DNA from: Runella rosea
Lineage (GTDB): Bacteria; Bacteroidota; Bacteroidia; Cytophagales; Spirosomataceae
DNA: 64,000 nucleotides
Assembly (NCBI RefSeq): GCF_003325355.1
Contig: NZ_CP030850.1
Span: forward strand, 2,604,001-2,668,000
Direction of reading: 5' to 3'
Shown: positions 1-64,000 of the stretch, piece by piece
How the letters are laid out: every line of letters starts with the position of its first letter
Numbering within the stretch: position 1 is the first letter of the stretch
The notes under the pieces: model-generated
Told to the model about the DNA's origin: nothing
What the model saw: only the letters and a program-made list of their open reading frames with translations
Database searches by the model: none
Position numbers and translations under genes: made by a program

Positions 1-971
1 TGCTCAATGTTGTTTCGACTCATAAAATCACCATCTACGTAATAAATCACCTCATCAGAGTCGATATTAGAATGATTGTAGGGTGCTGGGATGGCCTTAG
101 GATGATAGTCATACAGTCGCGGACAAAACGAACACACCACAAATGCGCTCGTCTCAAAGGTCTGGTGTACAGGCGGTGGTTGATGAATACGCCCCGTAAT
201 AGGCTCAAAATTATGAATCGAAAAGCCATAGGGAAAATTGTATCCATCCCACCCAACCACGTCAAACGGATGCGTAGGGTAGAGCATTTCGTAGATTTTC
301 CCCTGTTTTTTGATTTTCATTACAAAATCTCCTTCTACATCGTGGGTTTCGAGTTCTTCGGGAAGTTTGTAATCACGCTCACAATAAGGCGACTGTTCGA
401 GCAACTGTCCAAACCAATTTCGGTACCGCTTGGGCGTATAAATCGGATGAAAAGACTCCGTAATCAGCAGCCGATTATCTTCAGAATCAAACTCGATTTG
501 ATAAATAATACCCCTTGGAATGACCAGATAATCACCGTATTCAAACGGAATATTTCCGAGTTGAGTACGCAGTTTTCCCGAACCTCGGTGGATAAACAAC
601 AACTCGTCGGCATCAGCATTTTTGTAAAAATATGAGGTCAACGATTGGCGCGGTGCCGCCAGACTGATATGCACATCGCTATTGACCAAAAGCCTTGTTC
701 GGCTTTCTAAAAAATCTTCTTTCGGCGGTACGTCAAAGCCTTTGAGGAGCCGCGCTTTTATTCCCTTTTCGACGGCGATTTTAGGAGAAACATCCGTTTC
801 TGACAAAATCTCTTTGACCATCGTGGGCCGATGCACATGGTACATCAATGACGACATTCCATCGAAGCCGACGGTGCCAAAAAGTTGTTCGTAGTATAGT
901 CCTCCGTCGGGCTTCTCAAATTGAGTGTGCCGTTTGGGAGGAATTTTGCCGAGTTTATGATAAATAGGCAT
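1..971 (-). CDS. hmgA: Homogentisate 1,2-dioxygenase, partial (C-terminus beyond left edge)
   Basis: Opens the aromatic ring of homogentisate to maleylacetoacetate in tyrosine and phenylalanine breakdown; a cytoplasmic non-haem iron enzyme. The reading frame runs from the ATG at 969-971 to the window edge without a stop, giving about 323 of an expected ~385 residues. The start (MPIYHKLGKIPPKRHTQFEK), the stretch GGLYYEQLFGTVGFDGMSS and the cupin region with FIHRGSGKLRTQLG, DYLVIPRG and HPPPVHQTFE-like text follow the bacterial family. The visible end, GDFMSRNNIE, lies just before the expected iron-binding His/Glu segment, so those ligands cannot be checked. The gene is divergent from the glutaminase gene and shares with it a 318-nt upstream region holding a large inverted repeat. 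Confidence 0.93.
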   Translation of the reverse strand, partial: MPIYHKLGKIPPKRHTQFEKPDGGLYYEQLFGTVGFDGMSSLMYHVHRPTMVKEILSETDVSPKIAVEKGIKARLLKGFDVPPKEDFLESRTRLLVNSDVHISLAAPRQSLTSYFYKNADADELLFIHRGSGKLRTQLGNIPFEYGDYLVIPRGIIYQIEFDSEDNRLLITESFHPIYTPKRYRNWFGQLLEQSPYCERDYKLPEELETHDVEGDFVMKIKKQGKIYEMLYPTHPFDVVGWDGYNFPYGFSIHNFEPITGRIHQPPPVHQTFETSAFVVCSFCPRLYDYHPKAIPAPYNHSNIDSDEVIYYVDGDFMSRNNIE

Positions 972-1101
972 AATTTTTCACAATAAGATACAAAAAAGTA
1001 TGCGCTAAATTACAAAATAAAAATGCCAAGGCAATAGTTGCTTTAACAAATAAATAGCAATCTATGTATCTAACTCATGACAAATACACATTTCTTTGGA
1101 G

Positions 1102-1148
1102 CACAACCATGAAAATTGGAAATCAAGTTTTGAATTTTCATGGTTGTG
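1102..1148. promoter_or_regulatory. Perfect 16-bp inverted repeat between divergent genes
   Basis: The arm CACAACCATGAAAATT (1102-1117) is repeated exactly as its reverse complement at 1133-1148, with a 15-nt spacer. It sits in the 972-1289 gap between hmgA (minus) and the glutaminase gene (plus). Both are transcribed away from it, so it is not a terminator of either. It could be an operator, an RNA structure in a leader, or a remnant of a small mobile hairpin. Nothing else coding is seen in this gap. Confidence 0.6.
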
Positions 1149-1289
1149 TATCATCATTTACCCCAAAATATTGGCAAAATCTTAGCACTACTATAAAAGC
1201 CGTTCATTTTTAATTGAGTATAACCATAAAACAAATGTTTTTATAATCTAACGCCATATCTTAGAATCCAAAAAGTAACCCCGAAACCC

Positions 1290-3785
1290 ATGCAACAACG
1301 AATTTATGTAAATGCCGCATTTGGCTATTCGCTTTGCCTCATTGCGCTTTTGTCCCTCACCCTACAAGCCCAAACCCTCCGCCCACCGGCCTATCCGCTC
1401 ATTACCCACGATCCTTATTTTAGCATTTGGTCGGAGGGTGACCGCCTGACGGATGTAGCAACTACCCACTGGACCAGCAAGCCACAATCAATGGAAGGGA
1501 TTGTGCGCGTAGATGGCAAAGCCTATCAATTTATGGGTGCAACGCCCATCCAATATAAATCCGTTTTATCCACGGGAGCCGATGCCAACGTCGCGGTCAA
1601 ATACACTTTTGAAAAGCCTAGTGAAAGTTGGAAAGAAGGCAATTTTGACGATGCTAAATGGCAAACGGGGCGACTTCCGTTTGGTTCGCACACCGACCGC
1701 AGTCACCTTTCTTGGACCAAAGGTGGGGTCTGGATTCGGCGCACGTTTGATTGGGACGGCCAAACCGACCCAAGCGCCCTTCGACTAATGCTGGCCTACA
1801 ACGACGAAGTAGAAGTGTTTCTCAACGGTATTCCCCTCTATGAACATCACAGCGTAGCAGAAGATTACCGTCCGTACACTATTCCCGCCAAAGCACTGCA
1901 AACATTAAAAAAAGGCAAAAACCTGTTGACGATTTATGCACTGCACACCAGCGGAAATGCCTTTATTGACGCGGGCCTTGCCCAAGAAATTAAAGCCGAG
2001 CCGCTTCCGTTGGCCGAGCAAACCAAGGCCGAACTTACCGCCACCAAAACAACATATAGCTTCAAGGCGGGAGGTATAAATCTGACCGTCAGCTTTTTGT
2101 CCCCTCTTTTATTAAACGACCTTGAAGTAACGGCTCGGCCCGTCAGCTACATCACTTATTCGGTGCAATCCAACGACGCCAAACCCCACGATGTACAATT
2201 GTTTACGGGAATAGCAGGCACCGTTGCTACCAACTTACCCAATCAAGAAGTAGTAACAAACAACGGTAAAGCAGCCAACCTAAACTGGCTGTCTATCGGC
2301 ACCAAAGAGCAACCGCTGCTCAAGAAAAAAGGCGATGATGTACGCATTGACTGGGGTTATGCCTACTTAGCGGTTCCTCAAAACGGACAAACCCAACTCG
2401 CAAGCGGTGCATTTAGGGCGTTGAAAGAAAACTTTGTTAACATTCAAACCTCATCGACTGCTGTTTCTGTAGGTACGGCCACCGACATGGCCTTGAGCGC
2501 GATTGTTAACGTTGGAAAAGTAGAAAACACGCTTAAAACAAGTCATTTGCTCCTGGCATACGATGACGTATACTCGGTTCAGTATTTTGGCACAAATTTG
2601 CGCCCGTGGTGGAATCGGACGGGTAAAGTGACCATCGAACAACTCCTGACATTGGCCGAAAAAGAGTATCCCGCTATTCAAATAAAATGTGCCGAATTCG
2701 ATAAAACCATTGAAAACGACGCATTCAAAGTGGGCGGCAAACAATACGCCGAACTCTGCAACTTAGCCTATCGTCAAGCCATTGCTGCCCACAAAATAGT
2801 GGCCAAACCCAACGGTGAGCTGTTGTTTTTCTCAAAAGAAAACTTCTCTAACGGCTCCATCGGCACCGTAGATGTGACGTACCCTTCGGCACCGTTGTTT
2901 TTGGCATACAATATCGAGTTGATGAAAGGAATGTTGCGACCCATCTTCGATTACAGCGAAAGCGGTCAATGGACCAAGCCCTTCCCTGCCCATGACGTAG
3001 GAACCTATCCACTAGCCAACGGACAAACTTACCCCGAAGACATGCCCGTGGAAGAAGGCGGCAATATGCTCCTGCTTACGGCCGCCGTTGCCGCCGCCGA
3101 AGGAAACGCAGATTTTGCCAAACAACACTGGAAAACGCTCTCTACTTGGGTGGAATTTCTAGAAAGGGATGGTTTTGACCCTGCCAATCAGCTTTGCACC
3201 GACGATTTTGCGGGGCATTTGGCCCGTAACGCCAACCTTTCCATCAAAGCTATTTTGGGGATTGCCGCTTACGGACAGCTTGCTCAGAAAATCGGAGACG
3301 CGGCTACTGGCAAGAAATACCTCGACTTGGCCCGCAGCCTAGCCACGCGTTGGCAAACGATGGCCGATGTGGGCGACCACTACGCCTTGACGTTCGACAA
3401 GGGCAATACATGGTCACAGAAGTACAATTTGGTTTGGGACAAGCTGTTGAAATTTAACGTTTTCCCCCCTTCGGTGGCGGAGAAGGAAATCAAATATTAC
3501 CTCAAAATACAGCAACCCTACGGCCTACCGCTCGACAGTCGCAAGACCTATACCAAATCCGACTGGATTTTGTGGACGGCCGTACTGGCGCAATCGCCCG
3601 CTGATTTTCAATCCCTGATGCAGCCGGTTTGGAAATTTGCCAACGAAACCCAACCTCGCACACCCCTTACCGATTGGCACGAAACCCCCAACGCCAAGCG
3701 TGTAGGATTCACCGCCCGCTCGGTCGTGGGAGGGTATTATATGAAAGTGTTAGAGGAAAAACTGGCTAAGAAGCAGAAGAATTAA
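1290..3785 (+). CDS. Secreted DUF4965/DUF5127/DUF1793 glutaminase-family protein
   Basis: An 831-aa exported protein related to fungal glutaminase A, which hydrolyses L-glutamine to glutamate; the true substrate here is unproven. A signal peptide ends near residue 28 (LSLTLQAQ). Residues ~30-95 (PPAYPLITHDPYFSIWS, THWTSKPQSMEG) match the DUF4964 lead-in. Residues ~105-235 (FDDAKWQTGRLPFG, VWIRRTFDW, VFLNGIPLYEHH) look like an inserted galactose-binding jelly roll of the glycosidase type. DUF5127, DUF4965 (YRQAIAAHK, LFFSKENFSNGSIGTVDVTYPSAP) and the helical DUF1793 region (LCTDDFAGHLARNANLSIKAI, WHETPNAKRVGFTARSVVGG) follow. It stands alone, followed by a hairpin terminator. Family assignment is firm; enzyme activity is inferred. 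Confidence 0.88.
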   Translation: MQQRIYVNAAFGYSLCLIALLSLTLQAQTLRPPAYPLITHDPYFSIWSEGDRLTDVATTHWTSKPQSMEGIVRVDGKAYQFMGATPIQYKSVLSTGADANVAVKYTFEKPSESWKEGNFDDAKWQTGRLPFGSHTDRSHLSWTKGGVWIRRTFDWDGQTDPSALRLMLAYNDEVEVFLNGIPLYEHHSVAEDYRPYTIPAKALQTLKKGKNLLTIYALHTSGNAFIDAGLAQEIKAEPLPLAEQTKAELTATKTTYSFKAGGINLTVSFLSPLLLNDLEVTARPVSYITYSVQSNDAKPHDVQLFTGIAGTVATNLPNQEVVTNNGKAANLNWLSIGTKEQPLLKKKGDDVRIDWGYAYLAVPQNGQTQLASGAFRALKENFVNIQTSSTAVSVGTATDMALSAIVNVGKVENTLKTSHLLLAYDDVYSVQYFGTNLRPWWNRTGKVTIEQLLTLAEKEYPAIQIKCAEFDKTIENDAFKVGGKQYAELCNLAYRQAIAAHKIVAKPNGELLFFSKENFSNGSIGTVDVTYPSAPLFLAYNIELMKGMLRPIFDYSESGQWTKPFPAHDVGTYPLANGQTYPEDMPVEEGGNMLLLTAAVAAAEGNADFAKQHWKTLSTWVEFLERDGFDPANQLCTDDFAGHLARNANLSIKAILGIAAYGQLAQKIGDAATGKKYLDLARSLATRWQTMADVGDHYALTFDKGNTWSQKYNLVWDKLLKFNVFPPSVAEKEIKYYLKIQQPYGLPLDSRKTYTKSDWILWTAVLAQSPADFQSLMQPVWKFANETQPRTPLTDWHETPNAKRVGFTARSVVGGYYMKVLEEKLAKKQKN

Positions 3786-3794
3786 ATGCTACAA

Positions 3795-3826
3795 CCCTTG
3801 GGCTGTGTATTTGCATAGCCCAAGGG
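3795..3826 (+). terminator. Hairpin after glutaminase gene
   Basis: CCCTTGGGCT (3795-3804) pairs with AGCCCAAGGG (3817-3826) across a 12-nt loop, 10 nt after the stop codon. No clear T-run follows. The inner text GGGCTGTGTAT..GCA.AGCCC recurs in the hairpin at 60841-60882. Confidence 0.55.
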
Positions 3827-3882
3827 ACAGATGCAAAGATATAGGCTCAAAATTCAATAAAACACTTTTCCCTAAATTCTTG

Positions 3883-4024
3883 CTAAAATTTTAAATGATC
3901 TTCCTTCCATTTTACTTTACCAAAATATTTACTGGTATCTAATCCGAGCGGTTTAGGTTGCGCTTTTTTTGAGTTTTTTCTCAATTTCAGCGGGAGTAGT
4001 ATTTTTGGTGATTGTAGTCATCAT
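3883..4024 (-). pseudogene. Frameshifted small antitoxin-like gene
   Basis: Reading from the ATG at 4022-4024 gives M-MTTITKNTTPAEIEKKLKK, then a premature stop. Removing one A from the run of seven A residues on the minus strand restores a frame reading AQPKPLGLDTSKYFGKVKWK and ending at a stop at 3883-3885. The joined ~46-aa product resembles the short Bacteroidota proteins, often annotated as toxin-antitoxin antitoxins, that begin M(T/S)TI..N..PAEI.K.L.K and carry a G.D..KY.GK.KW.ED block. The usual acidic end (DPL.IQ...RDEW) is missing, and no toxin gene follows. It is therefore read as a decayed remnant. A sequencing error in the homopolymer would repair the frame but not the short C-terminus. 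Confidence 0.55.
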
Positions 4025-4044
4025 TTTAATATGATTTAATGCAT

Positions 4045-4776
4045 TTAAAAAAAACGACGGTACTTTTCAGGAGTAATATCTTCCCCGTCTCGTATCATAA
4101 GAACACTATTCCATGTCCCAATACCAAATCGATTAGCGTCAAAGTCAATATATTTTTCCTGTACAGTTTTACCCGCTAATTGCTTTGTAATATACATCCT
4201 TGATTTGGTTGTAGCAGGACTTCTGTAAAATTTACCCCGCACAATTATAGTGTTTTCATCAAACCCTACAGGTCTTTTTTTTATCAAAAATTTACCTGTT
4301 AAAGTTACAAATTCGTATTCCCACCAATCACGCGTTATCAACGTAAATTTACGTTCTTCATCCTGTAATTCAAAATCCAATAACCACTCAAAGTGACCTA
4401 TACTTCTTCTTATCATTAAGCTGTCAACCTGAAAATCCTTCCAACTGTAGGTATAAGTATGATGGCCATCTTCATAAAAAAAGAGCATTTTCTCAGAATC
4501 ATTGGGTTTTTCTCCAATTGGGTAATCATTTATAAAAATTACTTTTCTGCAATCGTTTGTAACAATTCCCTCTTTATTATAGAAACCACTGTCTGGAATT
4601 GAATAAATTGGCTTTATAGAACCATTAGTAAACATCTCCCATTTTAATTTCTTCCTGATGCTCTTATTCATTTTCAAAACACATCCATTGTATTTACTCA
4701 CAAAGAAGCTATTAAGCCTTGGCTCATCAAATGAACAGCAAAGAAATACAAGAATGATTATTGCAACTTTATTCAT
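4045..4776 (-). CDS. Hypothetical exported protein
   Basis: A 243-aa protein of unknown function. The ATG at 4776 is preferred over an upstream TTG. Residues 1-17 (MNKVAIIILVFLCCSFDEP) form a hydrophobic export signal; the cysteines lie near the end of it, but the fit to a lipobox is poor. The mature part is rich in aromatic and charged residues (SWKDFQVDSLMIRRSIGHFEWLL, RDWWEYEFV), consistent with a beta-rich periplasmic protein. The gene is AT-rich compared with its neighbours and lies next to the antitoxin-like remnant, so this small patch may be acquired DNA. No family recognised. Confidence 0.6.
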   Translation of the reverse strand: MNKVAIIILVFLCCSFDEPRLNSFFVSKYNGCVLKMNKSIRKKLKWEMFTNGSIKPIYSIPDSGFYNKEGIVTNDCRKVIFINDYPIGEKPNDSEKMLFFYEDGHHTYTYSWKDFQVDSLMIRRSIGHFEWLLDFELQDEERKFTLITRDWWEYEFVTLTGKFLIKKRPVGFDENTIIVRGKFYRSPATTKSRMYITKQLAGKTVQEKYIDFDANRFGIGTWNSVLMIRDGEDITPEKYRRFF

Positions 4777-4875
4777 AATCAAAATTCCTTCGGATGTAAT
4801 TTATCAATTTTACAATTAATGAACAAATCTGTTTACTAACCCCTTTCTTTTTCCAAGGTTTTACAAAAACAAAAA

Positions 4876-4902
4876 AGTGGTCAGCAAAACTTGCTGACCA
4901 CT
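4876..4902 (-). terminator. Intrinsic terminator of the 602-aa gene
   Basis: A 12-bp perfect stem (AGTGGTCAGCAA / TTGCTGACCACT) with a 3-nt loop. On the minus strand it is followed by TTTTTTGTTTTTG. It lies 36 nt after the stop codon of the gene at 4939-6747. Confidence 0.85.
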
Positions 4903-4938
4903 AGAAACAATTAAACCCACTAAACAAATATCCTACGT

Positions 4939-6747
4939 TTAGGCACTCACCGGAACGGGCACCGTCTTATTTCTTATCGTGTTTTCAAACTGATTTAACT
5001 CCTCTTTCATCTCTTCCAAATAACGTTCCGCTTCGTTTTTGAGAGAAGGAATGAGTTCTTTGTAATAAGCGACGCCTTGCAAAAGATTGTTTTGAAAGAG
5101 TTGCAGATAGCGCACCTTTTTGGTGGTTAGATTGTCTGCACTTTTCTTCAACTCATCGTCAAAATATTTTACGTACATTCTTAATTCATTCACAAACAGG
5201 TTGGAACGCTTCACGGAGTTGAGCAAATTCAGGCGCCCATAAATGTGGTCAACCATCTGCTGCAACGTAAACACCCCCGAGAAATACGCCAAATTGGGCC
5301 CCGGACAAATCGTCACGGCGTTGAGGTTGTGCGCAGGTTTGAGCCCTTCACTCAACAACGCCGACGCGCCCAGCCCTTCGCAAAGGCAATCCTTTTCCGT
5401 TACTTCTGCCAGCTGCGCCTCGTAGGCTTGGGGCGAAAGGTTTTGTTCTTTCAACTGATTGATTTTCAGATGCTGGTATTGGCGAGAAGCCGCACAAATC
5501 GGAATTTCGGTAAATTCGGTATTGGCCACCAAAAACTTTTTATAGCAAGGACTTCCCGGACGATTCTTCGCAATCCGTGCCGCCAGCTGATGCTGAGCGG
5601 TACTTTTCCGAAAGTTATTGAACGGAATTCCCAGCGGTGAGGCATGACTCAAATAATAATCATCAGGCTTAGCGGTAGCGAGTGCTTGGAGCGTATTTTC
5701 GTCGACACTCGTGGCTTCGGGCACCAACAAAAACGGACTGCCCCAGCCCGTAGCGTCGGCCTGATAATAGTCGAGCAAAAAGGAATTTTCGTTGGCCGTG
5801 CCAATGCCTCCCTGCACCGTGACACGAAGTACAGGTTGGGTTTCAAACGTAGGTACACCTTTGGCCGTCAGGGCTTGGTTGCACATCGTCCACAACTCCG
5901 CCGCCAGTGCTTCTCGATTGGCTTTAAATTCCTCCATGATTGGCCCCAGCAATAAGCCATCGGTCGCAAAAGCATGGCCGCCGCAGTTCAATCCCGATTC
6001 AATTCTGAATTCTGACACCCACAAACCCTTTTTGGCCAATATTTTACCTTGGGTCAAGGCCGAGCGATAATCGCTTACCTTCAATACAATCTTCTTTTTT
6101 AAATAGCCTTTTTCATCTGGAAAAAAGTCACTGAAAGTGTCAATGTAAGCGTACAAACGCGGATTGTATCCCGCCGAGAAAACCACCGATGATTCTAAAT
6201 CACTTTGGGCAAAACCTCGTAAACTGGAAAGAGCGTCTGAAAATTCTTTGGGCAACATTTCTCCGTCTTTGGTATAATTATTTCGGTCTACTTTCGCCAT
6301 GATGTTGACATCAATGGCTCCCGCTTTGATTTCACCCCGTAGTTTTTCTTGCAACTGTGCTTTGGCTTCACCTTCCTCCAACGACATCATGGCATGGTAA
6401 AGTGCTTTGACCGACGAATCATCAGGGAGGAGTTCGAAGTATTTTACAATTTCGGTTCCCATCACAAACGGTAGATTTCGGAGCTTTTCTACCTGTTGTG
6501 TCACAATCCGATTGACCAGATTGAGGTATGACTGAATTCGTTTGGCGCGCCAATCTTCCACCTGCTCAGTGATGGGAACAAAAGTCTCATTTACCCACGG
6601 GCTGTACAACTCGCGGAGGCGCTCCATCAGTTCGTCTTCGATGATAGAAATAACCGACGAAATCCCAAATCTCGCCACTTTAATGGGCGATTCCATCGTA
6701 AATCCCAGCCCCATGACGGGAATATGAAATGTATGTTGTGTTGACAT
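4939..6747 (-). CDS. Conserved 602-aa protein, possibly FMN-binding TIM barrel
   Basis: Function unknown. The protein is cytoplasmic, without signal peptide or membrane segments. The central part has a pattern seen in nitronate monooxygenase/glutamate-synthase type FMN barrels: ESGLNCGGHAFATDG, then VTVQGGIGTANENSFLL followed by YQADATGWGSPFLLVPEAT, which resembles the GGI...GAD.V..G..F..T.E phosphate-binding loop. The C-terminal third carries several cysteines (SPCYKK, IPICAAS, KDCLCEGLG, TICPGPN) that could hold an Fe-S cluster or zinc. The last ~110 residues are charged and probably helical (KNEAERYLEEMKEELNQFENT). It is a single-gene unit with its own terminator. The FMN idea is an inference from pattern only. 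Confidence 0.75.
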   Translation of the reverse strand: MSTQHTFHIPVMGLGFTMESPIKVARFGISSVISIIEDELMERLRELYSPWVNETFVPITEQVEDWRAKRIQSYLNLVNRIVTQQVEKLRNLPFVMGTEIVKYFELLPDDSSVKALYHAMMSLEEGEAKAQLQEKLRGEIKAGAIDVNIMAKVDRNNYTKDGEMLPKEFSDALSSLRGFAQSDLESSVVFSAGYNPRLYAYIDTFSDFFPDEKGYLKKKIVLKVSDYRSALTQGKILAKKGLWVSEFRIESGLNCGGHAFATDGLLLGPIMEEFKANREALAAELWTMCNQALTAKGVPTFETQPVLRVTVQGGIGTANENSFLLDYYQADATGWGSPFLLVPEATSVDENTLQALATAKPDDYYLSHASPLGIPFNNFRKSTAQHQLAARIAKNRPGSPCYKKFLVANTEFTEIPICAASRQYQHLKINQLKEQNLSPQAYEAQLAEVTEKDCLCEGLGASALLSEGLKPAHNLNAVTICPGPNLAYFSGVFTLQQMVDHIYGRLNLLNSVKRSNLFVNELRMYVKYFDDELKKSADNLTTKKVRYLQLFQNNLLQGVAYYKELIPSLKNEAERYLEEMKEELNQFENTIRNKTVPVPVSA

Positions 6748-6993
6748 GTGGAAAACAGTGTTTTAATAAATGATTCGACGAAGGGGTATAAACGCATTCC
6801 CAACCCTTCAAAAATCGACATTTCTCAGCATGAAAATGATGATATAAATCAGTACTCGCTTGCGTTATTGACACAAATGCTTCACTTTAACTTCATTTTT
6901 TTGAATTATTTGACTGATAATTGAGTTTACACTTCTGCTAACAGTCGATAGACTACGCACATTACTTATCAAAACAAAACCCTCAAAAATCAA

Positions 6994-7821
6994 ATGAAAA
7001 AAGTTGTTGTACTTCTTTTTGTCTTATTTTCAGTAGGCGCATCGGCCCAGGGAATCAAGACACCCGCTCCCAGTCCAACCCAAACCCTCAAGCAAGACTT
7101 TGCGCTTTCTTCCATCGAAATCACTTATTCTCGCCCCGCCGCAAAAGGCCGTAAAATTTTTGGTGATTTGGTGCCTTTTGGTAAAATCTGGAGAACAGGT
7201 GCCAATGCAGCTACCAAAGTAACCTTCGGCGAAGATGTAAAAGTGGGTGGAGTACCAGTGAAAGCAGGTTCTTACGCTATCTATTCCGTACCAACCGCCA
7301 ACGATTGGGAAATTATCATCAACAAAGGTGCTAACAACAGCGGCTTAACGGGCTATAAAACCGAAGACGATGTAGCTCGTTTCAAAGTAGAATCGATGCA
7401 ATTGCCGATGATGATTGAGAATTTTACCATCATTTTGGGTAACCTAACCGCCTCTTCTGCCGATATTCAAATCCTGTGGGAAAATACCGCCGTACAAATC
7501 CCAGTTGTAGCCGACATCGATTCTAAAATCATGGCACAAATCAACACCGCCATGACCGTAGACAGCCGCCCGTATTTCCAAGCTGCCAGCTATTATTTTG
7601 ACAACGGCAAAGACATCAACAAAGCGTTGGAATGGGCCAACAAAGCCGTTGAAGCCCAGCCTACCGCGTATTGGGTAATGCACCTAAAAGCCAAAGTACA
7701 GGCTAAAGCAGGCGACAAAGCCGGCGCAAAAGCCACCGCCATGAAGTCGATGGAAATGGCTAAACAAGCCAAAAACGACGATTACGTGGTTCTGAACCAG
7801 AAGCTGATTGCGGGATTATAA
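6994..7821 (+). CDS. DUF2911 domain protein with C-terminal TPR-like region
   Basis: A 275-aa exported protein. The signal peptide ends at ASAQ (residue 19). Residues ~25-165 carry the DUF2911 signature (SSIEITYSRPAAKGRKIFGDLVPFGKIWRTGANAAT, then GSYAIYSVPTANDWEIIINK). Residues ~190-270 (YFQAASYYFDNGKDINKALEWANKAVEAQPTAYWVMHLKAKVQAKAGD) are helical repeats like TPRs. The biochemical role of DUF2911 proteins is not established; they are common in the Bacteroidota periplasm. It ends at a strong bidirectional terminator. Confidence 0.9.
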   Translation: MKKVVVLLFVLFSVGASAQGIKTPAPSPTQTLKQDFALSSIEITYSRPAAKGRKIFGDLVPFGKIWRTGANAATKVTFGEDVKVGGVPVKAGSYAIYSVPTANDWEIIINKGANNSGLTGYKTEDDVARFKVESMQLPMMIENFTIILGNLTASSADIQILWENTAVQIPVVADIDSKIMAQINTAMTVDSRPYFQAASYYFDNGKDINKALEWANKAVEAQPTAYWVMHLKAKVQAKAGDKAGAKATAMKSMEMAKQAKNDDYVVLNQKLIAGL

Positions 7822-7843
7822 TTTAAAATTCCTCAATGAATAT

Positions 7844-7880
7844 AAAAAAGCCCTTCCCAATGATTGGGAAGGGCTTTTTT
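7844..7880. terminator. Bidirectional intrinsic terminator
   Basis: AAAAAAGCCCTTCCCAAT (7844-7861) pairs with 7863-7880 as a near-perfect palindrome flanked by A- and T-runs. It serves the convergent genes at 6994-7821 and 7963-9891. Confidence 0.9.
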
Positions 7881-7962
7881 ATATTCCTCTATGGGCTACC
7901 CTTTTTTACATTATTTAAGAGCCAAGGAGGCAAAGTCCGCGATGATTAAATAACCAAAACCT

Positions 7963-9891
7963 TCAAGGCTTCGTCAACAAAAACTCCTTCACCAATTCCA
8001 ATTGGTCGGTACTGAGAAAATCAGCGCCTGCTTCACGGAGTTTTTTCCAAACGACTGGGTCTTCGGGGCAAGCCCAGAGGCGGAGTTTTTTTCCTTCGGC
8101 GTGTACCTTTTTTACCAATTGACTCAATTTTTGAAACTGCTCTTCGGGCATTTCACCCTTGCCACGCCACGAAAGATGGTTTGCGTAATTATCACTCACC
8201 ACGGGCATCAATTGAGCGCTCAGTTTCTTACCCAAATCAGCAGGTCGCCCATCCAACGAAGCCAATCGCTCTTTTGATTTTTTCAACGTCTCAATCGGGC
8301 GATTACCCGAAATAAACAACGTCACGGGCCCTGCTTTAGGACTATTTCCTTTATACGAAGTAAGAATTGTACGATAGTTTTGGAGTAATTTGTCTAAGGC
8401 TTTGTAAGTACTTTCGGCCTCGGTTTTGAAGTCAATCATGAGATACACCGGGCCTTTATAACCTCCATAAACTTGATTTCCGTTTTGAGCAATGCGCTCG
8501 GCCAACGGCTTTAAGTATAAATTTTCTAAGGTATGCGCAGGATTGTTGAACGTTGGGCGTTCGTGCGCTACAAATAGCGTGTCGTTGATTAAGTAAACGT
8601 CGGCCTCTACGCTCGTAAATCCTTGGTCCAGCGCATCCCACAATGGGCGTGATTGCTCGTAATCATTGTGCGCGTGGGCGTTAGGAAGAGGCGTTACGCC
8701 GGGTTTTACGGGCGGTGTTTGAAGCTTCGCAATGGGCTGAACCCAAGCCGTTTCTACGTCTCCTGCGCTAAACGGGTTGTATTTTGGTTTAGTGGAAATG
8801 ATTTTAGCCCGCACCATCAAATCATCTTCGGCCAAGGTATAGTTCGCTTCATTTCCTTTTATTTCTTTAAAAATTTCGGTTTTTTCTTTCCCTTTTTTCA
8901 GTCCAATCCATTGAATGGTATAATTGACATTGGGCTCCGCTTTTATCTTAAAAGAAATACTGGACGGCGTTTGAACAAGTTTCTCTAATTCTACGCCCGA
9001 TGTAGCATAAAACCGCCCCGCTTCCAGCGACTCTATCAGTGAGCGCGGCGACAAATCGGCGGCATTGACCATAACCCAACCACGACCCGTATTGCTGTAT
9101 TCTAAGCCAAAAAACTGATAATTGTGGCTGTCGTCGGTGGCCAAACCGTACATCAACGGGCGCCCTTGTTGTACAAAATGAACGTTGATTTTATCCCACA
9201 TCACCTCGGTGCCATCGCGTTTTTCGTCACCGTAATTATTAACCATCGGATGCCCATTAAAAACTTCAAAGAAACGCTCGTACCGTAGCTGCATCAAGTC
9301 CTGCGCGGTGATGGCATAGTAAAAATTGGGGTGATTAATGTGCGGAAACATAGGCTGTCCCGTTTGGCGGCGCTGCGCTACCACCAAGTCAATATTGTTT
9401 TGCATCACCTCGGCTACGCTATTGCCTCGCTGCGGGCGAATGAGGTTCTGCACGTTGGTCATGTTGATGTGAATCGGCTTGCTATCGTAGCTTGTTGAAA
9501 CCTCTTCACTTTTGATAATGAGAAACTTACCCGGGTCATCAAAATAACTGCGGTATTCCTGCAAGTTTTTCAGGCGTACTTTCAGGGAATCGTTAGGCCC
9601 TTTTTTGTACGTGACCCAATCAGGCCCAAACGTGCGCAAATAACGCTCAAACGTACGCCGACGCTCGGGCACACGCGGCACATTCACCCATTTTTCTCCT
9701 TCCTGAAACGTATTATGGTCTGATAACCCGACAAAGTTATACCCGTTGGCTTTATACCAATCCATGATTATTTCGGGATAATCGTCGCCATCGCTCCAAA
9801 GCGAGTGCGTGTGCAGATTGCCTTTGTACCAGTTTTGGGCATAGGCCGAGGAAAGTGAAATAAGCAAAAAAAAGAGGGAAAATAATCTCAT
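7963..9891 (-). CDS. Exported PHP-domain / GDPD-like phosphodiesterase fusion
   Basis: A 642-aa protein starting at the ATG at 9891; the longer frame from 9939 would bury the signal peptide MRLFSLFFLLISLSSAYAQ. Residues ~21-330 are a PHP phosphoesterase domain: KGNLHTHSLWSDG (His27, His29), VGLSDHN (Asp58, His59), HINHPNFYY and ATDDSHN supply metal ligands. A short beta-sandwich-like stretch follows. Residues ~405-640 resemble the glycerophosphodiester/PI-PLC-like (AIM6-type) TIM barrel: NAHAHNDYEQSRPLWDALDQG, SVEADVYL, LFVAHE, VYLMIDFKTE, LRLWACPEDP and ADFLSTDQL. Such a protein could release phosphate or sugar phosphates from phosphodiesters in the periplasm. The substrate is unknown. Confidence 0.85.
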   Translation of the reverse strand: MRLFSLFFLLISLSSAYAQNWYKGNLHTHSLWSDGDDYPEIIMDWYKANGYNFVGLSDHNTFQEGEKWVNVPRVPERRRTFERYLRTFGPDWVTYKKGPNDSLKVRLKNLQEYRSYFDDPGKFLIIKSEEVSTSYDSKPIHINMTNVQNLIRPQRGNSVAEVMQNNIDLVVAQRRQTGQPMFPHINHPNFYYAITAQDLMQLRYERFFEVFNGHPMVNNYGDEKRDGTEVMWDKINVHFVQQGRPLMYGLATDDSHNYQFFGLEYSNTGRGWVMVNAADLSPRSLIESLEAGRFYATSGVELEKLVQTPSSISFKIKAEPNVNYTIQWIGLKKGKEKTEIFKEIKGNEANYTLAEDDLMVRAKIISTKPKYNPFSAGDVETAWVQPIAKLQTPPVKPGVTPLPNAHAHNDYEQSRPLWDALDQGFTSVEADVYLINDTLFVAHERPTFNNPAHTLENLYLKPLAERIAQNGNQVYGGYKGPVYLMIDFKTEAESTYKALDKLLQNYRTILTSYKGNSPKAGPVTLFISGNRPIETLKKSKERLASLDGRPADLGKKLSAQLMPVVSDNYANHLSWRGKGEMPEEQFQKLSQLVKKVHAEGKKLRLWACPEDPVVWKKLREAGADFLSTDQLELVKEFLLTKP

Positions 9892-9980
9892 GTTGGGTGA
9901 GCGATTTGAGTTCAGTAGGATAAGGCATCCACCGTGCATTTCTAATACTACCTTCTCGCTACCCGAAGAGACTATCTTAT

Positions 9981-10013
9981 AGGATTGGCAAGTTTTAAAA
10001 ACTTGCCAATCCT
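9981..10013 (-). terminator. Long perfect hairpin after the OYE gene
   Basis: AGGATTGGCAAGTTTT (9981-9996) and its reverse complement (9998-10013) leave one central base. It begins 7 nt after the stop codon of the minus-strand reductase gene. No long T-run follows, so it may act as an mRNA-stabilising or Rho-related structure. Confidence 0.6.
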
Positions 10014-10019
10014 CTCAAA

Positions 10020-11090
10020 CTAACGTTTCTTTTGGGCTCGCACGTATTGAATCGGCCATTGTACATCATGCCCTAACTCGTGTGCCGCCGAGAGCGGAAA
10101 CATCGGATTTCGGAGCGACTCACGGGCAATCAATACCAAATCGGCTTTGTTGGCTACGATGATTTCATCGGCTTGGCTCGCTTCCGTAATCATTCCTACA
10201 GCACCCGTTTTGATACCTACTTTATTTTTAATGGTTTCGGCAAAAGGAACCTGATAATTCGGCCCTATTTTAATGGCACTCGGCGGCGCCAACCCACCCG
10301 ACGAGCAATCAATCAAATCCACCCCATTTTCGTGGAGAACCTTGGCCAACGCCACGGAATCATTGATCGTCCAGCCGCCTTCGACCCAATCTGAGGCCGA
10401 AATTCTGACAATCAACGGAAAATCATCGGCAAGAATACCCCTTGTTTCTTTCACAATGGTGCGTAATAATCGTATACGATTTTCAAAACTTCCACCGTAT
10501 TCATCTGTCCGCTGATTAACCAACGGCGACAAAAAACCATTGAGCAAATATCCGTGCGCCGCATGAATTTCAATCACCCGAAAACCCGCCGCCAACGCTC
10601 GATGCGCCGCCGCTTTAAAATCATCAATCACCTGATGGATTCCTTCTGCGGTAAGCGCATTCGCTTTTTTATCATCGGCCAACAACGCATGTTCGCTCGC
10701 GGCTACGGGCTGCCAACCTCCCTCTTCGGGTGAGGCGTAACGGCCACCGTCCCACGGTTTATGTGAGCTGGCCTTGTGTCCAGCGTGGGCCAATTGAATG
10801 CCCGCCACACTGCCGTTTTGGTGGATAAAATCAGTAATACGCTTTAGAAAAGGGATATGTTCATCTTTCCAAATCCCCAAATCGCCAGGAGAAATTCGCC
10901 CTTCGGGGGAGACCGCCGTGGCTTCAGTAATCACCAACCCAGCGCCGCCCACTGCCCTACTTCCGAGATGAACTAGGTGCCAATCATTGGCAAATCCATC
11001 GGTAGCCGAATATTGACACATGGGCGAAATCGCAATTCGATTTTTGAGTTCAACACCTCTCAGGTGCAAGGGAGAAAATAAATTAGCCAT
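10020..11090 (-). CDS. Old yellow enzyme family ene-reductase (YqjM/NamA-like)
   Basis: A 356-aa FMN-dependent NAD(P)H oxidoreductase that probably reduces activated C=C bonds of enones or related electrophiles in the cytoplasm. The start is the ATG at 11090; the frame extends two codons further to a TTG. Family marks include RIAISPMCQYSATDG (the YqjM-type cysteine), VHLGSRAVGGAGLVITEATAV, QLAHAGHKAS, EIHAAHGYLLNGFLSP, NQRTDEYGGSFENRIR and LVLIARESLRNP. Length matches the family. The gene is alone, between the PHP fusion and the mla operon. Confidence 0.92.
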   Translation of the reverse strand: MANLFSPLHLRGVELKNRIAISPMCQYSATDGFANDWHLVHLGSRAVGGAGLVITEATAVSPEGRISPGDLGIWKDEHIPFLKRITDFIHQNGSVAGIQLAHAGHKASSHKPWDGGRYASPEEGGWQPVAASEHALLADDKKANALTAEGIHQVIDDFKAAAHRALAAGFRVIEIHAAHGYLLNGFLSPLVNQRTDEYGGSFENRIRLLRTIVKETRGILADDFPLIVRISASDWVEGGWTINDSVALAKVLHENGVDLIDCSSGGLAPPSAIKIGPNYQVPFAETIKNKVGIKTGAVGMITEASQADEIIVANKADLVLIARESLRNPMFPLSAAHELGHDVQWPIQYVRAQKKR

Positions 11091-11175
11091 AAACAAAAAA
11101 GGTTATGCAAAGCAAAGATGTGTGGGGTCATTTGCTTTACATAACCAAAATTAAGCGCCTTTTAGTTTTTAGGAA

Positions 11176-12219
11176 TCAAGGCATTTTTTCGAGCGTCGTC
11201 ACCTGTGTTGAGGTATCGGGCTTTACTTCCTCCTTCTTTTTCTTACGGAAGTACCTTCTAAGCAAGATGTTATGCTGTAAAGCCTCCATGTTTTCGTCCA
11301 ATTTGGCCGAGCTACTTTCGAGATTTTGAAGCGTATTTCTTACGTTATTGGCCGTTTTGGGGTCGTGCAAAAGTACCCCGACGGTACTGGTTTTGTCGTT
11401 GGCGATTTGATTGGTTGTCTGCCGCAAATCGGCCACCATCCCCTTGGCCGAAGTGGAAGTTTCCTTCAAGTTTCGCGAGGTTTCTCCCAACGTACTGACC
11501 GTTTGTTTCAAATCGCCGTACATCTGTTTGTCGGTCAGCAAGTCATTGACAAAGTTTCCCTGCGTGTTCAAGTTTTTGGAAAACTGCGCCAATGATACGG
11601 TCGTGGCCTTGGCGTTGAGCGTGGCGGCTTCCAATCCAGTGAGGGTTGAATTTAATTTTTGGTATAAATCATCTTTAGTCAACAACTTCCCTACCGAACC
11701 TTCTCCGCCTTTGATACCACGAACCAATTCTTTGAAATCAGCCGTAATGGCCAGTAAATTTTTGTTATTCTCCTGCAATGTTTTCAGCATATCCTGTTGA
11801 GAATCTTCTTTTAAGACCCTAAACTGGTATCCATCTTCCACGATTTCGGCTTCTGGTGAGCCACCCGAAATCACAATGATGGTGTTGCCAATCAAACCGT
11901 CGGTACTGACTTTGACGTTGGCGTCTTTTTTGATAAATTTTTGGGAAGATTCTTCAATACCAAAGGTCACTTTTACTTTAGAATTTTCGACGAAAGCAAC
12001 GTGCTTCACGGTGCCGACTTTGACACCCGAAAACCACACGTTACTGCCTTTGGTAAGGCCATTTACGTCGTCTAAGATGGCATAGGCATCAATTTTACTC
12101 ACGAAGGTTTTGCGCAAAGTGCCCACCATAAGAATCCCCGCGACCAAAATCATAATCCCAAGTACCACAAAAATCCCCACTTTTACTTTATAGCTTTCCG
12201 ACCTTGACGTTGATTTCAT
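11176..12219 (-). CDS. mlaD: MlaD/MCE-family lipid-transport protein
   Basis: The periplasmic, membrane-anchored substrate-binding subunit of an MCE transporter that moves phospholipids between the envelope membranes. It has 347 aa from the ATG at 12219, one base after the mlaF stop; the longer frame to 12354 overlaps mlaF and is rejected. Residues ~13-33 are a single membrane anchor (VGIFVVLGIMILVAGILMVG). The MCE domain spans ~38-115 (YAILDDVNGLTKGSNVWFSGVKVGTVKHV, STDGLIGNTIIVISGG). A long helical C-terminus (~130-320) should form the MCE stalk or tunnel. It is the last gene of mlaE-mlaF-mlaD. Confidence 0.9.
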   Translation of the reverse strand: MKSTSRSESYKVKVGIFVVLGIMILVAGILMVGTLRKTFVSKIDAYAILDDVNGLTKGSNVWFSGVKVGTVKHVAFVENSKVKVTFGIEESSQKFIKKDANVKVSTDGLIGNTIIVISGGSPEAEIVEDGYQFRVLKEDSQQDMLKTLQENNKNLLAITADFKELVRGIKGGEGSVGKLLTKDDLYQKLNSTLTGLEAATLNAKATTVSLAQFSKNLNTQGNFVNDLLTDKQMYGDLKQTVSTLGETSRNLKETSTSAKGMVADLRQTTNQIANDKTSTVGVLLHDPKTANNVRNTLQNLESSSAKLDENMEALQHNILLRRYFRKKKKEEVKPDTSTQVTTLEKMP

Positions 12220-12220
12220 A

Positions 12221-12979
12221 TTAATTCTGAAGTTTTGGTTCGATAAAATTGTAATCATAAAAACTACGAATGCGGGGGTCGGGGTTGCCGAAAACCTCCT
12301 CAAACGTGCCTTGGTACGCAAATTTGCCATCAAACAAAATCGCCACCCGGTCACCTGTTTCTTTGGCGCAGGTTAAATCGTGCGTGATGATGATAGAACT
12401 GGTGCGGTATTTTTCCTTTACCTGATTCATTAAATCATTGATTTCCTGACACGTAATGGGGTCAAGTCCTGCGGTTGGCTCATCGTACAGCATAATCTTA
12501 GGGTTCATGATGAGGGTACGGGCTATTCCAATCCGTTTGCGCTGCCCCCCCGAAAGTTGAGAAGGCATTTGGTCCAACGTTTTTTTCAGACCTACGGCTT
12601 CGATGACCTCATCAACGGCTTTATCTATTTCTTTGCGGGTCATGTTTTTTAGATTTCTAACCAGTGGAAACTCCAAGTTTTCCCGCACCGTCATGCTATC
12701 GTACAACGCACTACTCTGAAACGAAAAACCAATCTTCAACCGCAACGCATTCAGTTCTTTAGCCGTCAAATCAGCAACCGATTGGCCAAATACTTTTACC
12801 TGTCCACGGTCGGGAGTGAGTAGTCCCGCAATAATTTTAATCAACACCGACTTTCCCGTTCCTGACCGTCCCAATACCACTACATTTTCATTTTCATGCA
12901 CATCCAGATCTACCCCCGACAATACGTGCAGGCTCCCGAACGATTTATATAAATTCTTTATTTCAATCGTTTTCTCCAT
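12221..12979 (-). CDS. mlaF: ABC transporter ATPase of the Mla/MCE system
   Basis: A 252-aa cytoplasmic ATPase that drives the MlaE permease. The ATG at 12979 (MEKTIEIKNLYKSFGSLHVL) is chosen; the frame continues 9 codons upstream. Walker A is LGRSGTGKS, the ABC signature is QLSGGQRKR, Walker B is IMLYDEPTAGLDP, and the switch histidine is in IIITHDL. It starts 14 nt after the mlaE stop and ends one base before mlaD, consistent with a tight operon. Confidence 0.95.
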   Translation of the reverse strand: MEKTIEIKNLYKSFGSLHVLSGVDLDVHENENVVVLGRSGTGKSVLIKIIAGLLTPDRGQVKVFGQSVADLTAKELNALRLKIGFSFQSSALYDSMTVRENLEFPLVRNLKNMTRKEIDKAVDEVIEAVGLKKTLDQMPSQLSGGQRKRIGIARTLIMNPKIMLYDEPTAGLDPITCQEINDLMNQVKEKYRTSSIIITHDLTCAKETGDRVAILFDGKFAYQGTFEEVFGNPDPRIRSFYDYNFIEPKLQN

Positions 12980-12993
12980 GATTGCGTGCAGAT

Positions 12994-13782
12994 TTAGCGA
13001 AACCAATTAGCTACTTGAACAATAAATAATTCTTCAATAAAAATCAGAAACATGGATAACACCACCGACGAATTGGCAGCTTGGCCTACCCCTTGGGTAC
13101 CATTGGTGGCGTTGAAACCCTTATAGCACCCAATCATTCCGATGGTAAACCCAAAAGAGGTAGCTTTGACTACCGCCGTAATAATATCCAAGAAAACGAT
13201 ACTGTCGAATCCATGCTCCAGAAAGGCCAGCACGTTGGTTTCTTCGTTGACCGTCACGTTAAGAAAAGCGCCCGCCAACGCCACCAAAGCGCAGTAAAAA
13301 GATAAAATGGGAATCGTGATGGTGGCAGCCGCTACGCGCGTAACAACCAAAAAACGAATCGGATTGACCGCCGACACTTCCATGGCATCTATTTGCTCGG
13401 TCACTTTCATCGAACCCAGCTCAGCGCCAATGCCCGACCCTATCTTTCCTGAACAAATCAGCGACGTAACCAGCGGTGCCAACGCCCGCACGATGGCAAT
13501 GGTCACCAACGACGGCAACCACGAGGTAGCCCCGAATTCCATCAGGGAGGGGCGCGATTGTTTGGTAAAAACGTATCCCGTGACAAACCCCGTCAGGGAA
13601 ATCAACGGCAGGGATTTGAGGCCGATGGAATAACATTGTCGAACAAATTCGGTAAACTCAAAGCCCCCAGAAAATGCCTCTCTAAAAACCAACTTTACAA
13701 ACTCGAAGGCGTCATAAAAACCCATTAACCAATCATCAACTTTTTCGGAGAAGACATGTTTCGCAGATTCGCTGTTCATCAT
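12994..13782 (-). CDS. mlaE: MlaE-family permease
   Basis: The inner-membrane permease of the MCE/Mla lipid transporter, 262 aa from the ATG at 13782 (another ATG is next to it at 13779; a GTG six codons upstream is less likely). It has several membrane spans, and the conserved central block RALAPLVTSLICSGKIGSGIGAELGSMKVTEQIDAM with NPIRFLVVTRV is typical of MlaE. It is the first gene of the mlaE-mlaF-mlaD operon. No separate periplasmic MlaC or outer-membrane MlaA gene is nearby. Confidence 0.93.
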   Translation of the reverse strand: MMNSESAKHVFSEKVDDWLMGFYDAFEFVKLVFREAFSGGFEFTEFVRQCYSIGLKSLPLISLTGFVTGYVFTKQSRPSLMEFGATSWLPSLVTIAIVRALAPLVTSLICSGKIGSGIGAELGSMKVTEQIDAMEVSAVNPIRFLVVTRVAAATITIPILSFYCALVALAGAFLNVTVNEETNVLAFLEHGFDSIVFLDIITAVVKATSFGFTIGMIGCYKGFNATNGTQGVGQAANSSVVLSMFLIFIEELFIVQVANWFR

Positions 13783-14111
13783 TATTAAGTGCGCACGCAC
13801 TGGTTAATCGTTGTCGCAGTTAGAGCTGTACGAGCCCTCCCGTTCAATATTTGTTTTAGCTAATTGGCACATCAAACATTCGTTGTAAATTACCTTTCTT
13901 GGCTAAAATCACTTAAACGGGGACCAAAGAGGTACAAGTTATGTATGACAAATTATCAAAAAAAGTATTCCACAGCAAATTGTAGAAAAAAATTCCCATA
14001 AGCCTCATGACTGAAAAAAAAATGAGCTTATTGCCCCAAAATGAGCAATAATAAGTCAAAAATAAGCGTAGTAAGCACCCGTTTGGGGAAACCTTTACCA
14101 ATATTTACCAC
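13783..14111. other. AT-rich intergenic region upstream of mlaE
   Basis: About 329 bases with no supportable gene. It holds the mlaE promoter region on the minus strand and the sequence downstream of the GNAT gene start-to-mlaE gap. A 62-codon open frame at 13913-14101 (minus) is low-complexity and is not called. No convincing TAnnTTTG box was identified. Confidence 0.5.
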
Positions 14112-14516
14112 TCAAAAAATGAGGTTCATTTTTACGTAGGGAATATCTCCTTTGAAGAAAGTATCGCCTTCTTGTTTCATACCGAAACGTTCATAAAAAG
14201 GCTTAGCGTCGAGCCGAGCATCGCACCAAATGCGCGTCGCTTGAAGTTCAATAGCACGTTCAAAAACAATTTCGAGTAGGGCGCTTCCTAGCCCTTGGCG
14301 CTGAAAATCAGGATGAGTAGCAAACTTTCGGAAGCGGGCCACCTGATGGTCATCCACAAAGAGCGAAATTACTGATACAGGTTGATTATCGACAAAATAG
14401 CCAAAATGAAGCCCATTTTCATCTTCGGGGACTTTTACAAATTCAAAGGGTTTGTCAGGCCACAAAACTTGGTGGCGGAGGGGATACGTATCAGCAGCGG
14501 TGATGGAGAGAATCAT
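14112..14516 (-). CDS. GNAT-family N-acetyltransferase
   Basis: A 134-aa single-domain acetyl-CoA-dependent acetyltransferase, substrate unknown. The acetyl-CoA-binding motif A is FATHPDFQRQGLGSALL, preceded by a beta-hairpin (VSVISLFVDDHQVARFRK) and followed by WCDARLDAKPFYERFGMKQEGDTF, the usual GNAT end. The short length and absence of extra domains suggest a small-molecule acetylating enzyme of the ElaA/YjcF type. Confidence 0.87.
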   Translation of the reverse strand: MILSITAADTYPLRHQVLWPDKPFEFVKVPEDENGLHFGYFVDNQPVSVISLFVDDHQVARFRKFATHPDFQRQGLGSALLEIVFERAIELQATRIWCDARLDAKPFYERFGMKQEGDTFFKGDIPYVKMNLIF

Positions 14517-14581
14517 TGTTGGTGTTACCTCCTGCCCGTCTAACTGTGTAGTACACGGACGGTTTGAGGGGATAAAATACC

Positions 14582-15352
14582 TTAATTGGGCGTACTAAAA
14601 ATACCCAGCGGGTCACATTTTTTGGCGAGGAGTTCTTTCATAAAATCATAATCCAACAATTCAATATCCAGCACTCGGGTCTTGTGTAAGTTGTCCCAAG
14701 AAGCGTCATAATTGCCTTTATGAAATTCCAACACCGACTTTTTGAGATAAGCCGTAGCAAAGGTAGTATCCAGACGAATGGCTCGATTGAGAATTTGTTC
14801 TGCCTCCATCAACTCCCATTTATCACTGCTTTCTTTAAAGTGTATCAAATCAACGGTAGCCAAGTCAACCAGCATACCTACGTTGGTTGAGTCAAGGTCA
14901 ACACCTTTGCGGAGCATACGCTCAGCGTCGGTGATGTGACCTTGTTGGAAACACACCACTCCTAAACCCCAGTACGTGTCGGCATTTTGTGGATTGAGCA
15001 AATAGGCCAAATTAAAACGATAACAGGCCGTATCGAGGTCGCCTTCGTCCAAATACTCCCAACCACGCGCCGAGAAAAACTCGCTGGCTTCCTTACGGGT
15101 AGTAAAGTTTTGGTCGCAATCGTTAAGAAAATTAATTTCAAATTCAATTTGCGCGCCACTTTTGGCTACTTCTCCAAAAAGGGGTAGCAGGTGAAGATTT
15201 TTCACCACTGTAGCCTCGGAAGCAGCCCCGGTTGCTTTGTTACTGGTATCAGCCGGGCGGCTGCTCGTAACAAACTGCATTGTTTGCGCCTTACTTTCCA
15301 GCACAATTAACAATCCGAATACCAAATAACTGAATGCCTGTATTTTTTTCAT
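14582..15352 (-). CDS. Exported tetratricopeptide-repeat protein
   Basis: 256 aa from the ATG at 15352 (a TTG three codons upstream is ignored). A signal peptide spans residues 1-~22 (KKIQAFSYLVFGLLIVLESKAQ). Residues ~80-215 carry TPR units (AYLLNPQNADTYWGLGVVCFQQGHITDAERMLRKGVDLDS; AEQILNRAIRLDTTFATAYLKKSVLEFHKGNYDASWDNLHKTR). It probably acts as a periplasmic protein-protein scaffold. The partner is unknown. Confidence 0.82.
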   Translation of the reverse strand: MKKIQAFSYLVFGLLIVLESKAQTMQFVTSSRPADTSNKATGAASEATVVKNLHLLPLFGEVAKSGAQIEFEINFLNDCDQNFTTRKEASEFFSARGWEYLDEGDLDTACYRFNLAYLLNPQNADTYWGLGVVCFQQGHITDAERMLRKGVDLDSTNVGMLVDLATVDLIHFKESSDKWELMEAEQILNRAIRLDTTFATAYLKKSVLEFHKGNYDASWDNLHKTRVLDIELLDYDFMKELLAKKCDPLGIFSTPN

Positions 15353-15413
15353 CGCTACCAACTCATCAGAACGTCTTATAAAACGATGCTTTCAAAGGGT
15401 TATTATGCCAAAT

Positions 15414-16748
15414 TTACTTTTTTCGTCTCTTAAAAGAATTTTTCGCTGACGAGGCTGTTCTTTTTTGCGGATTCGCATTTTTAGGCTTCGAATGTACAAC
15501 TTTTTTATTTTTCTTTTCATGAAATGCCCCCTTAAAAGTTGGATCATCCTTGCGTCGTTGTTCATCCAACTCTCGCAACAAGGCTTGCTGCTCTTCGAAA
15601 GGCGTTTCTGGCACTTCCAACGCTTCTGGCAAAGGCTGTCGAGGAATGGTCATTCGGATGATTTTTTCAATTTTGGCAATGTGATAATCATCTGCAATGG
15701 TCACAAACGTAATGGCATTCCCTTCCTGATTGGCCCGACCCGTACGCCCAATGCGGTGTACATAATCTTCGTAAATCAGCGGCACATCAAAGTTGACCAC
15801 GTGACTCACCTGCGTAACATCAATGCCCCGGGCGGCCACATCGGTGGCGATCAAAATCCGCACTTTTCCTTCTTTAAAAGCCTCCATCGCATTGATACGC
15901 GTGTTTTGGCCTTTGTTGGCGTGAATGACCCGTACTTCATCTTCGGTCACTACCTTCCGTTTCAGGAATTTATAGATATTTTCGGCATTTTCGCGAGAGC
16001 GCACAAAAACCATACCACGCTCAAAAACGGCGGCATCCTGCACCAATAATTCGAGCAGGTTAATCTTTGTTCTAAAATTGGGGACTTCATAAATGATTTG
16101 GTCAACGCGTGCGGCCGTAGTGGCCTGAGGTGTGACTTCCACACGAATGGGACCTTCCAGAAAGTTCTCCGAAAGTCGTTCTACTTTTGCAGGAAACGTA
16201 GCCGAAAACAGCAGATTCTGACGTTTTCGGGGAATTACTTCCAAAATTCGGTTGATTTGAGGCATGAAACCCATGTCCATCATCTTGTCAGCTTCATCCA
16301 TCACGAGCGTGGTCAACTGCTTCACCACAATCTCACCGCGCAGGTACAAATCCAAGAAACGCCCCGGCGTAGCCACCACAATATCGACTCCTTTTTGCAG
16401 AGCTTCAATTTGGGTTTTTGGGCCCAAACCGCCATAAATGGCGATGTGCCGCAAGTCAGTATATTTTGCCAATTCGCCGAGAGCAGCGCCTATCTGCATC
16501 ACCAATTCACGCGTTGGTGCCAAAATAAGTGCCCGAGGGTGCATCCCCTGCGCGTACTTGATACGCATCAATAGCGGCAATACATACGCGGCGGTCTTTC
16601 CCGTTCCGGTCTGCGCAATTCCCAACACATCATGCCCTTCCAAAACAAGCGGAATAGCCTGTTCCTGAATGGGAGACGGCACCTCATACCCCGCATCGGC
16701 AATGGCATTGAGCAGTTGGCGATTGAGGTTAAAATCTTCAAAATTCAT
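15414..16748 (-). CDS. DEAD-box RNA helicase (RhlE-like)
   Basis: A 444-aa ATP-dependent RNA helicase, likely in ribosome assembly or RNA turnover. The Q motif (FEDFNLNRQLLNAIADAGYEVPSPIQ) is followed by AQTGTGKT, PTRELVMQI, TPGR, VMDEADKM, FSATFP, GMVFVRSR, ATDVAARGIDV and HRIGRTGR. The C-terminal ~60 residues are lysine-rich and basic (KNKKVVHSKPKNANPQKR), typical of the RNA-binding tails of RhlE-like Bacteroidota helicases. Confidence 0.95.
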   Translation of the reverse strand: MNFEDFNLNRQLLNAIADAGYEVPSPIQEQAIPLVLEGHDVLGIAQTGTGKTAAYVLPLLMRIKYAQGMHPRALILAPTRELVMQIGAALGELAKYTDLRHIAIYGGLGPKTQIEALQKGVDIVVATPGRFLDLYLRGEIVVKQLTTLVMDEADKMMDMGFMPQINRILEVIPRKRQNLLFSATFPAKVERLSENFLEGPIRVEVTPQATTAARVDQIIYEVPNFRTKINLLELLVQDAAVFERGMVFVRSRENAENIYKFLKRKVVTEDEVRVIHANKGQNTRINAMEAFKEGKVRILIATDVAARGIDVTQVSHVVNFDVPLIYEDYVHRIGRTGRANQEGNAITFVTIADDYHIAKIEKIIRMTIPRQPLPEALEVPETPFEEQQALLRELDEQRRKDDPTFKGAFHEKKNKKVVHSKPKNANPQKRTASSAKNSFKRRKK

Positions 16749-16922
16749 CTGAAATCAATAAATCAATGGTTGATTGCGAAGCCCACGCCAAAGGCTGTTT
16801 TTGCTTCGCCACTTACGCAAAGTACATCAATTGTACGTAAAGCCCAAGTCTAAGGTTAGCAAATTATCCCACTGGAAGGTTCATTAATGCGGTGATTTTC
16901 ATGAGTTAGTCCGCAAATAGTC

Positions 16923-16930
16923 TATTTTTG
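16923..16930 (+). promoter_or_regulatory. Bacteroidota -7 box TATTTTTG for the M28 peptidase gene
   Basis: An exact TAnnTTTG match, 32 nt upstream of the ATG at 16963. No strong -33 TTTG was found at the usual spacing. Confidence 0.55.
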
Positions 16931-16962
16931 CAGGCTGACCATTTCCCCAAAAACACCAAAAA

Positions 16963-18603
16963 ATGAAGAAACTAGTATTTTTAATATTTATCCCATTATT
17001 CGCTCATTCACAAGGAGTTATCAACAGAAAGCTTAAAAAAGCCCTTAATCAACTTGATTCCAATCAAATCAAAGCCCATGTAGCGTATTTGGCCGATGAT
17101 AAATTAAAAGGGCGTATGCCAGGGCAGGAAGGCTACCAACTGGCGGTGGATTATGTAACCAACCAATTCAAAACCATTGGGCTACAGCCCGCAGGAGAAG
17201 AGAATGGATATACCCAAAAAGTGATTTTGCGGAAGTCTATCCTAAAAAAGGAGGGTTTAGCGCTGCGCTTGAATCTGAAAACTGGCGAGACAAAAACCTT
17301 AGAATACGGCACTGAATTCCTGATATTTCCACATCCCGAAAAAACTTCGATCGAGATTTCAGCCCCGATGGTGTTTGTCGGTGCGGGGTTTGATAGGCCC
17401 GAAATGGGCTTTAAAGACTATGAAAACATTGACGTAAAGGGCAAGGTAGTCGTAGTCATGAAAAAAGTACCGGATAGCCTCGCGGCCAATGTAAAGCTGC
17501 ACCTCAACTACGCCGCCACCACCCAAGAATATGCGATAAAAAACGGAGCTATCGGCATTATAACTTGCAACTACGCCACCAGCGCGGTACAATTCAAAGC
17601 CCAAGGCAGCACCCTGACTTCTGCTGGGCAAACCGCCTCTATGGATGAACAAGGAAAAGTGGTTGGCTCTATTTCGCACCGTGGGTTGCCATTACAAATT
17701 GCGGGAGCGATTTCGGTAAAAATGTTAAGTGACTTATTAAAAGCCGAAGGGTTAGATTTTGAAAAAATCGGACAAAGGATGGAACGCGGCGAAAACGTAA
17801 GCATTCCTCTTACGTCCACCCTTCAATCAAGCTATACGACTCAACACGAAGACTTCGTAAGCTATAATATCATTGGAAAAATAGATGGCAGCGACGCCCA
17901 ACTTAAGAATGAATACGTAGTTCATACCGCCCACTTAGACCACCTTGGCATCGGGAAAGCGGTCAACGGTGATTCCATTTATAACGGTGCGCACGACAAT
18001 GCCTCGGGAGTGGCGTGTAGTCTGGAGATGGCCCGTATATACGCCCATCTGAAGGAAAAGCCCAAGCGCTCGGTGCTTTTTGTGATTGTCACAGCCGAAG
18101 AAATGGGGCTGCTCGGCTCGGCCTATTTTGCCGCCCATCCCACGGTACCCAAGGAGACAATGGTCGCGAATGTAAATACCGATATGCCAACCATTATTGC
18201 CCCGTTGGAATCTATTTCGGCCTTAGGTGCGGAGCACAGCAGTTTATCGACGGTGGTAGCTCAGGCTGCCAAAGCCCTCAAATTGGGCGTTGAACCCGAT
18301 TTAGAGCCCAAAGAGGGGCGTTTTGTGCGCAGTGACCAATACAGTTTCGTACGAGCAGGAATTCCAGCGTTGCACGTCAAATACGGTAGCAAAACTTCAT
18401 TACCAAACTTTAATTTGCTAGAATCGGTCAAAAAATGGCGTGAAGCCACTTATCATAAAACCGCCGATAACTTCAACGGCGGTACGTTTTACTGGTCGGC
18501 AGGCCGCAAATACGCCCAACTTAATTTTTTGATTGGCTATCTAGTAGCTCAAAATCCCGCAAGACCCACTTGGAAGAAGGGGGATTTTTTTGAGGTGAGA
18601 TAG
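16963..18603 (+). CDS. M28-family zinc metallopeptidase, exported
   Basis: A 546-aa aminopeptidase-type enzyme, probably periplasmic or secreted. The signal peptide ends near residue 17 (FIPLFAHSQ). The region ~40-330 includes a PA-type insert (VKGKVVVVMKKV, AIKNGAIGIITCNY). The di-zinc site is visible in order: TAHLDHLG, NGAHDNASGVACSLEMARI, the catalytic pair in TAEEMGLLGSAYF, VNTDMP and TYHKTADN. It stands alone behind a TAnnTTTG box. Confidence 0.93.
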   Translation: MKKLVFLIFIPLFAHSQGVINRKLKKALNQLDSNQIKAHVAYLADDKLKGRMPGQEGYQLAVDYVTNQFKTIGLQPAGEENGYTQKVILRKSILKKEGLALRLNLKTGETKTLEYGTEFLIFPHPEKTSIEISAPMVFVGAGFDRPEMGFKDYENIDVKGKVVVVMKKVPDSLAANVKLHLNYAATTQEYAIKNGAIGIITCNYATSAVQFKAQGSTLTSAGQTASMDEQGKVVGSISHRGLPLQIAGAISVKMLSDLLKAEGLDFEKIGQRMERGENVSIPLTSTLQSSYTTQHEDFVSYNIIGKIDGSDAQLKNEYVVHTAHLDHLGIGKAVNGDSIYNGAHDNASGVACSLEMARIYAHLKEKPKRSVLFVIVTAEEMGLLGSAYFAAHPTVPKETMVANVNTDMPTIIAPLESISALGAEHSSLSTVVAQAAKALKLGVEPDLEPKEGRFVRSDQYSFVRAGIPALHVKYGSKTSLPNFNLLESVKKWREATYHKTADNFNGGTFYWSAGRKYAQLNFLIGYLVAQNPARPTWKKGDFFEVR

Positions 18604-18711
18604 GGTTTGTAAACGAGATACTGTGGGCGCTTAATTCCAATAATACACTCCGCATCAGAATCTTATATGTTTTGATGTAGTAAACCACATTTGCTTTAAA
18701 ATCAAGTTGAC

Positions 18712-19068
18712 ATGAAAAAGAATAAAATAGAAAACCACGTCAAATATGGATTGGAGGCTATTGATGATGGTCTTACAATAGAGGTTAATCTAAAAAAACT
18801 CCTATTAATGTACAAGACGTTTGAAGAGTTGATAAGTTTCTTTCATCAACCCGGACATTATACTAAAATAGAAGATATTGAAGAATTCATGGGAAATAAG
18901 AATACAGGAATGTTTTCGATTTTAAGTCAAATTTACTACCAAGATTTTGATGGGATTTTGCCCCAAAATATAAAAGACATTTTAGAAAGCGATGAATTCT
19001 ATAACCCTGTAAAACAGTATTACAAGACTAAGTCGGATCTGCATCCTTCTGATGGATACCCGACTTAA
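18712..19068 (+). CDS. Hypothetical 118-aa protein
   Basis: A small, acidic and probably helical cytoplasmic protein (VNLKKLLLMYKTFEELISFFHQ, IEDIEEFMG, IYYQDFDGILPQNIKDILESDEF). No family recognised. It is AT-rich relative to the neighbours, has no signal peptide, and is convergent with the aminotransferase-fold gene, 20 nt away. Coding is supported by its ATG start, amino-acid composition and lack of an overlapping better frame. Confidence 0.6.
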   Translation: MKKNKIENHVKYGLEAIDDGLTIEVNLKKLLLMYKTFEELISFFHQPGHYTKIEDIEEFMGNKNTGMFSILSQIYYQDFDGILPQNIKDILESDEFYNPVKQYYKTKSDLHPSDGYPT

Positions 19069-19088
19069 CTCATCGAATGATTATTTAT

Positions 19089-20345
19089 TTACGCCAATTC
19101 CTTCAACGCTTTCACAAACGTATCCAACTCCTCGGTAGTGGTGAATATGTGCGGGGTCACGCGTACGCCGTGGACGTTGGCGTAGTCTATGGCAACGGTC
19201 CAGATTTTGTATTTTTCCATGAGGGTTTTGGCGAGGTCGGCGGGTTTGAGCTTGGTCACGCCCACGTTAGCAATGGCTCCGTGGCGTTTGGGGTCGGCGG
19301 GCGTATTAACCACAATACTGAGATGATTTCTTACCTGCGCCGTCCAATAACTTTGCAGGTAGCGCAATCGCGCTTCTTTGCGCTGAATACCGATTTTTTG
19401 ATGAAACTTGATGGCATCCGCCAATGCTAAGTCGGTATGCACGGGGTGAGTACCTGTGTGATTAAGTTTACGAATATCATCATCGGCGTAGCCTGTTTCG
19501 CCAATCAGTGGCCAAATCTGCTTGATTTTGTCTTTTTTTACGTACAGCAAACCCGCGCCCAGCGGACACCCCAGCCACTTGTGCAGACTGCTGCCGTAAT
19601 AATCGCAATGCAGGTCGGGAATTTTGAAATCAAAATGACCTACGGCATGCGCGCCATCCACCATTACCTCAACGCCTTTGGCGTGGGCCATATCGGCGAT
19701 TTTTTGCACTGGCAAAATCTGTCCCGTAATATTGATGATGTGACACACCATCAACAGACGCGTTTTGGACGTAATGGCCTGCGCGTACAATTCTACAATT
19801 TCTTCATCCGATTTGGGATGATTGGGCACAGAAATGATTTTGTTGACAATGCCGTAACGACGCGCCTGCTGTTTGAACATATCAATCATTGCGCCGTAAT
19901 CTTGCATCGCCATTACTACTTCATCGCCCGCTTTCCAGTCGATTCCCGAAATAATGGTATCCAATGACTCCGTCGTATTGCGGGTAATAATCACTTCTTC
20001 GTGCGACGCTCCGACCAATTCGGCCAATTGTTTGCGCACTGCCAATTTATCGTCAAACTGCCGCGTCCGCATGTAGTAAGACGAAATGGGATTGATGTCG
20101 CGGATGTGCTGAATATACGACTCTAGTACTTCATTAGACGCCAACACATAATAGCCGTTTTCAAGATGAATAAAATCTTTCGTAACCGTGAAACCTTTCC
20201 GTAATTCTGACCAAAATTCCTCTTTTTGAGCTACCTGCTCAGGTGTTTGGGAAGCAATGGCAGGCAAAAGCGCATCAATGTTGACGGAAGGTAGGGCCGC
20301 TAACCCAGTCAGCGATTGAAGAAATTGGCGTTTATTAAGAAGCAT
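19089..20345 (-). CDS. Class V aminotransferase-fold PLP enzyme (isopenicillin-N-epimerase-like)
   Basis: 418 aa from the ATG at 20345, which places a twin-arginine-like export signal at the N-terminus (MLLNKRQFLQSLTGLAALPS); the longer frame to 20411 adds an unlikely extension. PLP-fold marks are ITRNTTESLDTIISGIDWKAGDEV, the Asp of VMVDGAHAVGHF, and the Schiff-base lysine in YYGSSLHKWLGCPLGAG. The family includes cysteine desulfurase-like and epimerase-like enzymes. An exported member suggests a role on envelope amino compounds, but the substrate is unknown. Confidence 0.87.
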   Translation of the reverse strand: MLLNKRQFLQSLTGLAALPSVNIDALLPAIASQTPEQVAQKEEFWSELRKGFTVTKDFIHLENGYYVLASNEVLESYIQHIRDINPISSYYMRTRQFDDKLAVRKQLAELVGASHEEVIITRNTTESLDTIISGIDWKAGDEVVMAMQDYGAMIDMFKQQARRYGIVNKIISVPNHPKSDEEIVELYAQAITSKTRLLMVCHIINITGQILPVQKIADMAHAKGVEVMVDGAHAVGHFDFKIPDLHCDYYGSSLHKWLGCPLGAGLLYVKKDKIKQIWPLIGETGYADDDIRKLNHTGTHPVHTDLALADAIKFHQKIGIQRKEARLRYLQSYWTAQVRNHLSIVVNTPADPKRHGAIANVGVTKLKPADLAKTLMEKYKIWTVAIDYANVHGVRVTPHIFTTTEELDTFVKALKELA

Positions 20346-20442
20346 GAAGAAGCAGAGATTCGTTGATGAAAGAGTCGGGAGTAAAAATAGAAAAATAAGA
20401 CGAAAGTACACCTACCAAGCCCAAGGTGGTCTTAACAAAAAA

Positions 20443-20487
20443 ACTGGGCGACATTCACGGATAAATTACCCATGCCTGTCGCCCAGT
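20443..20487 (-). terminator. Intrinsic terminator of the fasciclin gene
   Basis: ACTGGGCGACA (20443-20453) pairs with TGTCGCCCAGT (20477-20487) around a 23-nt loop. On the minus strand it is followed by a run of T residues. It lies 26 nt after the stop codon. Confidence 0.8.
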
Positions 20488-20513
20488 GATGTGGCCTGTT
20501 TATCGGCGCTTGT

Positions 20514-21032
20514 TTACTTTGGCATTACTACCGTGTCAATCACGTGAATCACGCCATTGCTACCTTTCAAATCAGTAGCTGTTACAGTTGCTTTTCCGCC
20601 TTTTTCGTCGGTCAAAATCACTTTTCCACCTTCAATCGAAGCCGTTAATTTTCCGCCAGCCACGGTTGTTAGTACTACTTTTCCCATACCTCCTTTGATG
20701 GCCGCCAAAACTTTGGTAGCATCAAGGTTTCCAGCTACTACGTGGTAAGTAAGAATACCCGCCAACGTCGCCTTGTTTGCAGGCTTGAGCAAGGTCTCTA
20801 CCGTTCCGGCAGGCAACTTAGCGAATGCCGCGTTGGTGGGCGCAAATACCGTAAAAGGCCCCGCTCCTTTCAATGTGGTTACCAAATCGGCAGCTTTTAC
20901 GGCCGCTACCAAGGTGGTGTGATCGGCCGAACCGATGGCAATGTCAACAACGTCTTTTTTGTCTTGCGCCATGGCACTTACGGCAAACAGGCTTACTGCA
21001 AAAGCGAGAATGGTGTTTTTAACTGATTTCAT
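20514..21032 (-). CDS. Secreted fasciclin (FAS1) domain protein
   Basis: 172 aa: a signal peptide ([11 protein letters not shown], end near residue 22), then one FAS1 domain. The domain shows H1 ([19 protein letters not shown]), the YHVVAG motif and the closing [19 protein letters not shown]1 proteins are cell-surface adhesion modules. It is a monocistronic gene with its own terminator, which fits an abundant envelope protein. Confidence 0.95.
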
Positions 21033-21249
21033 TGTTGGTTTTTAGTTTTGTCAATAGTATAAAATGATACTACGACTGATGAACAGGTTGTTCGCGCAAT
21101 TGTTTTGTTAAATTTTTACTCTATAATACCAACCAACGATTATCCCGAAAACGCATCTGTGGGAGGGAATCGGTCTTTATGCTTCTCTATACACATAATG
21201 ACTTAAGTCATTTTCTGGCGTTAGCACAAAAACTATCTTTATAAAATGC

Positions 21250-21257
21250 TACTTTTG
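21250..21257 (+). promoter_or_regulatory. -7 box TACTTTTG of the metal-efflux operon
   Basis: An exact TAnnTTTG match. Only four bases separate it from an in-frame GTG (21262), and ten from the ATG at 21268, so the transcript would have almost no leader. Confidence 0.55.
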
Positions 21258-21267
21258 CACCGTGAAA

Positions 21268-21648
21268 ATGCTTATCTCAAGATTTTTGTTAATCATCTAC
21301 CTCTTTTCAGCAACGGAACTCAACCAGTTGTTGAAGTTACCGGTGCTTGTGATGCATTTTCAGGAACATCAACAAAAGTGCCCATCCATTTCGTTTTTTC
21401 AATTCTTACACCATCACTACGCCATCAATCACGCAGATGACGGCGATACCGACCGGGACAATAAACTGCCTTTCCAATCACACGACAACTGTAGTTCGTT
21501 TCAAGCTCCTCTTTACTTCTTTCTGAGTTTTACGCCTTTATCACCAAGCATTACGATTATCAAAGAAGGAAATCCTTCTTATTACACCTCTGCGCATATT
21601 TTGGCCGCCCACCTCTCTACCATTTGGCAGCCACCTCGATTCATTTAA
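21268..21648 (+). CDS. Small His-rich exported protein leading the metal-efflux operon
   Basis: 126 aa from the ATG at 21268 (a GTG two codons upstream is possible). An N-terminal hydrophobic segment (LISRFLLIIYLFSATEL) is followed by a His/Asp-rich stretch (VMHFQEHQQKC, LHHHYAINHADDGDTDRDNKLPFQSHDNC) that could bind metal ions. Similar small proteins often precede CzcA genes in the Bacteroidota, so a periplasmic metal-binding or sensing role is inferred. It ends 87 nt before the pump gene. Confidence 0.7.
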   Translation: MLISRFLLIIYLFSATELNQLLKLPVLVMHFQEHQQKCPSISFFQFLHHHYAINHADDGDTDRDNKLPFQSHDNCSSFQAPLYFFLSFTPLSPSITIIKEGNPSYYTSAHILAAHLSTIWQPPRFI

Positions 21649-21735
21649 TGAAACATTTTTGAGATGTATGTCTCCCTATTTATCCTTCATCAAGTGCGAT
21701 GAGGGTGTTCTGTTGTTTCATTAAATTCTATTTTC

Positions 21736-24700
21736 ATGCTAAATTCAATCATTGAGTTTTCCGTCAGGAATAAACTCATCGTCGGGCTGTTTGTCATTGC
21801 GCTCCTTGGCTATGGTACCTACGAAGTTACCAAACTGCCCATTGACGCCGTTCCCGACATTACCAACAATCAGGTTCAGGTCATTACCATTGCTCCGTCT
21901 TTTGGGGCGACCGACATAGAACGTCTCGTTACGTTTCCCATTGAGCAAGCCAACAGCAACATATCGGGAATGCACGAAATCCGAAGCTTTTCCCGATTTG
22001 GGTTATCGCTCGTGACCATCGTATTTGACGACGCAACTGATATTTACTGGGCACGCCAACAGGTAGCGGAACGTTTGCAAAAAGTGCAATCCGTTATTCC
22101 ACAGGGAGTTGGTGTGCCTGAATTGGGCCCTGTTACAACGGGTTTGGGCGAAATTTATCAGTACGTGGTGCGTCCCAAAGACGGCTACGAAGGAAAATAC
22201 AACGAAACCGACCTGCGTACTATTCAGGATTGGATTGTGCGACGACAATTGTTGGGCGTCAAAGGCGTGGCCGAAGTAAGCAGTTTTGGGGGAAAACTCA
22301 AACAGTATTCCATCGAAGTGGACCCCGCCAAATTACAGGCCAACAACATCACCATCAACGACGTTTTTAAAGCCCTCGAAAACAACAACCAAAACACGGG
22401 CGGCTCGTACATCGAAAAAGCTTCCACCGTTTTGTACATCCGCAGCGAAGGCTTGGTGGGTGGCATGGACGACATCAAAAACATCTCCATCAAAAGCCTC
22501 AGCGGTGGCACGCCCCTGTTCATCGGCGACGTAGCCGACGTAAAAATCGGCTTTGCCACTCGTTTTGGGGCTATGACTTACAACGACCAAGGCGAAGTAG
22601 CGGGTGCCGTGGTAATGATGTTGAAAGGTGCCAACAGCAGCGAGGTGATTAAATTGGTGAAGGAACGCATTGCCCAAATTCAGAAAACCCTGCCCGAAGG
22701 CGTGGTCATTGAACCGTTTTTGGACAGAACCAAAATGGTAAACAACGCCATTGGAACGGTTGAGAAAAACCTCTTAGAAGGGGCGTTGATTGTCATTTTT
22801 GTGTTGGTGCTGTTTCTGGGAAATTTCCGAGCAGGGCTTTTGGTGGCATCAGTGATTCCGTTGGCGATGCTGTTTGCCATCATTATGATGAATCTCTTCG
22901 GCGTCAGCGGCAACTTGATGAGTTTGGGAGCGCTGGATTTTGGGTTGATTGTGGACGGGGCGGTGATTATTGTCGAAGCCGTCATGCACCAACTCTCTCA
23001 CAATAAGAAATTTAGCGGGGTGTCGCAACTCAGTCAGCCGCAGATGGATGCTGAGGTAAATCAATCAGCGGGTAAGATGATGAACAGCGCCGTATTTGGT
23101 CAAATCATCATTTTGGTGGTGTATCTGCCTATTTTTACCTTGCAGGGCATCGAAGGCAAAATGTTCAAACCCATGGCGCAGACGGTGGCGTTTGCGTTGT
23201 TGGGGGCGTTTATATTATCACTGACCTACATTCCGATGATGAGTGCGGTGTTTTTGAGTAAAAAAATAAAACACGACCTCAACTTCTCGGACCGACTCAT
23301 GGCTAAAGTAGAAAATGCCTACCAAAATGCGTTGAACAAAGTCGTTAGTTTTCCTAAAACGGTCTTAATCGCTACCATTTCCCTTTTTGTTTTGGCTCTT
23401 TTTGTGTTTTCGACCTTGGGTGGCGAGTTCATTCCAGCCCTCGAAGAAGGCGACTTTGCCGTTGACACGAGGGTATTGACGGGAAGCAACTTAACCACAA
23501 CCATTGCCAATACCCAAAAAGCCGCCCATATTCTCAAAAGTCGTTTTCCCGAAGTGGAAAAAGTGGTGACCAAAATAGGCAGCGGAGAAGTTCCCACCGA
23601 CCCCATGCCCATGGAAGCCAGCGATATGATGGTGATTTTGAAGGACAAAAGCGAATGGACTTCGGCAAAAACATTTAACGAATTGGCCGAAAAAATGGGA
23701 ATGGCCTTGGCCGAAATCCCCGGCGTGACGGCTGGTTTTCAGTATCCGGTGCAGATGCGTTTCAACGAACTGATGACGGGGGCGCGGCAGGATGTGGTTT
23801 GTAAGATTTTTGGGGAAGATTTGGATACCTTGGCGGCTTATGCTCATCAATTGGGCGGTCTCATCAACACCGTGGAAGGGGCAAAAAACCTTTACGTGGA
23901 GGCGGTATCGGGAATGCCGCAAATCATTATTCAGTACAACAGAAATGCCATTGCCCAATACAATCTCAACATCGCAGACATCAATCGGGTGGTAAATACG
24001 GCTTTTGCGGGGCAAAGTAGTGGAATGGTGTTCGAAGGCGAAAAGCGCTTCGATTTGGTTGTACGCCTTGGCGGTGAGCAAAAAAAGGACGTGACTGCCG
24101 TTCAAAATCTGCTGATTCCCACACCACAGGGAACGCAAGTTCCACTGTATCAACTGGCCGACGTTCAAATCAAAGAAGGACCAAACCAAATACAGCGCGA
24201 AGATGCCAAACGTAGAATTGTGGTAGGCTTCAACGTTCGTGGCCGCGATGTACAGACGATTGTGACTGAATTGCAGGCTAAAGTAGAAAAGCAAATTCGC
24301 TTTCCTGCGGGCTATTATGTGACCTACGGCGGGGCATTTGAAAACCTTAATGCGGCCAAAGAACGCCTGATGATTGCCGTACCCGTGTCGCTGATTCTGA
24401 TATTTTTACTGCTGTTTTTTGCCTTCAATTCGGTCAAACAAGGTTTGCTGATTTACTCGGCCATTCCGCTGTCGGCCATCGGCGGTATTTTGTTTTTGGC
24501 CATGCGTGGGATGCCGTTCAGCATCAGCGCAGGCGTAGGATTCATCGCGCTATTTGGCGTGGCAGTATTGAATGGTATCGTGCTGATTGCGGAATTTAAC
24601 CGTCTCAAAGCGAGCGGATTGGATGATACAAGAAGCATTATTCTGAACGGCACCAAAGTACGCCTTCGCCCCGTTTTGATGACGGCTTTTGTGGCCTCTT

Positions 24701-26082
24701 TAGGCTTTTTGCCGATGGCCCTCAGCAACGGCGCGGGGGCCGAAGTGCAACGTCCATTGGCTACGGTCGTGATTGGCGGGCTGTTGATTGCCACATTTTT
24801 GACGCTGTTTGTACTGCCCGTTTTATACATGGTGTTTGAAAAAGTGGGGGTAAAACCTCCTAAAATAACACCGGCCGCAACACTTCTGGTTTTAGGATTA
24901 TCACTTTGGGGCAAACATACTCAAGCCCAAACGCCCATTACCTTGCAGGCAGCCATTGATACAGCGCTGAAAAACAACTTATCGGTAAAAAACGAAAAGC
25001 TTATTTCTACCTACCAACAGGCATTGATAAAAACGGCCAAGAATTTGCCGCAGGCCAATGCAACCGCCGAAATCGGGCAAATCAACAGTGCGTATGTTGA
25101 CTCAAAAATCGGCATCGGGCAGGCGTTCAGTTTTCCGAAAGTTTATAACACCCAAAAAAATCTGTTGAATGAGGAATGGAAACGAAGTCTTTTGGCGGTC
25201 AACGTACGGGAAGTTTTGTTGAAAAAACAGGTGACGCAGGTTTTTTACGGCTTGCTGTACCTGCAACAAAAGCGGCAATTGCTGCAATTTGCCGATACGC
25301 TTTACACCGATTTTTTCAAAAGGGCCGAATTGCGTTTGTCGAAAGGTGAAAGCAATGTGCTGGAAAAAGCCACTGCCGAAACCCAGTTGGGACAAATCAC
25401 GACGCAACTCAATCAGCTTTTGCAGGACATTGACATGATGCAGTTGCAGTTTCAGTTATTGCTTAATACATCCACCCCTTTTACCCCTTCTGCTAACAAT
25501 TTCAAACTCGCAAGAACGGCTACTGAGTTGTCGTTGAACGAGCACCCGTTTATGCAATTGCTGAAACAACAGCAAGCCATTGCGGCTGCTTCTGTTGAGG
25601 TCGAAAAAGCACGATTACTTCCCAATCTTTCGGTAATGTACAACAACGGCAGTATTCGGGGCGTGGGGGCAGACAATAAAACTTATTCGGGCATTCACCG
25701 ATTCCAGTCGGTGCAGTTGGGCGTTGGGATTCCCATTTTTACGGCAGCACAAAAAGCCCAAATCAACAGCGCCAAAGTGCTTCAACTCGTGGCTGAAAGC
25801 AATTATTCAGTGGGTTTGCAGTCATTGGATATTGAGTACAAAACAGCTCAAAATCAGTATGATAAATTCGCGCAAACGGTCGCTTATTTTGAAAATACGG
25901 CCTTGGCTAACGCCCGTTTGATTACGAACACGGCCAACCAACAACTCTTTGCGGGAAACATCAATTACCTCGAATGGGTACAATTGGTGAATCAGGCCAC
26001 GACGGTCCGAAACGACTACGTAGAAGCCGTTCGGAACCTGAATGAGGCCGTTATCCAACTCAATTATTTCAACAACAAATAG
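21736..26082 (+). CDS. czcA: CzcA/CusA-family RND heavy-metal pump fused to a TolC-like channel
   Basis: 1448 aa, against ~1040 for an unfused pump. Residues 1-~1035 are a complete HME-RND transporter: TM1 start (VRNKLIVGLFVIALLGYGTYEV), the porter domains, GALDFGLIVDGAVIIVEAVMHQL (proton-relay Asp residues) and the C-terminal TM bundle ending in LTLFVLPVLYMVFEKVG. A second hydrophobic stretch (AATLLVLGLSLWGKHTQAQ, ~1046-1065) looks like a former signal peptide ending in AQA. After it comes an outer-membrane-factor (TolC/CzcC) domain to the end (ITLQAAIDTALKNNLSVKNEKL, coiled helices). The porter text FNELMTGARQDVVCKIFG is closer to CzcA (Co/Zn/Cd) than CusA. It is followed 9 nt later by the adaptor gene. 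Confidence 0.93.
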   Translation: MLNSIIEFSVRNKLIVGLFVIALLGYGTYEVTKLPIDAVPDITNNQVQVITIAPSFGATDIERLVTFPIEQANSNISGMHEIRSFSRFGLSLVTIVFDDATDIYWARQQVAERLQKVQSVIPQGVGVPELGPVTTGLGEIYQYVVRPKDGYEGKYNETDLRTIQDWIVRRQLLGVKGVAEVSSFGGKLKQYSIEVDPAKLQANNITINDVFKALENNNQNTGGSYIEKASTVLYIRSEGLVGGMDDIKNISIKSLSGGTPLFIGDVADVKIGFATRFGAMTYNDQGEVAGAVVMMLKGANSSEVIKLVKERIAQIQKTLPEGVVIEPFLDRTKMVNNAIGTVEKNLLEGALIVIFVLVLFLGNFRAGLLVASVIPLAMLFAIIMMNLFGVSGNLMSLGALDFGLIVDGAVIIVEAVMHQLSHNKKFSGVSQLSQPQMDAEVNQSAGKMMNSAVFGQIIILVVYLPIFTLQGIEGKMFKPMAQTVAFALLGAFILSLTYIPMMSAVFLSKKIKHDLNFSDRLMAKVENAYQNALNKVVSFPKTVLIATISLFVLALFVFSTLGGEFIPALEEGDFAVDTRVLTGSNLTTTIANTQKAAHILKSRFPEVEKVVTKIGSGEVPTDPMPMEASDMMVILKDKSEWTSAKTFNELAEKMGMALAEIPGVTAGFQYPVQMRFNELMTGARQDVVCKIFGEDLDTLAAYAHQLGGLINTVEGAKNLYVEAVSGMPQIIIQYNRNAIAQYNLNIADINRVVNTAFAGQSSGMVFEGEKRFDLVVRLGGEQKKDVTAVQNLLIPTPQGTQVPLYQLADVQIKEGPNQIQREDAKRRIVVGFNVRGRDVQTIVTELQAKVEKQIRFPAGYYVTYGGAFENLNAAKERLMIAVPVSLILIFLLLFFAFNSVKQGLLIYSAIPLSAIGGILFLAMRGMPFSISAGVGFIALFGVAVLNGIVLIAEFNRLKASGLDDTRSIILNGTKVRLRPVLMTAFVASLGFLPMALSNGAGAEVQRPLATVVIGGLLIATFLTLFVLPVLYMVFEKVGVKPPKITPAATLLVLGLSLWGKHTQAQTPITLQAAIDTALKNNLSVKNEKLISTYQQALIKTAKNLPQANATAEIGQINSAYVDSKIGIGQAFSFPKVYNTQKNLLNEEWKRSLLAVNVREVLLKKQVTQVFYGLLYLQQKRQLLQFADTLYTDFFKRAELRLSKGESNVLEKATAETQLGQITTQLNQLLQDIDMMQLQFQLLLNTSTPFTPSANNFKLARTATELSLNEHPFMQLLKQQQAIAAASVEVEKARLLPNLSVMYNNGSIRGVGADNKTYSGIHRFQSVQLGVGIPIFTAAQKAQINSAKVLQLVAESNYSVGLQSLDIEYKTAQNQYDKFAQTVAYFENTALANARLITNTANQQLFAGNINYLEWVQLVNQATTVRNDYVEAVRNLNEAVIQLNYFNNK

Positions 26083-26091
26083 ACAATCACC

Positions 26092-27219
26092 ATGAAAAAT
26101 ACACTCATATTCAGCGCATTAGTTGGCTTATTGACCGCCTGCGGAAGCAAAACAACCGAAGAACAAACCACCACCGCACCAGCCAACGAAAACATCATCC
26201 AACTTACCGAAATTCAAATCAAAAACGCAGGAATCGTGACGGGAAGTTTGGAGCAAAAGCAGATTTCGTCGGTGCTGAAAGTCAACGGAAAAATAGAAGT
26301 ACCGCCCCAAAACGTGGTTTCCATCAGCGTACCGATGGGTGGTTATCTGAAAAACACGGACTTGCTGGTGGGAATGAACGTGCGCAAAGGGCAACTTTTG
26401 GCCGTGATTGAAGACCAGCAATACATTCAGTTGCAGCAGGATTATTTGACGGCCAAATCCAAAATCAATTTCTTAGAAAACGAGTACCTGCGCCAAAAAG
26501 ACCTCAACCAAAGCAAAGCGAGCAGTGACAAGGTCTATCAGCAGTCGGAAGCGGAATTTAGAGGGCAGCGGGTATTGTTGAGTGCCTTGGCCGAAAAATT
26601 GAAATTGGCGGGGATTAACCCCGAAAAGCTGGGGGAAAACAATATTTCTCGCACCATTAACATTTATTCGCCCATCAGCGGGTACGTGTCCAAAATCAAC
26701 AGCAACATCGGAAAGTACGTCTCGCCCACCGAAGTAATGTTTGAGCTCATCAATCCGACCGATATTCACTTGGCCTTGAAGGTGTTTGAAAAAGACGTAG
26801 ATAAACTTTTTATTGGTCAAAAAATCATGACGTTTACCAACAACCGCCCCGACAAAAGGTATGTTTCGGAAATCATCATGATTGGAAAAGACCTCACCGC
26901 CGACCGCGTGAGCGAGGTTCAGTGCCATTTCAAAAACTACGATAAGGCCCTCATTCCGGGTACATACATGAACGCCGAAGTGGAAATCAAAAACAACAGT
27001 GCCTACGTATTGCCCGAAGACGCCATTGTGCGCTACGAGGGCAAGCACTATGCTTTTATCAAGAAAGCCTCCAATGAATTTGAGATGAAAGAAGTACAAA
27101 TCGGCAACACCGAAAACGGCTTTACGGAGCTACTTAATCCCGACAAATCCAATCAATCCTTTGTAGTAAAAGGGGCATATGCGTTGTTGATGAGCCTTAA
27201 AAATAAGTCGGAGGAGTAA
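26092..27219 (+). CDS. czcB: RND periplasmic adaptor lipoprotein (CzcB-like)
   Basis: 375 aa; the membrane-fusion subunit linking the pump to the channel. The lipobox LLTAC puts the lipid on Cys17. Then follow a lipoyl/barrel-sandwich half (VISVPMGGYLKNTDLLVGMNVRKGQLLAVIED), an alpha-hairpin (~118-170), the second half (INIYSPISGYVSKINSNIGKYVSPTEVMFEL) and beta-barrel and membrane-proximal domains (VPEDAIV-like VLPEDAIVRYEGKHYAFIKK). It is co-transcribed with the fused pump and ends at a 15-bp hairpin. Confidence 0.94.
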   Translation: MKNTLIFSALVGLLTACGSKTTEEQTTTAPANENIIQLTEIQIKNAGIVTGSLEQKQISSVLKVNGKIEVPPQNVVSISVPMGGYLKNTDLLVGMNVRKGQLLAVIEDQQYIQLQQDYLTAKSKINFLENEYLRQKDLNQSKASSDKVYQQSEAEFRGQRVLLSALAEKLKLAGINPEKLGENNISRTINIYSPISGYVSKINSNIGKYVSPTEVMFELINPTDIHLALKVFEKDVDKLFIGQKIMTFTNNRPDKRYVSEIIMIGKDLTADRVSEVQCHFKNYDKALIPGTYMNAEVEIKNNSAYVLPEDAIVRYEGKHYAFIKKASNEFEMKEVQIGNTENGFTELLNPDKSNQSFVVKGAYALLMSLKNKSEE

Positions 27220-27239
27220 TTAAATCCGACCTACTGTCC

Positions 27240-27273
27240 GTTGGATTTTGCACAGATTTGTGCAAAATCCAAC
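27240..27273 (+). terminator. Hairpin ending the metal-efflux operon
   Basis: GTTGGATTTTGCACA (27240-27254) pairs perfectly with 27259-27273 around a 4-nt loop, followed by the T-rich TATATTTTAT. It lies 20 nt after the czcB stop. Confidence 0.82.
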
Positions 27274-27437
27274 TATATTTTATGGATCACCCCACTCTTT
27301 TGAGTCTTTTGTCATCTTGTGTGAAATAGGCGGATTGAGAACAATATTCATTCCTAAATATTGACTCTCATGATAAAAATAAGATTCTCCGAATAGATGA
27401 TATGTTCATATGATTTATCACTAAACTTTATAGTATT

Positions 27438-27998
27438 TTGCCGGAAAGTCAGCTCATAAAAGCCTGTTTGAGGGGAGAATCATTTGCTTATGAACGCCTC
27501 TATCAACAGTATGCCCCCAAAATGATGGTGGTATGCAAACGGTATGTGAGTGATTATGAAGACGCCAAAGACCTTTTGCAAGAAGGGTTTATGAAAGTTT
27601 TTCAGGAACTGCACCGCTTCCGCAATGAGGGGTCGTTTGAAGGTTGGATACGACGCATTATGGTCAATGTTTCACTTGAACATTATAAAAAAATGGTCAA
27701 GCTACATCATCAATTGGACGACATTTCGCTGTTGAACGACCATTCCCAACCCATTGCCGACGAAGATATTGAAAGCCAGCTTTCAGCCGACGAATTATTA
27801 CTTTTGGTACAAAGCTTGCCCCCGTCCTATCGTATGGTGTTCAACTTATACGTTTTTGAGGGATTCAAACACCAGGAAATCGCCAAGCAATTGGGTATTG
27901 GCGAAGGCACCTCTAAATCCAACTTGCAAGATGCCCGCCGACTGCTACAGAAGAAGATTTTGACGATGAACAAAGAAGCTAAAACCCGTTCGATATGA
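27438..27998 (+). CDS. ECF RNA polymerase sigma factor
   Basis: A 186-aa sigma-70 family factor. Region 2 is AYERLYQQYAPKMMVVCKRYVSDYEDAKDLLQEGFMKVF with RNEGSFEGWIRRIMVN; region 4 is LPPSYRMVFNLYVFEGFKHQEIAKQLGIGEGTSKSNLQDARRLLQ. The frame opens at a TTG (27438) with no in-frame ATG before region 2 is damaged, so a non-ATG start is likely; an in-frame stop lies at 27411. The stop overlaps the start of the next gene by 4 nt (ATGA), the usual layout of an ECF factor with its controlling partner. Confidence 0.92.
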   Translation: MPESQLIKACLRGESFAYERLYQQYAPKMMVVCKRYVSDYEDAKDLLQEGFMKVFQELHRFRNEGSFEGWIRRIMVNVSLEHYKKMVKLHHQLDDISLLNDHSQPIADEDIESQLSADELLLLVQSLPPSYRMVFNLYVFEGFKHQEIAKQLGIGEGTSKSNLQDARRLLQKKILTMNKEAKTRSI

Positions 27999-29572
27999 GC
28001 GAGCAAGAACCACACAAACTAGACGAAACCTTTCGTTCGATGATTGAACGGATGTCGTTCGAACCACCCACAGCCAACCTGGATACCATGCGGGCCAATG
28101 TGCTCCAAATGCAGTTGGGCCGACTCAAAACAGAAAATGGCTGGCTTAAAGCAGCCTTGGGCATAGTGATGATGCTGTTGGGCAGTACTGGGTATGTATT
28201 GCTGAAAGGAAACGCCCCCGTACGGACAGAGCCGGTTGTTCAGCAGATACTAAAAGTCAAACAGATCGACACCGTTTATATCACTCGAACGGAGCGGGTT
28301 TACATTCGGGTGCCCATTCCTGAATCCATCGACGACGGCCCTGATTTAGCTCAAAATGACTATGAAGAACCTGATAATCAACCTAAAGCCAACAAAAACT
28401 CTGAAACCCTACCGAATGAAAAAACCGCTACTTTACATCCTAAAATCGGAATTCATAAAAATAAGTCATTCGATTCAAAAGATATTGTTGAAAATAATCG
28501 GTCTGGCAACCGTAAACGCAGCATTTTCAATAACCAAGCCCTCACCCCAAATCTAAGTCGACGAAAACAGGCTGGCAATGTTGAATCTTACGGTCAAAAT
28601 TTAACAGAGAACAAAACTCTAATTGGAAATAGCGTACCTTCTGCAGGTGGCCTTAACGCCCCCCCCGAGCCCTTAAACGAAGTCGAAACCAGCTTATTAA
28701 ATCTTAGCCTTTTAGAGCCCTTGAATTATTCAACATCCCCCCACTTACACATTCCCAAGATTCACTATAAATCTAAAAATCCAACCAATGCAAAACCTAG
28801 AAAACCTCGTCAGCCTTTCAGCGAGCGGCTTTCGTTATCGGCTTATTATGCCCCAGAGCTCAATAAACTTAATCTAAGAAGAGACAATATTGATGCTTTT
28901 GAGTTTGGTCACGAAAGTATTACAGGCACCCAAGTAGCAGGTATACGTGTTGGTATTAAACTATCCGACAATCTAAGCCTGTTGACGGGGCTAGAACACC
29001 AAACCATCCGCTTTGAACATTCAGGGCTCAATAAAGAAACCTTGATTGCTCAGAATATAAACGGTCAGCCCACATTTTTCAAAAAAACGGTCTTTGGCAT
29101 TGCACAAATCCCCGGAGATTTCTATACTTCCAACCCAGCGGTAGGCAGTAGAGTAGTGCTTGAAAGTGACGAAGATAATTTTGTGCAATTTTTACGCATT
29201 CCGTTGGCGTTCAGTTATGATTTTTACCGTCAGAAGCTGCACTGGTTTGAGCAAAGAAACACCGTTTTAAAACTCTATACCATTGTAGGTGGCTATTGGG
29301 CCACTCCAACAAAGCAGCAAATGAAAGTAGAAATTTATGAACCAGACGGACATGATTTTTATACAACACTCACCCATTTCCAAAATACAAGCGCAAATGT
29401 TGGGTTGAATGTGGGGTTAGGAGCAGAAATACGTTATGGCCAACATTGGAGTCTATTTGGAGAACCCTACTATCAAACTAATATGCAAAGTATGGTTCAA
29501 AATTTGCCTCTCCGGACGTTTGTGGGCGGATTTGGATGCCATTTTGGGCTAAAATATCAAATGAAAAAATAA
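27995..29572 (+). CDS. Membrane-anchored partner of the ECF sigma factor with barrel-like C-terminus
   Basis: 525 aa, overlapping the sigma gene by 4 nt. Residues 1-~48 are hydrophilic (DETFRSMIERMSFEPPTANLDTMRANVLQMQLGRL), as in a cytoplasmic sigma-binding segment. Residues ~50-72 form one membrane span (WLKAALGIVMMLLGSTGYVLL). A disordered Asn/Lys/Pro-rich linker runs to ~270. Residues ~275-525 alternate like an outer-membrane barrel (LSLSAYYAPELNK, GIRVGIKLSDNLSLLTGLEHQ, ANVGLNVGLGAEIRYGQHWSLFGEPYYQ, GGFGCHFGLKYQM). The layout suggests an anti-sigma factor reaching across the envelope. The anti-sigma role is inferred from gene order and topology. Confidence 0.78.
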   Translation: MSEQEPHKLDETFRSMIERMSFEPPTANLDTMRANVLQMQLGRLKTENGWLKAALGIVMMLLGSTGYVLLKGNAPVRTEPVVQQILKVKQIDTVYITRTERVYIRVPIPESIDDGPDLAQNDYEEPDNQPKANKNSETLPNEKTATLHPKIGIHKNKSFDSKDIVENNRSGNRKRSIFNNQALTPNLSRRKQAGNVESYGQNLTENKTLIGNSVPSAGGLNAPPEPLNEVETSLLNLSLLEPLNYSTSPHLHIPKIHYKSKNPTNAKPRKPRQPFSERLSLSAYYAPELNKLNLRRDNIDAFEFGHESITGTQVAGIRVGIKLSDNLSLLTGLEHQTIRFEHSGLNKETLIAQNINGQPTFFKKTVFGIAQIPGDFYTSNPAVGSRVVLESDEDNFVQFLRIPLAFSYDFYRQKLHWFEQRNTVLKLYTIVGGYWATPTKQQMKVEIYEPDGHDFYTTLTHFQNTSANVGLNVGLGAEIRYGQHWSLFGEPYYQTNMQSMVQNLPLRTFVGGFGCHFGLKYQMKK

Positions 29573-29588
29573 GAAATTACCATCTTTT

Positions 29589-29620
29589 AAAAGTGCCGAC
29601 CAACAATGTTCGGCACTTTT
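29589..29620 (+). terminator. Intrinsic terminator of the sigma operon
   Basis: AAAAGTGCCGA (29589-29599) pairs with TCGGCACTTTT (29610-29620) and is followed by further T residues, 16 nt after the stop. Confidence 0.88.
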
Positions 29621-29702
29621 TTTTGTGGGTCACCCCACCTTTTATTCAAAATTACGCTCTTACTGACGAAAACATGCAATCCCACGTAACCAGAATTTTA
29701 AA

Positions 29703-30149
29703 ATGATTAACCAAGAAAAAATCAACCGCAATGCATTTTTGAAGAATTTAGGATTAAAAGGGGCCGCCCTCATGGCTGTCTATTGTGGTGGAAATAGCCT
29801 GACAAGTTGCCAAAATGATTCCGCAGTAACTCCCCTAGCGGCCGACATTATACTTGACCTAAGCGACAGTAAATACGCTGCCCTCAAAGCCAATAATGGT
29901 TATGTGGTACTTTCTGCCCAAAATGTAGTGGTAGCTCGTACTGCTACCAACACTTACGTAGCCGTAACGCTCATCTGTAGCCACGAACAAAGGCGCGAAA
30001 TCACTTATAGGTCAGGGGAGTTTTATTGCACTGCTCACGGAGCCCGTTTCGACAACGCAGGAAAAGGACTGAACACCGAAGGTAAAAAGGGGCTGACAGT
30101 TTATACCACCTCACTCAATGGCACCACACTTACGGTAAAAGCCGCTTAA
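29703..30149 (+). CDS. Rieske [2Fe-2S] lipoprotein
   Basis: 148 aa. The N-terminus NRNAFLKNLGLKGAALMAVY resembles a twin-arginine signal with one arginine replaced, and SLTSC is a possible lipobox. The Rieske ligands are CSH and, 14 residues later, CTAH (LICSHEQRREITYRSGEFYCTAHGARFD). The second loop lacks the Cys pair that stabilises bc1-type Rieske proteins, placing it with low-potential ferredoxin-like types. It heads a run of four same-strand genes ending in a cytochrome, so a periplasmic electron-transfer role is likely. Confidence 0.88.
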   Translation: MINQEKINRNAFLKNLGLKGAALMAVYCGGNSLTSCQNDSAVTPLAADIILDLSDSKYAALKANNGYVVLSAQNVVVARTATNTYVAVTLICSHEQRREITYRSGEFYCTAHGARFDNAGKGLNTEGKKGLTVYTTSLNGTTLTVKAA

Positions 30150-30193
30150 CTATCATGCAGGCATTCAGTCTGACACTTCTTTAACGCCATAAA

Positions 30194-31105
30194 ATGAAAA
30201 AATACTCACTTCTTCTACTGATCAGCTTGATTACGATTGTTGCACACGCCCAAGACGATTTGTTGGACGAACTCAATAAAATTCAAAAGCCGGTTGTAAA
30301 CTATGCCTCGGCTACGTTCAAGTCAAGTCGTATCGTATCGGGGCATTCGATAGAAACCGTCGCGGCTAAGCACCTTGACTTCAGAATCTCACACCGATTC
30401 GGTGCATTGAATTCGGGGTATCAAGAGTTGTTTGGTCTGGATCAATCTCAAATTCGGTTAGGATTTGAATTTGGTCTTACTGACCGCCTCACCGTAGGCG
30501 TAGGGCGTAACAGCTACCAAAAAACCTACGATTATTATGCTAAGTACAAACTGTTGCGGCAAGCCTCAGGAGCCAAAGTAATGCCGGTCACAGTGGCATT
30601 GTTGGCCGCGGCCTACACCAATACCATGCCCTCTCAGCCCAATGCCCGTTTTTTTAACAATTTAGAACGCCAAACTTATTGTGGGCAGTTGTTGATTGCC
30701 CGAAAATTTGGGGAGCGGGTTTCGCTACAGCTTTCTCCTTCGATACTGCACCGCAACAAAGTAGAAACCGAAAATGACGCCAATACTTTGTATAGCTTGG
30801 GCATGGGCGGCCGCTTCAAATTGACGCGCCGTACGTCGTTTAACATTGAATATTACTACACTCCTACCTCCGCAGATGAAATCTCCCTACGTGATCCACA
30901 GTTTAAAAATGCCCTTTCCATCGGCTTCGACATCGAAACGGGCGGCCACGTATTCCAACTCCATTTTACCAACTCCAAGGGAATGACCGAAAAATACCTC
31001 ATCGGTCAAACCGAAGGAATGTGGCAAAACGGTGATATCTTCTACGGATTCAATGTATCGAGGGTCTTCAGTTTTGATAAAAGCGCCAAGAAAACTCACA
31101 AATAA
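30194..31105 (+). CDS. DUF5777 family outer-membrane barrel-like protein
   Basis: 303 aa. The signal peptide ends at AHAQ (residue 19). The mature part reads as amphipathic beta strands (HLDFRISHRFGALNSG, IRLGFEFGLTDRLTVGVGRNSY, FNIEYYYTP, NALSIGFDIETGGHVFQLHFTNSKGM, FYGFNVSRVFSF), the DUF5777 pattern. Function is unknown. In the Bacteroidota such genes sit with YceI and cytochrome genes, as here: spacing is 44 nt from the Rieske gene and 24 nt to the YceI gene. Confidence 0.85.
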   Translation: MKKYSLLLLISLITIVAHAQDDLLDELNKIQKPVVNYASATFKSSRIVSGHSIETVAAKHLDFRISHRFGALNSGYQELFGLDQSQIRLGFEFGLTDRLTVGVGRNSYQKTYDYYAKYKLLRQASGAKVMPVTVALLAAAYTNTMPSQPNARFFNNLERQTYCGQLLIARKFGERVSLQLSPSILHRNKVETENDANTLYSLGMGGRFKLTRRTSFNIEYYYTPTSADEISLRDPQFKNALSIGFDIETGGHVFQLHFTNSKGMTEKYLIGQTEGMWQNGDIFYGFNVSRVFSFDKSAKKTHK

Positions 31106-31129
31106 TTTCATTCCAAAAATCAAACAATC

Positions 31130-31678
31130 ATGAAAGCACGATTGGTTATTCCTTTGATTATCATATACTTCATTTCTTTTCAGGCAAAATCTCAGTTGTT
31201 TATTACGCAGGGGGGCGAAACGAGTTTTTTCTCCGAAACCCCTTTAGAAAACATCTCTGCTCTCAATAAACAAGTGGCGGCAATTATCAACACTTCGACC
31301 TCGGAAGTGGCCGTGAGAATTCAGAATGTAGCGTTTCACTTTCCCAATAAACTCATGGAAGAGCACTTCAATGAAAACTACATGGAATCTGAAAAATATC
31401 CCAATTCGACGTTTAAAGGAAAGATACAAGAAGTGATTGATTTCAAAAAAGAAGGGGTATATGATGTATCTGCCAAGGGCATTTTAGAGATGCACGGGGT
31501 AAAACAAGAACGAGTCATTAAGGGGAAACTAACGGTTGGAAAAGAGCAATTAACCTTTGTCGGTAACTTCGACGTAAAACTTGCTGACCATAAAATAGAA
31601 ATCCCGACGTTGGTGATGGCCAAAATCGCCGAGTCGCTGACCGTCAAAAATCATTTTGTCTTTACCCAAAAAAAATAA
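31130..31678 (+). CDS. YceI-family periplasmic protein
   Basis: 182 aa. The signal peptide ends near ISFQAKSQ (residue 21). The body follows the YceI lipocalin-like pattern: FFSETPLENISALN, VAFHFPNKLMEEHFNENYMESEKYPNSTFKGKI, GVYDVSAKGILEMHGVKQERVIKGKLTV. YceI proteins bind long isoprenoids such as quinone-like lipids, which fits a neighbour of Rieske and cytochrome genes. The stop precedes the next ATG by 4 nt. Confidence 0.92.
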   Translation: MKARLVIPLIIIYFISFQAKSQLFITQGGETSFFSETPLENISALNKQVAAIINTSTSEVAVRIQNVAFHFPNKLMEEHFNENYMESEKYPNSTFKGKIQEVIDFKKEGVYDVSAKGILEMHGVKQERVIKGKLTVGKEQLTFVGNFDVKLADHKIEIPTLVMAKIAESLTVKNHFVFTQKK

Positions 31679-31682
31679 AGCC

Positions 31683-32426
31683 ATGAAAACGCTTAACTTT
31701 TTTCTCTTCATTGGCATTGTCGGGTTATTTATTTCTTGCCTCTACGACAAACCTACCCCCGAAACCTCTTCAAACACTACACCCGGCCCGACCAATCCCT
31801 CAAATAGTACAAATACTGCCACGGGCATCACCCTGACCTGCACCATTGTTCCAAACACGACGGCGAGTGACCAAGTATGTTTTAATACCCAAATCCTTCC
31901 GCTAATTGTGAGCAATTGCGCCACCAGCGGCTGCCATGATGCCAAAAGTAGGGAAGACGGGTATGAATTAACGAGCTATAAAACCATCACGAGCAAAGGC
32001 ATCAATATCAGTAAGCCCCTCAGCAGCAAGCTATACCAAGTAATGATTGATACCGGAAAAGACCGAATGCCCCCTTCTACACCGCTCTCCAAAGCCCAAA
32101 CCGCCTTGTTTCTTAAATGGATTCAACAAGGCGCGAAGGAAACGATCTGCAATGTAAGCGTTGATACGACCAATGTAACCTTCTCAAAATCAGTGAAACC
32201 CCTGTTGGACACTTATTGTGTAGGTTGCCACAAAACAGGTGCTTCATCGGGAAGTGTACTATTAGACAGTTATAATAGCGTAAAAATTTACGTTGACAAC
32301 CAACGGCTTTTTGGCACAATGGGCTCGCAACAAGGCTACTCACCCATGCCCCCCACTGGAAAATTGACGGATTGCCAACTATTAGTAGTCCAAAAATGGA
32401 TTTTGCAAGGGGCTAAGAATGACTAG
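31683..32426 (+). CDS. Diheme cytochrome c-like lipoprotein
   Basis: 247 aa from the ATG at 31683 (the longer frame from 31656 overlaps the YceI gene). Lipobox LFISC near residue 19. The first haem site is the expanded CATSGCH (CX4CH), seen in many Bacteroidota surface cytochromes; the second is canonical CVGCH. Each is followed by a possible distal methionine in a DRMPPSTPLSKAQ or YSPMPPTGKLTDCQ block. The two halves are homologous (FLKWIQQGAKE, VQKWILQGAKN), so the protein is a duplication. It is the last gene of the electron-transfer set. Confidence 0.87.
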   Translation: MKTLNFFLFIGIVGLFISCLYDKPTPETSSNTTPGPTNPSNSTNTATGITLTCTIVPNTTASDQVCFNTQILPLIVSNCATSGCHDAKSREDGYELTSYKTITSKGINISKPLSSKLYQVMIDTGKDRMPPSTPLSKAQTALFLKWIQQGAKETICNVSVDTTNVTFSKSVKPLLDTYCVGCHKTGASSGSVLLDSYNSVKIYVDNQRLFGTMGSQQGYSPMPPTGKLTDCQLLVVQKWILQGAKND

Positions 32427-32464
32427 AATGTTTTCGATTCCTCTCTATCGATGTTCAAAATTAT

Positions 32465-34192
32465 CTACAAATTGCCTTTCCGCATTTCCTTCACGGCATA
32501 ATCTGCCGCCCGAGCGGTCAGGGCCATGTAGGTCAGGGATGGATTTTGGGTCGAAGTAGAGGTCATACAACCGCCGTCGGTCACGAATACATTTTTGCAG
32601 GCGTGCATCTGATTCCATTTATTCAGCATCGAGGTTTTGGGGTCTTTGCCCATCCGGATACCGCCCATTTCGTGATTTTCGTTGCCTGGCACCCGCTTCG
32701 TGTCCATCGATTTGATATTGGTGAAGCCTGCTTTGGTGAACATTTCGGTAAATTGCTCATAAAAATCCTTCAACATTTTCATATCGTTATCATCAAAATC
32801 GACCGACATCCGCAATTGCGGAATTCCCCAATCATCCTTTAGGTTCGGGTCGAGGCGTACATGATTGCTTTCTTTGGTCAACACCTCCCCCATCATATTG
32901 GCTCCGATGCTCCAACCTTCTTCGGAAGGTCTGGAAAGTTGGTCTTTGAGTTCCTCCCCAAAGAATCCATCTGTCGGAACACCCATTTTTGACGAGCCAA
33001 TCGAAGCGGCATAGCCCCGCAAAAAGTCAGTTTCTTGTTTTGTAACATTTCTAAAACGCGGCAAATAAGCACCGTTGGGTCGCTTTCCTTCGGTGGTGGT
33101 ATCGTGAAAACCATCGTACTCGGCAGAAACTCGACCACGGTAATTATGGAATCCAATGTATTTTCCCAACACACCGCTGTCGTTGCCAAAACCGTTTGGA
33201 AAACGATTAGAAGTAGAATTAAGCAGAATCAGATTAGAATTGAGTGCTGAAGCGTTCAGGAAAATGATTTTCGCGTAGTATTCCGTCATCTCTTTCGTGT
33301 TGGCATCAATGACGCGCACGCCCGTTGCCTTTCCTTTTTTCTCGTCATAAATCACTGAGTGCACCACCGAATGCGTTTTTAGGGTCATTTTGCCCGTTTT
33401 TTCGGCCCAAGGCAACGTCGACGCATTGGTACTAAAGTAGCCGCCGTAGGGGCACCCGCGCTCACAAAGCGTCCGATTTTGGCACTTAGCCCGGCCTTGT
33501 TGATAGTGAATAGGCTTGGGTTCAGTGAGATTGGCCGTACGGCCGATGATGATGTGCCGATCGGTATAGTTTTTAGCGACCTGCTGACTGAAGTGTTTTT
33601 CGACACAACTCATTTCGTGCGGGGGCAAAAACTCCCCGTCGGGTAGGTTAGGCAATCCGTCTTTGTTGCCCGAAATACCCGCAAATTTCTCGACATAGCT
33701 GTACCAAGGTGCAATATCAGCGTAACGAATGGGCCAATCAACCGCAAAACCGTCACGGGCAGGGCCTTCAAAATCAAAGTCCGACCAGCGCTGTGTTTGC
33801 CGCGCCCACAAAAGCGAGCGTCCGCCTACCTGATAGCCGCGCATCCACGAAAAAGGCTTCTCTTGCACAAAAGGGTGCTCGAAATCTTTCACCACAAAGT
33901 GCAGCGTTGGCTCTTTGAAAATATAGTGCCCACTCGAAGCAGGGCTTTTTTGTTTTAACTCCATCGGAACCTCCCCTAAATGCGGAAACTCCCAGGGATT
34001 TTTCATCGCAGTTGGATAATCTGTAATGTGTTTTACATCCCGCCCGCGTTCCAAAACCAGCGTTCTTAAGCCTCTTCCAGTCAGCTCTTTAGCGGCCCAG
34101 CCCCCGCTGATACCCGTGCCAATCACGATGGCATCAAAGCGATTCGTCGCACCGGTACGTTCTTTGATGGAATCTATGTTAAAGTAACTCAT
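32465..34192 (-). CDS. GMC-family FAD oxidoreductase
   Basis: 575 aa. An N-terminal FAD Rossmann motif (FDAIVIGTGISGGWAAKELTGRGLRTLVLERGRD), substrate-domain text SLLWARQTQRWSDFDFEGP, CERGCPYGGYFST, and the C-terminal GMC block (NENHEMGGIRMG, VFVTDGGCMTSTSTQNPSLTYMALTARAADY). This type oxidises sugars or alcohols and passes electrons to a cytochrome. The usual small gluconate-dehydrogenase subunit 3 gene is absent next to it. It converges with the dihaem cytochrome gene, 38 nt apart. No signal peptide is seen. Confidence 0.92.
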   Translation of the reverse strand: MSYFNIDSIKERTGATNRFDAIVIGTGISGGWAAKELTGRGLRTLVLERGRDVKHITDYPTAMKNPWEFPHLGEVPMELKQKSPASSGHYIFKEPTLHFVVKDFEHPFVQEKPFSWMRGYQVGGRSLLWARQTQRWSDFDFEGPARDGFAVDWPIRYADIAPWYSYVEKFAGISGNKDGLPNLPDGEFLPPHEMSCVEKHFSQQVAKNYTDRHIIIGRTANLTEPKPIHYQQGRAKCQNRTLCERGCPYGGYFSTNASTLPWAEKTGKMTLKTHSVVHSVIYDEKKGKATGVRVIDANTKEMTEYYAKIIFLNASALNSNLILLNSTSNRFPNGFGNDSGVLGKYIGFHNYRGRVSAEYDGFHDTTTEGKRPNGAYLPRFRNVTKQETDFLRGYAASIGSSKMGVPTDGFFGEELKDQLSRPSEEGWSIGANMMGEVLTKESNHVRLDPNLKDDWGIPQLRMSVDFDDNDMKMLKDFYEQFTEMFTKAGFTNIKSMDTKRVPGNENHEMGGIRMGKDPKTSMLNKWNQMHACKNVFVTDGGCMTSTSTQNPSLTYMALTARAADYAVKEMRKGNL

Positions 34193-34449
34193 GTTGATTC
34201 ATATTCCCTCGGCTGTGGACCTCCGAAGGTAAAGTTAAGTGGGTTAGATTCTACACTATAAAAAAGTATGGTCTGTTTTGACTTACTGTCTATTGAACAA
34301 AAATAACGGTCTTTTTGCTTTCCTTCTATAAAGTTCTTAAAAACAAACTATATCTCTGAGGCCTACTTCACTTCCGTCGTGTTTTCTAAACAGCAACATC
34401 CTCAAAAATATCCATTCATCAAGCCCCTTTTCCGTTGGTTATAATCCCG

Positions 34450-34480
34450 TTGGCAAGTTTCACCAACACCCCTACATTTG
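34450..34480 (+). promoter_or_regulatory. Promoter of the PspC gene
   Basis: TTG (34450-34452), 20 nt, then an exact -7 box TACATTTG (34473-34480), 44 nt before the ATG. The rest of the 34193-34524 divergent region shows no gene. Confidence 0.65.
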
Positions 34481-34524
34481 ACCCATCAAAACAGCCAAGA
34501 ACAACCAACAATATTATAATAGCC

Positions 34525-34752
34525 ATGGAAACAAACAGATTATATCGCATTACCAATCAATCAGTTATCGGAGGAGTGGCAGCTGGAATGGCGCATCATT
34601 TCGGGATAGACCGCGCACTGGTACGCATCCTGTTTGTGCTAGCTTTTTTCTTCACCGCAGGGTTTCCTACCGTCATGATTTACATTATTTTGTGGGCAGT
34701 GCTACCGACCGCCATTAAAGAATCAACGGATACGAGCGTGATTCGTATCTAG
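34525..34752 (+). CDS. PspC-domain small membrane protein
   Basis: 75 aa from the ATG at 34525; the frame runs further upstream but METNRLYRITNQSVIGGVAAGMAHHFGID is the natural start. The PspC domain shows IGGVAAGMAHHFGIDRALVRILFVL and one strong membrane segment (FFFTAGFPTVMIYIILWAVLP). It is likely an inner-membrane envelope-stress protein. It stands alone with its own promoter and terminator. Confidence 0.9.
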   Translation: METNRLYRITNQSVIGGVAAGMAHHFGIDRALVRILFVLAFFFTAGFPTVMIYIILWAVLPTAIKESTDTSVIRI

Positions 34753-34781
34753 GGGTTGAAGTGAAACAGTGTTTGCAAATG

Positions 34782-34809
34782 AATGCCGACTTTGGAGAGA
34801 GTCGGCATT
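34782..34809 (+). terminator. Intrinsic terminator of the PspC gene
   Basis: AATGCCGACT (34782-34791) pairs with AGTCGGCATT (34800-34809), followed by a T-run. Confidence 0.88.
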
Positions 34810-34849
34810 TTTTTATCTTGCGCGAAGGGATGCTTTCATCTTGCCAAAA

Positions 34850-34867
34850 GCGGGTTCGAGAACCCGC
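34850..34867 (-). terminator. Hairpin after the MFS gene
   Basis: GCGGGTTC-GA-GAACCCGC, an 8-bp GC-rich perfect stem five bases beyond the minus-strand stop, followed on that strand by a short TTTTGG. It is a probable weak terminator. Confidence 0.55.
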
Positions 34868-34872
34868 CCACA

Positions 34873-36090
34873 CTACTGTTTCTCCTGTTCAATCAGCGTC
34901 TGCACCCAACGAAAGCCCACAAAAGCCGCCAGCATACACCCAATAATAACGCCCCAAAGCGCATAATAGCCGTAAGTAGCGGCAATTTGCCCGCCCAGCA
35001 CTGGGGCGGCTACCTGCGCAATGGCGTAGCACATGGAGTACAATGCCGAATATTGCCCTCTGTTTTGGGGCGTAGAGCGCTCCATCGTAAAAGAGTTCAT
35101 GAACGGCATGGCCAACATTTCGCTCAATGTGATGGTGATGACCGCAAGGGGCAAAATCCAGACAAACCCCTGAAAAACAATGAACAGTAAATAACTGAGT
35201 CCGCAAAAAAGTACACCCCAACTGATAAAGGTGAGTTTAGGACGCAACGGCTCAATGTAGTAAATCAAAATCATTTCAAACGCCGCTACCAGCAGTCCGT
35301 TGGAACCGAGAAGTAAACCAATGTAAAATTCGTTGACGTGGAGTTCAGTTTTCCAAAAAACGGGCACAATGCTAAAAAACTGCATAAACCCGATGGCAAA
35401 CAAAATGGTAAATACCACAAACCGCATGTAAATACCATCCCGAAAAGCAGATTGTTTCGGCACGACAACCGCATCTTTGTCGTATTCAGCGGCGTGGGTT
35501 TTGTCCCGATTTTTAACCAATAAAGCCAGCACCACCGCCGCCGAAATATTGGTAATACCATCGGCAATGAATAAATATTTGTAGCCAATCGTCGCAAAAA
35601 AACCGCCTAACGCGGGGCCAATGGCCCAACCGATATTGATAGCTAAACGGTTGATGGCATACGCCCGTGTGCGATTTTCGGGGGTGCTGTAAAACGCAAT
35701 GGAAGTAGAATTTGCGGGCCGAAAGGCTTCACCTACCAAACTCAAACAAAACGTAGAAATACACAAAGTGGGCAACGTACGCATTTGCATCAGCACAAAA
35801 AACATCAAACCGCCCAATGCCAAACTTGCCATTTGGACGTAGTAGTGCCCCACTTTATCGGTCAGTTTACCGCCAAAATACGTCCCCAATATCCCTCCCG
35901 CACCCGCACAACTCACTACCAAACCGGCATTGGGCAAACTGAAATGTAGCGCCTGTGTCAGGTACACGCTCATGAAAGGAATCACCATCGTACCCGACCG
36001 ATTGATGAACATCACAAAGGCCAAAAGCCAGATTTCGCGGGAGATACCGCCGTACGCATTTCGATAAAGAGTGGCTGTTTTTTGTAACAT
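34873..36090 (-). CDS. MFS transporter
   Basis: A 405-aa inner-membrane protein with about 12 spans. The loop 2-3 signature GGKLTDKVGHYYVQ and the motif RPANSTSIAFYSTPENRTRAYAINRLAINIGWAIGPALGG are typical of the MdtH/drug-efflux branch. The substrate is unknown. The ATG at 36090 is only four bases after a perfect TACTTTTG -7 box, so the message is probably leaderless. Confidence 0.9.
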   Translation of the reverse strand: MLQKTATLYRNAYGGISREIWLLAFVMFINRSGTMVIPFMSVYLTQALHFSLPNAGLVVSCAGAGGILGTYFGGKLTDKVGHYYVQMASLALGGLMFFVLMQMRTLPTLCISTFCLSLVGEAFRPANSTSIAFYSTPENRTRAYAINRLAINIGWAIGPALGGFFATIGYKYLFIADGITNISAAVVLALLVKNRDKTHAAEYDKDAVVVPKQSAFRDGIYMRFVVFTILFAIGFMQFFSIVPVFWKTELHVNEFYIGLLLGSNGLLVAAFEMILIYYIEPLRPKLTFISWGVLFCGLSYLLFIVFQGFVWILPLAVITITLSEMLAMPFMNSFTMERSTPQNRGQYSALYSMCYAIAQVAAPVLGGQIAATYGYYALWGVIIGCMLAAFVGFRWVQTLIEQEKQ

Positions 36091-36094
36091 AATG

Positions 36095-36102
36095 CAAAAG
36101 TA
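36095..36102 (-). promoter_or_regulatory. -7 box TACTTTTG immediately before the MFS start codon
   Basis: On the minus strand the text is TACTTTTG-CATT-ATG. The region where a -33 element would lie is occupied by the terminator hairpin of the upstream altronate dehydratase gene. Confidence 0.6.
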
Positions 36103-36135
36103 AAGAGTCAGTCGGAAAATTTCCGACTGACTCTT
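36103..36135 (-). terminator. Terminator hairpin of the altronate dehydratase gene
   Basis: AAGAGTCAGTCGGAAA (36103-36118) and its reverse complement (36120-36135) around one base, followed by TTTACTTTT on the minus strand. It lies 27 nt after the stop and abuts the MFS promoter. Confidence 0.8.
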
Positions 36136-36162
36136 AAGAATCTATTGTGCTATTTTACCGAA

Positions 36163-37827
36163 TTACAACGAAACGCCTCGTTTCCAGGGAATAAAATCAT
36201 CTTGTGCCAAGCGTTGGGCGTGGGTAAGTTTGCCACTCGCAACTTGGATAATTTCTTCTAACAACGCATCAGCATTTTGTTGAATGGTCTGCTCGCCCGT
36301 CACCACTGGACCGCAGTCAAAATCAATCACATCCGACATTTTTTGAGCCAAAGTAGAGTTGGTTGCCACTTTCATGACGGGGCAAATCGGGTTGCCAGTC
36401 GGCGTTCCTAAACCAGTAGTAAACAGAATCACCGTTGCACCCGCCGCTGTTTTACCAGTGGTGGCTTCAACGTCATTGCCAGGCGTACAAACGAGTTGCA
36501 AGCCTTTTTCGGAAGATATTTCAGTATAATTGGTTACGTCCTGAATCGGCGCTGAGCCGCCTTTTTTGGCTGCACCCGCCGACTTGATGGCGTCGGTGAT
36601 GAGTCCGTCTTTGATGTTGCCGGGTGAAGGATTGAACGCAAACGCCGAGCCGACCGCATCGGCTTTGCCTGAATAATCCCGCATGAGACGCTCAAACTTG
36701 GCCGCTTTTTCTTCTGTGACGCAACGGTTTAACAATTCCTGCTCCACGCCGTGCAGTTCAGGAAATTCTGCCAACAACGTTTTCCCCCCCAAAGCCACTA
36801 GAATATCCGACACTTGCCCTAAGACGGGATTGGCCGAAATGCCAGAGAAACCATCCGAGCCACCGCATTTTAAGCCTACGACCAGCTCGGTAATGGGCAC
36901 ATCTTCGCGCTCGTGTTGGTCGGCCTTAATCAGCCCCAGGAAAGTCTGCTTGATGGCCATCGACATCATCTGCGCTTCTGTACCCTGCTGTTGTTCAAAA
37001 ATGTACAGTGGCTTATCAAAATGAGGACTGCGTTTATGAATTTCGTCCATCAGAATCTTCTCTTCCGAATTCTGACACCCCAAACTCAACACCGTAATTC
37101 CGGCCACATTGGGGTGAACTGCATACGATGCAAACAACGAGCACAACGTATGCGCATCCTGCCGTGTACCACCGCAACCACCTTCGTGCGTAAGGAATTT
37201 AATACCATCTACATTCTTAAAAGGTCGCTTAGTTGTGGTTGAGGCATCTGCCTTGGGAGTGGCTACGCCGGCGAATGGCTCAATCTTTTTGATGACATCC
37301 ATTTGACCATGCTGATACAAATGCAAAAATTCCCGGACCTGATCGCGGTAAAGATCGGGTTGAGCATAGCCCAATTCACGCTCAAAAGCGTCTTTCAGGG
37401 TTAACACATTACGGTTTTCGCAAAATACCAGCGGTATTACCAACCAATAATTATACGTCCCCACCTTACCATCTGAACGACGGTAGCCTTTAAACGTTCT
37501 GCCTACCCACTTGCTTACATCGGGCGGCGTCCAGCTATAGGGTTGGCGTTTGGCCGTGCTGTACGGCTCAGAATCATGCTTTAAATTATAAGTAGTAACT
37601 GGCTCACCCCGCTTGATGGGTTGCGAAGCACGACCCACCAACACACCATACATCATGACGGCGTCGCCGATGGCTAAGTCTTGGGTCACAAACTTGTGCT
37701 TGGCATAAACGGTATACGGCAACACGTAGCTTTCGCCCTCAAAATCAACAACTTCTCCAGCGGCTAAATCACGGAGTGCAACGATGACATTATCGTTTGA
37801 ATTTACTTTTAAGACTTTATGTAACAT
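36163..37827 (-). CDS. uxaA: Altronate dehydratase family protein (SAF + UxaA)
   Basis: A 554-aa cytoplasmic enzyme that converts altronate to 2-keto-3-deoxygluconate in galacturonate breakdown. Residues 1-~95 are the SAF domain (VLKVNSNDNVIVALRDLAAGEVV, TQDLAIGDAVMMYGVLVGRA). The remainder is the UxaA catalytic part (KGYRRSDGKVGTYNYWLVIPLVFCENRN, THEGGCGGTRQDAHTLC, GLKCGGSDGFSGISANPVLG, LFTTGLGTPTGNPICPVMKVATNS). The conserved Cys/His clusters fit a metal-dependent dehydratase. The exact aldonate used is inferred. Confidence 0.9.
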   Translation of the reverse strand: MLHKVLKVNSNDNVIVALRDLAAGEVVDFEGESYVLPYTVYAKHKFVTQDLAIGDAVMMYGVLVGRASQPIKRGEPVTTYNLKHDSEPYSTAKRQPYSWTPPDVSKWVGRTFKGYRRSDGKVGTYNYWLVIPLVFCENRNVLTLKDAFERELGYAQPDLYRDQVREFLHLYQHGQMDVIKKIEPFAGVATPKADASTTTKRPFKNVDGIKFLTHEGGCGGTRQDAHTLCSLFASYAVHPNVAGITVLSLGCQNSEEKILMDEIHKRSPHFDKPLYIFEQQQGTEAQMMSMAIKQTFLGLIKADQHEREDVPITELVVGLKCGGSDGFSGISANPVLGQVSDILVALGGKTLLAEFPELHGVEQELLNRCVTEEKAAKFERLMRDYSGKADAVGSAFAFNPSPGNIKDGLITDAIKSAGAAKKGGSAPIQDVTNYTEISSEKGLQLVCTPGNDVEATTGKTAAGATVILFTTGLGTPTGNPICPVMKVATNSTLAQKMSDVIDFDCGPVVTGEQTIQQNADALLEEIIQVASGKLTHAQRLAQDDFIPWKRGVSL

Positions 37828-37906
37828 GTTGGCAGGTGGTAAAAAAATGAGTTCGTGTTCTTCTAAATAGAAAACCCTGCAAAAATAGTTCGAAAAATTT
37901 CATACC

Positions 37907-40900
37907 TCAACGCAGGAGCATCAACATTCCTTTGTACACATGACCGTCGGGCTTTGTTTTGATGTGATACGCATACACGCCAACAGGGAGTGAAGTGCTA
38001 TTATAATAGCCATCAAACGGTTTTTGATTCGCTCCCTTGGTATGGAAAATAGCTACTCCCCAGCGGTCAAAAATAATGACTTCCGCCTCCGGATATTCTT
38101 CAATTCCTTTTAATTCCCACGTATCATTTTGCCCGTCGTTATTGGGCGTGAATGCATCGGGGATATATACTCCCTGCGTCACCTGAATCGTAACGGCGGC
38201 CGTTGCCAAACAGCCATTGGGGCCCGTGGCACGCAGGGTATACGTCGTCGTACGGTCGGGGGTGGCGATGGGCTTTGCACCGGTGGCATTGTCCAAGCCC
38301 GTGGGCGGAGTCCATTGATAACTGTAGCCAATTCCCAAATCACCGTTGAGCGTCACACTGCTTCCCCGAAACACCTCTCGGTCTTTGCCCAAATTCAGGG
38401 CGGGCGGGGCGGTAATGGTCACCACCCGTTTGGCTTCTCCATTCAAACAATCCAAATTACCCTTTATGGAATAAGTGATTGTATGTTGCCCTACGCCTGC
38501 GGCTTGTGGTGAAAACTGATTATTGACCACCCCGGTTCCCGCATACACTCCCCCGGCCGGTGTTCCTTTGAGCGCCACGGGCGGAAAAGCCGTTCCGCAA
38601 AAACTCGGAATCGAATCAAGCGCAACCGTGATTTTTTGAACCAGCGTTAAGGCCGTTCCCGACGAAGTGGCCGAACAGCCGTTTGTATCGTTGACACTAA
38701 CGGCATAATTTCCGGCTTGCGTGGCGGTCAATGTGTTTTGAGTAGCTGCGGGTAGGTTTTGCCCGTCGCGCTGCCATTGAAACGTTTTTAAATTGCTGCC
38801 GTTCGCGGTCAACACCAAAGTACTTCCCGTGCAAAGTTGAGTTCCGGCCGACGTTATGGTTACGGTCGGGGTATTGGCTTGCAGTACGACAAAAGGAGAA
38901 GAAGTGGTTGAACACGTATTGGTGGCTGTTATTTTAACCGAAAAATTACCCGGTTGGGTTACCGAAAGAACATTAGTTGTGTTGGCAAGCGGTTGTCCGT
39001 CACGCGTCCAGACATAGACAAAACCTGTTCCTTCGGTCGCCGAAAGTGTCGTGCTTTGGTTGGGACATATTGCTTTTTTGTTGGACGTAATTTCCGCTTT
39101 GGGCGGTGTATTGGAAACCACGTTTTGAGGCGCTGAAAGATTGGAACAACCGTTGGAATCAGTCACTCGTACGGTGTAACTGCCCGATTCTACCGCGTCA
39201 AATGTAACAGAAGCAGCACCTGTAACCAAGGCATTTTCACGCAGCCATCGGTACTGCGCATTGACGGCATTGGTAGCCGCCGTCAATTTTACACTTCCTC
39301 CCTGACAAACCACTCCGGAGGCGTTTCCTACGGTAATGGAGGCCGTAGGTTTAGGGAAAAACACAATAGTAACGGGAGCGGCCGTCATGGTTTCGGGACA
39401 CAGATTCAGCGTTTTGGCCACACAGGTATAACTTCCTCCCTGATTGTTTCTAACCACTAAAATCGAATCCGTTGCCGCCGTTACATCGCCATTATTAAGT
39501 CGCCATTGGAAAGTACTTCCTTTGGTAAAGTTCCTAAGATTGAGTTGTACCAAACTGTCCTGACACATACCTGTCGGAGCGGCCTCATTGGGTTTACCCA
39601 CTTTAGAGACAAAAATCAGGGGTTGCGAAGGCGCTCGACAATCACGGACAATTAACCGAAATTCACTGAATACGCTACTGTAAACGACTCCGTCCATTAC
39701 TCCTTCAAATTTTATCCGATACGCATATACCCCCGGTTTTTCAGGGATCCCCGAAAGCGTAAACGTATTGCCGTTTTGGGTGAGTTGAAGCGGCGTTGCG
39801 TTCCCGTTAAAATTGGTGGTAGTCAATCCTGTTTTCCAACCCACATTTGCAAAGGGCTGAGCGGTGGCAGCATCCGTGATCGGCTCCGCAAATCCCGCTA
39901 ACCGCGCCGACAGGTTTTGCTTGTTTCCCACTCCAAAATTCACGGTTACGTTCTGACCGGCGCAGGATTCAATGCGGGCGGGCACACTCACATTCAACAG
40001 GTGTCCTTTGCCCGATACGGCATTCCATGCCACTTGGTCCGCCCCATTAAACTCGGCGTAATTCACCATTTTGGTATCTGTTCGGGACAGGTTATCGGTA
40101 TTCACGCGGCAACAGATCGGTTCTGTCACCACATAATACCCCCCATTGGTGGCGCCGTATTGAGCCGCCGTCATGGTAAAATTACCCGTGTCATACCCCA
40201 CCGATTGCAAGGTGTCGTCGCCGGTGCCACAGGCGCGGGGGAGAAAAATCCGAACCTCGCTGAAGGCGTTTCTTCGTAAGGTTATTTCTTCAATTTTCAG
40301 GTTATCACGTTTTCGGTATAACGTAGCTTTGATAGAAGCCGGCATTTTCGGCAAATCGGCAATCGGAATATAATAATCCGACCGAAACGCAAAATTATTC
40401 CACCAAGGCTGTACAAAGGAACCGCCTCCCGGTGAGGTAAAAGGACTTTGCAAGCTACCGCCCACGATCGACACATTTCCTCCCCCGGCTTGACAATCCA
40501 CAAATAATGGATTGAGCGTAGTTGTTTTTTCAGTATTACAGGCCCCGTTCTTTTTCACCGTTGCGTAGTAAGCCCCGCTTTCACTCACCACCAACTCAGG
40601 CTTGTTCGCGCCGGGTATCAGTTGATTATTTCGATACCATTGGTAACTATCATTCTGAGGAAAACCGCCTTCGGTATTGAGCTGCACCTGTTTGCCGGTG
40701 CAGACGGTAGCACTCAACAACGCTGATTTATTACCGACTTCGGAGATCGTTGACCCGCTCGCAATCACTGTTTTGATACAATCGGTCACTTCGATTTGCC
40801 ATTCTCGGTAGTTTTCCGCGATTTTGACGCCGTTTCGGCGATGTTCAGCCACAAACGCCACCGAAAAAACACCCAAAGCAGGTCCGGGCGTGTTGATAGA

Positions 40901-41695
40901 AATGGAAGATACCGAACTGCCGTTTCCCCACGTAGGATTGGCATTGACAATCCCTACAGTACCTATCCCCACATTGCTGCTGCTGAATCCTGCTTTCCAG
41001 GCCACTTCCTGAAACGGCAATGCGCCGTCGGTTAAAGGAAGTGCATTTTTTAGGGTCAGGTTAAAAGTTTGACTGTTTACCTGCGTTTGAGCGGGGATTG
41101 CGGCTACCCCTACGATAATTCTTCCCTGATTTTTACAAACGAATGAATAACTCTCCGGCACCCACCCGGAAAACAACTCCCCATCGTTGGGATTGCTTGG
41201 TTTTTCAAACAAATAAAGGGGAGAAAACCAATGATAAAGCACCACATTGGACGACTGCACATTGACCGTTGGGTTGCGCGGCCCTACGGGGTCATTGACA
41301 ACGTAATAGCCCTCGGCATCGTTAAACTCCGTCGGCGTAACGACCATATCGTAATTATACCGAACAAAAAAGTAATCCAGTTTGGCAGGCGCCCCCGCTG
41401 CTACGCAGTCATTTACTAGGGCTCCAGCCTGCGTATCAGCATCTTTGTTGGCTGTATATTCTTTGACGACAGCATTGTCTTTTTTACGAATGATTCTGAA
41501 GCGTAACGTAGCCGGCAGCGCATCACGGGCGGCGGCATCGGTATAAAACGTGCAGGCAAAACGATAGGCGAAGGGAGTATCAAAGAGGGGTCCTACGGGA
41601 TTTCTACGGTCAAAATGGCCTCCGTACACTTTTTGACCATACATTTTATTTACTCCAAACAACAAGAGAAAAAAAAGGGGCAGAATTTTACTCAT
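37907..41695 (-). CDS. Giant cell-surface protein exported by type IX secretion (type B domain)
   Basis: 1262 aa. Signal peptide ends near residue 20 (LLLFGVNKMYGQ). The first ~700 residues hold two similar modules (FAYRFACTFYTDAAARDALPATLRF; FAFRSDYYIPIADLPKMPASIKA), each followed by cysteine-paired sheets. Several Ig-like repeats of ~80 residues follow (SYQWYRNNQLIPGANKPELVV, TFQWRLNNGDVT, QYRWLRENALVTGAA, VYVWTRDGQPLANTT, TFQWQRDGQNLPAAT). The C-terminal ~88 residues are the gliding-motility-associated T9SS type B sorting domain (YIPDAFTPNNDGQNDTWELKGI, VIIFDRWGVAIFH, LPVGVYAYHI, YKGMLMLLR). Likely a surface adhesin or filament. It stands alone. Confidence 0.92.
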   Translation of the reverse strand: MSKILPLFFLLLFGVNKMYGQKVYGGHFDRRNPVGPLFDTPFAYRFACTFYTDAAARDALPATLRFRIIRKKDNAVVKEYTANKDADTQAGALVNDCVAAGAPAKLDYFFVRYNYDMVVTPTEFNDAEGYYVVNDPVGPRNPTVNVQSSNVVLYHWFSPLYLFEKPSNPNDGELFSGWVPESYSFVCKNQGRIIVGVAAIPAQTQVNSQTFNLTLKNALPLTDGALPFQEVAWKAGFSSSNVGIGTVGIVNANPTWGNGSSVSSISINTPGPALGVFSVAFVAEHRRNGVKIAENYREWQIEVTDCIKTVIASGSTISEVGNKSALLSATVCTGKQVQLNTEGGFPQNDSYQWYRNNQLIPGANKPELVVSESGAYYATVKKNGACNTEKTTTLNPLFVDCQAGGGNVSIVGGSLQSPFTSPGGGSFVQPWWNNFAFRSDYYIPIADLPKMPASIKATLYRKRDNLKIEEITLRRNAFSEVRIFLPRACGTGDDTLQSVGYDTGNFTMTAAQYGATNGGYYVVTEPICCRVNTDNLSRTDTKMVNYAEFNGADQVAWNAVSGKGHLLNVSVPARIESCAGQNVTVNFGVGNKQNLSARLAGFAEPITDAATAQPFANVGWKTGLTTTNFNGNATPLQLTQNGNTFTLSGIPEKPGVYAYRIKFEGVMDGVVYSSVFSEFRLIVRDCRAPSQPLIFVSKVGKPNEAAPTGMCQDSLVQLNLRNFTKGSTFQWRLNNGDVTAATDSILVVRNNQGGSYTCVAKTLNLCPETMTAAPVTIVFFPKPTASITVGNASGVVCQGGSVKLTAATNAVNAQYRWLRENALVTGAASVTFDAVESGSYTVRVTDSNGCSNLSAPQNVVSNTPPKAEITSNKKAICPNQSTTLSATEGTGFVYVWTRDGQPLANTTNVLSVTQPGNFSVKITATNTCSTTSSPFVVLQANTPTVTITSAGTQLCTGSTLVLTANGSNLKTFQWQRDGQNLPAATQNTLTATQAGNYAVSVNDTNGCSATSSGTALTLVQKITVALDSIPSFCGTAFPPVALKGTPAGGVYAGTGVVNNQFSPQAAGVGQHTITYSIKGNLDCLNGEAKRVVTITAPPALNLGKDREVFRGSSVTLNGDLGIGYSYQWTPPTGLDNATGAKPIATPDRTTTYTLRATGPNGCLATAAVTIQVTQGVYIPDAFTPNNDGQNDTWELKGIEEYPEAEVIIFDRWGVAIFHTKGANQKPFDGYYNSTSLPVGVYAYHIKTKPDGHVYKGMLMLLR

Positions 41696-41975
41696 ACGTT
41701 AAGAATCAAAGACTTATGTTCTTTCAAAATACCGTAAAACAGCTATTTTTTCCAAATCATATCTTTGTAACTTACTTAACGGTTCACTGCGTGTCAGAAC
41801 ATTTCAGGTCAGCTTTAAAAATCAGACATCCAAACCAATGGCAGAGTTATTCAAATGGAGTAATGAAACCGTACAATTTACTTTTTGCAGCATCTCGCAA
41901 AGTCATTGATTTGTATTTTTTGGTAATTTTTGAGAGATTATGATTTCTATCAAAAACGATTTAGTGTTTTGTGTT

Positions 41976-41983
41976 TACTTTTG
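41976..41983 (+). promoter_or_regulatory. -7 box TACTTTTG of fumC
   Basis: An exact TAnnTTTG match 69 nt before the fumC ATG. The 41696-42052 divergent gap (357 nt) otherwise contains no gene; a second motif of this form (TATCTTTG, 41760-41767) is noted but no gene follows it closely. Confidence 0.55.
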
Positions 41984-42052
41984 CAACCTTGTGCATGAGT
42001 TCAAAACGCTCCCACAAAACTCACTAATTCTCAAACTCACTCAATCAAAATA

Positions 42053-43474
42053 ATGGAATACCGTATCGAAAAAGACACCATGGGCAAGGTAGAAGTACCT
42101 GCTGATGTGTATTGGGGCGCACAGACCCAGCGCTCTATCATGAATTTCCCGATTGCGCAAGATATTAACAAAATGCCCAAAGAAATCATTCGGGCGTTTG
42201 CCTACCTCAAAAAAGCTGCCGCTATCACCAACTTTGAAGCGGGCATTCTTCCCGAAGACAAGAAAAACTTGATTGCCCAAGTATGCGACGAAATTTTGGA
42301 TGGTAAACTCAACGACCAATTTCCGTTGGTAGTGTGGCAAACAGGCTCTGGAACCCAGTCAAACATGAACTGTAATGAGGTGATTGCCTATCGTGCGCAC
42401 GTTATCAATGGCGGGTCATTGTTGGATGAAAAGAAATATTTGAATCCCAACGACGACGTCAACAAATCGCAATCTTCGAATGATACTTTCCCAACGGCGA
42501 TGCACATTGCGGCCTATAAAATTTTGGCCGAAGTAACCATTCCGGGCATCGAAAAACTCCGTGATACGCTCCAAGCCAAGTCGGAAGCCTTCAAAGACGT
42601 GGTAAAAATCGGTCGTACCCACTTTATGGACGCTACGCCACTGACACTGGGTCAGGAATTTTCGGGCTATGTTTCTCAATTAAACCACGGCTTACGCGCC
42701 ATCAAAAATACCTTGGCGCATTTGTCAGAATTGGCATTGGGCGGAACGGCCGTAGGTACAGGAATCAATACGCCCAAAGGCTATTCAGAAAATGTAGCAG
42801 CCCACATCGCTGCGTTGACTGGCTTGCCTTTTATCACGGCTGAAAATAAATTTGAAGCACTCGCCGCTCACGATGCCATCGTTGAAGCCCACGGTGCACT
42901 CAAAACAGTGGCAGTAAGTTTGATGAAAATTGCCAACGACATCCGGATGCTGTCGTCGGGGCCACGCGCGGGTATCGGCGAAATTCACATTCCTGACAAC
43001 GAACCGGGCAGCTCTATCATGCCTGGCAAAGTAAACCCCACGCAGTGCGAAGCCATGACCATGGTGGCCTGTCAAGTGATGGGCAACGATGTCGCCATCA
43101 ACATTGGTGGTTCAAACGGTCATTTTGAACTGAACGTTTTCAAGCCCGTCATGATTTATAACTTCCTGCACTCGGCGCGTTTGATTGGAGATGTTTGCGT
43201 GGCGTTCAACGACCATTGCGCGGTAGGTATCGAGCCATTGACCGAAAATATCCGCAAACACGTCAACAATTCACTGATGTTGGTAACGGCTTTGAACCCC
43301 AAAATCGGGTATTACAACGCCGCCGCCATCGCGCAAGACGCGCACAAGCGCGGGATTACGCTCAAACAGGCTTCTCTCGAATTTGAACTCAAAGGCTTGG
43401 ATTTCACGCACATGACCGAAGAGCAATTCGACGCATGGGTACGCCCCGAAGATATGGTGGGAGGCTTGAAGTAA
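42053..43474 (+). CDS. fumC: Class II fumarate hydratase
   Basis: A 473-aa, iron-independent fumarase interconverting fumarate and malate in the TCA cycle; a cytoplasmic homotetramer. Marks: [35 protein letters not shown], the [14 protein letters not shown] loop, [31 protein letters not shown] and the fumarase signature [17 protein letters not shown]. Length fits. It is monogenic with a TAnnTTTG promoter and a strong terminator. Confidence 0.97.
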
Positions 43475-43537
43475 ATGCTTATTTAGAACTGAAAAACGTT
43501 AAATGTATAACCGAAAAATATAAAAGTTCGGTTCTTC

Positions 43538-43581
43538 AAACAAAAGAAGTCGGCTGCGTTTGTAGCCGACTTCTTTTGTTT
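43538..43581. terminator. Bidirectional-looking intrinsic terminator after fumC
   Basis: An 18-bp perfect stem (43538-43555 with 43564-43581; core AAAAGAAGTCGGCT) around an 8-nt loop, flanked by A- and T-rich sequence. Confidence 0.9.
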
Positions 43582-43590
43582 GCCTTAAAA

Positions 43591-43638
43591 TATATACAAA
43601 TTTGTATATATACGTTTTTGTATATATTTTTGTATGTA
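43591..43638 (+). promoter_or_regulatory. Palindromic AT-rich promoter/operator of the paired-ATPase operon
   Basis: 43591-43610 is a perfect 20-bp palindrome (TATATACAAA and its complement). Its TTTG (43601-43604) lies 20 nt from an exact -7 box TATTTTTG (43625-43632), so it can be the -33 element. TTTGTATATA recurs at 43617-43626 and, as TTTGTATGTA, at 43629-43638. The ATG is 20 nt after the -7 box. The overlap of palindrome and promoter suggests a dimeric repressor or activator site. Confidence 0.6.
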
Positions 43639-43652
43639 TAAATTTTAAAACA

Positions 43653-44831
43653 ATGAAGAATCAAGTAGGCCCTCCGGTAACGGGCAATGACTTTTTTGGA
43701 CGTAAAAAGGAACTTCTGCAAGCTTGGGATTTGCTGGACAATGGAAATCACCTACTATTACCAGCTCCAAGAAGGGTAGGTAAAACGTCTTTTGTGCTCC
43801 AACTGAGAAAAGATGCTCAAAAGCACGATTGGAAGGCCATCTATTTTAATGTGGAAGATGGAAGCGATGAAACAGGTTTTATGCGAATGTTTGTTGATGC
43901 CCTCAAAAAGGAAGAAAATTGGTTCAAAAAAAATGCTAAAAATACGTTTGATTCCATTGGCAAAATAATGTCGTCGCTGGAAGCCGAAGTAGAAGTACAG
44001 GGAGTAAAAACAACGCTCAAATGGAGCAATGCCGCTAAAAGCGACTTAAAACGTGAATTGGAAAAGCTGTTAGAGGATACCGGGAAATGCCTGATCATCA
44101 TTGATGAACTTCCCGTTTTACTTTCACGGTTAGCCAATATTCCTGAAGGTAAAGGACGAGTAGGTGATTTTCTGCATTGGCTGCGGTCGTTTCGGCAAAA
44201 TCCTGATTCTGAAATACGCTGGATTTTTTGCGGCTCTATCAGCATGGATACTTTTGCCGAACGGTTGGGTATCACCAAAACCATCAATGATCTGTATTCT
44301 TTTTCGTTGGGCGCTTTCGGGGAAGAAGAAGCACGACAGTTTTTGCAACAATTGGCCACTGACCAAAAAGTTGCGATGTCAGCAGAGGTGCAGGAGGCCT
44401 TGATCAAAGCGGTAGGATGGCCGTTGCCATACTATTTACAACTACTGTTTGCTCAACTCAGATTCATTCATAATCAACCAAATGGACTGGTTCTTACTCC
44501 CGAGCACGTCACCACAGCCTTTGAAAGAGCCTCCGATTCTTCCAACCTAAACACATGGATTGAACGTCTGGAAGAACAGCTTGCCCCAACGGATGCCAAA
44601 TGGGCCAAAAACTTGTTGGATACACTTTGTGTAAAGGAAAAAGGATTTAGGCGTGACCAATTAGAACAGGTATTGGTTAGGAATAATGTAACTCCGGAAG
44701 AGGCGAAGGACAAAACAGCGTTTTTGCTCAAAACACTTACTCACGACGGCTATCTGATTGAACATACGGGCGAATACGGTTTTCGTTCCCCACTTTTGCG
44801 TAATTACTGGTACAAACAACGTTTACAATGA
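43653..44831 (+). CDS. P-loop ATPase (archaeal ATP_bind / AAA-type), first of a coupled pair
   Basis: 392 aa from the ATG at 43653; the longer frame starts inside the promoter and is rejected. N-terminal GNDFFGRKKELLQAWDLL precedes Walker A PAPRRVGKTSF (Lys44). Walker B is CLIIIDELPVLLSRL, and IRWIFCGSISM resembles sensor 1. The C-terminal ~110 residues read as a winged-helix unit (AKNLLDTLCVKEKGFRRDQLEQVL, HDGYLIEHTGEYGFRSPLLRNYWY). It matches the STAND-like archaeal-ATPase superfamily (PF01637 type). No effector domain is seen. Its stop overlaps the next start by 4 nt. Confidence 0.85.
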   Translation: MKNQVGPPVTGNDFFGRKKELLQAWDLLDNGNHLLLPAPRRVGKTSFVLQLRKDAQKHDWKAIYFNVEDGSDETGFMRMFVDALKKEENWFKKNAKNTFDSIGKIMSSLEAEVEVQGVKTTLKWSNAAKSDLKRELEKLLEDTGKCLIIIDELPVLLSRLANIPEGKGRVGDFLHWLRSFRQNPDSEIRWIFCGSISMDTFAERLGITKTINDLYSFSLGAFGEEEARQFLQQLATDQKVAMSAEVQEALIKAVGWPLPYYLQLLFAQLRFIHNQPNGLVLTPEHVTTAFERASDSSNLNTWIERLEEQLAPTDAKWAKNLLDTLCVKEKGFRRDQLEQVLVRNNVTPEEAKDKTAFLLKTLTHDGYLIEHTGEYGFRSPLLRNYWYKQRLQ

Positions 44832-47287
44832 ACGACTCACCTTCCTTTTTACCCATGCAACGCCTCAGCATTTTTATGCCGAGTCGGTTGAGCGACGATG
44901 AAATAAAATTACTGTTTTATGCCCGCAAAGACATATTTGACTCACTCTTAGACAGCCTGATTCACGAAGAAAAGGATAGTATTCCACAACATCATTTGAT
45001 TGTAGGTCAGCGCGGTATGGGAAAAAGTACACTGCTCAAAAGATTGGATGTAGCCCTGCGTACGGCTCCGCTCAACGCCCAATTCATTCCGTTTTCGTTT
45101 CCCGAAGAACAGTACAACATCGACCGTTTATCTAAATTTTGGCTCAACAGTCTGGATGCTTTGGCGGATACCCTCCAAACCGAAGGTCAGGAAGAAAAAG
45201 CAGTTCAGTTAGACGAACAAATCGCTGATTTGAGTCGCCTCAAAAATGAGCAGGAATTGAGCCAAAAAGCCTACGATTTACTACAAAATACCACTCAAGA
45301 ATTAGGTCGCCGGCCCGTTTTCCTGCTGGACAATCTCAATTTGATTTTTGAACGTTTGGCGCAGATCGAGCAATCCAAACTCCGAAAACTCATCACCGTT
45401 CCTGGCGCGCCCATTTTTATCGGGGCCAGTGCCGACCTCCTCAACGGCGACTATACGGCCCCGTTTTACGATGCATTCCAAGTACACTATTTGTACAAAC
45501 TTACCTTCCCGCAAACGCTTGAATTACTCCGGCATTTGGCCGAGATTACCAACAATCCTGACTTTAAGAACCAATTAAATCAAAATATTCCGCGTCTCGA
45601 AACCTTGCACGCACTCACGGGAGGCAATGTACGCACCGTGGTGATGCTTTTTGCGTTGGTTTCGCGCGGGTTTTCTGCGGATGTTTTTCAGGATTTGGAA
45701 GCGTTGATTGACCAAATGACGCCCCTGTACAAAGCCCGTTTTGAAGAACTTGCACCCCAAGCGCAAGTGGTCATTGATGCCGTGGCGTTGAATTGGGACC
45801 CGTGTAATCTGGAAACTCTACGCGAACGTACTTCTCTGGAAAACAGTCAATTATCCATCCAACTCGACCGCTTAGGAAAAGCGGGGTGGACGGTAAAACT
45901 GGGTAAACGAAAAGCCGCTTTTTACGAAATCAGCGAACGATTCTTTAACATTTGGTACTTATTGCGCCGCGCCAGCCGCCGCCAACGCCGCGACTTGGTA
46001 TGGCTTTCGCGCTTTTTACAAGCGTGGTTTACCAAACCCGAATTGCAAGACCACGCCAAGGAATTCGCACGTATTGTATACGAAAAAGAAAAAATTCATG
46101 ATTTATCCTATGGCTTGGCCTTAGCCCGCGCAGTGGGTGGCAAACGTGGTGAAAAGCTCAAAGAAAAAGTTTATAAGCGCTTACTGGAACTGTATGATGG
46201 CGACGAAGTGAAATTGGAAAAAACGATGGGAGTGATTATGAGTGAAGTGAAGGAGGAATGGGTGGAAGATTTTAAGAAAAGTAAAGCATCAAACTTATTA
46301 TATGAAGGACTTTGGCTGGCAACAAGTGAAATGTATAACGAAGCTGAACCTTATTATCGTGAAGCTTTAAGATTAGACGACACCTCTGAATTCGCATGGT
46401 ACTTATTAGGCGAATTACTTGAAAACTTAAATAATGAAGACGAAGCAATAAAATCTTATGTAAGAGCTTTATCAATAAATCCGCTGAATTCAAATACTTG
46501 GACGAAATTAGGTGATTTGTGTTTTCAGCAACAAAGACTTGCAGAAGCTGAAAATCATTACCAAAAAGCCTTAGAAATTTCTCCCAAAAATGGCTCTGCA
46601 TGGATTAAAATGTCGCAATTTTTCTTTTACCAAAAAAAGTACAAAGAATCTAAAAATGCACTTTTAAAAGCAATTAAAGAGGATAAATCTGTCGTAAATG
46701 ACGTAAAGCTTTTATTGGACATTTATGCTTTTTATGTTGATGAATCAAATTGGGAGTTAAAAGAAAATGACGAAAACGCCTATCAAAAAGCTTTAACAAT
46801 AGCCCCAAATAATACCGACGCCAAGGAAGGGTTAATGATTTTATTACGCGATAAACTCAACAAATCAGCAGAAGCCAAACAGGTTTTTGAAGAATTAAAG
46901 ATTACTCATACCGAGTTATCACCAGTTGCAGCACCTACTTTGCACGAAGCTGTTTTTGCCGCCTATGACCAAAATTGGGGTCAGGCTCGGGAATTTTGGA
47001 GACACGCTTTACTACAGATACAGGAAACTCAACCAACGGAAAAATTGCAAAATTGGCATATTGCGGCTGCCGTTACCGTCAGGTTAGGCTATGGTGACAA
47101 GCTGGTGGCTCTGTTTCGGGAAACGGGGCGTGACCGCGTGATGCGCCCTTTGCATGAAGCCATCAGAGCCCTTAACATAGATTCGGAGGAATATCTTGCT
47201 ACCCAAGTAGCCGCCGAAGTACGCGAAGTAGCATTGGAAATTTTTCAATTTATGAAAGCCTATAATCAACCAGCTGCTGTTTCTTAA
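44828..47287 (+). CDS. P-loop ATPase with winged helix and C-terminal TPR array, second of a coupled pair
   Basis: 819 aa. Walker A is VGQRGMGKSTLLKRL (residues ~59-73), Walker B is RPVFLLDNLNLIFERL, and PIFIGASADLL resembles sensor 1. A winged helix (NLETLRERTSLENSQLSIQLDRLGKAGWTVKLGKRKAAFYEISERFFNIWYLLRR) follows at ~335-395. After a basic linker, residues ~475-720 form TPR-like repeats (YYREALRLDDTSEFAWYLLGELLENLNNEDEAIKSYVRALSINP; AENHYQKALEISPKNGSAWIKMSQFF). The DNA of the TPR part (~46250-46940) is visibly more AT-rich than the ATPase part, suggesting exchange of the repeats. The architecture is that of a STAND sensor NTPase; no nuclease or other effector is fused. Confidence 0.85.
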   Translation: MNDSPSFLPMQRLSIFMPSRLSDDEIKLLFYARKDIFDSLLDSLIHEEKDSIPQHHLIVGQRGMGKSTLLKRLDVALRTAPLNAQFIPFSFPEEQYNIDRLSKFWLNSLDALADTLQTEGQEEKAVQLDEQIADLSRLKNEQELSQKAYDLLQNTTQELGRRPVFLLDNLNLIFERLAQIEQSKLRKLITVPGAPIFIGASADLLNGDYTAPFYDAFQVHYLYKLTFPQTLELLRHLAEITNNPDFKNQLNQNIPRLETLHALTGGNVRTVVMLFALVSRGFSADVFQDLEALIDQMTPLYKARFEELAPQAQVVIDAVALNWDPCNLETLRERTSLENSQLSIQLDRLGKAGWTVKLGKRKAAFYEISERFFNIWYLLRRASRRQRRDLVWLSRFLQAWFTKPELQDHAKEFARIVYEKEKIHDLSYGLALARAVGGKRGEKLKEKVYKRLLELYDGDEVKLEKTMGVIMSEVKEEWVEDFKKSKASNLLYEGLWLATSEMYNEAEPYYREALRLDDTSEFAWYLLGELLENLNNEDEAIKSYVRALSINPLNSNTWTKLGDLCFQQQRLAEAENHYQKALEISPKNGSAWIKMSQFFFYQKKYKESKNALLKAIKEDKSVVNDVKLLLDIYAFYVDESNWELKENDENAYQKALTIAPNNTDAKEGLMILLRDKLNKSAEAKQVFEELKITHTELSPVAAPTLHEAVFAAYDQNWGQAREFWRHALLQIQETQPTEKLQNWHIAAAVTVRLGYGDKLVALFRETGRDRVMRPLHEAIRALNIDSEEYLATQVAAEVREVALEIFQFMKAYNQPAAVS

Positions 47288-47398
47288 AACATTTCAATAA
47301 TTGATCTTGGTTCTGAATACAGAGCCACCCCAGCCGCAACGACTATCCACACGCCTCTGGCCTTGCAGTAATTTGCTTTGCCGATGCAGTAGGAGGTT

Positions 47399-48028
47399 TC
47401 AAACGACACGCCGCCTGCCTCGCATCCTTTTCATTATTTTTTTGGTGGGGATAATGGCCCATCTGAACGTTCTTGAATATCGGCGGTTGGTAGGGTATTT
47501 GCGGTTGGGCGTGAGGTTGTTGAAAACGAGCGCCACCGCCAGAAGTATAAACACCCCCGAAGCAACGGGCGTAAGCACAAACCAATAACCAAGGTCTTTT
47601 ATTTTTTCAGAACCAATGACGGCTATCAACGCCGTAGCACCGCCCGGCGGATGCAGCGTCTTGGTGATTTGCATACTGATAATAGACAACCCTACCGCAA
47701 GTGGGGCTGTAAGCCAGATAATATTGGGGAAAATTTGGTAGATGGTCACACCCAGCAGCGCAGAGATGAGATGCCCACCCACGAGGTTGCGGGGTTGGGC
47801 CAACGGACTTTGGATGGCACCGAAAATGAGTACCGCAGACGCGCCAAACGAGCCAATCAAAAACAAATTGTCCGTTTCGGAGAGGGCACTTTGTAGAAAG
47901 GCAATCAATCCTACCCCCAAAAAAGCGCCTACAAATGACCAAAAATTCTCTACCGAATCAACGAGTGTTTCTTTATAAACGATGTACTTGGCTATCCTGT
48001 AGCCTCTTCTAATTTTTGACTTTACCAT
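47399..48028 (-). CDS. HPP family integral membrane protein
   Basis: 209 aa with about four membrane spans in the HPP domain: FWSFVGAFLGVGLIAFLQS, FLIGSFGASAVLIFGAIQSPLAQPRNLVGGHLISALLGV, and the namesake TKTLHPPGGATALIAVIG. The C-terminus is a basic tail (KKIMKRMRGRRRVV). HPP proteins have been linked to nitrite transport in plastids and cyanobacteria; the role here is unknown. Confidence 0.9.
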   Translation of the reverse strand: MVKSKIRRGYRIAKYIVYKETLVDSVENFWSFVGAFLGVGLIAFLQSALSETDNLFLIGSFGASAVLIFGAIQSPLAQPRNLVGGHLISALLGVTIYQIFPNIIWLTAPLAVGLSIISMQITKTLHPPGGATALIAVIGSEKIKDLGYWFVLTPVASGVFILLAVALVFNNLTPNRKYPTNRRYSRTFRWAIIPTKKIMKRMRGRRRVV

Positions 48029-48248
48029 TTTTGGAATACAGCTTCTCGCGCGTCTTTCAGGGTGTGGAATACGTCAGATACGCGATTTGTACTACAAATA
48101 TCCAAAAGTTATATCGTATTTTCAGCGTTTTTGGATGGGAAAAATGCGTAAAAAGGCAGGCAGCTTCTCTCCACATGCAGACCGCCGTCTCGCTCCAAAT
48201 GGTAAACCTACCGCCTCAGGGTCATAGAACCGCACTTGAGTTTTTCTT

Positions 48249-48281
48249 TTTGGAAAGTAGGCACGCAACAAAATAGCTTTG
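48249..48281 (+). promoter_or_regulatory. Promoter of the membrane/zinc-ribbon gene pair
   Basis: TTTG (48249-48252), 21 nt, TAGCTTTG (48274-48281): a full Bacteroidota consensus, 32 nt before the ATG at 48314. Confidence 0.7.
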
Positions 48282-48313
48282 TGTAAACAATACAAGTTTT
48301 TCGTACTAATGCT

Positions 48314-49375
48314 ATGAACCTCTTCGCAAACCTCGCACTTCTGTTAGCCGTTATTGGCTATTTTAGCCTTGCATCTATGGCGGGCAAACCCATCCCAGGC
48401 GGAGACTACGGCGTAGGGCACGCGTTTGCACTGCTTTTTGCGTACGCCGCCGTGGCCATTGGTATCAGCATTGCCACCGCCTTTGTCTTATGGAAAGGTG
48501 GCTTTGATTGGGTAACCGAAAAAACTACTTTGCGCAACACCTTCGTGATTTCAGGGTTAATTGCGCTGTTGATTTTTAGCTTTTTTGCCGCAATGAACAA
48601 CGGCGGCGGCGCACCTTGGATCATGCGGATTTTAGGAAAATATACCTTTGTTTGGGCCTTGCCCCCGTTGTTGTTGGCAGGTTTTGTATTGGTCAACACC
48701 TCGTTACAAAACCACGTGCCCGCTGCGTTTTGGCAGTGGGCACTGAAAGGCGTTGTGCTGATAAGCGCGGTAAGCTGCATTTTGATGGTGGGCGAATGGC
48801 TCGTCAATATCCCGATTGAAGCAGCACAACATGCCGAAATGAGAGATGCGGAAGACGCTCGTCGTCAACAAGAGTTTTTGGCACAAATTGAAAAGAATAA
48901 CCCTAAGACCGAAATGGTCTTGATTCTGGTTTTTACCACCAAATACCAAGACAAAGCCGTGCGGGAGGCCGCCCTTTCCAAAATAAAATCAAACCCTGAA
49001 TGGCAGCAATATCTCGTTAGTCGTCTACAAACACCGTGGGCAAGTGAGGTTTTCCCATTTTTGGCCGACAATGACGTTGAAGACCGACGACTTTTTGCCG
49101 AGCCTATCAAGACAGGCATTTTGATGATGGCCGAAAAATTTAAAGACAGTATGGAACGAACCCATACATTTTATGACGGGCAGTTTTATTCCGAAACGCA
49201 AGCTATCCTTCAAACCATCGCCAAATTTCAAGACTTAGGCGTTGACTATGCCCCTGCCGTACGAAAACTGCGGAAAGCACTAGATACGCCGCTGAAAAGT
49301 TATCAGCAAGCGGCCAATTTAAAATGTATTCCTGTATTAGACAACTGGTTGAAAAAACATGAAAAAGAGAAATAG
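48314..49375 (+). CDS. Hypothetical membrane protein with soluble C-terminus
   Basis: 353 aa, no family recognised. Four predicted spans lie in residues ~1-170 (LFANLALLLAVIGYFSLASMA, FALLFAYAAVAIGISIATAFVLW, FVISGLIALLIFSFFAAM, plus YTFVWALPPLLLAGFVLV and ALKGVVLISAVSCILMVGEW). The rest is soluble and helical, HEAT-like in feel (VREAALSKIKSNPEWQQYLVSRLQTPWASEVFPFLADNDVEDRRLF). It overlaps the following zinc-ribbon gene by 17 nt, so the two are probably co-expressed and act together. Confidence 0.75.
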   Translation: MNLFANLALLLAVIGYFSLASMAGKPIPGGDYGVGHAFALLFAYAAVAIGISIATAFVLWKGGFDWVTEKTTLRNTFVISGLIALLIFSFFAAMNNGGGAPWIMRILGKYTFVWALPPLLLAGFVLVNTSLQNHVPAAFWQWALKGVVLISAVSCILMVGEWLVNIPIEAAQHAEMRDAEDARRQQEFLAQIEKNNPKTEMVLILVFTTKYQDKAVREAALSKIKSNPEWQQYLVSRLQTPWASEVFPFLADNDVEDRRLFAEPIKTGILMMAEKFKDSMERTHTFYDGQFYSETQAILQTIAKFQDLGVDYAPAVRKLRKALDTPLKSYQQAANLKCIPVLDNWLKKHEKEK

Positions 49376-49991
49376 CGCTACCATCCCAGACATCGGGCGC
49401 TTTGCGGATAAAGGCGTTGCTTTGGGAGATTTAGCAACCCACTTTATAGTACATTGCCCCAAATGTGGGGGGAAAGCACAAATCAACCCCACCAAAGAGC
49501 CTGCTTCAACAGCGGACTTTCGACTCATTTGCCCTGATTGTTTACACGTAGAGACCGCCGGCCATTGGTATGGGGCCGCAACCGCGCACGTTTCCGTAAA
49601 ATGCCGGGAATGTTACCAACCGTTGAGCCGCTCAGCTCCGTGGAATGGGGGCTGGAAAAAACTCGCCATGCACTGTACGCACTGTGGCGACAACTGCGAA
49701 TACGAAGCAAGCATCTCATACGGGTATTTTCACGAAAGCCGTATAACCGACCCCGTCTTCGGCCTGCCGTTGTGGTTGCAAAAAGACTTTCGCAGCGAGT
49801 TACTTTGGGCCTACAATTACGAGCACCTAGAAATGCTCCGGGAATACATTGGCGCAAAACTACGTGAACGGGGCATTGACCCACGAAACACCATTCGCAA
49901 GAACAGCTCAATGGTCAGCCGGCTGCCGATGTTTATCAAAAAAGCATCACATCGGGAGGAGCTATTGAAATTGATCGCGACAATGCAGTGA
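49359..49991 (+). CDS. Hypothetical protein with four CxxC zinc-binding knuckles
   Basis: 210 aa, cytoplasmic. Cysteine pairs CPKC, CPDC, CREC and CTHC in residues ~32-115 should form two zinc ribbons. The rest (SYGYFHESRITDPVFGLPLWLQKDFRSELLWAYNYEHLEMLREYIGAKLRERG) is helical, ending in a basic segment (HREELLKLIATMQ). It resembles TFIIB/transposase-type ribbon proteins only in the knuckles. The start lies within the end of the preceding gene (17-nt overlap). Confidence 0.75.
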   Translation: MKKRNSATIPDIGRFADKGVALGDLATHFIVHCPKCGGKAQINPTKEPASTADFRLICPDCLHVETAGHWYGAATAHVSVKCRECYQPLSRSAPWNGGWKKLAMHCTHCGDNCEYEASISYGYFHESRITDPVFGLPLWLQKDFRSELLWAYNYEHLEMLREYIGAKLRERGIDPRNTIRKNSSMVSRLPMFIKKASHREELLKLIATMQ

Positions 49992-50015
49992 ATTTTCAGC
50001 CAGTGATACCATTCT

Positions 50016-50450
50016 CTATTTCTTTACGCCAAAATAAGAAAAATACAGCCCTTTTGTTGGTTCTGAATGACTCACCGACAACACTTTGGACGTCACCTCT
50101 TTGTCTTTTTTATCGTCATACCAGCGGTCGTCCTGATAGCTGCCTATTTTGGTTTGTCCGTAGTACAGCTCATACCCTTTTGCGGTGGTTTGGGCGGTAA
50201 CTCCTTCCAGCTTTTGGGTTGATATTTGAGGAATATAATTGGTTCTCAACAAGTCGAAGGTACCATCACTTTTCTTAGTGATTTGTAAGCTTGGGAGTTG
50301 ATTGTCGTCCGTAATGGCAATGCAGAGCGGGTCCAAAAAGGCATTGGTACGGTAGGTGCCTTCCAGTACATTGGGATCTTGACTGATTTCGTCTTTGTTA
50401 CAGCCCCAAAAGACACAGAGCGCCAGCAGAAAAATGGAGAACTTTTTCAT
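50016..50450 (-). CDS. Hypothetical lipoprotein
   Basis: 144 aa from the ATG at 50450. The lipoprotein signal is KKFSIFLLALCVFWGC. The mature protein is a small, probably beta-barrel or sandwich fold (LEGTYRTNAFLDPLCIAITDD, SLQITKKSDGTFDLLRTNY, KGYELYYGQTKIGSYQDDRWYDD). The pattern resembles lipocalin-like Bacteroidota lipoproteins, but no family is claimed. Confidence 0.72.
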   Translation of the reverse strand: MKKFSIFLLALCVFWGCNKDEISQDPNVLEGTYRTNAFLDPLCIAITDDNQLPSLQITKKSDGTFDLLRTNYIPQISTQKLEGVTAQTTAKGYELYYGQTKIGSYQDDRWYDDKKDKEVTSKVLSVSHSEPTKGLYFSYFGVKK

Positions 50451-50540
50451 AGCAACAATTGGATGATGGTTTTGGACAAAGACGCTCACTCATTCTCAAT
50501 GGTTGGAATGTAAAAACAACTTCTCAACACTCCTATTTAC

Positions 50541-50576
50541 AAAAAGCGCCAAGGAATCAATCCTCAGGCGCTTTTT
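50541..50576 (-). terminator. Intrinsic terminator of the isomerase-like gene
   Basis: AAAAAGCGCC (50541-50550) pairs with GGCGCTTTTT (50567-50576) around a 16-nt loop. On the minus strand the hairpin is followed by T residues. Confidence 0.82.
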
Positions 50577-50599
50577 TGTATATTTTCTTGATTTACAAA

Positions 50600-51493
50600 C
50601 TATACGTCGCAGATAAGGACGCATTTTTTCAAAGACTCCAACATCCCTGCTTTGTCTTTGGCTTTAGGTACAAATTCCTGCCCAATGTAGCCTTTATAGC
50701 CCGTTGCCACAATCGCTTTTACGATGGCTGGGTAGTAAATTTCTTGAGTTTCGTCGATTTCATTACGTCCCGGATGTCCTCCCGTGTGGTAGTGACTGAT
50801 GTACTTTCCATAACGCTGGATATTGCGAATATGGTCTCCGCTCATGCTTTGCATGTGGTAAATATCGTACAGCATCTTGAACTTTTCAGAACCAACCATT
50901 TCACAAAGTACCGCACCCCATTCAATGTTATCACACTGATAATCAGGGTGACTGGCGCGCGAGCTCAACAATTCCATCGTGAGCGTTACGCCGTATTTTT
51001 CGGCCAACGGTATCAATCGTTTTACTCCTTTTTGGCAATTGAGCAAGCCTTGGTAGTCACCCAAACCGTTGCGATTTCCTGAAAAACAAATGACATTGGT
51101 CACGCCCGCCGCTTGTGCCTGCGGCAGCAACTCTTCGTAGCATTTATAGATGGCATCGTGGTTTTTGGGATTGTTGAGGAAGCTCGTCAAGCCTGTTTTC
51201 TCAGGCCAAGGATCGGCCCAGCCCATGGCGGAGGTGAGTCCGTATTTCTTCATAATTTCCCATTCCTTCGGACCAGTGAGTTCAATCGACTCAATGCCCA
51301 TGTCTTTGGAGGCTTGGCAAAGCTCCTCAAACGGAATAGAGGCGTAGCACCAGCGACTAACGGAATGCTTGATATTGCCTTTTAGTTTCAGCGGTTCGGC
51401 AGCCATGGCTTCATTCGTTAAAGCGGTAGATAAGGTTGCCGCCGACGCCCCAAGCGTTTTGATGGCATCACGGCGGGAAAGAGTTGGTTTCAT
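50600..51493 (-). CDS. Exported sugar-phosphate isomerase/epimerase-like TIM barrel (hydroxypyruvate isomerase type)
   Basis: 297 aa. A Tat signal (LSRRDAIKTLGASAATLSTALTNEAMA) shows it is exported folded. The AP-endonuclease-2/xylose-isomerase-like barrel shows metal ligands in order: TMELLSSR (Glu), LYDIYHMQ (Asp, His), HYHTGGHPGRNEIDETQEIYY (His) and GYIGQEFVPK (Glu). The closest type by motif is hydroxypyruvate isomerase. Such Tat-exported members in the Bacteroidota usually sit in sugar-utilisation loci, but here the gene is solitary. Confidence 0.88.
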   Translation of the reverse strand: MKPTLSRRDAIKTLGASAATLSTALTNEAMAAEPLKLKGNIKHSVSRWCYASIPFEELCQASKDMGIESIELTGPKEWEIMKKYGLTSAMGWADPWPEKTGLTSFLNNPKNHDAIYKCYEELLPQAQAAGVTNVICFSGNRNGLGDYQGLLNCQKGVKRLIPLAEKYGVTLTMELLSSRASHPDYQCDNIEWGAVLCEMVGSEKFKMLYDIYHMQSMSGDHIRNIQRYGKYISHYHTGGHPGRNEIDETQEIYYPAIVKAIVATGYKGYIGQEFVPKAKDKAGMLESLKKCVLICDV

Positions 51494-51687
51494 TGGAGAT
51501 TTTATTTTAGGAAAGTAACTTACCGGCGTTTTCTAACGCACACCCGGGACTTTATCGTATATATAATGTGTAGTGCGTTTCTCAGCACCGCCTCTCTTTG
51601 GTGACCGTTTGATAAGAAATAAAAATAATCGTTGCAATAGGCACTTCAAATGCCTACTTTGACCTCAATTGCCCGATAACTACTTTG

Positions 51688-51737
51688 AAATAGCAAAAAT
51701 TCGCTATTTTTTGAGGAGAACCGAGGGCGTAGTTTTG
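51688..51737 (+). promoter_or_regulatory. Inverted-repeat operator and promoter of the sensor operon
   Basis: AAATAGC (51688-51694), 8 nt, GCTATTT (51703-51709), then 20 nt, then an exact -7 box TAGTTTTG (51730-51737). The same 22-bp core is found at 55268-55289. The repeat abuts the -33 position, the usual place of a class II activator. Confidence 0.72.
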
Positions 51738-51779
51738 CATTAAAACACGATGTTGCTGACATTTATCCAAAATACTGTA

Positions 51780-52706
51780 ATGAAAAATTATATTCCTTTA
51801 ATCTTTTTAATGTTTAGTTCACTTATACTATTGGGGCAGGATAGCCTAACCTTGAGTTATAAAACCTTGGGATTACATTCAACCCGTTCCGAAATAGATG
51901 TACCTGTTGTTTTTCGAAATGGAATAAAAGCTGTGTCTGTCCCAAGTGTTTATACACTTTTAGGGACCCAGCCATTCGCTAACAATCTGGTTCAGGAGTT
52001 TTCAAGAAAATTTCCCAATTTCGATTCGGTAGATTTACCAGATTGGTTATTAGCGCAATTTGAGCAGACAAAGGATCAATATCAGGGTATCCACCTGTTT
52101 TTTGGATTACACGACAACCAATTGCAGGTTATGATTTTCGAAACCAAAGTAGATACATTAGAAGTTAATAAATATTTAGAAAAAGTATTTACTCATCAAA
52201 TTCCGGATAACGGTGCTGATGCACGTCACTATAAAGCAAATTATAAATGGGCTTATTTTTGGAATAATGAAACGAGAACATGGAAGTTGGTAGAAGACGA
52301 ATACAATACCATTACTATTCCCGGAGGTCATCCACCCGTTCAAAAAGTTTTTAAAGGAAAGCTAAAAAGCGATTTTTTAACAATGAGAGGCAACTTTCTT
52401 TTTCGTACTAAAGGTTATTATATTTCAAAAGCCTTATTGTTTGATATTTGGAATAATTCTGCTATTCCATCTTTAACTATATTTCTGGGACTGGCAGGCA
52501 ATAAAGTTACCCTTTTTTTACCAACATTCCCCAAAGTAGATTTGAATAGTACCCGGACAGAAATAAATACAAGCATTGATTCTTCCAGAGATTCATCCAG
52601 ACAAAATGAAAGCGTCCATATTCGTTTTCTTACCTATGTCACTCATTTAATGGGGACAAATCATCTAACAGTCCGAACCTGTCCCAGTTACTGCGGTGAT
52701 AACTAA
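51780..52706 (+). CDS. Hypothetical exported protein, first gene of the sensor operon
   Basis: 308 aa from the ATG at 51780, chosen because it opens a good signal peptide (KNYIPLIFLMFSSLILLGQ); a longer frame begins at 51750. The mature part is AT-coded, mixed alpha/beta (YTLLGTQPFANNLVQEFSRKF, LFFGLHDNQLQVMIFETKVD, WKLVEDEYNTITIPGGHPPVQ), with no family recognised. It lies directly behind the operator and 10 nt before the membrane-protein gene, and probably senses or transmits an envelope signal to the kinase downstream. Confidence 0.72.
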   Translation: MKNYIPLIFLMFSSLILLGQDSLTLSYKTLGLHSTRSEIDVPVVFRNGIKAVSVPSVYTLLGTQPFANNLVQEFSRKFPNFDSVDLPDWLLAQFEQTKDQYQGIHLFFGLHDNQLQVMIFETKVDTLEVNKYLEKVFTHQIPDNGADARHYKANYKWAYFWNNETRTWKLVEDEYNTITIPGGHPPVQKVFKGKLKSDFLTMRGNFLFRTKGYYISKALLFDIWNNSAIPSLTIFLGLAGNKVTLFLPTFPKVDLNSTRTEINTSIDSSRDSSRQNESVHIRFLTYVTHLMGTNHLTVRTCPSYCGDN

Positions 52707-52716
52707 AATATAAATA

Positions 52717-53397
52717 ATGGACTTTAAATACTTATTGATTGACCTTTCAAATTATATAGGTGCTGTTCCCTGTATGATAGGCATCTATTGTTGGAATAAT
52801 TTAACAAGTCTAATGAAGGGTTATCTGATAGGTGTCATTATTAATGCCTGCATTGGAATACTATCAATAATCAGTGCCAAATTGGAGATAAACAATCATT
52901 TTGTTTTTCCTCTCTTAGCTATAAATACAGGCATTTTGTACTGTTTTATGTTTTGGCATTTGTCAGAAAACAAAATAATTCGCTACTCAATTACAGTATT
53001 TTATTTATTTTTTATCTTGTATATCTTTTACGATCTTATCACCAATAATATTAAATATTTCAACTTTCAATTGTTCACATTAATAGATATTTCAAGCCTT
53101 ATTTTATCCGCTATTTGGTTAAACAAAATAATATCCTCACAGTTTAATATTACTAAAAAACCTCTGCTTTGGCTCTTGTTTTCTATATTTTCAGGGGCGT
53201 TATATGATGTGTTATTGACGCAACTAAGTGGGAAAATGGCCCTATATTTTACAAATAAATGGCAAGATATATTCGCATTGAACATCAGCCCGATTTTTCA
53301 AATAATAAAAATGAGCATTTTGGCCTATGCCTTTTACTTGGCTCGCCATCAAAAGTTTAACTCCAACAAAATCCCCGATTTAGAACAGGGCCGATGA
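52717..53397 (+). CDS. Hypothetical multi-spanning membrane protein of the sensor operon
   Basis: 226 aa with about six to seven membrane helices (IGAVPCMIGIYCW, GYLIGVIINACIGILSII, HFVFPLLAINTGILYCFMFW, YSITVFYLFFILYIFYDLI, LFTLIDISSLILSAIWL, LLWLLFSIFSGALYDVLL, IIKMSILAYAFYLAR). No catalytic motif is seen. The DNA is much more AT-rich than the rest of the window. Its stop overlaps the kinase start by 4 nt, so translational coupling is expected. It may be the sensory partner of the kinase, an inference from position. Confidence 0.75.
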   Translation: MDFKYLLIDLSNYIGAVPCMIGIYCWNNLTSLMKGYLIGVIINACIGILSIISAKLEINNHFVFPLLAINTGILYCFMFWHLSENKIIRYSITVFYLFFILYIFYDLITNNIKYFNFQLFTLIDISSLILSAIWLNKIISSQFNITKKPLLWLLFSIFSGALYDVLLTQLSGKMALYFTNKWQDIFALNISPIFQIIKMSILAYAFYLARHQKFNSNKIPDLEQGR

Positions 53398-54467
53398 AGC
53401 ATTTTTTTACTTTAATTGCTTGTTCTATATGGATTGGTCATGCATTTGCCCAAAATATCCAATTTACTTCGTTTACGGCTACTAATGAGTTCCAAGATTC
53501 AAGCTACAACATTCATAAACCCATTGCACTCAATTTTAGGGAAACCCATATTTTAGCGAGTTTCAAAGATGCGACTGACAGTCTCAATGCCAAATACGCT
53601 TACTGTTTGAAGGGTCTAGATGGCAAATGGCATCCTAATGGCAAGGGCGAATCCGTCAATTATGTAAATCTTTTCGGCGGCGATTATGAATTGCAGGTCA
53701 AAAATCTCAACTATCCCAATAAAATCATTTCTTTAAAATTTCATTTAGAAGAAGCCTTCTGGCAAAAAAACTGGTTTATTCCCATGCTTGCTGCCTATGG
53801 GTTATTGGTTGTAGGCGTCATTTTTTATTTCATCAGAATGTACAGATTGCGCGGTCAAATCCGGCTCCAGCAGGTTCGCAACGAAATCGCTTCCGACCTC
53901 CACGACGACGTAGGCAGCACGCTGTCCAACATCAGTTTTTTGGGAGAAATGGCTAAAATGAAACTTGTAAAAAAACCCGAAGAGGTATTGCCCATTCTGG
54001 AACGAATCATGGAGGAATCCAAAGAAATGGTTCAAACCATGCGCGGAATGGTATGGACCATTCAACCCGATAACGACAGGGCCGTTGATTTCATTGATAA
54101 AATACAGGCCTTTGCGACAGAAATGCTCCAAAACCGCGAAATAGCATTGCAATTCAGCAATGAAATTCCTGAAAAACAACTGCTTACCATTGAGCAACAG
54201 CGAAATTTGTTTCTTATTTTTAAAGAACTTATCCACAATATTGCCAAACACTCAACTGCCACAAGGGTTACTGTTTCTCTCAAAAAACACGAACATTGGC
54301 TATGGGCGAAGATAACCGACAACGGAAGCGGTTTTGACATGACCCAACGCTCCGAAGGAAACGGCTTGAGAAACCTGCAACAACGCATCACACAGTTGGA
54401 GGGGAAAATGGAAATAGAATCAGAAGTCGGCAAGGGTACGGTGACCAAAATGATGATACCGCTCTGA
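53394..54467 (+). CDS. Sensor histidine kinase (HisKA_3 type) with reduced periplasmic domain
   Basis: 357 aa. Signal peptide ends near residue 20 (WIGHAFAQ). Residues ~45-118 look like one Y_Y_Y beta-sandwich (RETHILASFKDATDS..YAYCLKGLDGKWHPNG..VNLFGGDYELQVKN). One span follows (~127-148). The dimerisation motif is NEIASDLHDDVGSTLSNI with phosphoacceptor His170, and the ATPase domain has FKELIHNIAKHS, ITDNGSGFD and GNGLRNLQQRI. Related Bacteroidota kinases carry a long beta-propeller before Y_Y_Y; here it is absent. The partner regulator gene is 99 nt downstream. Confidence 0.92.
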   Translation: MKHFFTLIACSIWIGHAFAQNIQFTSFTATNEFQDSSYNIHKPIALNFRETHILASFKDATDSLNAKYAYCLKGLDGKWHPNGKGESVNYVNLFGGDYELQVKNLNYPNKIISLKFHLEEAFWQKNWFIPMLAAYGLLVVGVIFYFIRMYRLRGQIRLQQVRNEIASDLHDDVGSTLSNISFLGEMAKMKLVKKPEEVLPILERIMEESKEMVQTMRGMVWTIQPDNDRAVDFIDKIQAFATEMLQNREIALQFSNEIPEKQLLTIEQQRNLFLIFKELIHNIAKHSTATRVTVSLKKHEHWLWAKITDNGSGFDMTQRSEGNGLRNLQQRITQLEGKMEIESEVGKGTVTKMMIPL

Positions 54468-54489
54468 AAATCACTTAAATTCGCTATTG
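54468..54489 (+). promoter_or_regulatory. Degenerate copy of the operator upstream of the response-regulator gene
   Basis: The right half AAATTCGCTATT (54477-54488) is kept; the left half reads AAATCAC instead of AAATAGC. Exactly 20 nt later comes GACTTTTA (54510-54517), a poor -7 box. It starts at the base after the kinase stop codon. Confidence 0.5.
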
Positions 54490-54512
54490 TCTTTCCAAAT
54501 TGAATATAAGAC

Positions 54513-54540
54513 TTTTACGCCGTTGGGACAGGGCGTAAAA
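54513..54540 (+). other. Hairpin in the leader of the response-regulator gene
   Basis: TTTTACGCC (54513-54521) pairs with GGCGTAAAA (54532-54540) around a 10-nt loop, followed by TGCTCCCCTTTTT. It could be a partial terminator after the kinase gene or a leader structure controlling the regulator. Confidence 0.5.
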
Positions 54541-54566
54541 TGCTCCCCTTTTTATCTGCTGAAAAT

Positions 54567-55199
54567 ATGATCAGAGTAGCCATTTTTGACGACAACAGCG
54601 CTTTTGCCGGCAGTTTGGAACTGCTCCTGAAAGACAGTGACGATTATGTACTCGCCGGCGCTTTCCCCAATGCCCTCAACGCCCTGCAAAAAGTGGCCAA
54701 ATCAAAACCCGATGTAATCATCATGGACATCAAAATGCCCGAAATATCAGGCATTGAGGCCGTGCAGATCATCAAAAAAGAACACCCCACTATCCAAATC
54801 ATGATGCAAACCGTCTTTGAAGACGACGATAAAGTGTTTGCGGCCATTTGTGCCGGCGCATCAGGCTATATTTTAAAGGGAACTTCGCCGGGCAAAGTTT
54901 TGGAGGCGATTGCCGAGGTCTACACGGGCGGCTCGCCCATGAGCCCAAGCGTAGCCCGCAAGGTGCTGACCTTTTTCCGGTCTCATCAAACCGTTCAAAC
55001 AGAGTTTTATGATTTATCGAAGCGCGAAAAAGAAATCTTAAAATACCTGGTCGAAGGTTACAGTTACAAAATGATCGCGGAGGCCTGTTTTATCAGTTTT
55101 AATACGGTCAATGCCCACCTCCGCAAAATTTACGAAAAACTTCACGTTAATTCTTCTCAGGAAGCCATTTCGAAAGCTTTAAGGCAAAAGCTGATCTAG
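54567..55199 (+). CDS. NarL/FixJ-family response regulator
   Basis: 210 aa. The ATG at 54567 (MIRVAIFDDN) is chosen; the frame extends to an ATG at 54540 that lies in the hairpin. The receiver domain shows the acidic pair FDDN, phosphoacceptor Asp54 in IIMDIKMPE, the Thr of MQTVFED and Lys in YILKG. The C-terminal LuxR-type HTH is DLSKREKEILKYLVEGYSYKMIAEACFISFNTVNAHLRKIYEKLHV. It is the likely target of the kinase upstream and the best candidate to bind the AAATAGC/GCTATTT repeats, one of which precedes it. Confidence 0.94.
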   Translation: MIRVAIFDDNSAFAGSLELLLKDSDDYVLAGAFPNALNALQKVAKSKPDVIIMDIKMPEISGIEAVQIIKKEHPTIQIMMQTVFEDDDKVFAAICAGASGYILKGTSPGKVLEAIAEVYTGGSPMSPSVARKVLTFFRSHQTVQTEFYDLSKREKEILKYLVEGYSYKMIAEACFISFNTVNAHLRKIYEKLHVNSSQEAISKALRQKLI

Positions 55200-55223
55200 C
55201 CTCACCGTTCTTTTGTCTTCTAT

Positions 55224-55258
55224 AAAAAGCCCTCTCCTTATAAAGCAGAGGGCTTTTT
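55224..55258 (+). terminator. Intrinsic terminator of the response-regulator gene
   Basis: AAAAAGCCCTCT (55224-55235) pairs with AGAGGGCTTTTT (55247-55258), 24 nt after the stop. Confidence 0.92.
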
Positions 55259-55267
55259 ATTGTTTGA

Positions 55268-55317
55268 AAATAGCAAAAATTCGCTATTTCACCGGCCTCT
55301 CATTCATCGCAACTTTG
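55268..55317 (+). promoter_or_regulatory. Second perfect operator copy, before the LytTR gene
   Basis: AAATAGC (55268-55274), 8 nt, GCTATTT (55283-55289), identical over 22 bp to 51688-51709, also preceded by TTTGAAA-like text. After 20 nt comes CAACTTTG (55310-55317), a one-base variant of TAnnTTTG. Confidence 0.7.
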
Positions 55318-55354
55318 TCGTGATCAATACCGAACGAACAAAGCCTGTTAACGC

Positions 55355-55696
55355 ATGAATCCACTTCCATTTATCAACAGCCCCATTCTCGACTTGGTAA
55401 GGCAATTACCCAAAGACGATATCATGTGGTTGGAAGGTGACCGCAACTACACCTATATCCACTTTTGCAACGGCGGGAAAATGATTTTCAGCAAAACACT
55501 GCAACTCATAGAAGCTCAATTGCCCAACGACGATTTCAGCAGAATCAACAAAGGGGCAACGGTCAACCTACGGTTTATCAAAACCATCAACGTACGCCAA
55601 AAGCACCTTCAACTATCCTGCGGCCTTACGCTGCCTATCTCACGACGTCGATTGCCCGGCGTAAAAACATGGTGGCGAGGCAATAAATCCCGATGA
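55355..55696 (+). CDS. Stand-alone LytTR DNA-binding protein
   Basis: 113 aa: a short leader, then a LytTR domain (DIMWLEGDRNYTYIHFCNGGKMIFSKTLQLIEAQLPNDDFSRINKGATVNLRFIKTI, LPISRRR). No receiver domain is attached, so its activity must be set by its own level or by a partner. It is controlled by the same operator as the sensor operon, which would make it a second tier in the circuit. It precedes the surface-protein genes at 55747 and 57961, its possible targets. Confidence 0.9.
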   Translation: MNPLPFINSPILDLVRQLPKDDIMWLEGDRNYTYIHFCNGGKMIFSKTLQLIEAQLPNDDFSRINKGATVNLRFIKTINVRQKHLQLSCGLTLPISRRRLPGVKTWWRGNKSR

Positions 55697-55746
55697 ATAC
55701 CCGCAAAAGTTTCTCCAACCATATCATTTTATAAAAAACACAACTG

Positions 55747-57900
55747 ATGAAAAAATTACTTTTACTGCTTTTCGAGGTGATTTTCATTTCAACAATGGCA
55801 CGCGCTCAGTGGAACTCCAACCCCACCAACAATATAATAACCGCCGCAAATTTCTCACAGAAAAACCAAAAAATGATCCCTGACGGCAGCGGAGGCGCTA
55901 TCATTGTCTGGGAAGATGACCGTAATACCAATACGACGAATACGGATCTGTACGCCCAGCGAATCAACGCCAACGGAGTGGTGCAATGGCCGGTGAACGG
56001 TGTAGCCATCAGCAATTACTCCGGTAACGACCTCTACCCTCAACTTACTTCCGATGGCGATAATGGAGCGATCATCACTTGGCAACGCGATGGCGATATC
56101 TATGCACAACGCATTAATGCGAGCGGGGCAGTGCAGTGGACAGCCAATGGAATAGCCGTTTCGGCAGCAACAAATACTCAAAATTTCCCTCAATTGGTCA
56201 GCGATGGTAGTGGTGGGGCCATCATCACTTGGGAAGATAATCGCGGCGGAATCTTCCCGCCAAACGGCCCCGATATTTATGCTCAGCGGATTAATGCAGA
56301 CGGTACAGTGCCGACGCCGTGGCCTGCCAATGGTGTGCCCATTGCTGCAGCCGGATTATCACAGCTTAGTCCTCAACTCGTTTCCGACAACAGTGGCGGC
56401 GCCATCATTACTTGGGTAGACAGTCGCAGCGGCACCACCGTCACGGATATCTATACCCAGAGAGTCGATACAGACGGTGACGTACAATGGCCTGCCAACG
56501 GAGTGCCTGTTTGTGAAGCAGCAAACGGACAATATCTTCCCAAAATAGTTACCGATGGTTTCAACGGAGCCATCATTGCCTGGGACGACAACCGTAACGG
56601 CAACTATGATATTTACGCGCAACGAGTGAACTCAGGGGGTACAATGCAATGGACGGCCAATGGTACTCCCGTATGTAATGCCGGCAATAATCAGGAAAAA
56701 AGCCATATGGTCAGTGATGGCAGCGGCGGGGCCTATTTGGTTTGGGAGGACCGGCGCAATCATATAGCTTCTCCCAACAATTATTATTTTTCCGATATCT
56801 ACCTGCAGCGTATCAATGCATCGGGTGTAGCTCAATGGGCCGCCAATGGACTGGTTATCTGTAATCAACTTGGTTACCAGACACTTCCCAAATTAACTGC
56901 TGACGGTACTGCGGGCGTGATCGTTGCCTGGGCGGATGCCCGCGAGTATTATGATACAGGCATCAATCCGGATATATATGCTCAGAAAGTCAATGCGGCG
57001 GGAGCAATTCAGGGAATTTCGGATGGGAATCCCGTTAGCAGCGCAATTAATGCGCAAACCACTCCCGAACTTGTCAGTGATGCCTCAGGCGAGGCTATTA
57101 TTTCTTGGGCTGACCTGCGCAACGGCAACAGTTTAGATATTTATGCCTCTCAGACCTCCTTTGCGCCGGCCTGCTCGGCTTCTGCACCTACTTCAGTATC
57201 GCCGTCTTCTCAGGCGGTTTGTTCCGGCGAAGCCGTAACTCTTTCGGCTTCCTGTGCGGCGGGGTATACGGTACAATGGTATGAAGGCACTACCCTGCTC
57301 GGTACCGGCAGTCCGCTTGCTTATTCTGTTACATCGAACGTTTCTATTTATGTGAGTTGCAAAAACAACGCCTGTGAGTCAGAGCCTGACACTATCAACC
57401 TAACTCTCTCCAACTATTTGAGTTATGCCTTTATTGGCGGCGACCTCAACAACGACGCAGTACTTACCTTTCATGGCTGCCCTTCCGGAACCGTTCATTG
57501 GAGCGTGTATCAGTCCGAATCCAGTGATGAAAACGGTCCCATTTTTACGTTAAAGGATTCTATTACAGGAAATCCCGCTACAATGACCTTAAAAGGGATT
57601 TACCGCCTGTCGGCTACCTGCTCCAACTCCGCGTGTGCTGCGCCGCCTGCACCCGTTGAGGTATACAATTGTTACTGGATCTATCATACCCTGCTGTCTC
57701 CCAACGACAATTACAACCAAGGGCTGCATATCATTCAGTCAAGTTATGGCGGCACTATTGAGGCAACCAATAAAGTAATGGGTACTTCACGAACGTGGTA
57801 CGAAGCCCAAAGCATTGAATTGAAACCGGGATTTGAGGTCAATGCCAAACCCAACGGAGCGGTATTTACCGCCAAACCCGGCGGGTGTTTGGGTTCTTAA
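55747..57900 (+). CDS. Large secreted repeat protein with coathanger-type C-terminus
   Basis: 717 aa. Signal peptide ends near ARAQ (residue 20). Residues ~25-460 hold about eight repeats of ~50-60 residues built on SDGSGGAIITWED.R....DIYAQRINA.G..QW.ANG, the pattern of a beta-propeller-like surface protein. An Ig-like unit follows (PSSQAVCSGEAVTLSASCAAGYTVQWYEGTTLLGTGSPL). The last ~65 residues (GGTIEATNKVMGTSRTWYEAQSIELKPGFEVNAKPNGAVFTAKPGGC) match the 3-coathanger-stack end common in secreted Bacteroidota proteins. No classical T9SS type A or B sorting domain is seen. Confidence 0.85.
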   Translation: MKKLLLLLFEVIFISTMARAQWNSNPTNNIITAANFSQKNQKMIPDGSGGAIIVWEDDRNTNTTNTDLYAQRINANGVVQWPVNGVAISNYSGNDLYPQLTSDGDNGAIITWQRDGDIYAQRINASGAVQWTANGIAVSAATNTQNFPQLVSDGSGGAIITWEDNRGGIFPPNGPDIYAQRINADGTVPTPWPANGVPIAAAGLSQLSPQLVSDNSGGAIITWVDSRSGTTVTDIYTQRVDTDGDVQWPANGVPVCEAANGQYLPKIVTDGFNGAIIAWDDNRNGNYDIYAQRVNSGGTMQWTANGTPVCNAGNNQEKSHMVSDGSGGAYLVWEDRRNHIASPNNYYFSDIYLQRINASGVAQWAANGLVICNQLGYQTLPKLTADGTAGVIVAWADAREYYDTGINPDIYAQKVNAAGAIQGISDGNPVSSAINAQTTPELVSDASGEAIISWADLRNGNSLDIYASQTSFAPACSASAPTSVSPSSQAVCSGEAVTLSASCAAGYTVQWYEGTTLLGTGSPLAYSVTSNVSIYVSCKNNACESEPDTINLTLSNYLSYAFIGGDLNNDAVLTFHGCPSGTVHWSVYQSESSDENGPIFTLKDSITGNPATMTLKGIYRLSATCSNSACAAPPAPVEVYNCYWIYHTLLSPNDNYNQGLHIIQSSYGGTIEATNKVMGTSRTWYEAQSIELKPGFEVNAKPNGAVFTAKPGGCLGS

Positions 57901-57960
57901 CTTCTTTGAAAAAAACATCATAAAACCTTATTCATAAGTATTTATAACTGTCCAATATCC

Positions 57961-60270
57961 ATGAAAATCATTCTCCAACTTTCTGCCTTATTATTTACCA
58001 TTATGGTATTTTTATATGGCTGTAATGACAAAAAAGCCCCTGCTTCTCCCAGTGCTGTTCCAACGTTAGGGACAACCACATCGGGGGCCATCACCGAAAA
58101 CTCCCTTGCCATAAGCAGTGCCATTCAGACCAATGGCGAAAACTCAATCATCCAACATGGCTATGTATATTCAGAAACGAATAAAACACCCACCGACGCC
58201 GACAGCAAGATCACTTTAGGAGTAAATGCAGGACCCTTTCCGGCCACTTTTTTCGGTACTATTACGGGCTTGAAAGCCAACACTACATACCATATACGCT
58301 CTTATGCCACCAACAGCAACGGTATTGGTTACGGCTCAGCAATCGAAGCAAAAACCTCCGTAGAGACCAAAGCACCAACCTTAGAAACAGCACCGAGTGT
58401 TGAAGAAGTGACCACCGGCTCTTTTAAATTAACCGCTTCCATCAAAGACAATAATGGCAACCCTATTTCGCAATATGGCTATGTATATTCGGAAACCAAT
58501 AAAGTACCCACCATGGAAGCCGACAGCAAAACAGAAATGGGTGCTCACGGCGGTCCCTATCCGGCTTCTTTTTCAGGTACGATTATCAATCTTAAAGCCA
58601 ATACCCTTTATTATGTACGGCCTTATGCTGCCAACAGCAAAGGAACCGGCTATGGACCGGCAGCGGAACTAAAAACCAAGGCGGAGCTAACCGTTCCGAC
58701 AATGGAAGCCAATGCTACAGTTGAAGAAATAAAAACCAACTCATTTAAGGTAACAGGCACAATTTTGAACAATGGCGGTTCAGTGGTTATTCAACATGGA
58801 CACGTTTACTCTTCTACGGATAAAAACCCCACAACTACCGGCCCTAACACCCAATTAAAGGCTAACAACGGGCCTTTTCCAAGTAAATATGTGAGCACCA
58901 TAACTAACCTGTCAGAAGGAGTAACCTACTTTGTGCGTTCGTATGCTACCAATGAGAAAGGCACTGGTTATGGTACTGCAATAGAAGTAAAAACGGTAGC
59001 AACTTCAGCTCCGATATTGGCCGCCAACATGGTTATAGATGCCATTACTTATAATTCCATCAGCGTTAGCAATACTATCAATTCCGATGGCAATTTGCCC
59101 ATTACCCAACATGGCCATTTACTGTCCGTTAAAAATAACCCAACCATTGAGACGCTTTCGGGCAATGGGGTAAGGACACAAAAGGGAGAGTATACAGGAG
59201 CTTTTCCAAAACCGTTCAGCAGTACATTTTCTACCGGGCTTGACGAAAATACCACTTATTACCTGCGCCCATATGCCATCAATGCCAAAGGAACCACTTA
59301 TGGTACTACGGTTCCGATCAAAACTCAGGTGGCAACTCCAACTTTTACAAAGCCGACCAATTTTGAAGACGTTCCTGTTTATAGTATTATTTTAGAAACC
59401 TCCACCTCAACCATCGATGATGGCGACACTGACAGCCCGGTTTCGGTAGAATTCAACCCCAATATGGGAGGTACAGAAAATACCTTCTTCTTAGACCTCG
59501 GCAAGTTATCTTTTGGCGGCAGCAATGATTATCCGGCGCATAGCGAAGATGACCGGGAAAAAGGGCAAGTACAAAAGTATTATATCGCTACTCCCGCAGT
59601 AAAAACAATCAAGGATATCATTCATTTAACCCTGCGGATTCACGGAGATGACGGATGGGCTATTTCAAAGATTAGATTGATTGTCAATGGGTATGAACTT
59701 TTTACAAAATCGTACCAAAATCATTGGATTGAAGATGACAAAAGCAGTAAAAATCTCCCTACGCTGACCATTCCTTACAATGAATTACGTACATCAAAAT
59801 GGTCGTATGCCGGAGCTCCGAGCATACATATAGCTTCTCAACAAATCAAAGCGCAGGAGTTGGTACGTCTGATGGAAGGAATCATGGGCGACGAATTGGA
59901 AAGCGGAGGCTACAAATCAGGATCAGTGGGTGGTCTGTTTAACGGCACCTTGGAATGGGATGACACTGAAGCTGTTAAAATAGTGCCCAACAATAATTCA
60001 GTCTATGTCCGATTTGACTTTGCCCTGAAACTAAAGCGGAAAAATACTACAGATACAGATGGTACTTTCAGCTTTGCCCTATGGAGAGAGTGCCAAAATG
60101 GCTCAGTTACCTTTAAAATTACAGATTTACAATCCACTAATAATAATTTTCCGGCGGGCTCTTTCCGAAAAAACAACATCGAAAACGCAATAAAGGCTAT
60201 TCTTACGCGAACCCTAAACATTCCCTGCAAAGCAGCCTTCAACTCAGCCGGCGATCTTATTTATTGGTAA
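57961..60270 (+). CDS. Lipoprotein with four fibronectin-like repeats and a unique C-terminal domain
   Basis: 769 aa. Lipobox FLYGC (Cys21). Residues ~38-455 are four ~100-residue repeats of the form TGSF.L.A.I..NGG..I.QHGYVYSETNK.P........G..G.FP..F..TI..L..NT.Y.VR.YA.NSKGTGYG.A.E.KT, typical of Bacteroidota fibronectin-III-like surface repeats. Residues ~465-769 are different (LHLTLRIHGDDGWAISKIRLIVNGYELF, FNGTLEWDDTEAV, FDFALKLKRKNTTDTDG), with no family recognised; the first part recalls PLAT-like sandwiches. The gene lies 60 nt after the repeat-protein gene. Confidence 0.82.
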   Translation: MKIILQLSALLFTIMVFLYGCNDKKAPASPSAVPTLGTTTSGAITENSLAISSAIQTNGENSIIQHGYVYSETNKTPTDADSKITLGVNAGPFPATFFGTITGLKANTTYHIRSYATNSNGIGYGSAIEAKTSVETKAPTLETAPSVEEVTTGSFKLTASIKDNNGNPISQYGYVYSETNKVPTMEADSKTEMGAHGGPYPASFSGTIINLKANTLYYVRPYAANSKGTGYGPAAELKTKAELTVPTMEANATVEEIKTNSFKVTGTILNNGGSVVIQHGHVYSSTDKNPTTTGPNTQLKANNGPFPSKYVSTITNLSEGVTYFVRSYATNEKGTGYGTAIEVKTVATSAPILAANMVIDAITYNSISVSNTINSDGNLPITQHGHLLSVKNNPTIETLSGNGVRTQKGEYTGAFPKPFSSTFSTGLDENTTYYLRPYAINAKGTTYGTTVPIKTQVATPTFTKPTNFEDVPVYSIILETSTSTIDDGDTDSPVSVEFNPNMGGTENTFFLDLGKLSFGGSNDYPAHSEDDREKGQVQKYYIATPAVKTIKDIIHLTLRIHGDDGWAISKIRLIVNGYELFTKSYQNHWIEDDKSSKNLPTLTIPYNELRTSKWSYAGAPSIHIASQQIKAQELVRLMEGIMGDELESGGYKSGSVGGLFNGTLEWDDTEAVKIVPNNNSVYVRFDFALKLKRKNTTDTDGTFSFALWRECQNGSVTFKITDLQSTNNNFPAGSFRKNNIENAIKAILTRTLNIPCKAAFNSAGDLIYW

Positions 60271-60370
60271 TAGAAGGAGTTTAATGCTGAGTTAGTGTTC
60301 AGACAGCTCATCATTATGAAGACCATAAAACACTTTGAAAAACCATTTATCATGCTTTAAACAACAAAAC

Positions 60371-60832
60371 ATGGAAACTTGTGACATCGCCAATGATCTG
60401 GAACAATATGGCAGCCTTAAAAACGGCAGTAAGGTAGTCATTGATAAAAAAAAGGACGAAGGCAGTTGTTGGGAATTTGTAGAAATGGCCCTGCGCGAAA
60501 AAGGTTATCAAAACCATGAAAAAGGTGGTCTTGGTGACCTGTATGTCTGGGGAGCACCCGTTGATGAGCGCTTAATCAAAACCGGGGATATTCTGCAATT
60601 TTATAAACATGAGTACAAACTAAAAAACGGAACACGGTCTAAAAGAGGGCCGCTCCACACCGCTATTGTATCCTCCTACAATGATGACCGGTCTATTGTG
60701 AGAGTATGGGAACAGCATGTGACAAAACCGTCACGGGTAGTGAGAAATAAGGTGTATCTCAAGGCTACCGGCGACTGTGAGGAAGTGATAGGCGAAGTAA
60801 AGGCTTTTCGTCCTGTCAAAAGATTAAGATAA
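60371..60832 (+). CDS. Small papain/NlpC-like (CHAP-type) protein, putative cysteine hydrolase
   Basis: 153 aa from the ATG at 60371 (an upstream TTG frame is rejected). There is no signal peptide. The pattern GSCWEFVEMALREKGY (Cys33), YVWGAPVDERLIKTGDILQFYKHEY and PLHTAIVSSY (His96), with a later polar residue in VRVWEQHV, fits the Cys-His core of NlpC/P60-CHAP folds. It could cleave amide or peptide bonds. With two surface-protein genes just upstream and no export signal of its own, it may be an effector or a processing enzyme; this is inference. Confidence 0.7.
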   Translation: METCDIANDLEQYGSLKNGSKVVIDKKKDEGSCWEFVEMALREKGYQNHEKGGLGDLYVWGAPVDERLIKTGDILQFYKHEYKLKNGTRSKRGPLHTAIVSSYNDDRSIVRVWEQHVTKPSRVVRNKVYLKATGDCEEVIGEVKAFRPVKRLR

Positions 60833-60840
60833 TACTTCTG

Positions 60841-60882
60841 CTGAGAGCCAAGGGCTGTGTATGCACAGCCCTTGGCTCTCAG
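60841..60882. terminator. 19-bp perfect hairpin between convergent genes
   Basis: CTGAGAGCCAAGGGCTGTG (60841-60859) pairs perfectly with 60864-60882 around TATG. It contains the stop codon of the polyprenyl synthetase gene (60879-60881, minus). Its core GGGCTGTGTAT.GCACAGCCC matches the hairpin at 3795-3826. Confidence 0.75.
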
Positions 60883-61856
60883 CTCTCTCGTCCTACCAAA
60901 AACTCCGCAAATTCAATCAGCGGTTTTTTACGTTCTACTGGCAATGGGAGGTTTTCCAACGCCTCAAAACCCTTGGAAAAATACGCATCGGCCATCGTTT
61001 GGGCGAGGGTATCAAGACCAAGTTGCGTATAAATTTCGGTGACAGCGGCTACTTTGTCAGATGTGTCGTAAGTGCCCTGCTCAAGACTTAACCAGTTGTT
61101 CAAATCGTCTTTGGTTTTTCCTTCGGCTAGCAGCAGCGCTTCGATGAGCATGAAGGTTTTTTTATTGGCAATGATGTCACCTCCTACCTGTTTGCCAAAC
61201 TTTTCGGGGTCGCCGTACACATCCAACAAGTCATCTTTGAGTTGAAATCCTAGCCCCATATTGACGCCCGCGTCGTAGAGCAATTGGGTGGTTGCTTCGT
61301 CAGCCCCCGCAATCATACCCCCTAATTCCATCGCAAAGCCCAGTAGAACCGAGGTTTTGAGGCGAATCATGCCAATGTATTCTTCCTGAGAAACATCAGC
61401 ACGTTTTTCAAAATTCATGTCTAGCTGCTGCCCTTCACATACTTCAGCAGCGGTGCGGTTGAAGCGACGGATGACGCGCGGCAGTTGTGCGGGGGCCACA
61501 TCCAACAACAATTCATAGGCATTGACCAGCATCACATCCCCCGACAAAATAGCGGTATTGGCGTTCCATTTTTCATGCACCGTAGGCTTGCCGCGCCGCA
61601 GCGGCGCACAGTCCATGATGTCGTCGTGCATGAGCGTAAAATTGTGAAAAACTTCAACGGCAATCGCTGGCTTGAGGGCTTTTTGCCAATCATTAATAAA
61701 AAGATTGGCCGACAAAACCGTCAGTAAAGGCCGTAAACGCTTGCCTCCCAACGACATAATATAACGAATGGGCTCGTACAATTCGGCAGGCTCCTCGCCG
61801 TAAGCAGTATGTTGAATTTGTTTTGAAATTGCTTCCAGATAGGGTTGAAAAGTCAT
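60879..61856 (-). CDS. Polyprenyl diphosphate synthase family protein
   Basis: A 325-aa trans-prenyltransferase that extends allylic diphosphates with isopentenyl diphosphate, for quinone or carotenoid side chains. The first Asp-rich motif is LMHDDIMDCAPLRRG, the second is GFQLKDDLLDVYGD, and GGKRLRPLL starts the fold. Small residues before the first motif (VFHNFTLMHDD) favour a medium-length product, but the chain length cannot be read reliably. It is a single gene, convergent with the CHAP-like gene. Confidence 0.93.
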   Translation of the reverse strand: MTFQPYLEAISKQIQHTAYGEEPAELYEPIRYIMSLGGKRLRPLLTVLSANLFINDWQKALKPAIAVEVFHNFTLMHDDIMDCAPLRRGKPTVHEKWNANTAILSGDVMLVNAYELLLDVAPAQLPRVIRRFNRTAAEVCEGQQLDMNFEKRADVSQEEYIGMIRLKTSVLLGFAMELGGMIAGADEATTQLLYDAGVNMGLGFQLKDDLLDVYGDPEKFGKQVGGDIIANKKTFMLIEALLLAEGKTKDDLNNWLSLEQGTYDTSDKVAAVTEIYTQLGLDTLAQTMADAYFSKGFEALENLPLPVERKKPLIEFAEFLVGRES

Positions 61857-62117
61857 CAGAATTTCGGGTTGTCTGTTGTCGGTCTTTTGTTATTGGTTAT
61901 TATACGTTGATTAATAGAACTTTGCAAATAACGGGCAACAAATAATGATTAATTTTAATGGGTTTTGAGCCAAAAATAATGGAACTTATGGGTATAAACG
62001 GTCAGCTGGCGAAAAAGTTTTGAGTATCTTGCGCGAAAAGCCCGACTCAACCCATGCTTCTTATCATTTAAACCTTTATACAACTTCATCTTCTAACTAC
62101 CCACAATCCTTCACATC

Positions 62118-63446
62118 ATGTTGCGCTCTTTACACGCTTACCTTTTTACTTTCTACTGTTGTTTTTTACTGAGTAGTTGTGCGTCTTCACAGCCTAAAAC
62201 AGCCGTAGCAACGCCTCAATCCACCAACAAATGGCGTGATTTAGTGGCCAATTCGCCCGTTTTTCGCCAAAGCCACGCTGGATTTGCGCTTTATGACCTT
62301 GAAAAACAAGAAACCGTAGCCGAGTATCAATCTGACCGTTATTTTGTCCCCGCTTCCAATACCAAATTGTTTACGCTGTACGCTGGGCTTTGTCTTTTGG
62401 GCGACTCTATCCCCGCCCTACGGTACACCACCACGGGCGACTCCCTGATTTTTTGGGGCACAGGCGACCCAAACCTGTTGCACCCAGACATGCCGTCGAG
62501 CGGGGTTTTTGACGCGTTAAAAAATTGGCAGGGACACCTGCTTTATTACCCGCACAACTACATCGGCAAGCGGCTCGGGCCAGGCTGGTCGTGGGGTGAT
62601 TATGCCGATTATTATCAGGCCGAACTCTCTGCACTTCCGTTGTATGGCAACGTGGTACGTTTTACCAACAGCAACGTCAGTCCACGGATTTTCAAAGATA
62701 GCCTGCGCACGGCGGGCTGGTCTGATGAGTTTAAACTGTCGCGCGATGAGTTCAATAACTCATTTTTTTCTACGGGCTGGCCCACTAAATCATTTACAGA
62801 AGATGTACCCTACCGAACTTCGCCAGGATTGAATGCTCGGTTATTGGCCGATAGCCTAAAAAGAGAAGTGAAATTAATTCATAAGCTACGGCCAGGTATT
62901 TCGTATCGCACTTTGAAAGGATTACCGATTGATACGCTCTACCGCCGCATGATGCACGTCAGCGACAATATGTTTGCCGAACAAGTGATGTTGATGTGCG
63001 CTTCGCAATTGGATACCAACAACATCGGCTTTGAAAGCAAACAAAGCATTGATTACGTCAAAAAACAATTATTGACGGATTTGCCCGATGAACCCATTTG
63101 GGAAGATGGCTCGGGATTGTCGCGTTATAATTTATTTACGCCCCGTTCGATTATCAAATTATTGCAAAAAATCTATGACAAAGTCCCTGACCAACAGCGG
63201 CTCTTTGGGATGATGGCCGTAGGTGGAAAAGCTGGCACCATCAAAAACCAATACAAATCGAAGGAACCGTTTGTTTTTGCCAAAACAGGCTCTCTATCAA
63301 ATGTTTACTGCCTGAGTGGTTATTTAAAAACTAAAAAAGGTAAAGTATTACTTTTTAGTATGATGAACAATAATTACATCGTTAAAACTGCCGAAATTCG
63401 CCGAGAAGTAGAGCGTATTTTAACAGAAATACACGAGAAATATTGA
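62118..63446 (+). CDS. dacB: D-Ala-D-Ala carboxypeptidase/endopeptidase, PBP4 type (peptidase S13)
   Basis: A 442-aa envelope peptidase that trims or opens peptidoglycan cross-links. Lipoprotein signal LLSSC (Cys21). The three penicillin-binding motifs are present: SxxK in FVPASNTKLFT (Ser80, Lys83), SxN in MHVSDNMFAEQ and KTG in FAKTGSLSNV. The DGSGLSRYN motif before the last third is typical of S13. Length fits a lipid-anchored short form. It is followed 61 nt later by the DUF2252 gene. Confidence 0.93.
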   Translation: MLRSLHAYLFTFYCCFLLSSCASSQPKTAVATPQSTNKWRDLVANSPVFRQSHAGFALYDLEKQETVAEYQSDRYFVPASNTKLFTLYAGLCLLGDSIPALRYTTTGDSLIFWGTGDPNLLHPDMPSSGVFDALKNWQGHLLYYPHNYIGKRLGPGWSWGDYADYYQAELSALPLYGNVVRFTNSNVSPRIFKDSLRTAGWSDEFKLSRDEFNNSFFSTGWPTKSFTEDVPYRTSPGLNARLLADSLKREVKLIHKLRPGISYRTLKGLPIDTLYRRMMHVSDNMFAEQVMLMCASQLDTNNIGFESKQSIDYVKKQLLTDLPDEPIWEDGSGLSRYNLFTPRSIIKLLQKIYDKVPDQQRLFGMMAVGGKAGTIKNQYKSKEPFVFAKTGSLSNVYCLSGYLKTKKGKVLLFSMMNNNYIVKTAEIRREVERILTEIHEKY

Positions 63447-63507
63447 GTAAAACAATAATTACGCAGAGACCTTGTTAGATAAATCATCCATAGAATCAGC
63501 TACGACA

Positions 63508-64000
63508 ATGACGGCAATAGAACAAATAAAACAATACAACGCAGGCCGCAACGCGCTGTTGTTGGCGCACAAATACGAGCGCATGACGGGAGATTTATAT
63601 CGTTTTTTTCGGGCAACGGGCCATTTGTTTTATAATGATTTTGCGCAGCACTTTTCGACCGTTGATACCTCACGGGTATGGGGGTGCGGTGATTTGCATT
63701 TGCAGAATTTCGGCACCTACAAAGCCGAAAATCGGCTGGTATATTTTGATTTGAACGATTTTGATGAAGCTATGCAGGTGCCAGCCACTTGGGAATTGAG
63801 CCGGATGCTGGTGAGTATTCACTTAGCCGCCGAAGAGCTAGACTTGGAAGAAGCCGAATGCAACCTGCTAGTCAAGTCGTTTTTAAACAGTTATACCCAA
63901 ACACTTTTGAGTGGAAAACCCATTGACATTGAGCGCCGTACGGCCACAGGAATGTTGCAGGCATTCATGGAAAAATTGGAAAAACGGCGAAGAAAAGACC
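63508..64000 (+). CDS. DUF2252 family protein, partial (cut by right edge)
   Basis: The frame is open from the ATG at 63508 to the window end (164 codons seen of an expected ~380-460). It shows the DUF2252 marks YERMTGDLYRFFRATGHLFY, WGCGDLHLQNFGTYKAEN, YFDLNDFDEAMQVPATWELSRM. These proteins have a protein-kinase-like fold, with GDLHLQNFG as catalytic-loop analogue and DLNDFD as the metal-binding motif. Function is unknown. Confidence 0.9.
   Translation, partial: MTAIEQIKQYNAGRNALLLAHKYERMTGDLYRFFRATGHLFYNDFAQHFSTVDTSRVWGCGDLHLQNFGTYKAENRLVYFDLNDFDEAMQVPATWELSRMLVSIHLAAEELDLEEAECNLLVKSFLNSYTQTLLSGKPIDIERRTATGMLQAFMEKLEKRRRKD

Follow-up and report, generated by a model that had tools for sequence, protein, structure and literature searches.

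Three copies of an inverted repeat in the 64,000-nt stretch of Runella rosea DNA analysed here (the window) are, judging from their letters, placement and conservation, likely operators of the NarL-type response regulator encoded in the same gene cluster, the dimer of which would activate transcription in class II fashion from the place of the -33 promoter element. Operator 1 (51688 to 51709), which precedes the sensor operon, and operator 3 (55268 to 55289), which precedes a lone LytTR gene, are identical 22-mers with the sequence AAATAGCAAAAATTCGCTATTT, i.e., AAATAGC-N8-GCTATTT. Operator 2 (54468 to 54489), located before the regulator gene itself, reads AAATCACTTAAATTCGCTATTG; its left half is altered and its right half, ATTCGCTATT, is kept. 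A -7-like box follows each operator after exactly 20 nt, namely TAGTTTTG at 51730 to 51737, GACTTTTA at 54510 to 54517 and CAACTTTG at 55310 to 55317; all of these elements, and the genes described below, lie on the forward strand. A first-pass annotation of this DNA had reported the two identical cores, the degenerate third copy, the 20-nt spacing and the genes that the sites precede, all of which were confirmed, the sites and boxes by direct reading of their coordinates.

Downstream of operator 1 lies ORF A (51780 to 52706), which encodes 308 aa without a Pfam match; this start was chosen over the listed alternative at 51750 (318 aa) for its signal-peptide-like N terminus. A Fibrella protein corresponds to ORF A (28%, E 1e-39), and equivalently placed ORFs in Spirosoma, Larkinella and the genome G034 reach 18-22% in alignment; the structure model of ORF A was too poor for use (mean pLDDT 44.7). 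ORF B (52717 to 53397; 226 aa, mostly helical, no Pfam match) probably encodes a membrane protein and has counterparts in Fibrella (34%, E 1e-34) and G034 (E 7e-5); one homology search with it returned just two entries, and its model is helical, with low confidence (mean pLDDT 62.4). The next gene (53394 to 54467) encodes a sensor histidine kinase with Y_Y_Y, HisKA_3 and HATPase_c domains (Pfam). The regulator (54567 to 55199; 210 aa), whose start was taken from the orthologue alignment, the ORF list giving 54540, is of the NarL/FixJ type, with a Pfam receiver domain (Response_reg, E 1.3e-23) and a LuxR-type GerE domain (E 1.1e-18). Five of its residues (D8, D9, D54, T82 and K104), which correspond to the phosphorylation-site and switch residues of the family, are invariant among five aligned regulators. 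A terminator-like hairpin (55224 to 55258) with a 12-bp stem, an 11-nt loop and a T run, read from the sequence, separates the regulator gene from operator 3; the automated hairpin scan had a loop limit of 8, which placed this hairpin outside its range. The LytTR gene (55355 to 55696) encodes a 113-aa DNA-binding protein (Pfam E 5e-15) without a receiver domain and is followed by genes for a 717-aa secreted-looking protein and a 769-aa fibronectin-type lipoprotein-like protein (55747 to 60270), which, given the short gaps, probably belong to the LytTR transcription unit. Rfam and tRNA scans of the window gave no matches.

Strict 22-bp inverted repeats located 20 nt before nAnnTTTG were found twice on the two strands of the window, as operators 1 and 3, and the same combination at other spacings was found 0.80 times on average. 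When up to three mismatches were allowed, the repeat matched 10 times in the window (4.75 expected) and 3 of 100 shuffles also reached 10; therefore, operator 2 taken alone is not significant. Across the 7.16-Mb genome, the exact repeat AAATAGC-N8-GCTATTT occurs three times. The third occurrence (2311877) was rejected as an operator because no box is found at N19-21 on either strand, and exact matches to the full repeat-N20-box pattern are limited to operators 1 and 3. With up to three mismatches, a limit outside which operator 2 falls, this pattern yielded 13 genome matches, and its reversed control 5. The box together with the promoter-proximal half (ATTCGCTATT-N25-TTTG) was found exactly twice in the genome and seven times with one mismatch, including operator 2; in the other six of these places the left half is unmatched (0-3 of 7 pairs). 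Looser counts were uninformative, both for the repeat with up to two mismatches (80 places, 52 in the reversed control) and for the half-site plus TTTG (82 and 67, compared to 46 and 44).

The next best match to the repeat-plus-box pattern, with two mismatches, is found at 477388, between another NarL-type regulator gene, which ends 49 nt before it, and a secreted-protein gene, an arrangement like that of operator 3. Another site, at 3855062 (AAATACCTGAATTCCGGTATTG-N20-GATATTTG, three mismatches), is also a good inverted repeat; it stands before an unrelated gene, with no regulator gene within 1.5 kb, and could represent a further target, the site of a different regulator or chance. These two places, which combine related letters (AAATACC..) with N20 and a box, could indicate that a different regulator of this genome owns the sites and that the cluster is one target among others, as could a site in the genome G012, where operator 1 and its box are kept next to the same gene and no close orthologue of the regulator or the sensor was found (best 56% and 38%). 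We nevertheless consider this explanation highly improbable, as exact matches occur only at two operators of the cluster itself and as the sites accompany the regulator gene in all seven orthologous loci, which represent several genera.

These seven loci, the full set in which a close orthologue of the regulator was identified (65-100% identity), are the window and six others, in G002, G006, G034, Fibrella, Larkinella and Spirosoma 48-14, a metagenome-assembled genome (MAG). Counterparts of operator 1 were found in Larkinella, in Spirosoma 48-14 (one mismatch, in the right half) and in Fibrella, there at N21, and counterparts of operator 3 have an intact right half in G002, G006, G034 and Fibrella and are weaker in Spirosoma 48-14 and Larkinella. 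At the place of operator 2, the left half is also one to three letters off AAATAGC in G002, G006, Spirosoma 48-14 and Larkinella, so that this operator, at chance level in the window by itself, is rescued by its orthologues. Among 150 genomes of the family, 19 contain a site match within one mismatch, and TTTG at N20 was found in only 6 of these, namely the window genome, four genomes with an orthologue of at least 65% identity and G012, a count read from the displayed flanks, with one further place in G006 lacking a readable flank. Two genomes have a site near an asparaginyl-tRNA-synthetase-like gene that was dismissed for lack of a box at N20. The small autoregulated regulon proposed in the first-pass annotation is supported, as a mostly local regulon with probable autoregulation, by predicted operators before the sensor operon as well as the regulator gene. 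Two of the observations that this annotation had named as refuting were looked for and not made, as the sites have counterparts at the orthologous operons and no large number of copies is scattered through the genome.

Over the 12 orthologue-type N20 sites (G012 included), the left half carries 1.2 bits per base and the spacer 0.36; the values for the right half (1.9) and the box (1.4) are inflated, as both were used for finding the sites. That the repeats are chance or hairpin sequence and not operators would fit the degenerate copy when taken alone. It would also fit a look-alike that two other genomes have near a PEP-carboxykinase-like gene, which is a long terminator-like palindrome; perfect palindromes in G014 and G071 were rejected as terminator-like. 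Conservation of the operators and boxes around an unconserved 20-nt spacer, together with a peak at N20 in three sets of related regulators, makes this explanation hardly credible.

A LytTR gene lies near the site in four of the seven orthologous loci, directly after it in the window, G002 and G034 and further on in G006; a close counterpart of the window protein (79%) was found in G002 only, of four loci compared. At the same place, Fibrella has a gene for a 385-aa protein without a Pfam match and Larkinella one for a lipoprotein with FG-GAP repeats, and in the Spirosoma MAG no plausible same-strand gene was found within approximately 1.4 kb of the site. The position of the LytTR gene beside operator 3, and near a site in three other loci, could also mean that the LytTR protein itself is the binder, acting in feedback on the sensor operon. 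This is quite improbable, as the sites persist in the Fibrella, Larkinella and Spirosoma loci, where no LytTR gene was seen alongside, and as the loci of 29 other LytTR genes of the same genome showed no clear excess at N20 (3, compared to 1.63 on average and at most 5 at other spacings). In addition, AgrA, which likewise contains a LytTR domain, binds direct repeats centred near -60 (PMC4227749), whereas the element found here is an inverted repeat, and AgrA is a response regulator, unlike the lone protein, which has no receiver domain. Since no more than four of the seven loci have a LytTR gene near the site, the NarL-type regulator is the likely binder, as had been proposed; the sites accompany its orthologues, and in sister clusters the site letters covary with the recognition helix. 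The second-tier role suggested earlier for the LytTR protein is weakly supported as a constant feature, with no counterpart in Fibrella, Larkinella or the Spirosoma MAG.

The spacing extends beyond the orthologues. Among 46 clusters of related regulators, searched from up to 200 nt upstream to 400 nt downstream of the regulator gene, 14 contain an inverted repeat followed by nAnnTTTG after exactly 20 nt (9 of 41 once the window's own family is removed), compared to two at N19, three at N21 and otherwise, at spacings of 5-35, 0.39 on average and at most 2; dinucleotide shuffles gave an average of 0.33 and a maximum of 2. Two later sets had 5 of 28 and 4 of 60 loci at N20, compared to 0.18. No strict site was found near most sister regulators, with 32 of the 46 clusters, 23 of the 28 loci and 56 of the 60 loci lacking one. 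N19 (3) is almost equal to N20 (4) in the 60-locus set and reaches 5 against 4 if boxes ending in A are allowed; under the loosest repeat rule, N20 has 14, N19 has 12 and other spacings have up to 12. Control DNA away from regulators (406 kb) showed no clear peak, with 10 matches at N20 and 2 to 12 at other spacings. With moderate confidence, we suggest that a broad subfamily of NarL-type regulators in Bacteroidota shares an operator-N20-nAnnTTTG grammar, the operator replacing the -33 box, and that its regulons diversified through a few recognition-helix residues and the matching site letters. Such regulators are numerous; a query with the window regulator found 50 places in its own genome and from 20 to at least 52 in each of 12 genomes of the same genus. 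Among titles and abstract openings of the open-licence literature, no publication on the N20 spacing rule or on these loci was recognised.

The N20 excess corresponds to class II spacing, in which an operator overlaps the -33/-35 element and keeps a constant distance to the -7/-10 box, and supports a position overlapping -33 for the window sites, next to which the first-pass annotation had placed the activator. The housekeeping promoter of Bacteroides has TAnnTTTG at -7 and TTTG at -33 (PMC7366714); TAGTTTTG matches this -7 consensus and the window boxes in general fit or nearly fit it, but the place of the -33 element is occupied by the operator. TTTG is absent at the -33 distance from all 27 strict operator promoters, and the TTG found there in seven of them is the operator's own end; these promoters therefore look dependent on help. 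A repressor could sit over the -33 region as well, and the same regulator might thus bind and repress, in negative feedback. This is unlikely in view of the missing TTTG in 27 of 27 promoters and of one locked spacing across sister regulators, as would be suitable for contacting polymerase; sites of repressors usually accept more varied placements. The first letter of the -7 box is T less often in operator sites (8 of 27) than in other boxes of the same regions (99 of 227), which is a weak trend only.

Under the preferred reading, activation by the cluster's own regulator, the Y_Y_Y sensor kinase would phosphorylate the regulator, and the phosphorylated dimer would bind the 22-bp repeat as a 7-2-7 core, TAGCAAA-AA-TTCGCTA, with A/T flanks. 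The promoter-proximal half would then sit at the place of the -33 box, 20 nt from the -7 box, and therefore the dimer is proposed to recruit the housekeeping polymerase from about -43.5 by the inferred start-site numbering. Operator 1 would amplify the entire sensor operon, operator 2, with its altered left half, would serve as an internal promoter for the regulator gene and operator 3 would drive the adjoining LytTR and secreted-protein genes.

Escherichia coli NarL acts at class II promoters, and its operator consists of inverted heptamers in a 7-2-7 arrangement, a geometry that the core appears to fit by inspection. NarL shares the Response_reg and GerE architecture and is among the solved relatives of the regulator, and the predicted centre near -43.5 would add to this likeness. 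By contrast, the regulator studied here is paired with the Bacteroidota -7 box instead of -35/-10 elements, its half-sites have other letters and A/T flanks beyond the core, and its exact sites are restricted to its own cluster. Judged by sequence, the closest relative with a solved full-length structure is VraR; VraR and regulators of the DegU/DosR type belong to different phyla and work with different promoter boxes.

Site letters vary between sister regulators and covary with the recognition-helix residues 182, 183 and 186 at positions inside the heptamers, the pairs being 182 with position 8, 183 with positions 4 and 5, and 186 with position 7 (family-wise p 0.002, 0.002, 0.006 and 0.024). 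Among the 171 variable columns, that of residue 183 has the top rank, and G at position 4 was found in 7 of 7 clusters with an aromatic 183 and in 2 of 24 without one. Because columns outside the recognition helix covary too (197 and 198 at ranks 2-3, the receiver columns 56 and 105 at ranks 4-5, and residue 151 in the second best single residue-base pair), ancestry contributes to this signal. The code was noticed and measured on the same 31 clusters with ancestry only partly controlled, and a tree test had two independent supported pairs, which put significance out of reach (1.8 of 2 agreeing on average). A whole-locus scan of the regulator strand also found no strict site at the 15 loci where residue 183 is aromatic and the vicinity of the regulator has none. 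If the shared grammar holds, the targets of many uncharacterised two-component systems could be read from sequence alone by a simple residue-to-base code, e.g., an aromatic 183 reading C/G at position 4 and small residues T/A, and the fixed spacing, combined with a code that is readable in part, would allow testable regulons to be predicted from promoter sequence. It would also offer a clean case of regulator-operator coevolution among sisters under the Bacteroidota -33/-7 polymerase. Residues 179, 182 and 183 presumably align with K194, K197 and N198 of DegU, an alignment anchored on the TV motif. In PMC9263151, DegU modelled on a DosR-DNA complex places its recognition helix in the major groove, with K194, K197 and N198 reaching the bases. 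In the 60-locus set, which was held out, no aromatic regulator has a site and all 10 non-aromatic regulators with a site have A at position 4.

Direct reading of the sequence confirmed the positions of the three 22-bp sites and their boxes as first annotated: operator 1 (51688-51709), operator 2 (54468-54489) and operator 3 (55268-55289), each followed after 20 nt (N20) by a -7-like box, nAnnTTTG. Operators 1 and 3, exact copies of AAATAGC-N8-GCTATTT, are the same over 22 bp; the degenerate operator 2, taken alone, is within chance. The plus strand encodes, in order, ORF A, ORF B, a histidine kinase (Y_Y_Y, HisKA_3 and HATPase_c), the NarL-type response regulator and a lone LytTR protein, followed by two large secreted- or lipoprotein-like genes, and a minus-strand AP-endonuclease-like gene adjoins the sites ahead of ORF A. 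A hairpin read by eye at 55224-55258, with a 12-bp stem and a T run, separates the regulator gene from operator 3, suggesting that the LytTR gene is its own transcription unit. ORFs A and B (51780-53397) align at only 18-33% with the ORFs that occupy the corresponding place next to the sensor in Fibrella (G020), Larkinella, Spirosoma and the relative G034. Elsewhere in the window, a one-mismatch copy of the repeat (AAATACCGTAAAACAGCTATTT, 41727-41748) is followed by TATCTTTG after about 11 nt rather than 20.

A scan of the 7.16-Mb genome supports the small regulon that the first-pass annotation had proposed. The exact repeat occurs three times, the third without a box at N19-21, and operators 1 and 3 are the only two exact repeat-plus-box matches. 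Allowing up to 3 mismatches in the repeat, N20 and nAnnTTTG gave 13 matches, versus 5 with a reversed control. The best outside the cluster, with 2 mismatches, is AAATACCTATTGTTAGTTATTT-N20-GAATTTTG at G000:C1:477388-477437 (L015 and L367, around 1501); it begins 49 nt past a different NarL-type regulator gene (Response_reg and GerE; helix TIETH) and precedes a secreted-protein-like gene, the same layout as operator 3, and we read it as a predicted operator of that adjoining regulator. The ten 3-mismatch places include AAATACCTGAATTCCGGTATTG-N20-GATATTTG at G000:C1:3855062-3855111 (L373, around 1501), also a good inverted repeat (6/7 and 9/11 pairs), standing before a gene that has no regulator gene within 1.5 kb; it may be a further target or a chance match. 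TTTG preceded by the right half has exactly 2 matches genome-wide and 7 with one mismatch, operator 2 being one of the seven and the other six having no left half. From these counts, the regulon, if the motif defines it, would comprise the cluster in the window and perhaps one more gene.

A regulator search of 59 relatives and a scan of named genomes yielded six orthologous loci besides the window, with regulator identities of 65-88% (G002, 88%; G006, 78%; the Spirosoma sp. 48-14 MAG, 77%; Larkinella punicea, 77%; Fibrella, 73%; G034, 65%). The site is conserved at all six, occurring at one to three of three places: upstream of the operon, upstream of the regulator gene and downstream of that gene. 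The G002 contig stops ahead of the operon start, and only the site after the regulator gene was found in G034. The Fibrella site before the operon has N21, one G002 box lacks the A (GTCTTTTG), and the site ahead of the regulator gene has a left half 1-3 letters off AAATAGC in all 5 loci where it was found. Among 150 family genomes, a match within one mismatch occurs in 19, with TTTG at N20 in 6, as judged from the flanks shown. Over 12 N20 sites gathered by script, one of them from G012 (G002's second site and three weaker sites of Spirosoma and Larkinella lie outside the script's pattern), conservation is lacking in the spacer (0.36 bits per base) and the left half carries 1.2, the right half 1.9 and the box 1.4, the last two values being partly selected for since right half and box served in choosing the sites. 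Two other recurrent sequences were seen, each in two genomes and beside genes named by eye: AAATAGCTAATTTTCGCTATTG next to an asparaginyl-tRNA-synthetase-like gene (L084 and L086 of one genus, around 1501), with no box at N20, and a long, terminator-like perfect palindrome with AAATAGCGAACGTTCGCTATTT next to a PEP-carboxykinase-like gene (L091 and L092, around 1501).

Judged by gene content, the constant partner of the sites is the NarL-type regulator, present at all orthologous loci, with LytTR at some only, in keeping with its first proposal as the predicted binder. The LytTR gene, the second tier of that proposal, is a less constant companion: it comes after the site in three loci (the window, G002 and G034), in G006 it is found farther along, past a secreted-protein frame that is apparently broken, and none was seen beside the site in Fibrella, Larkinella or Spirosoma. 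Counting against the regulator as binder, operator 1 with its box is retained next to the same AP-endonuclease-like neighbour in G012 (L253, G012:C50, 3961-3982), a genome from the genus of the window, and no close regulator or sensor orthologue was found in that genome (best matches 56% and 38%); this site could serve another binder. We take it as the remnant of a lost operon; the match to the window ends with the operator, and the contig stops 393 bp after the site start. The orthologous sensor of G006 (L077, 8069-11128, minus strand) is a kinase of 1019 aa that carries a Reg_prop propeller, where the window has ORFs A and B and a short kinase of the Y_Y_Y type; on this comparison the sensing part is swapped and regulator and operators are the same. 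Past LytTR in G002 (L076, 1079-2689, minus strand) lie genes for an N-acetylmuramoyl-L-alanine amidase and a caspase-domain protein.

The spacing was then scored in a first set of 75 regulator loci (the window, its orthologues, and sister regulators that are 42-57% identical; clustering at 80% identity gave 46 clusters), scanning 200 nt before and 400 nt after the regulator gene for a 22-bp window with at least 6/7 outer or at least 8/11 pairs, then N_x, then nAnnTTTG. N20 was found in 14 clusters, 5 of them the window's own family, N19 in 2 and N21 in 3; the remaining spacings from 5 to 35 averaged 0.39 (maximum 2), and 60 dinucleotide shuffles averaged 0.33 (maximum 2). A single search of 247 class genomes supplied two later sets, the first 28 loci and the 60 next places in list order, the latter chosen after dropping one partial match and anything in G000, G012 or G054; their independence is imperfect because a few of their loci come from genera also in the first set. 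By the same rule, N20 was found in 5/28 (N19, 1; N21, 0; others mean 0.18, maximum 1) and in 4/60 (N19, 3; N21, 0; others 0.18, maximum 1). Looser rules weaken the signal of the 60-locus set: N19 5 and N20 4 when boxes ending in A were also allowed, and N20 14, N19 12 and others up to 12 with the loosest repeats. Loci of 29 other LytTR genes gave no clear peak (3 versus a mean of 1.63). Since most sister regulators have no site under these rules, perhaps only some members of the subfamily follow the N20 rule, or the remaining sites may lie elsewhere.

A Bacteroides promoter study (PMC7366714) gives TAnnTTTG at -7 and TTTG near -33. If the box occupies about -12 to -5, the 22 bp of an operator N20 ahead of it would span about -54 to -33, centred at -43.5. 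The three sets together hold 27 strict operator promoters, and in all of them TTTG is absent at the -33 distance, taken as 17-23 nt ahead of the box; 7/27 have TTG there, made by the operator's own end. Trimming three bases from either end of the operator leaves a 16-bp 7-2-7 core, consistent with the NarL geometry. Because of this inferred span, the missing TTTG and the 7-2-7 geometry, we propose that a phosphorylated regulator dimer would act by class II activation, feeding back positively on both sensor and regulator and having as its output a neighbouring unit that would differ between species. Both autoregulation of two-component systems and class II activation by NarL-type proteins are already known; among the open-licence papers searched, none was found on a residue-base code of such a subfamily or on a fixed operator-to-(-7) spacing common to it.

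Sister operators carry differing letters (AAATCATT..AATGATTT, AACCTA..TAGGTT, TCCCC..GGGGA, CACC..GGTG and TCACATC..GATGTGA). In the first two sets, 31 of 71 clusters have a site under the wider rule; among these 31, the mutual information of helix residues with site positions was highest for 182-8, 183-4, 183-5, 186-7 and 178-9 (family-wise p of 0.002, 0.002, 0.006, 0.024 and 0.026, respectively). When the 171 variable columns along the entire protein were ranked by total score, residue 183 came first and 182 sixth, with 197, 198, 56 and 105 between, and the best single pairs were those of 182, 151, 183, 186 and 178; ancestry plays a part, since receiver columns are among the high scorers. 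G at position 4 was found in 7/7 clusters with an aromatic residue 183, versus 2/24 without (Fisher 1.4e-5, uncorrected for ancestry). Telling pairs are TVHWH with AGTCCACCAATATTGGTGGGTT (L226) versus TVHTH with AACTCACCAATATTGGGGATGT (L255), and TVRFH with CCCCTACATCATGATGTAGTTG (L284) versus TVRSH with AAATCACATCATGATGTGATTG (L238). On a receiver-only tree of 50 rows, one mislabelled, the trait takes 6 changes and G at position 4 takes 5, with 2 independent supported pairs, too few to test, at an average agreement of 1.8. At these helix places NarL K188, V189 and K192 are presumably base contacts, and DegU contacts were tentatively placed on the helix numbering by an alignment on the TV motif. 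These DegU contacts come from a model based on DosR-DNA (PMC9263151). Window-like TAGC..GCTA letters were also seen in the regulator-gene flanks of Sphingobacteriales bacterium 44-61 (L143) and Aquiflexum (L141), whose regulators, at 43% and 49% identity, have the helix motifs TVSNH and TVNNH, respectively.
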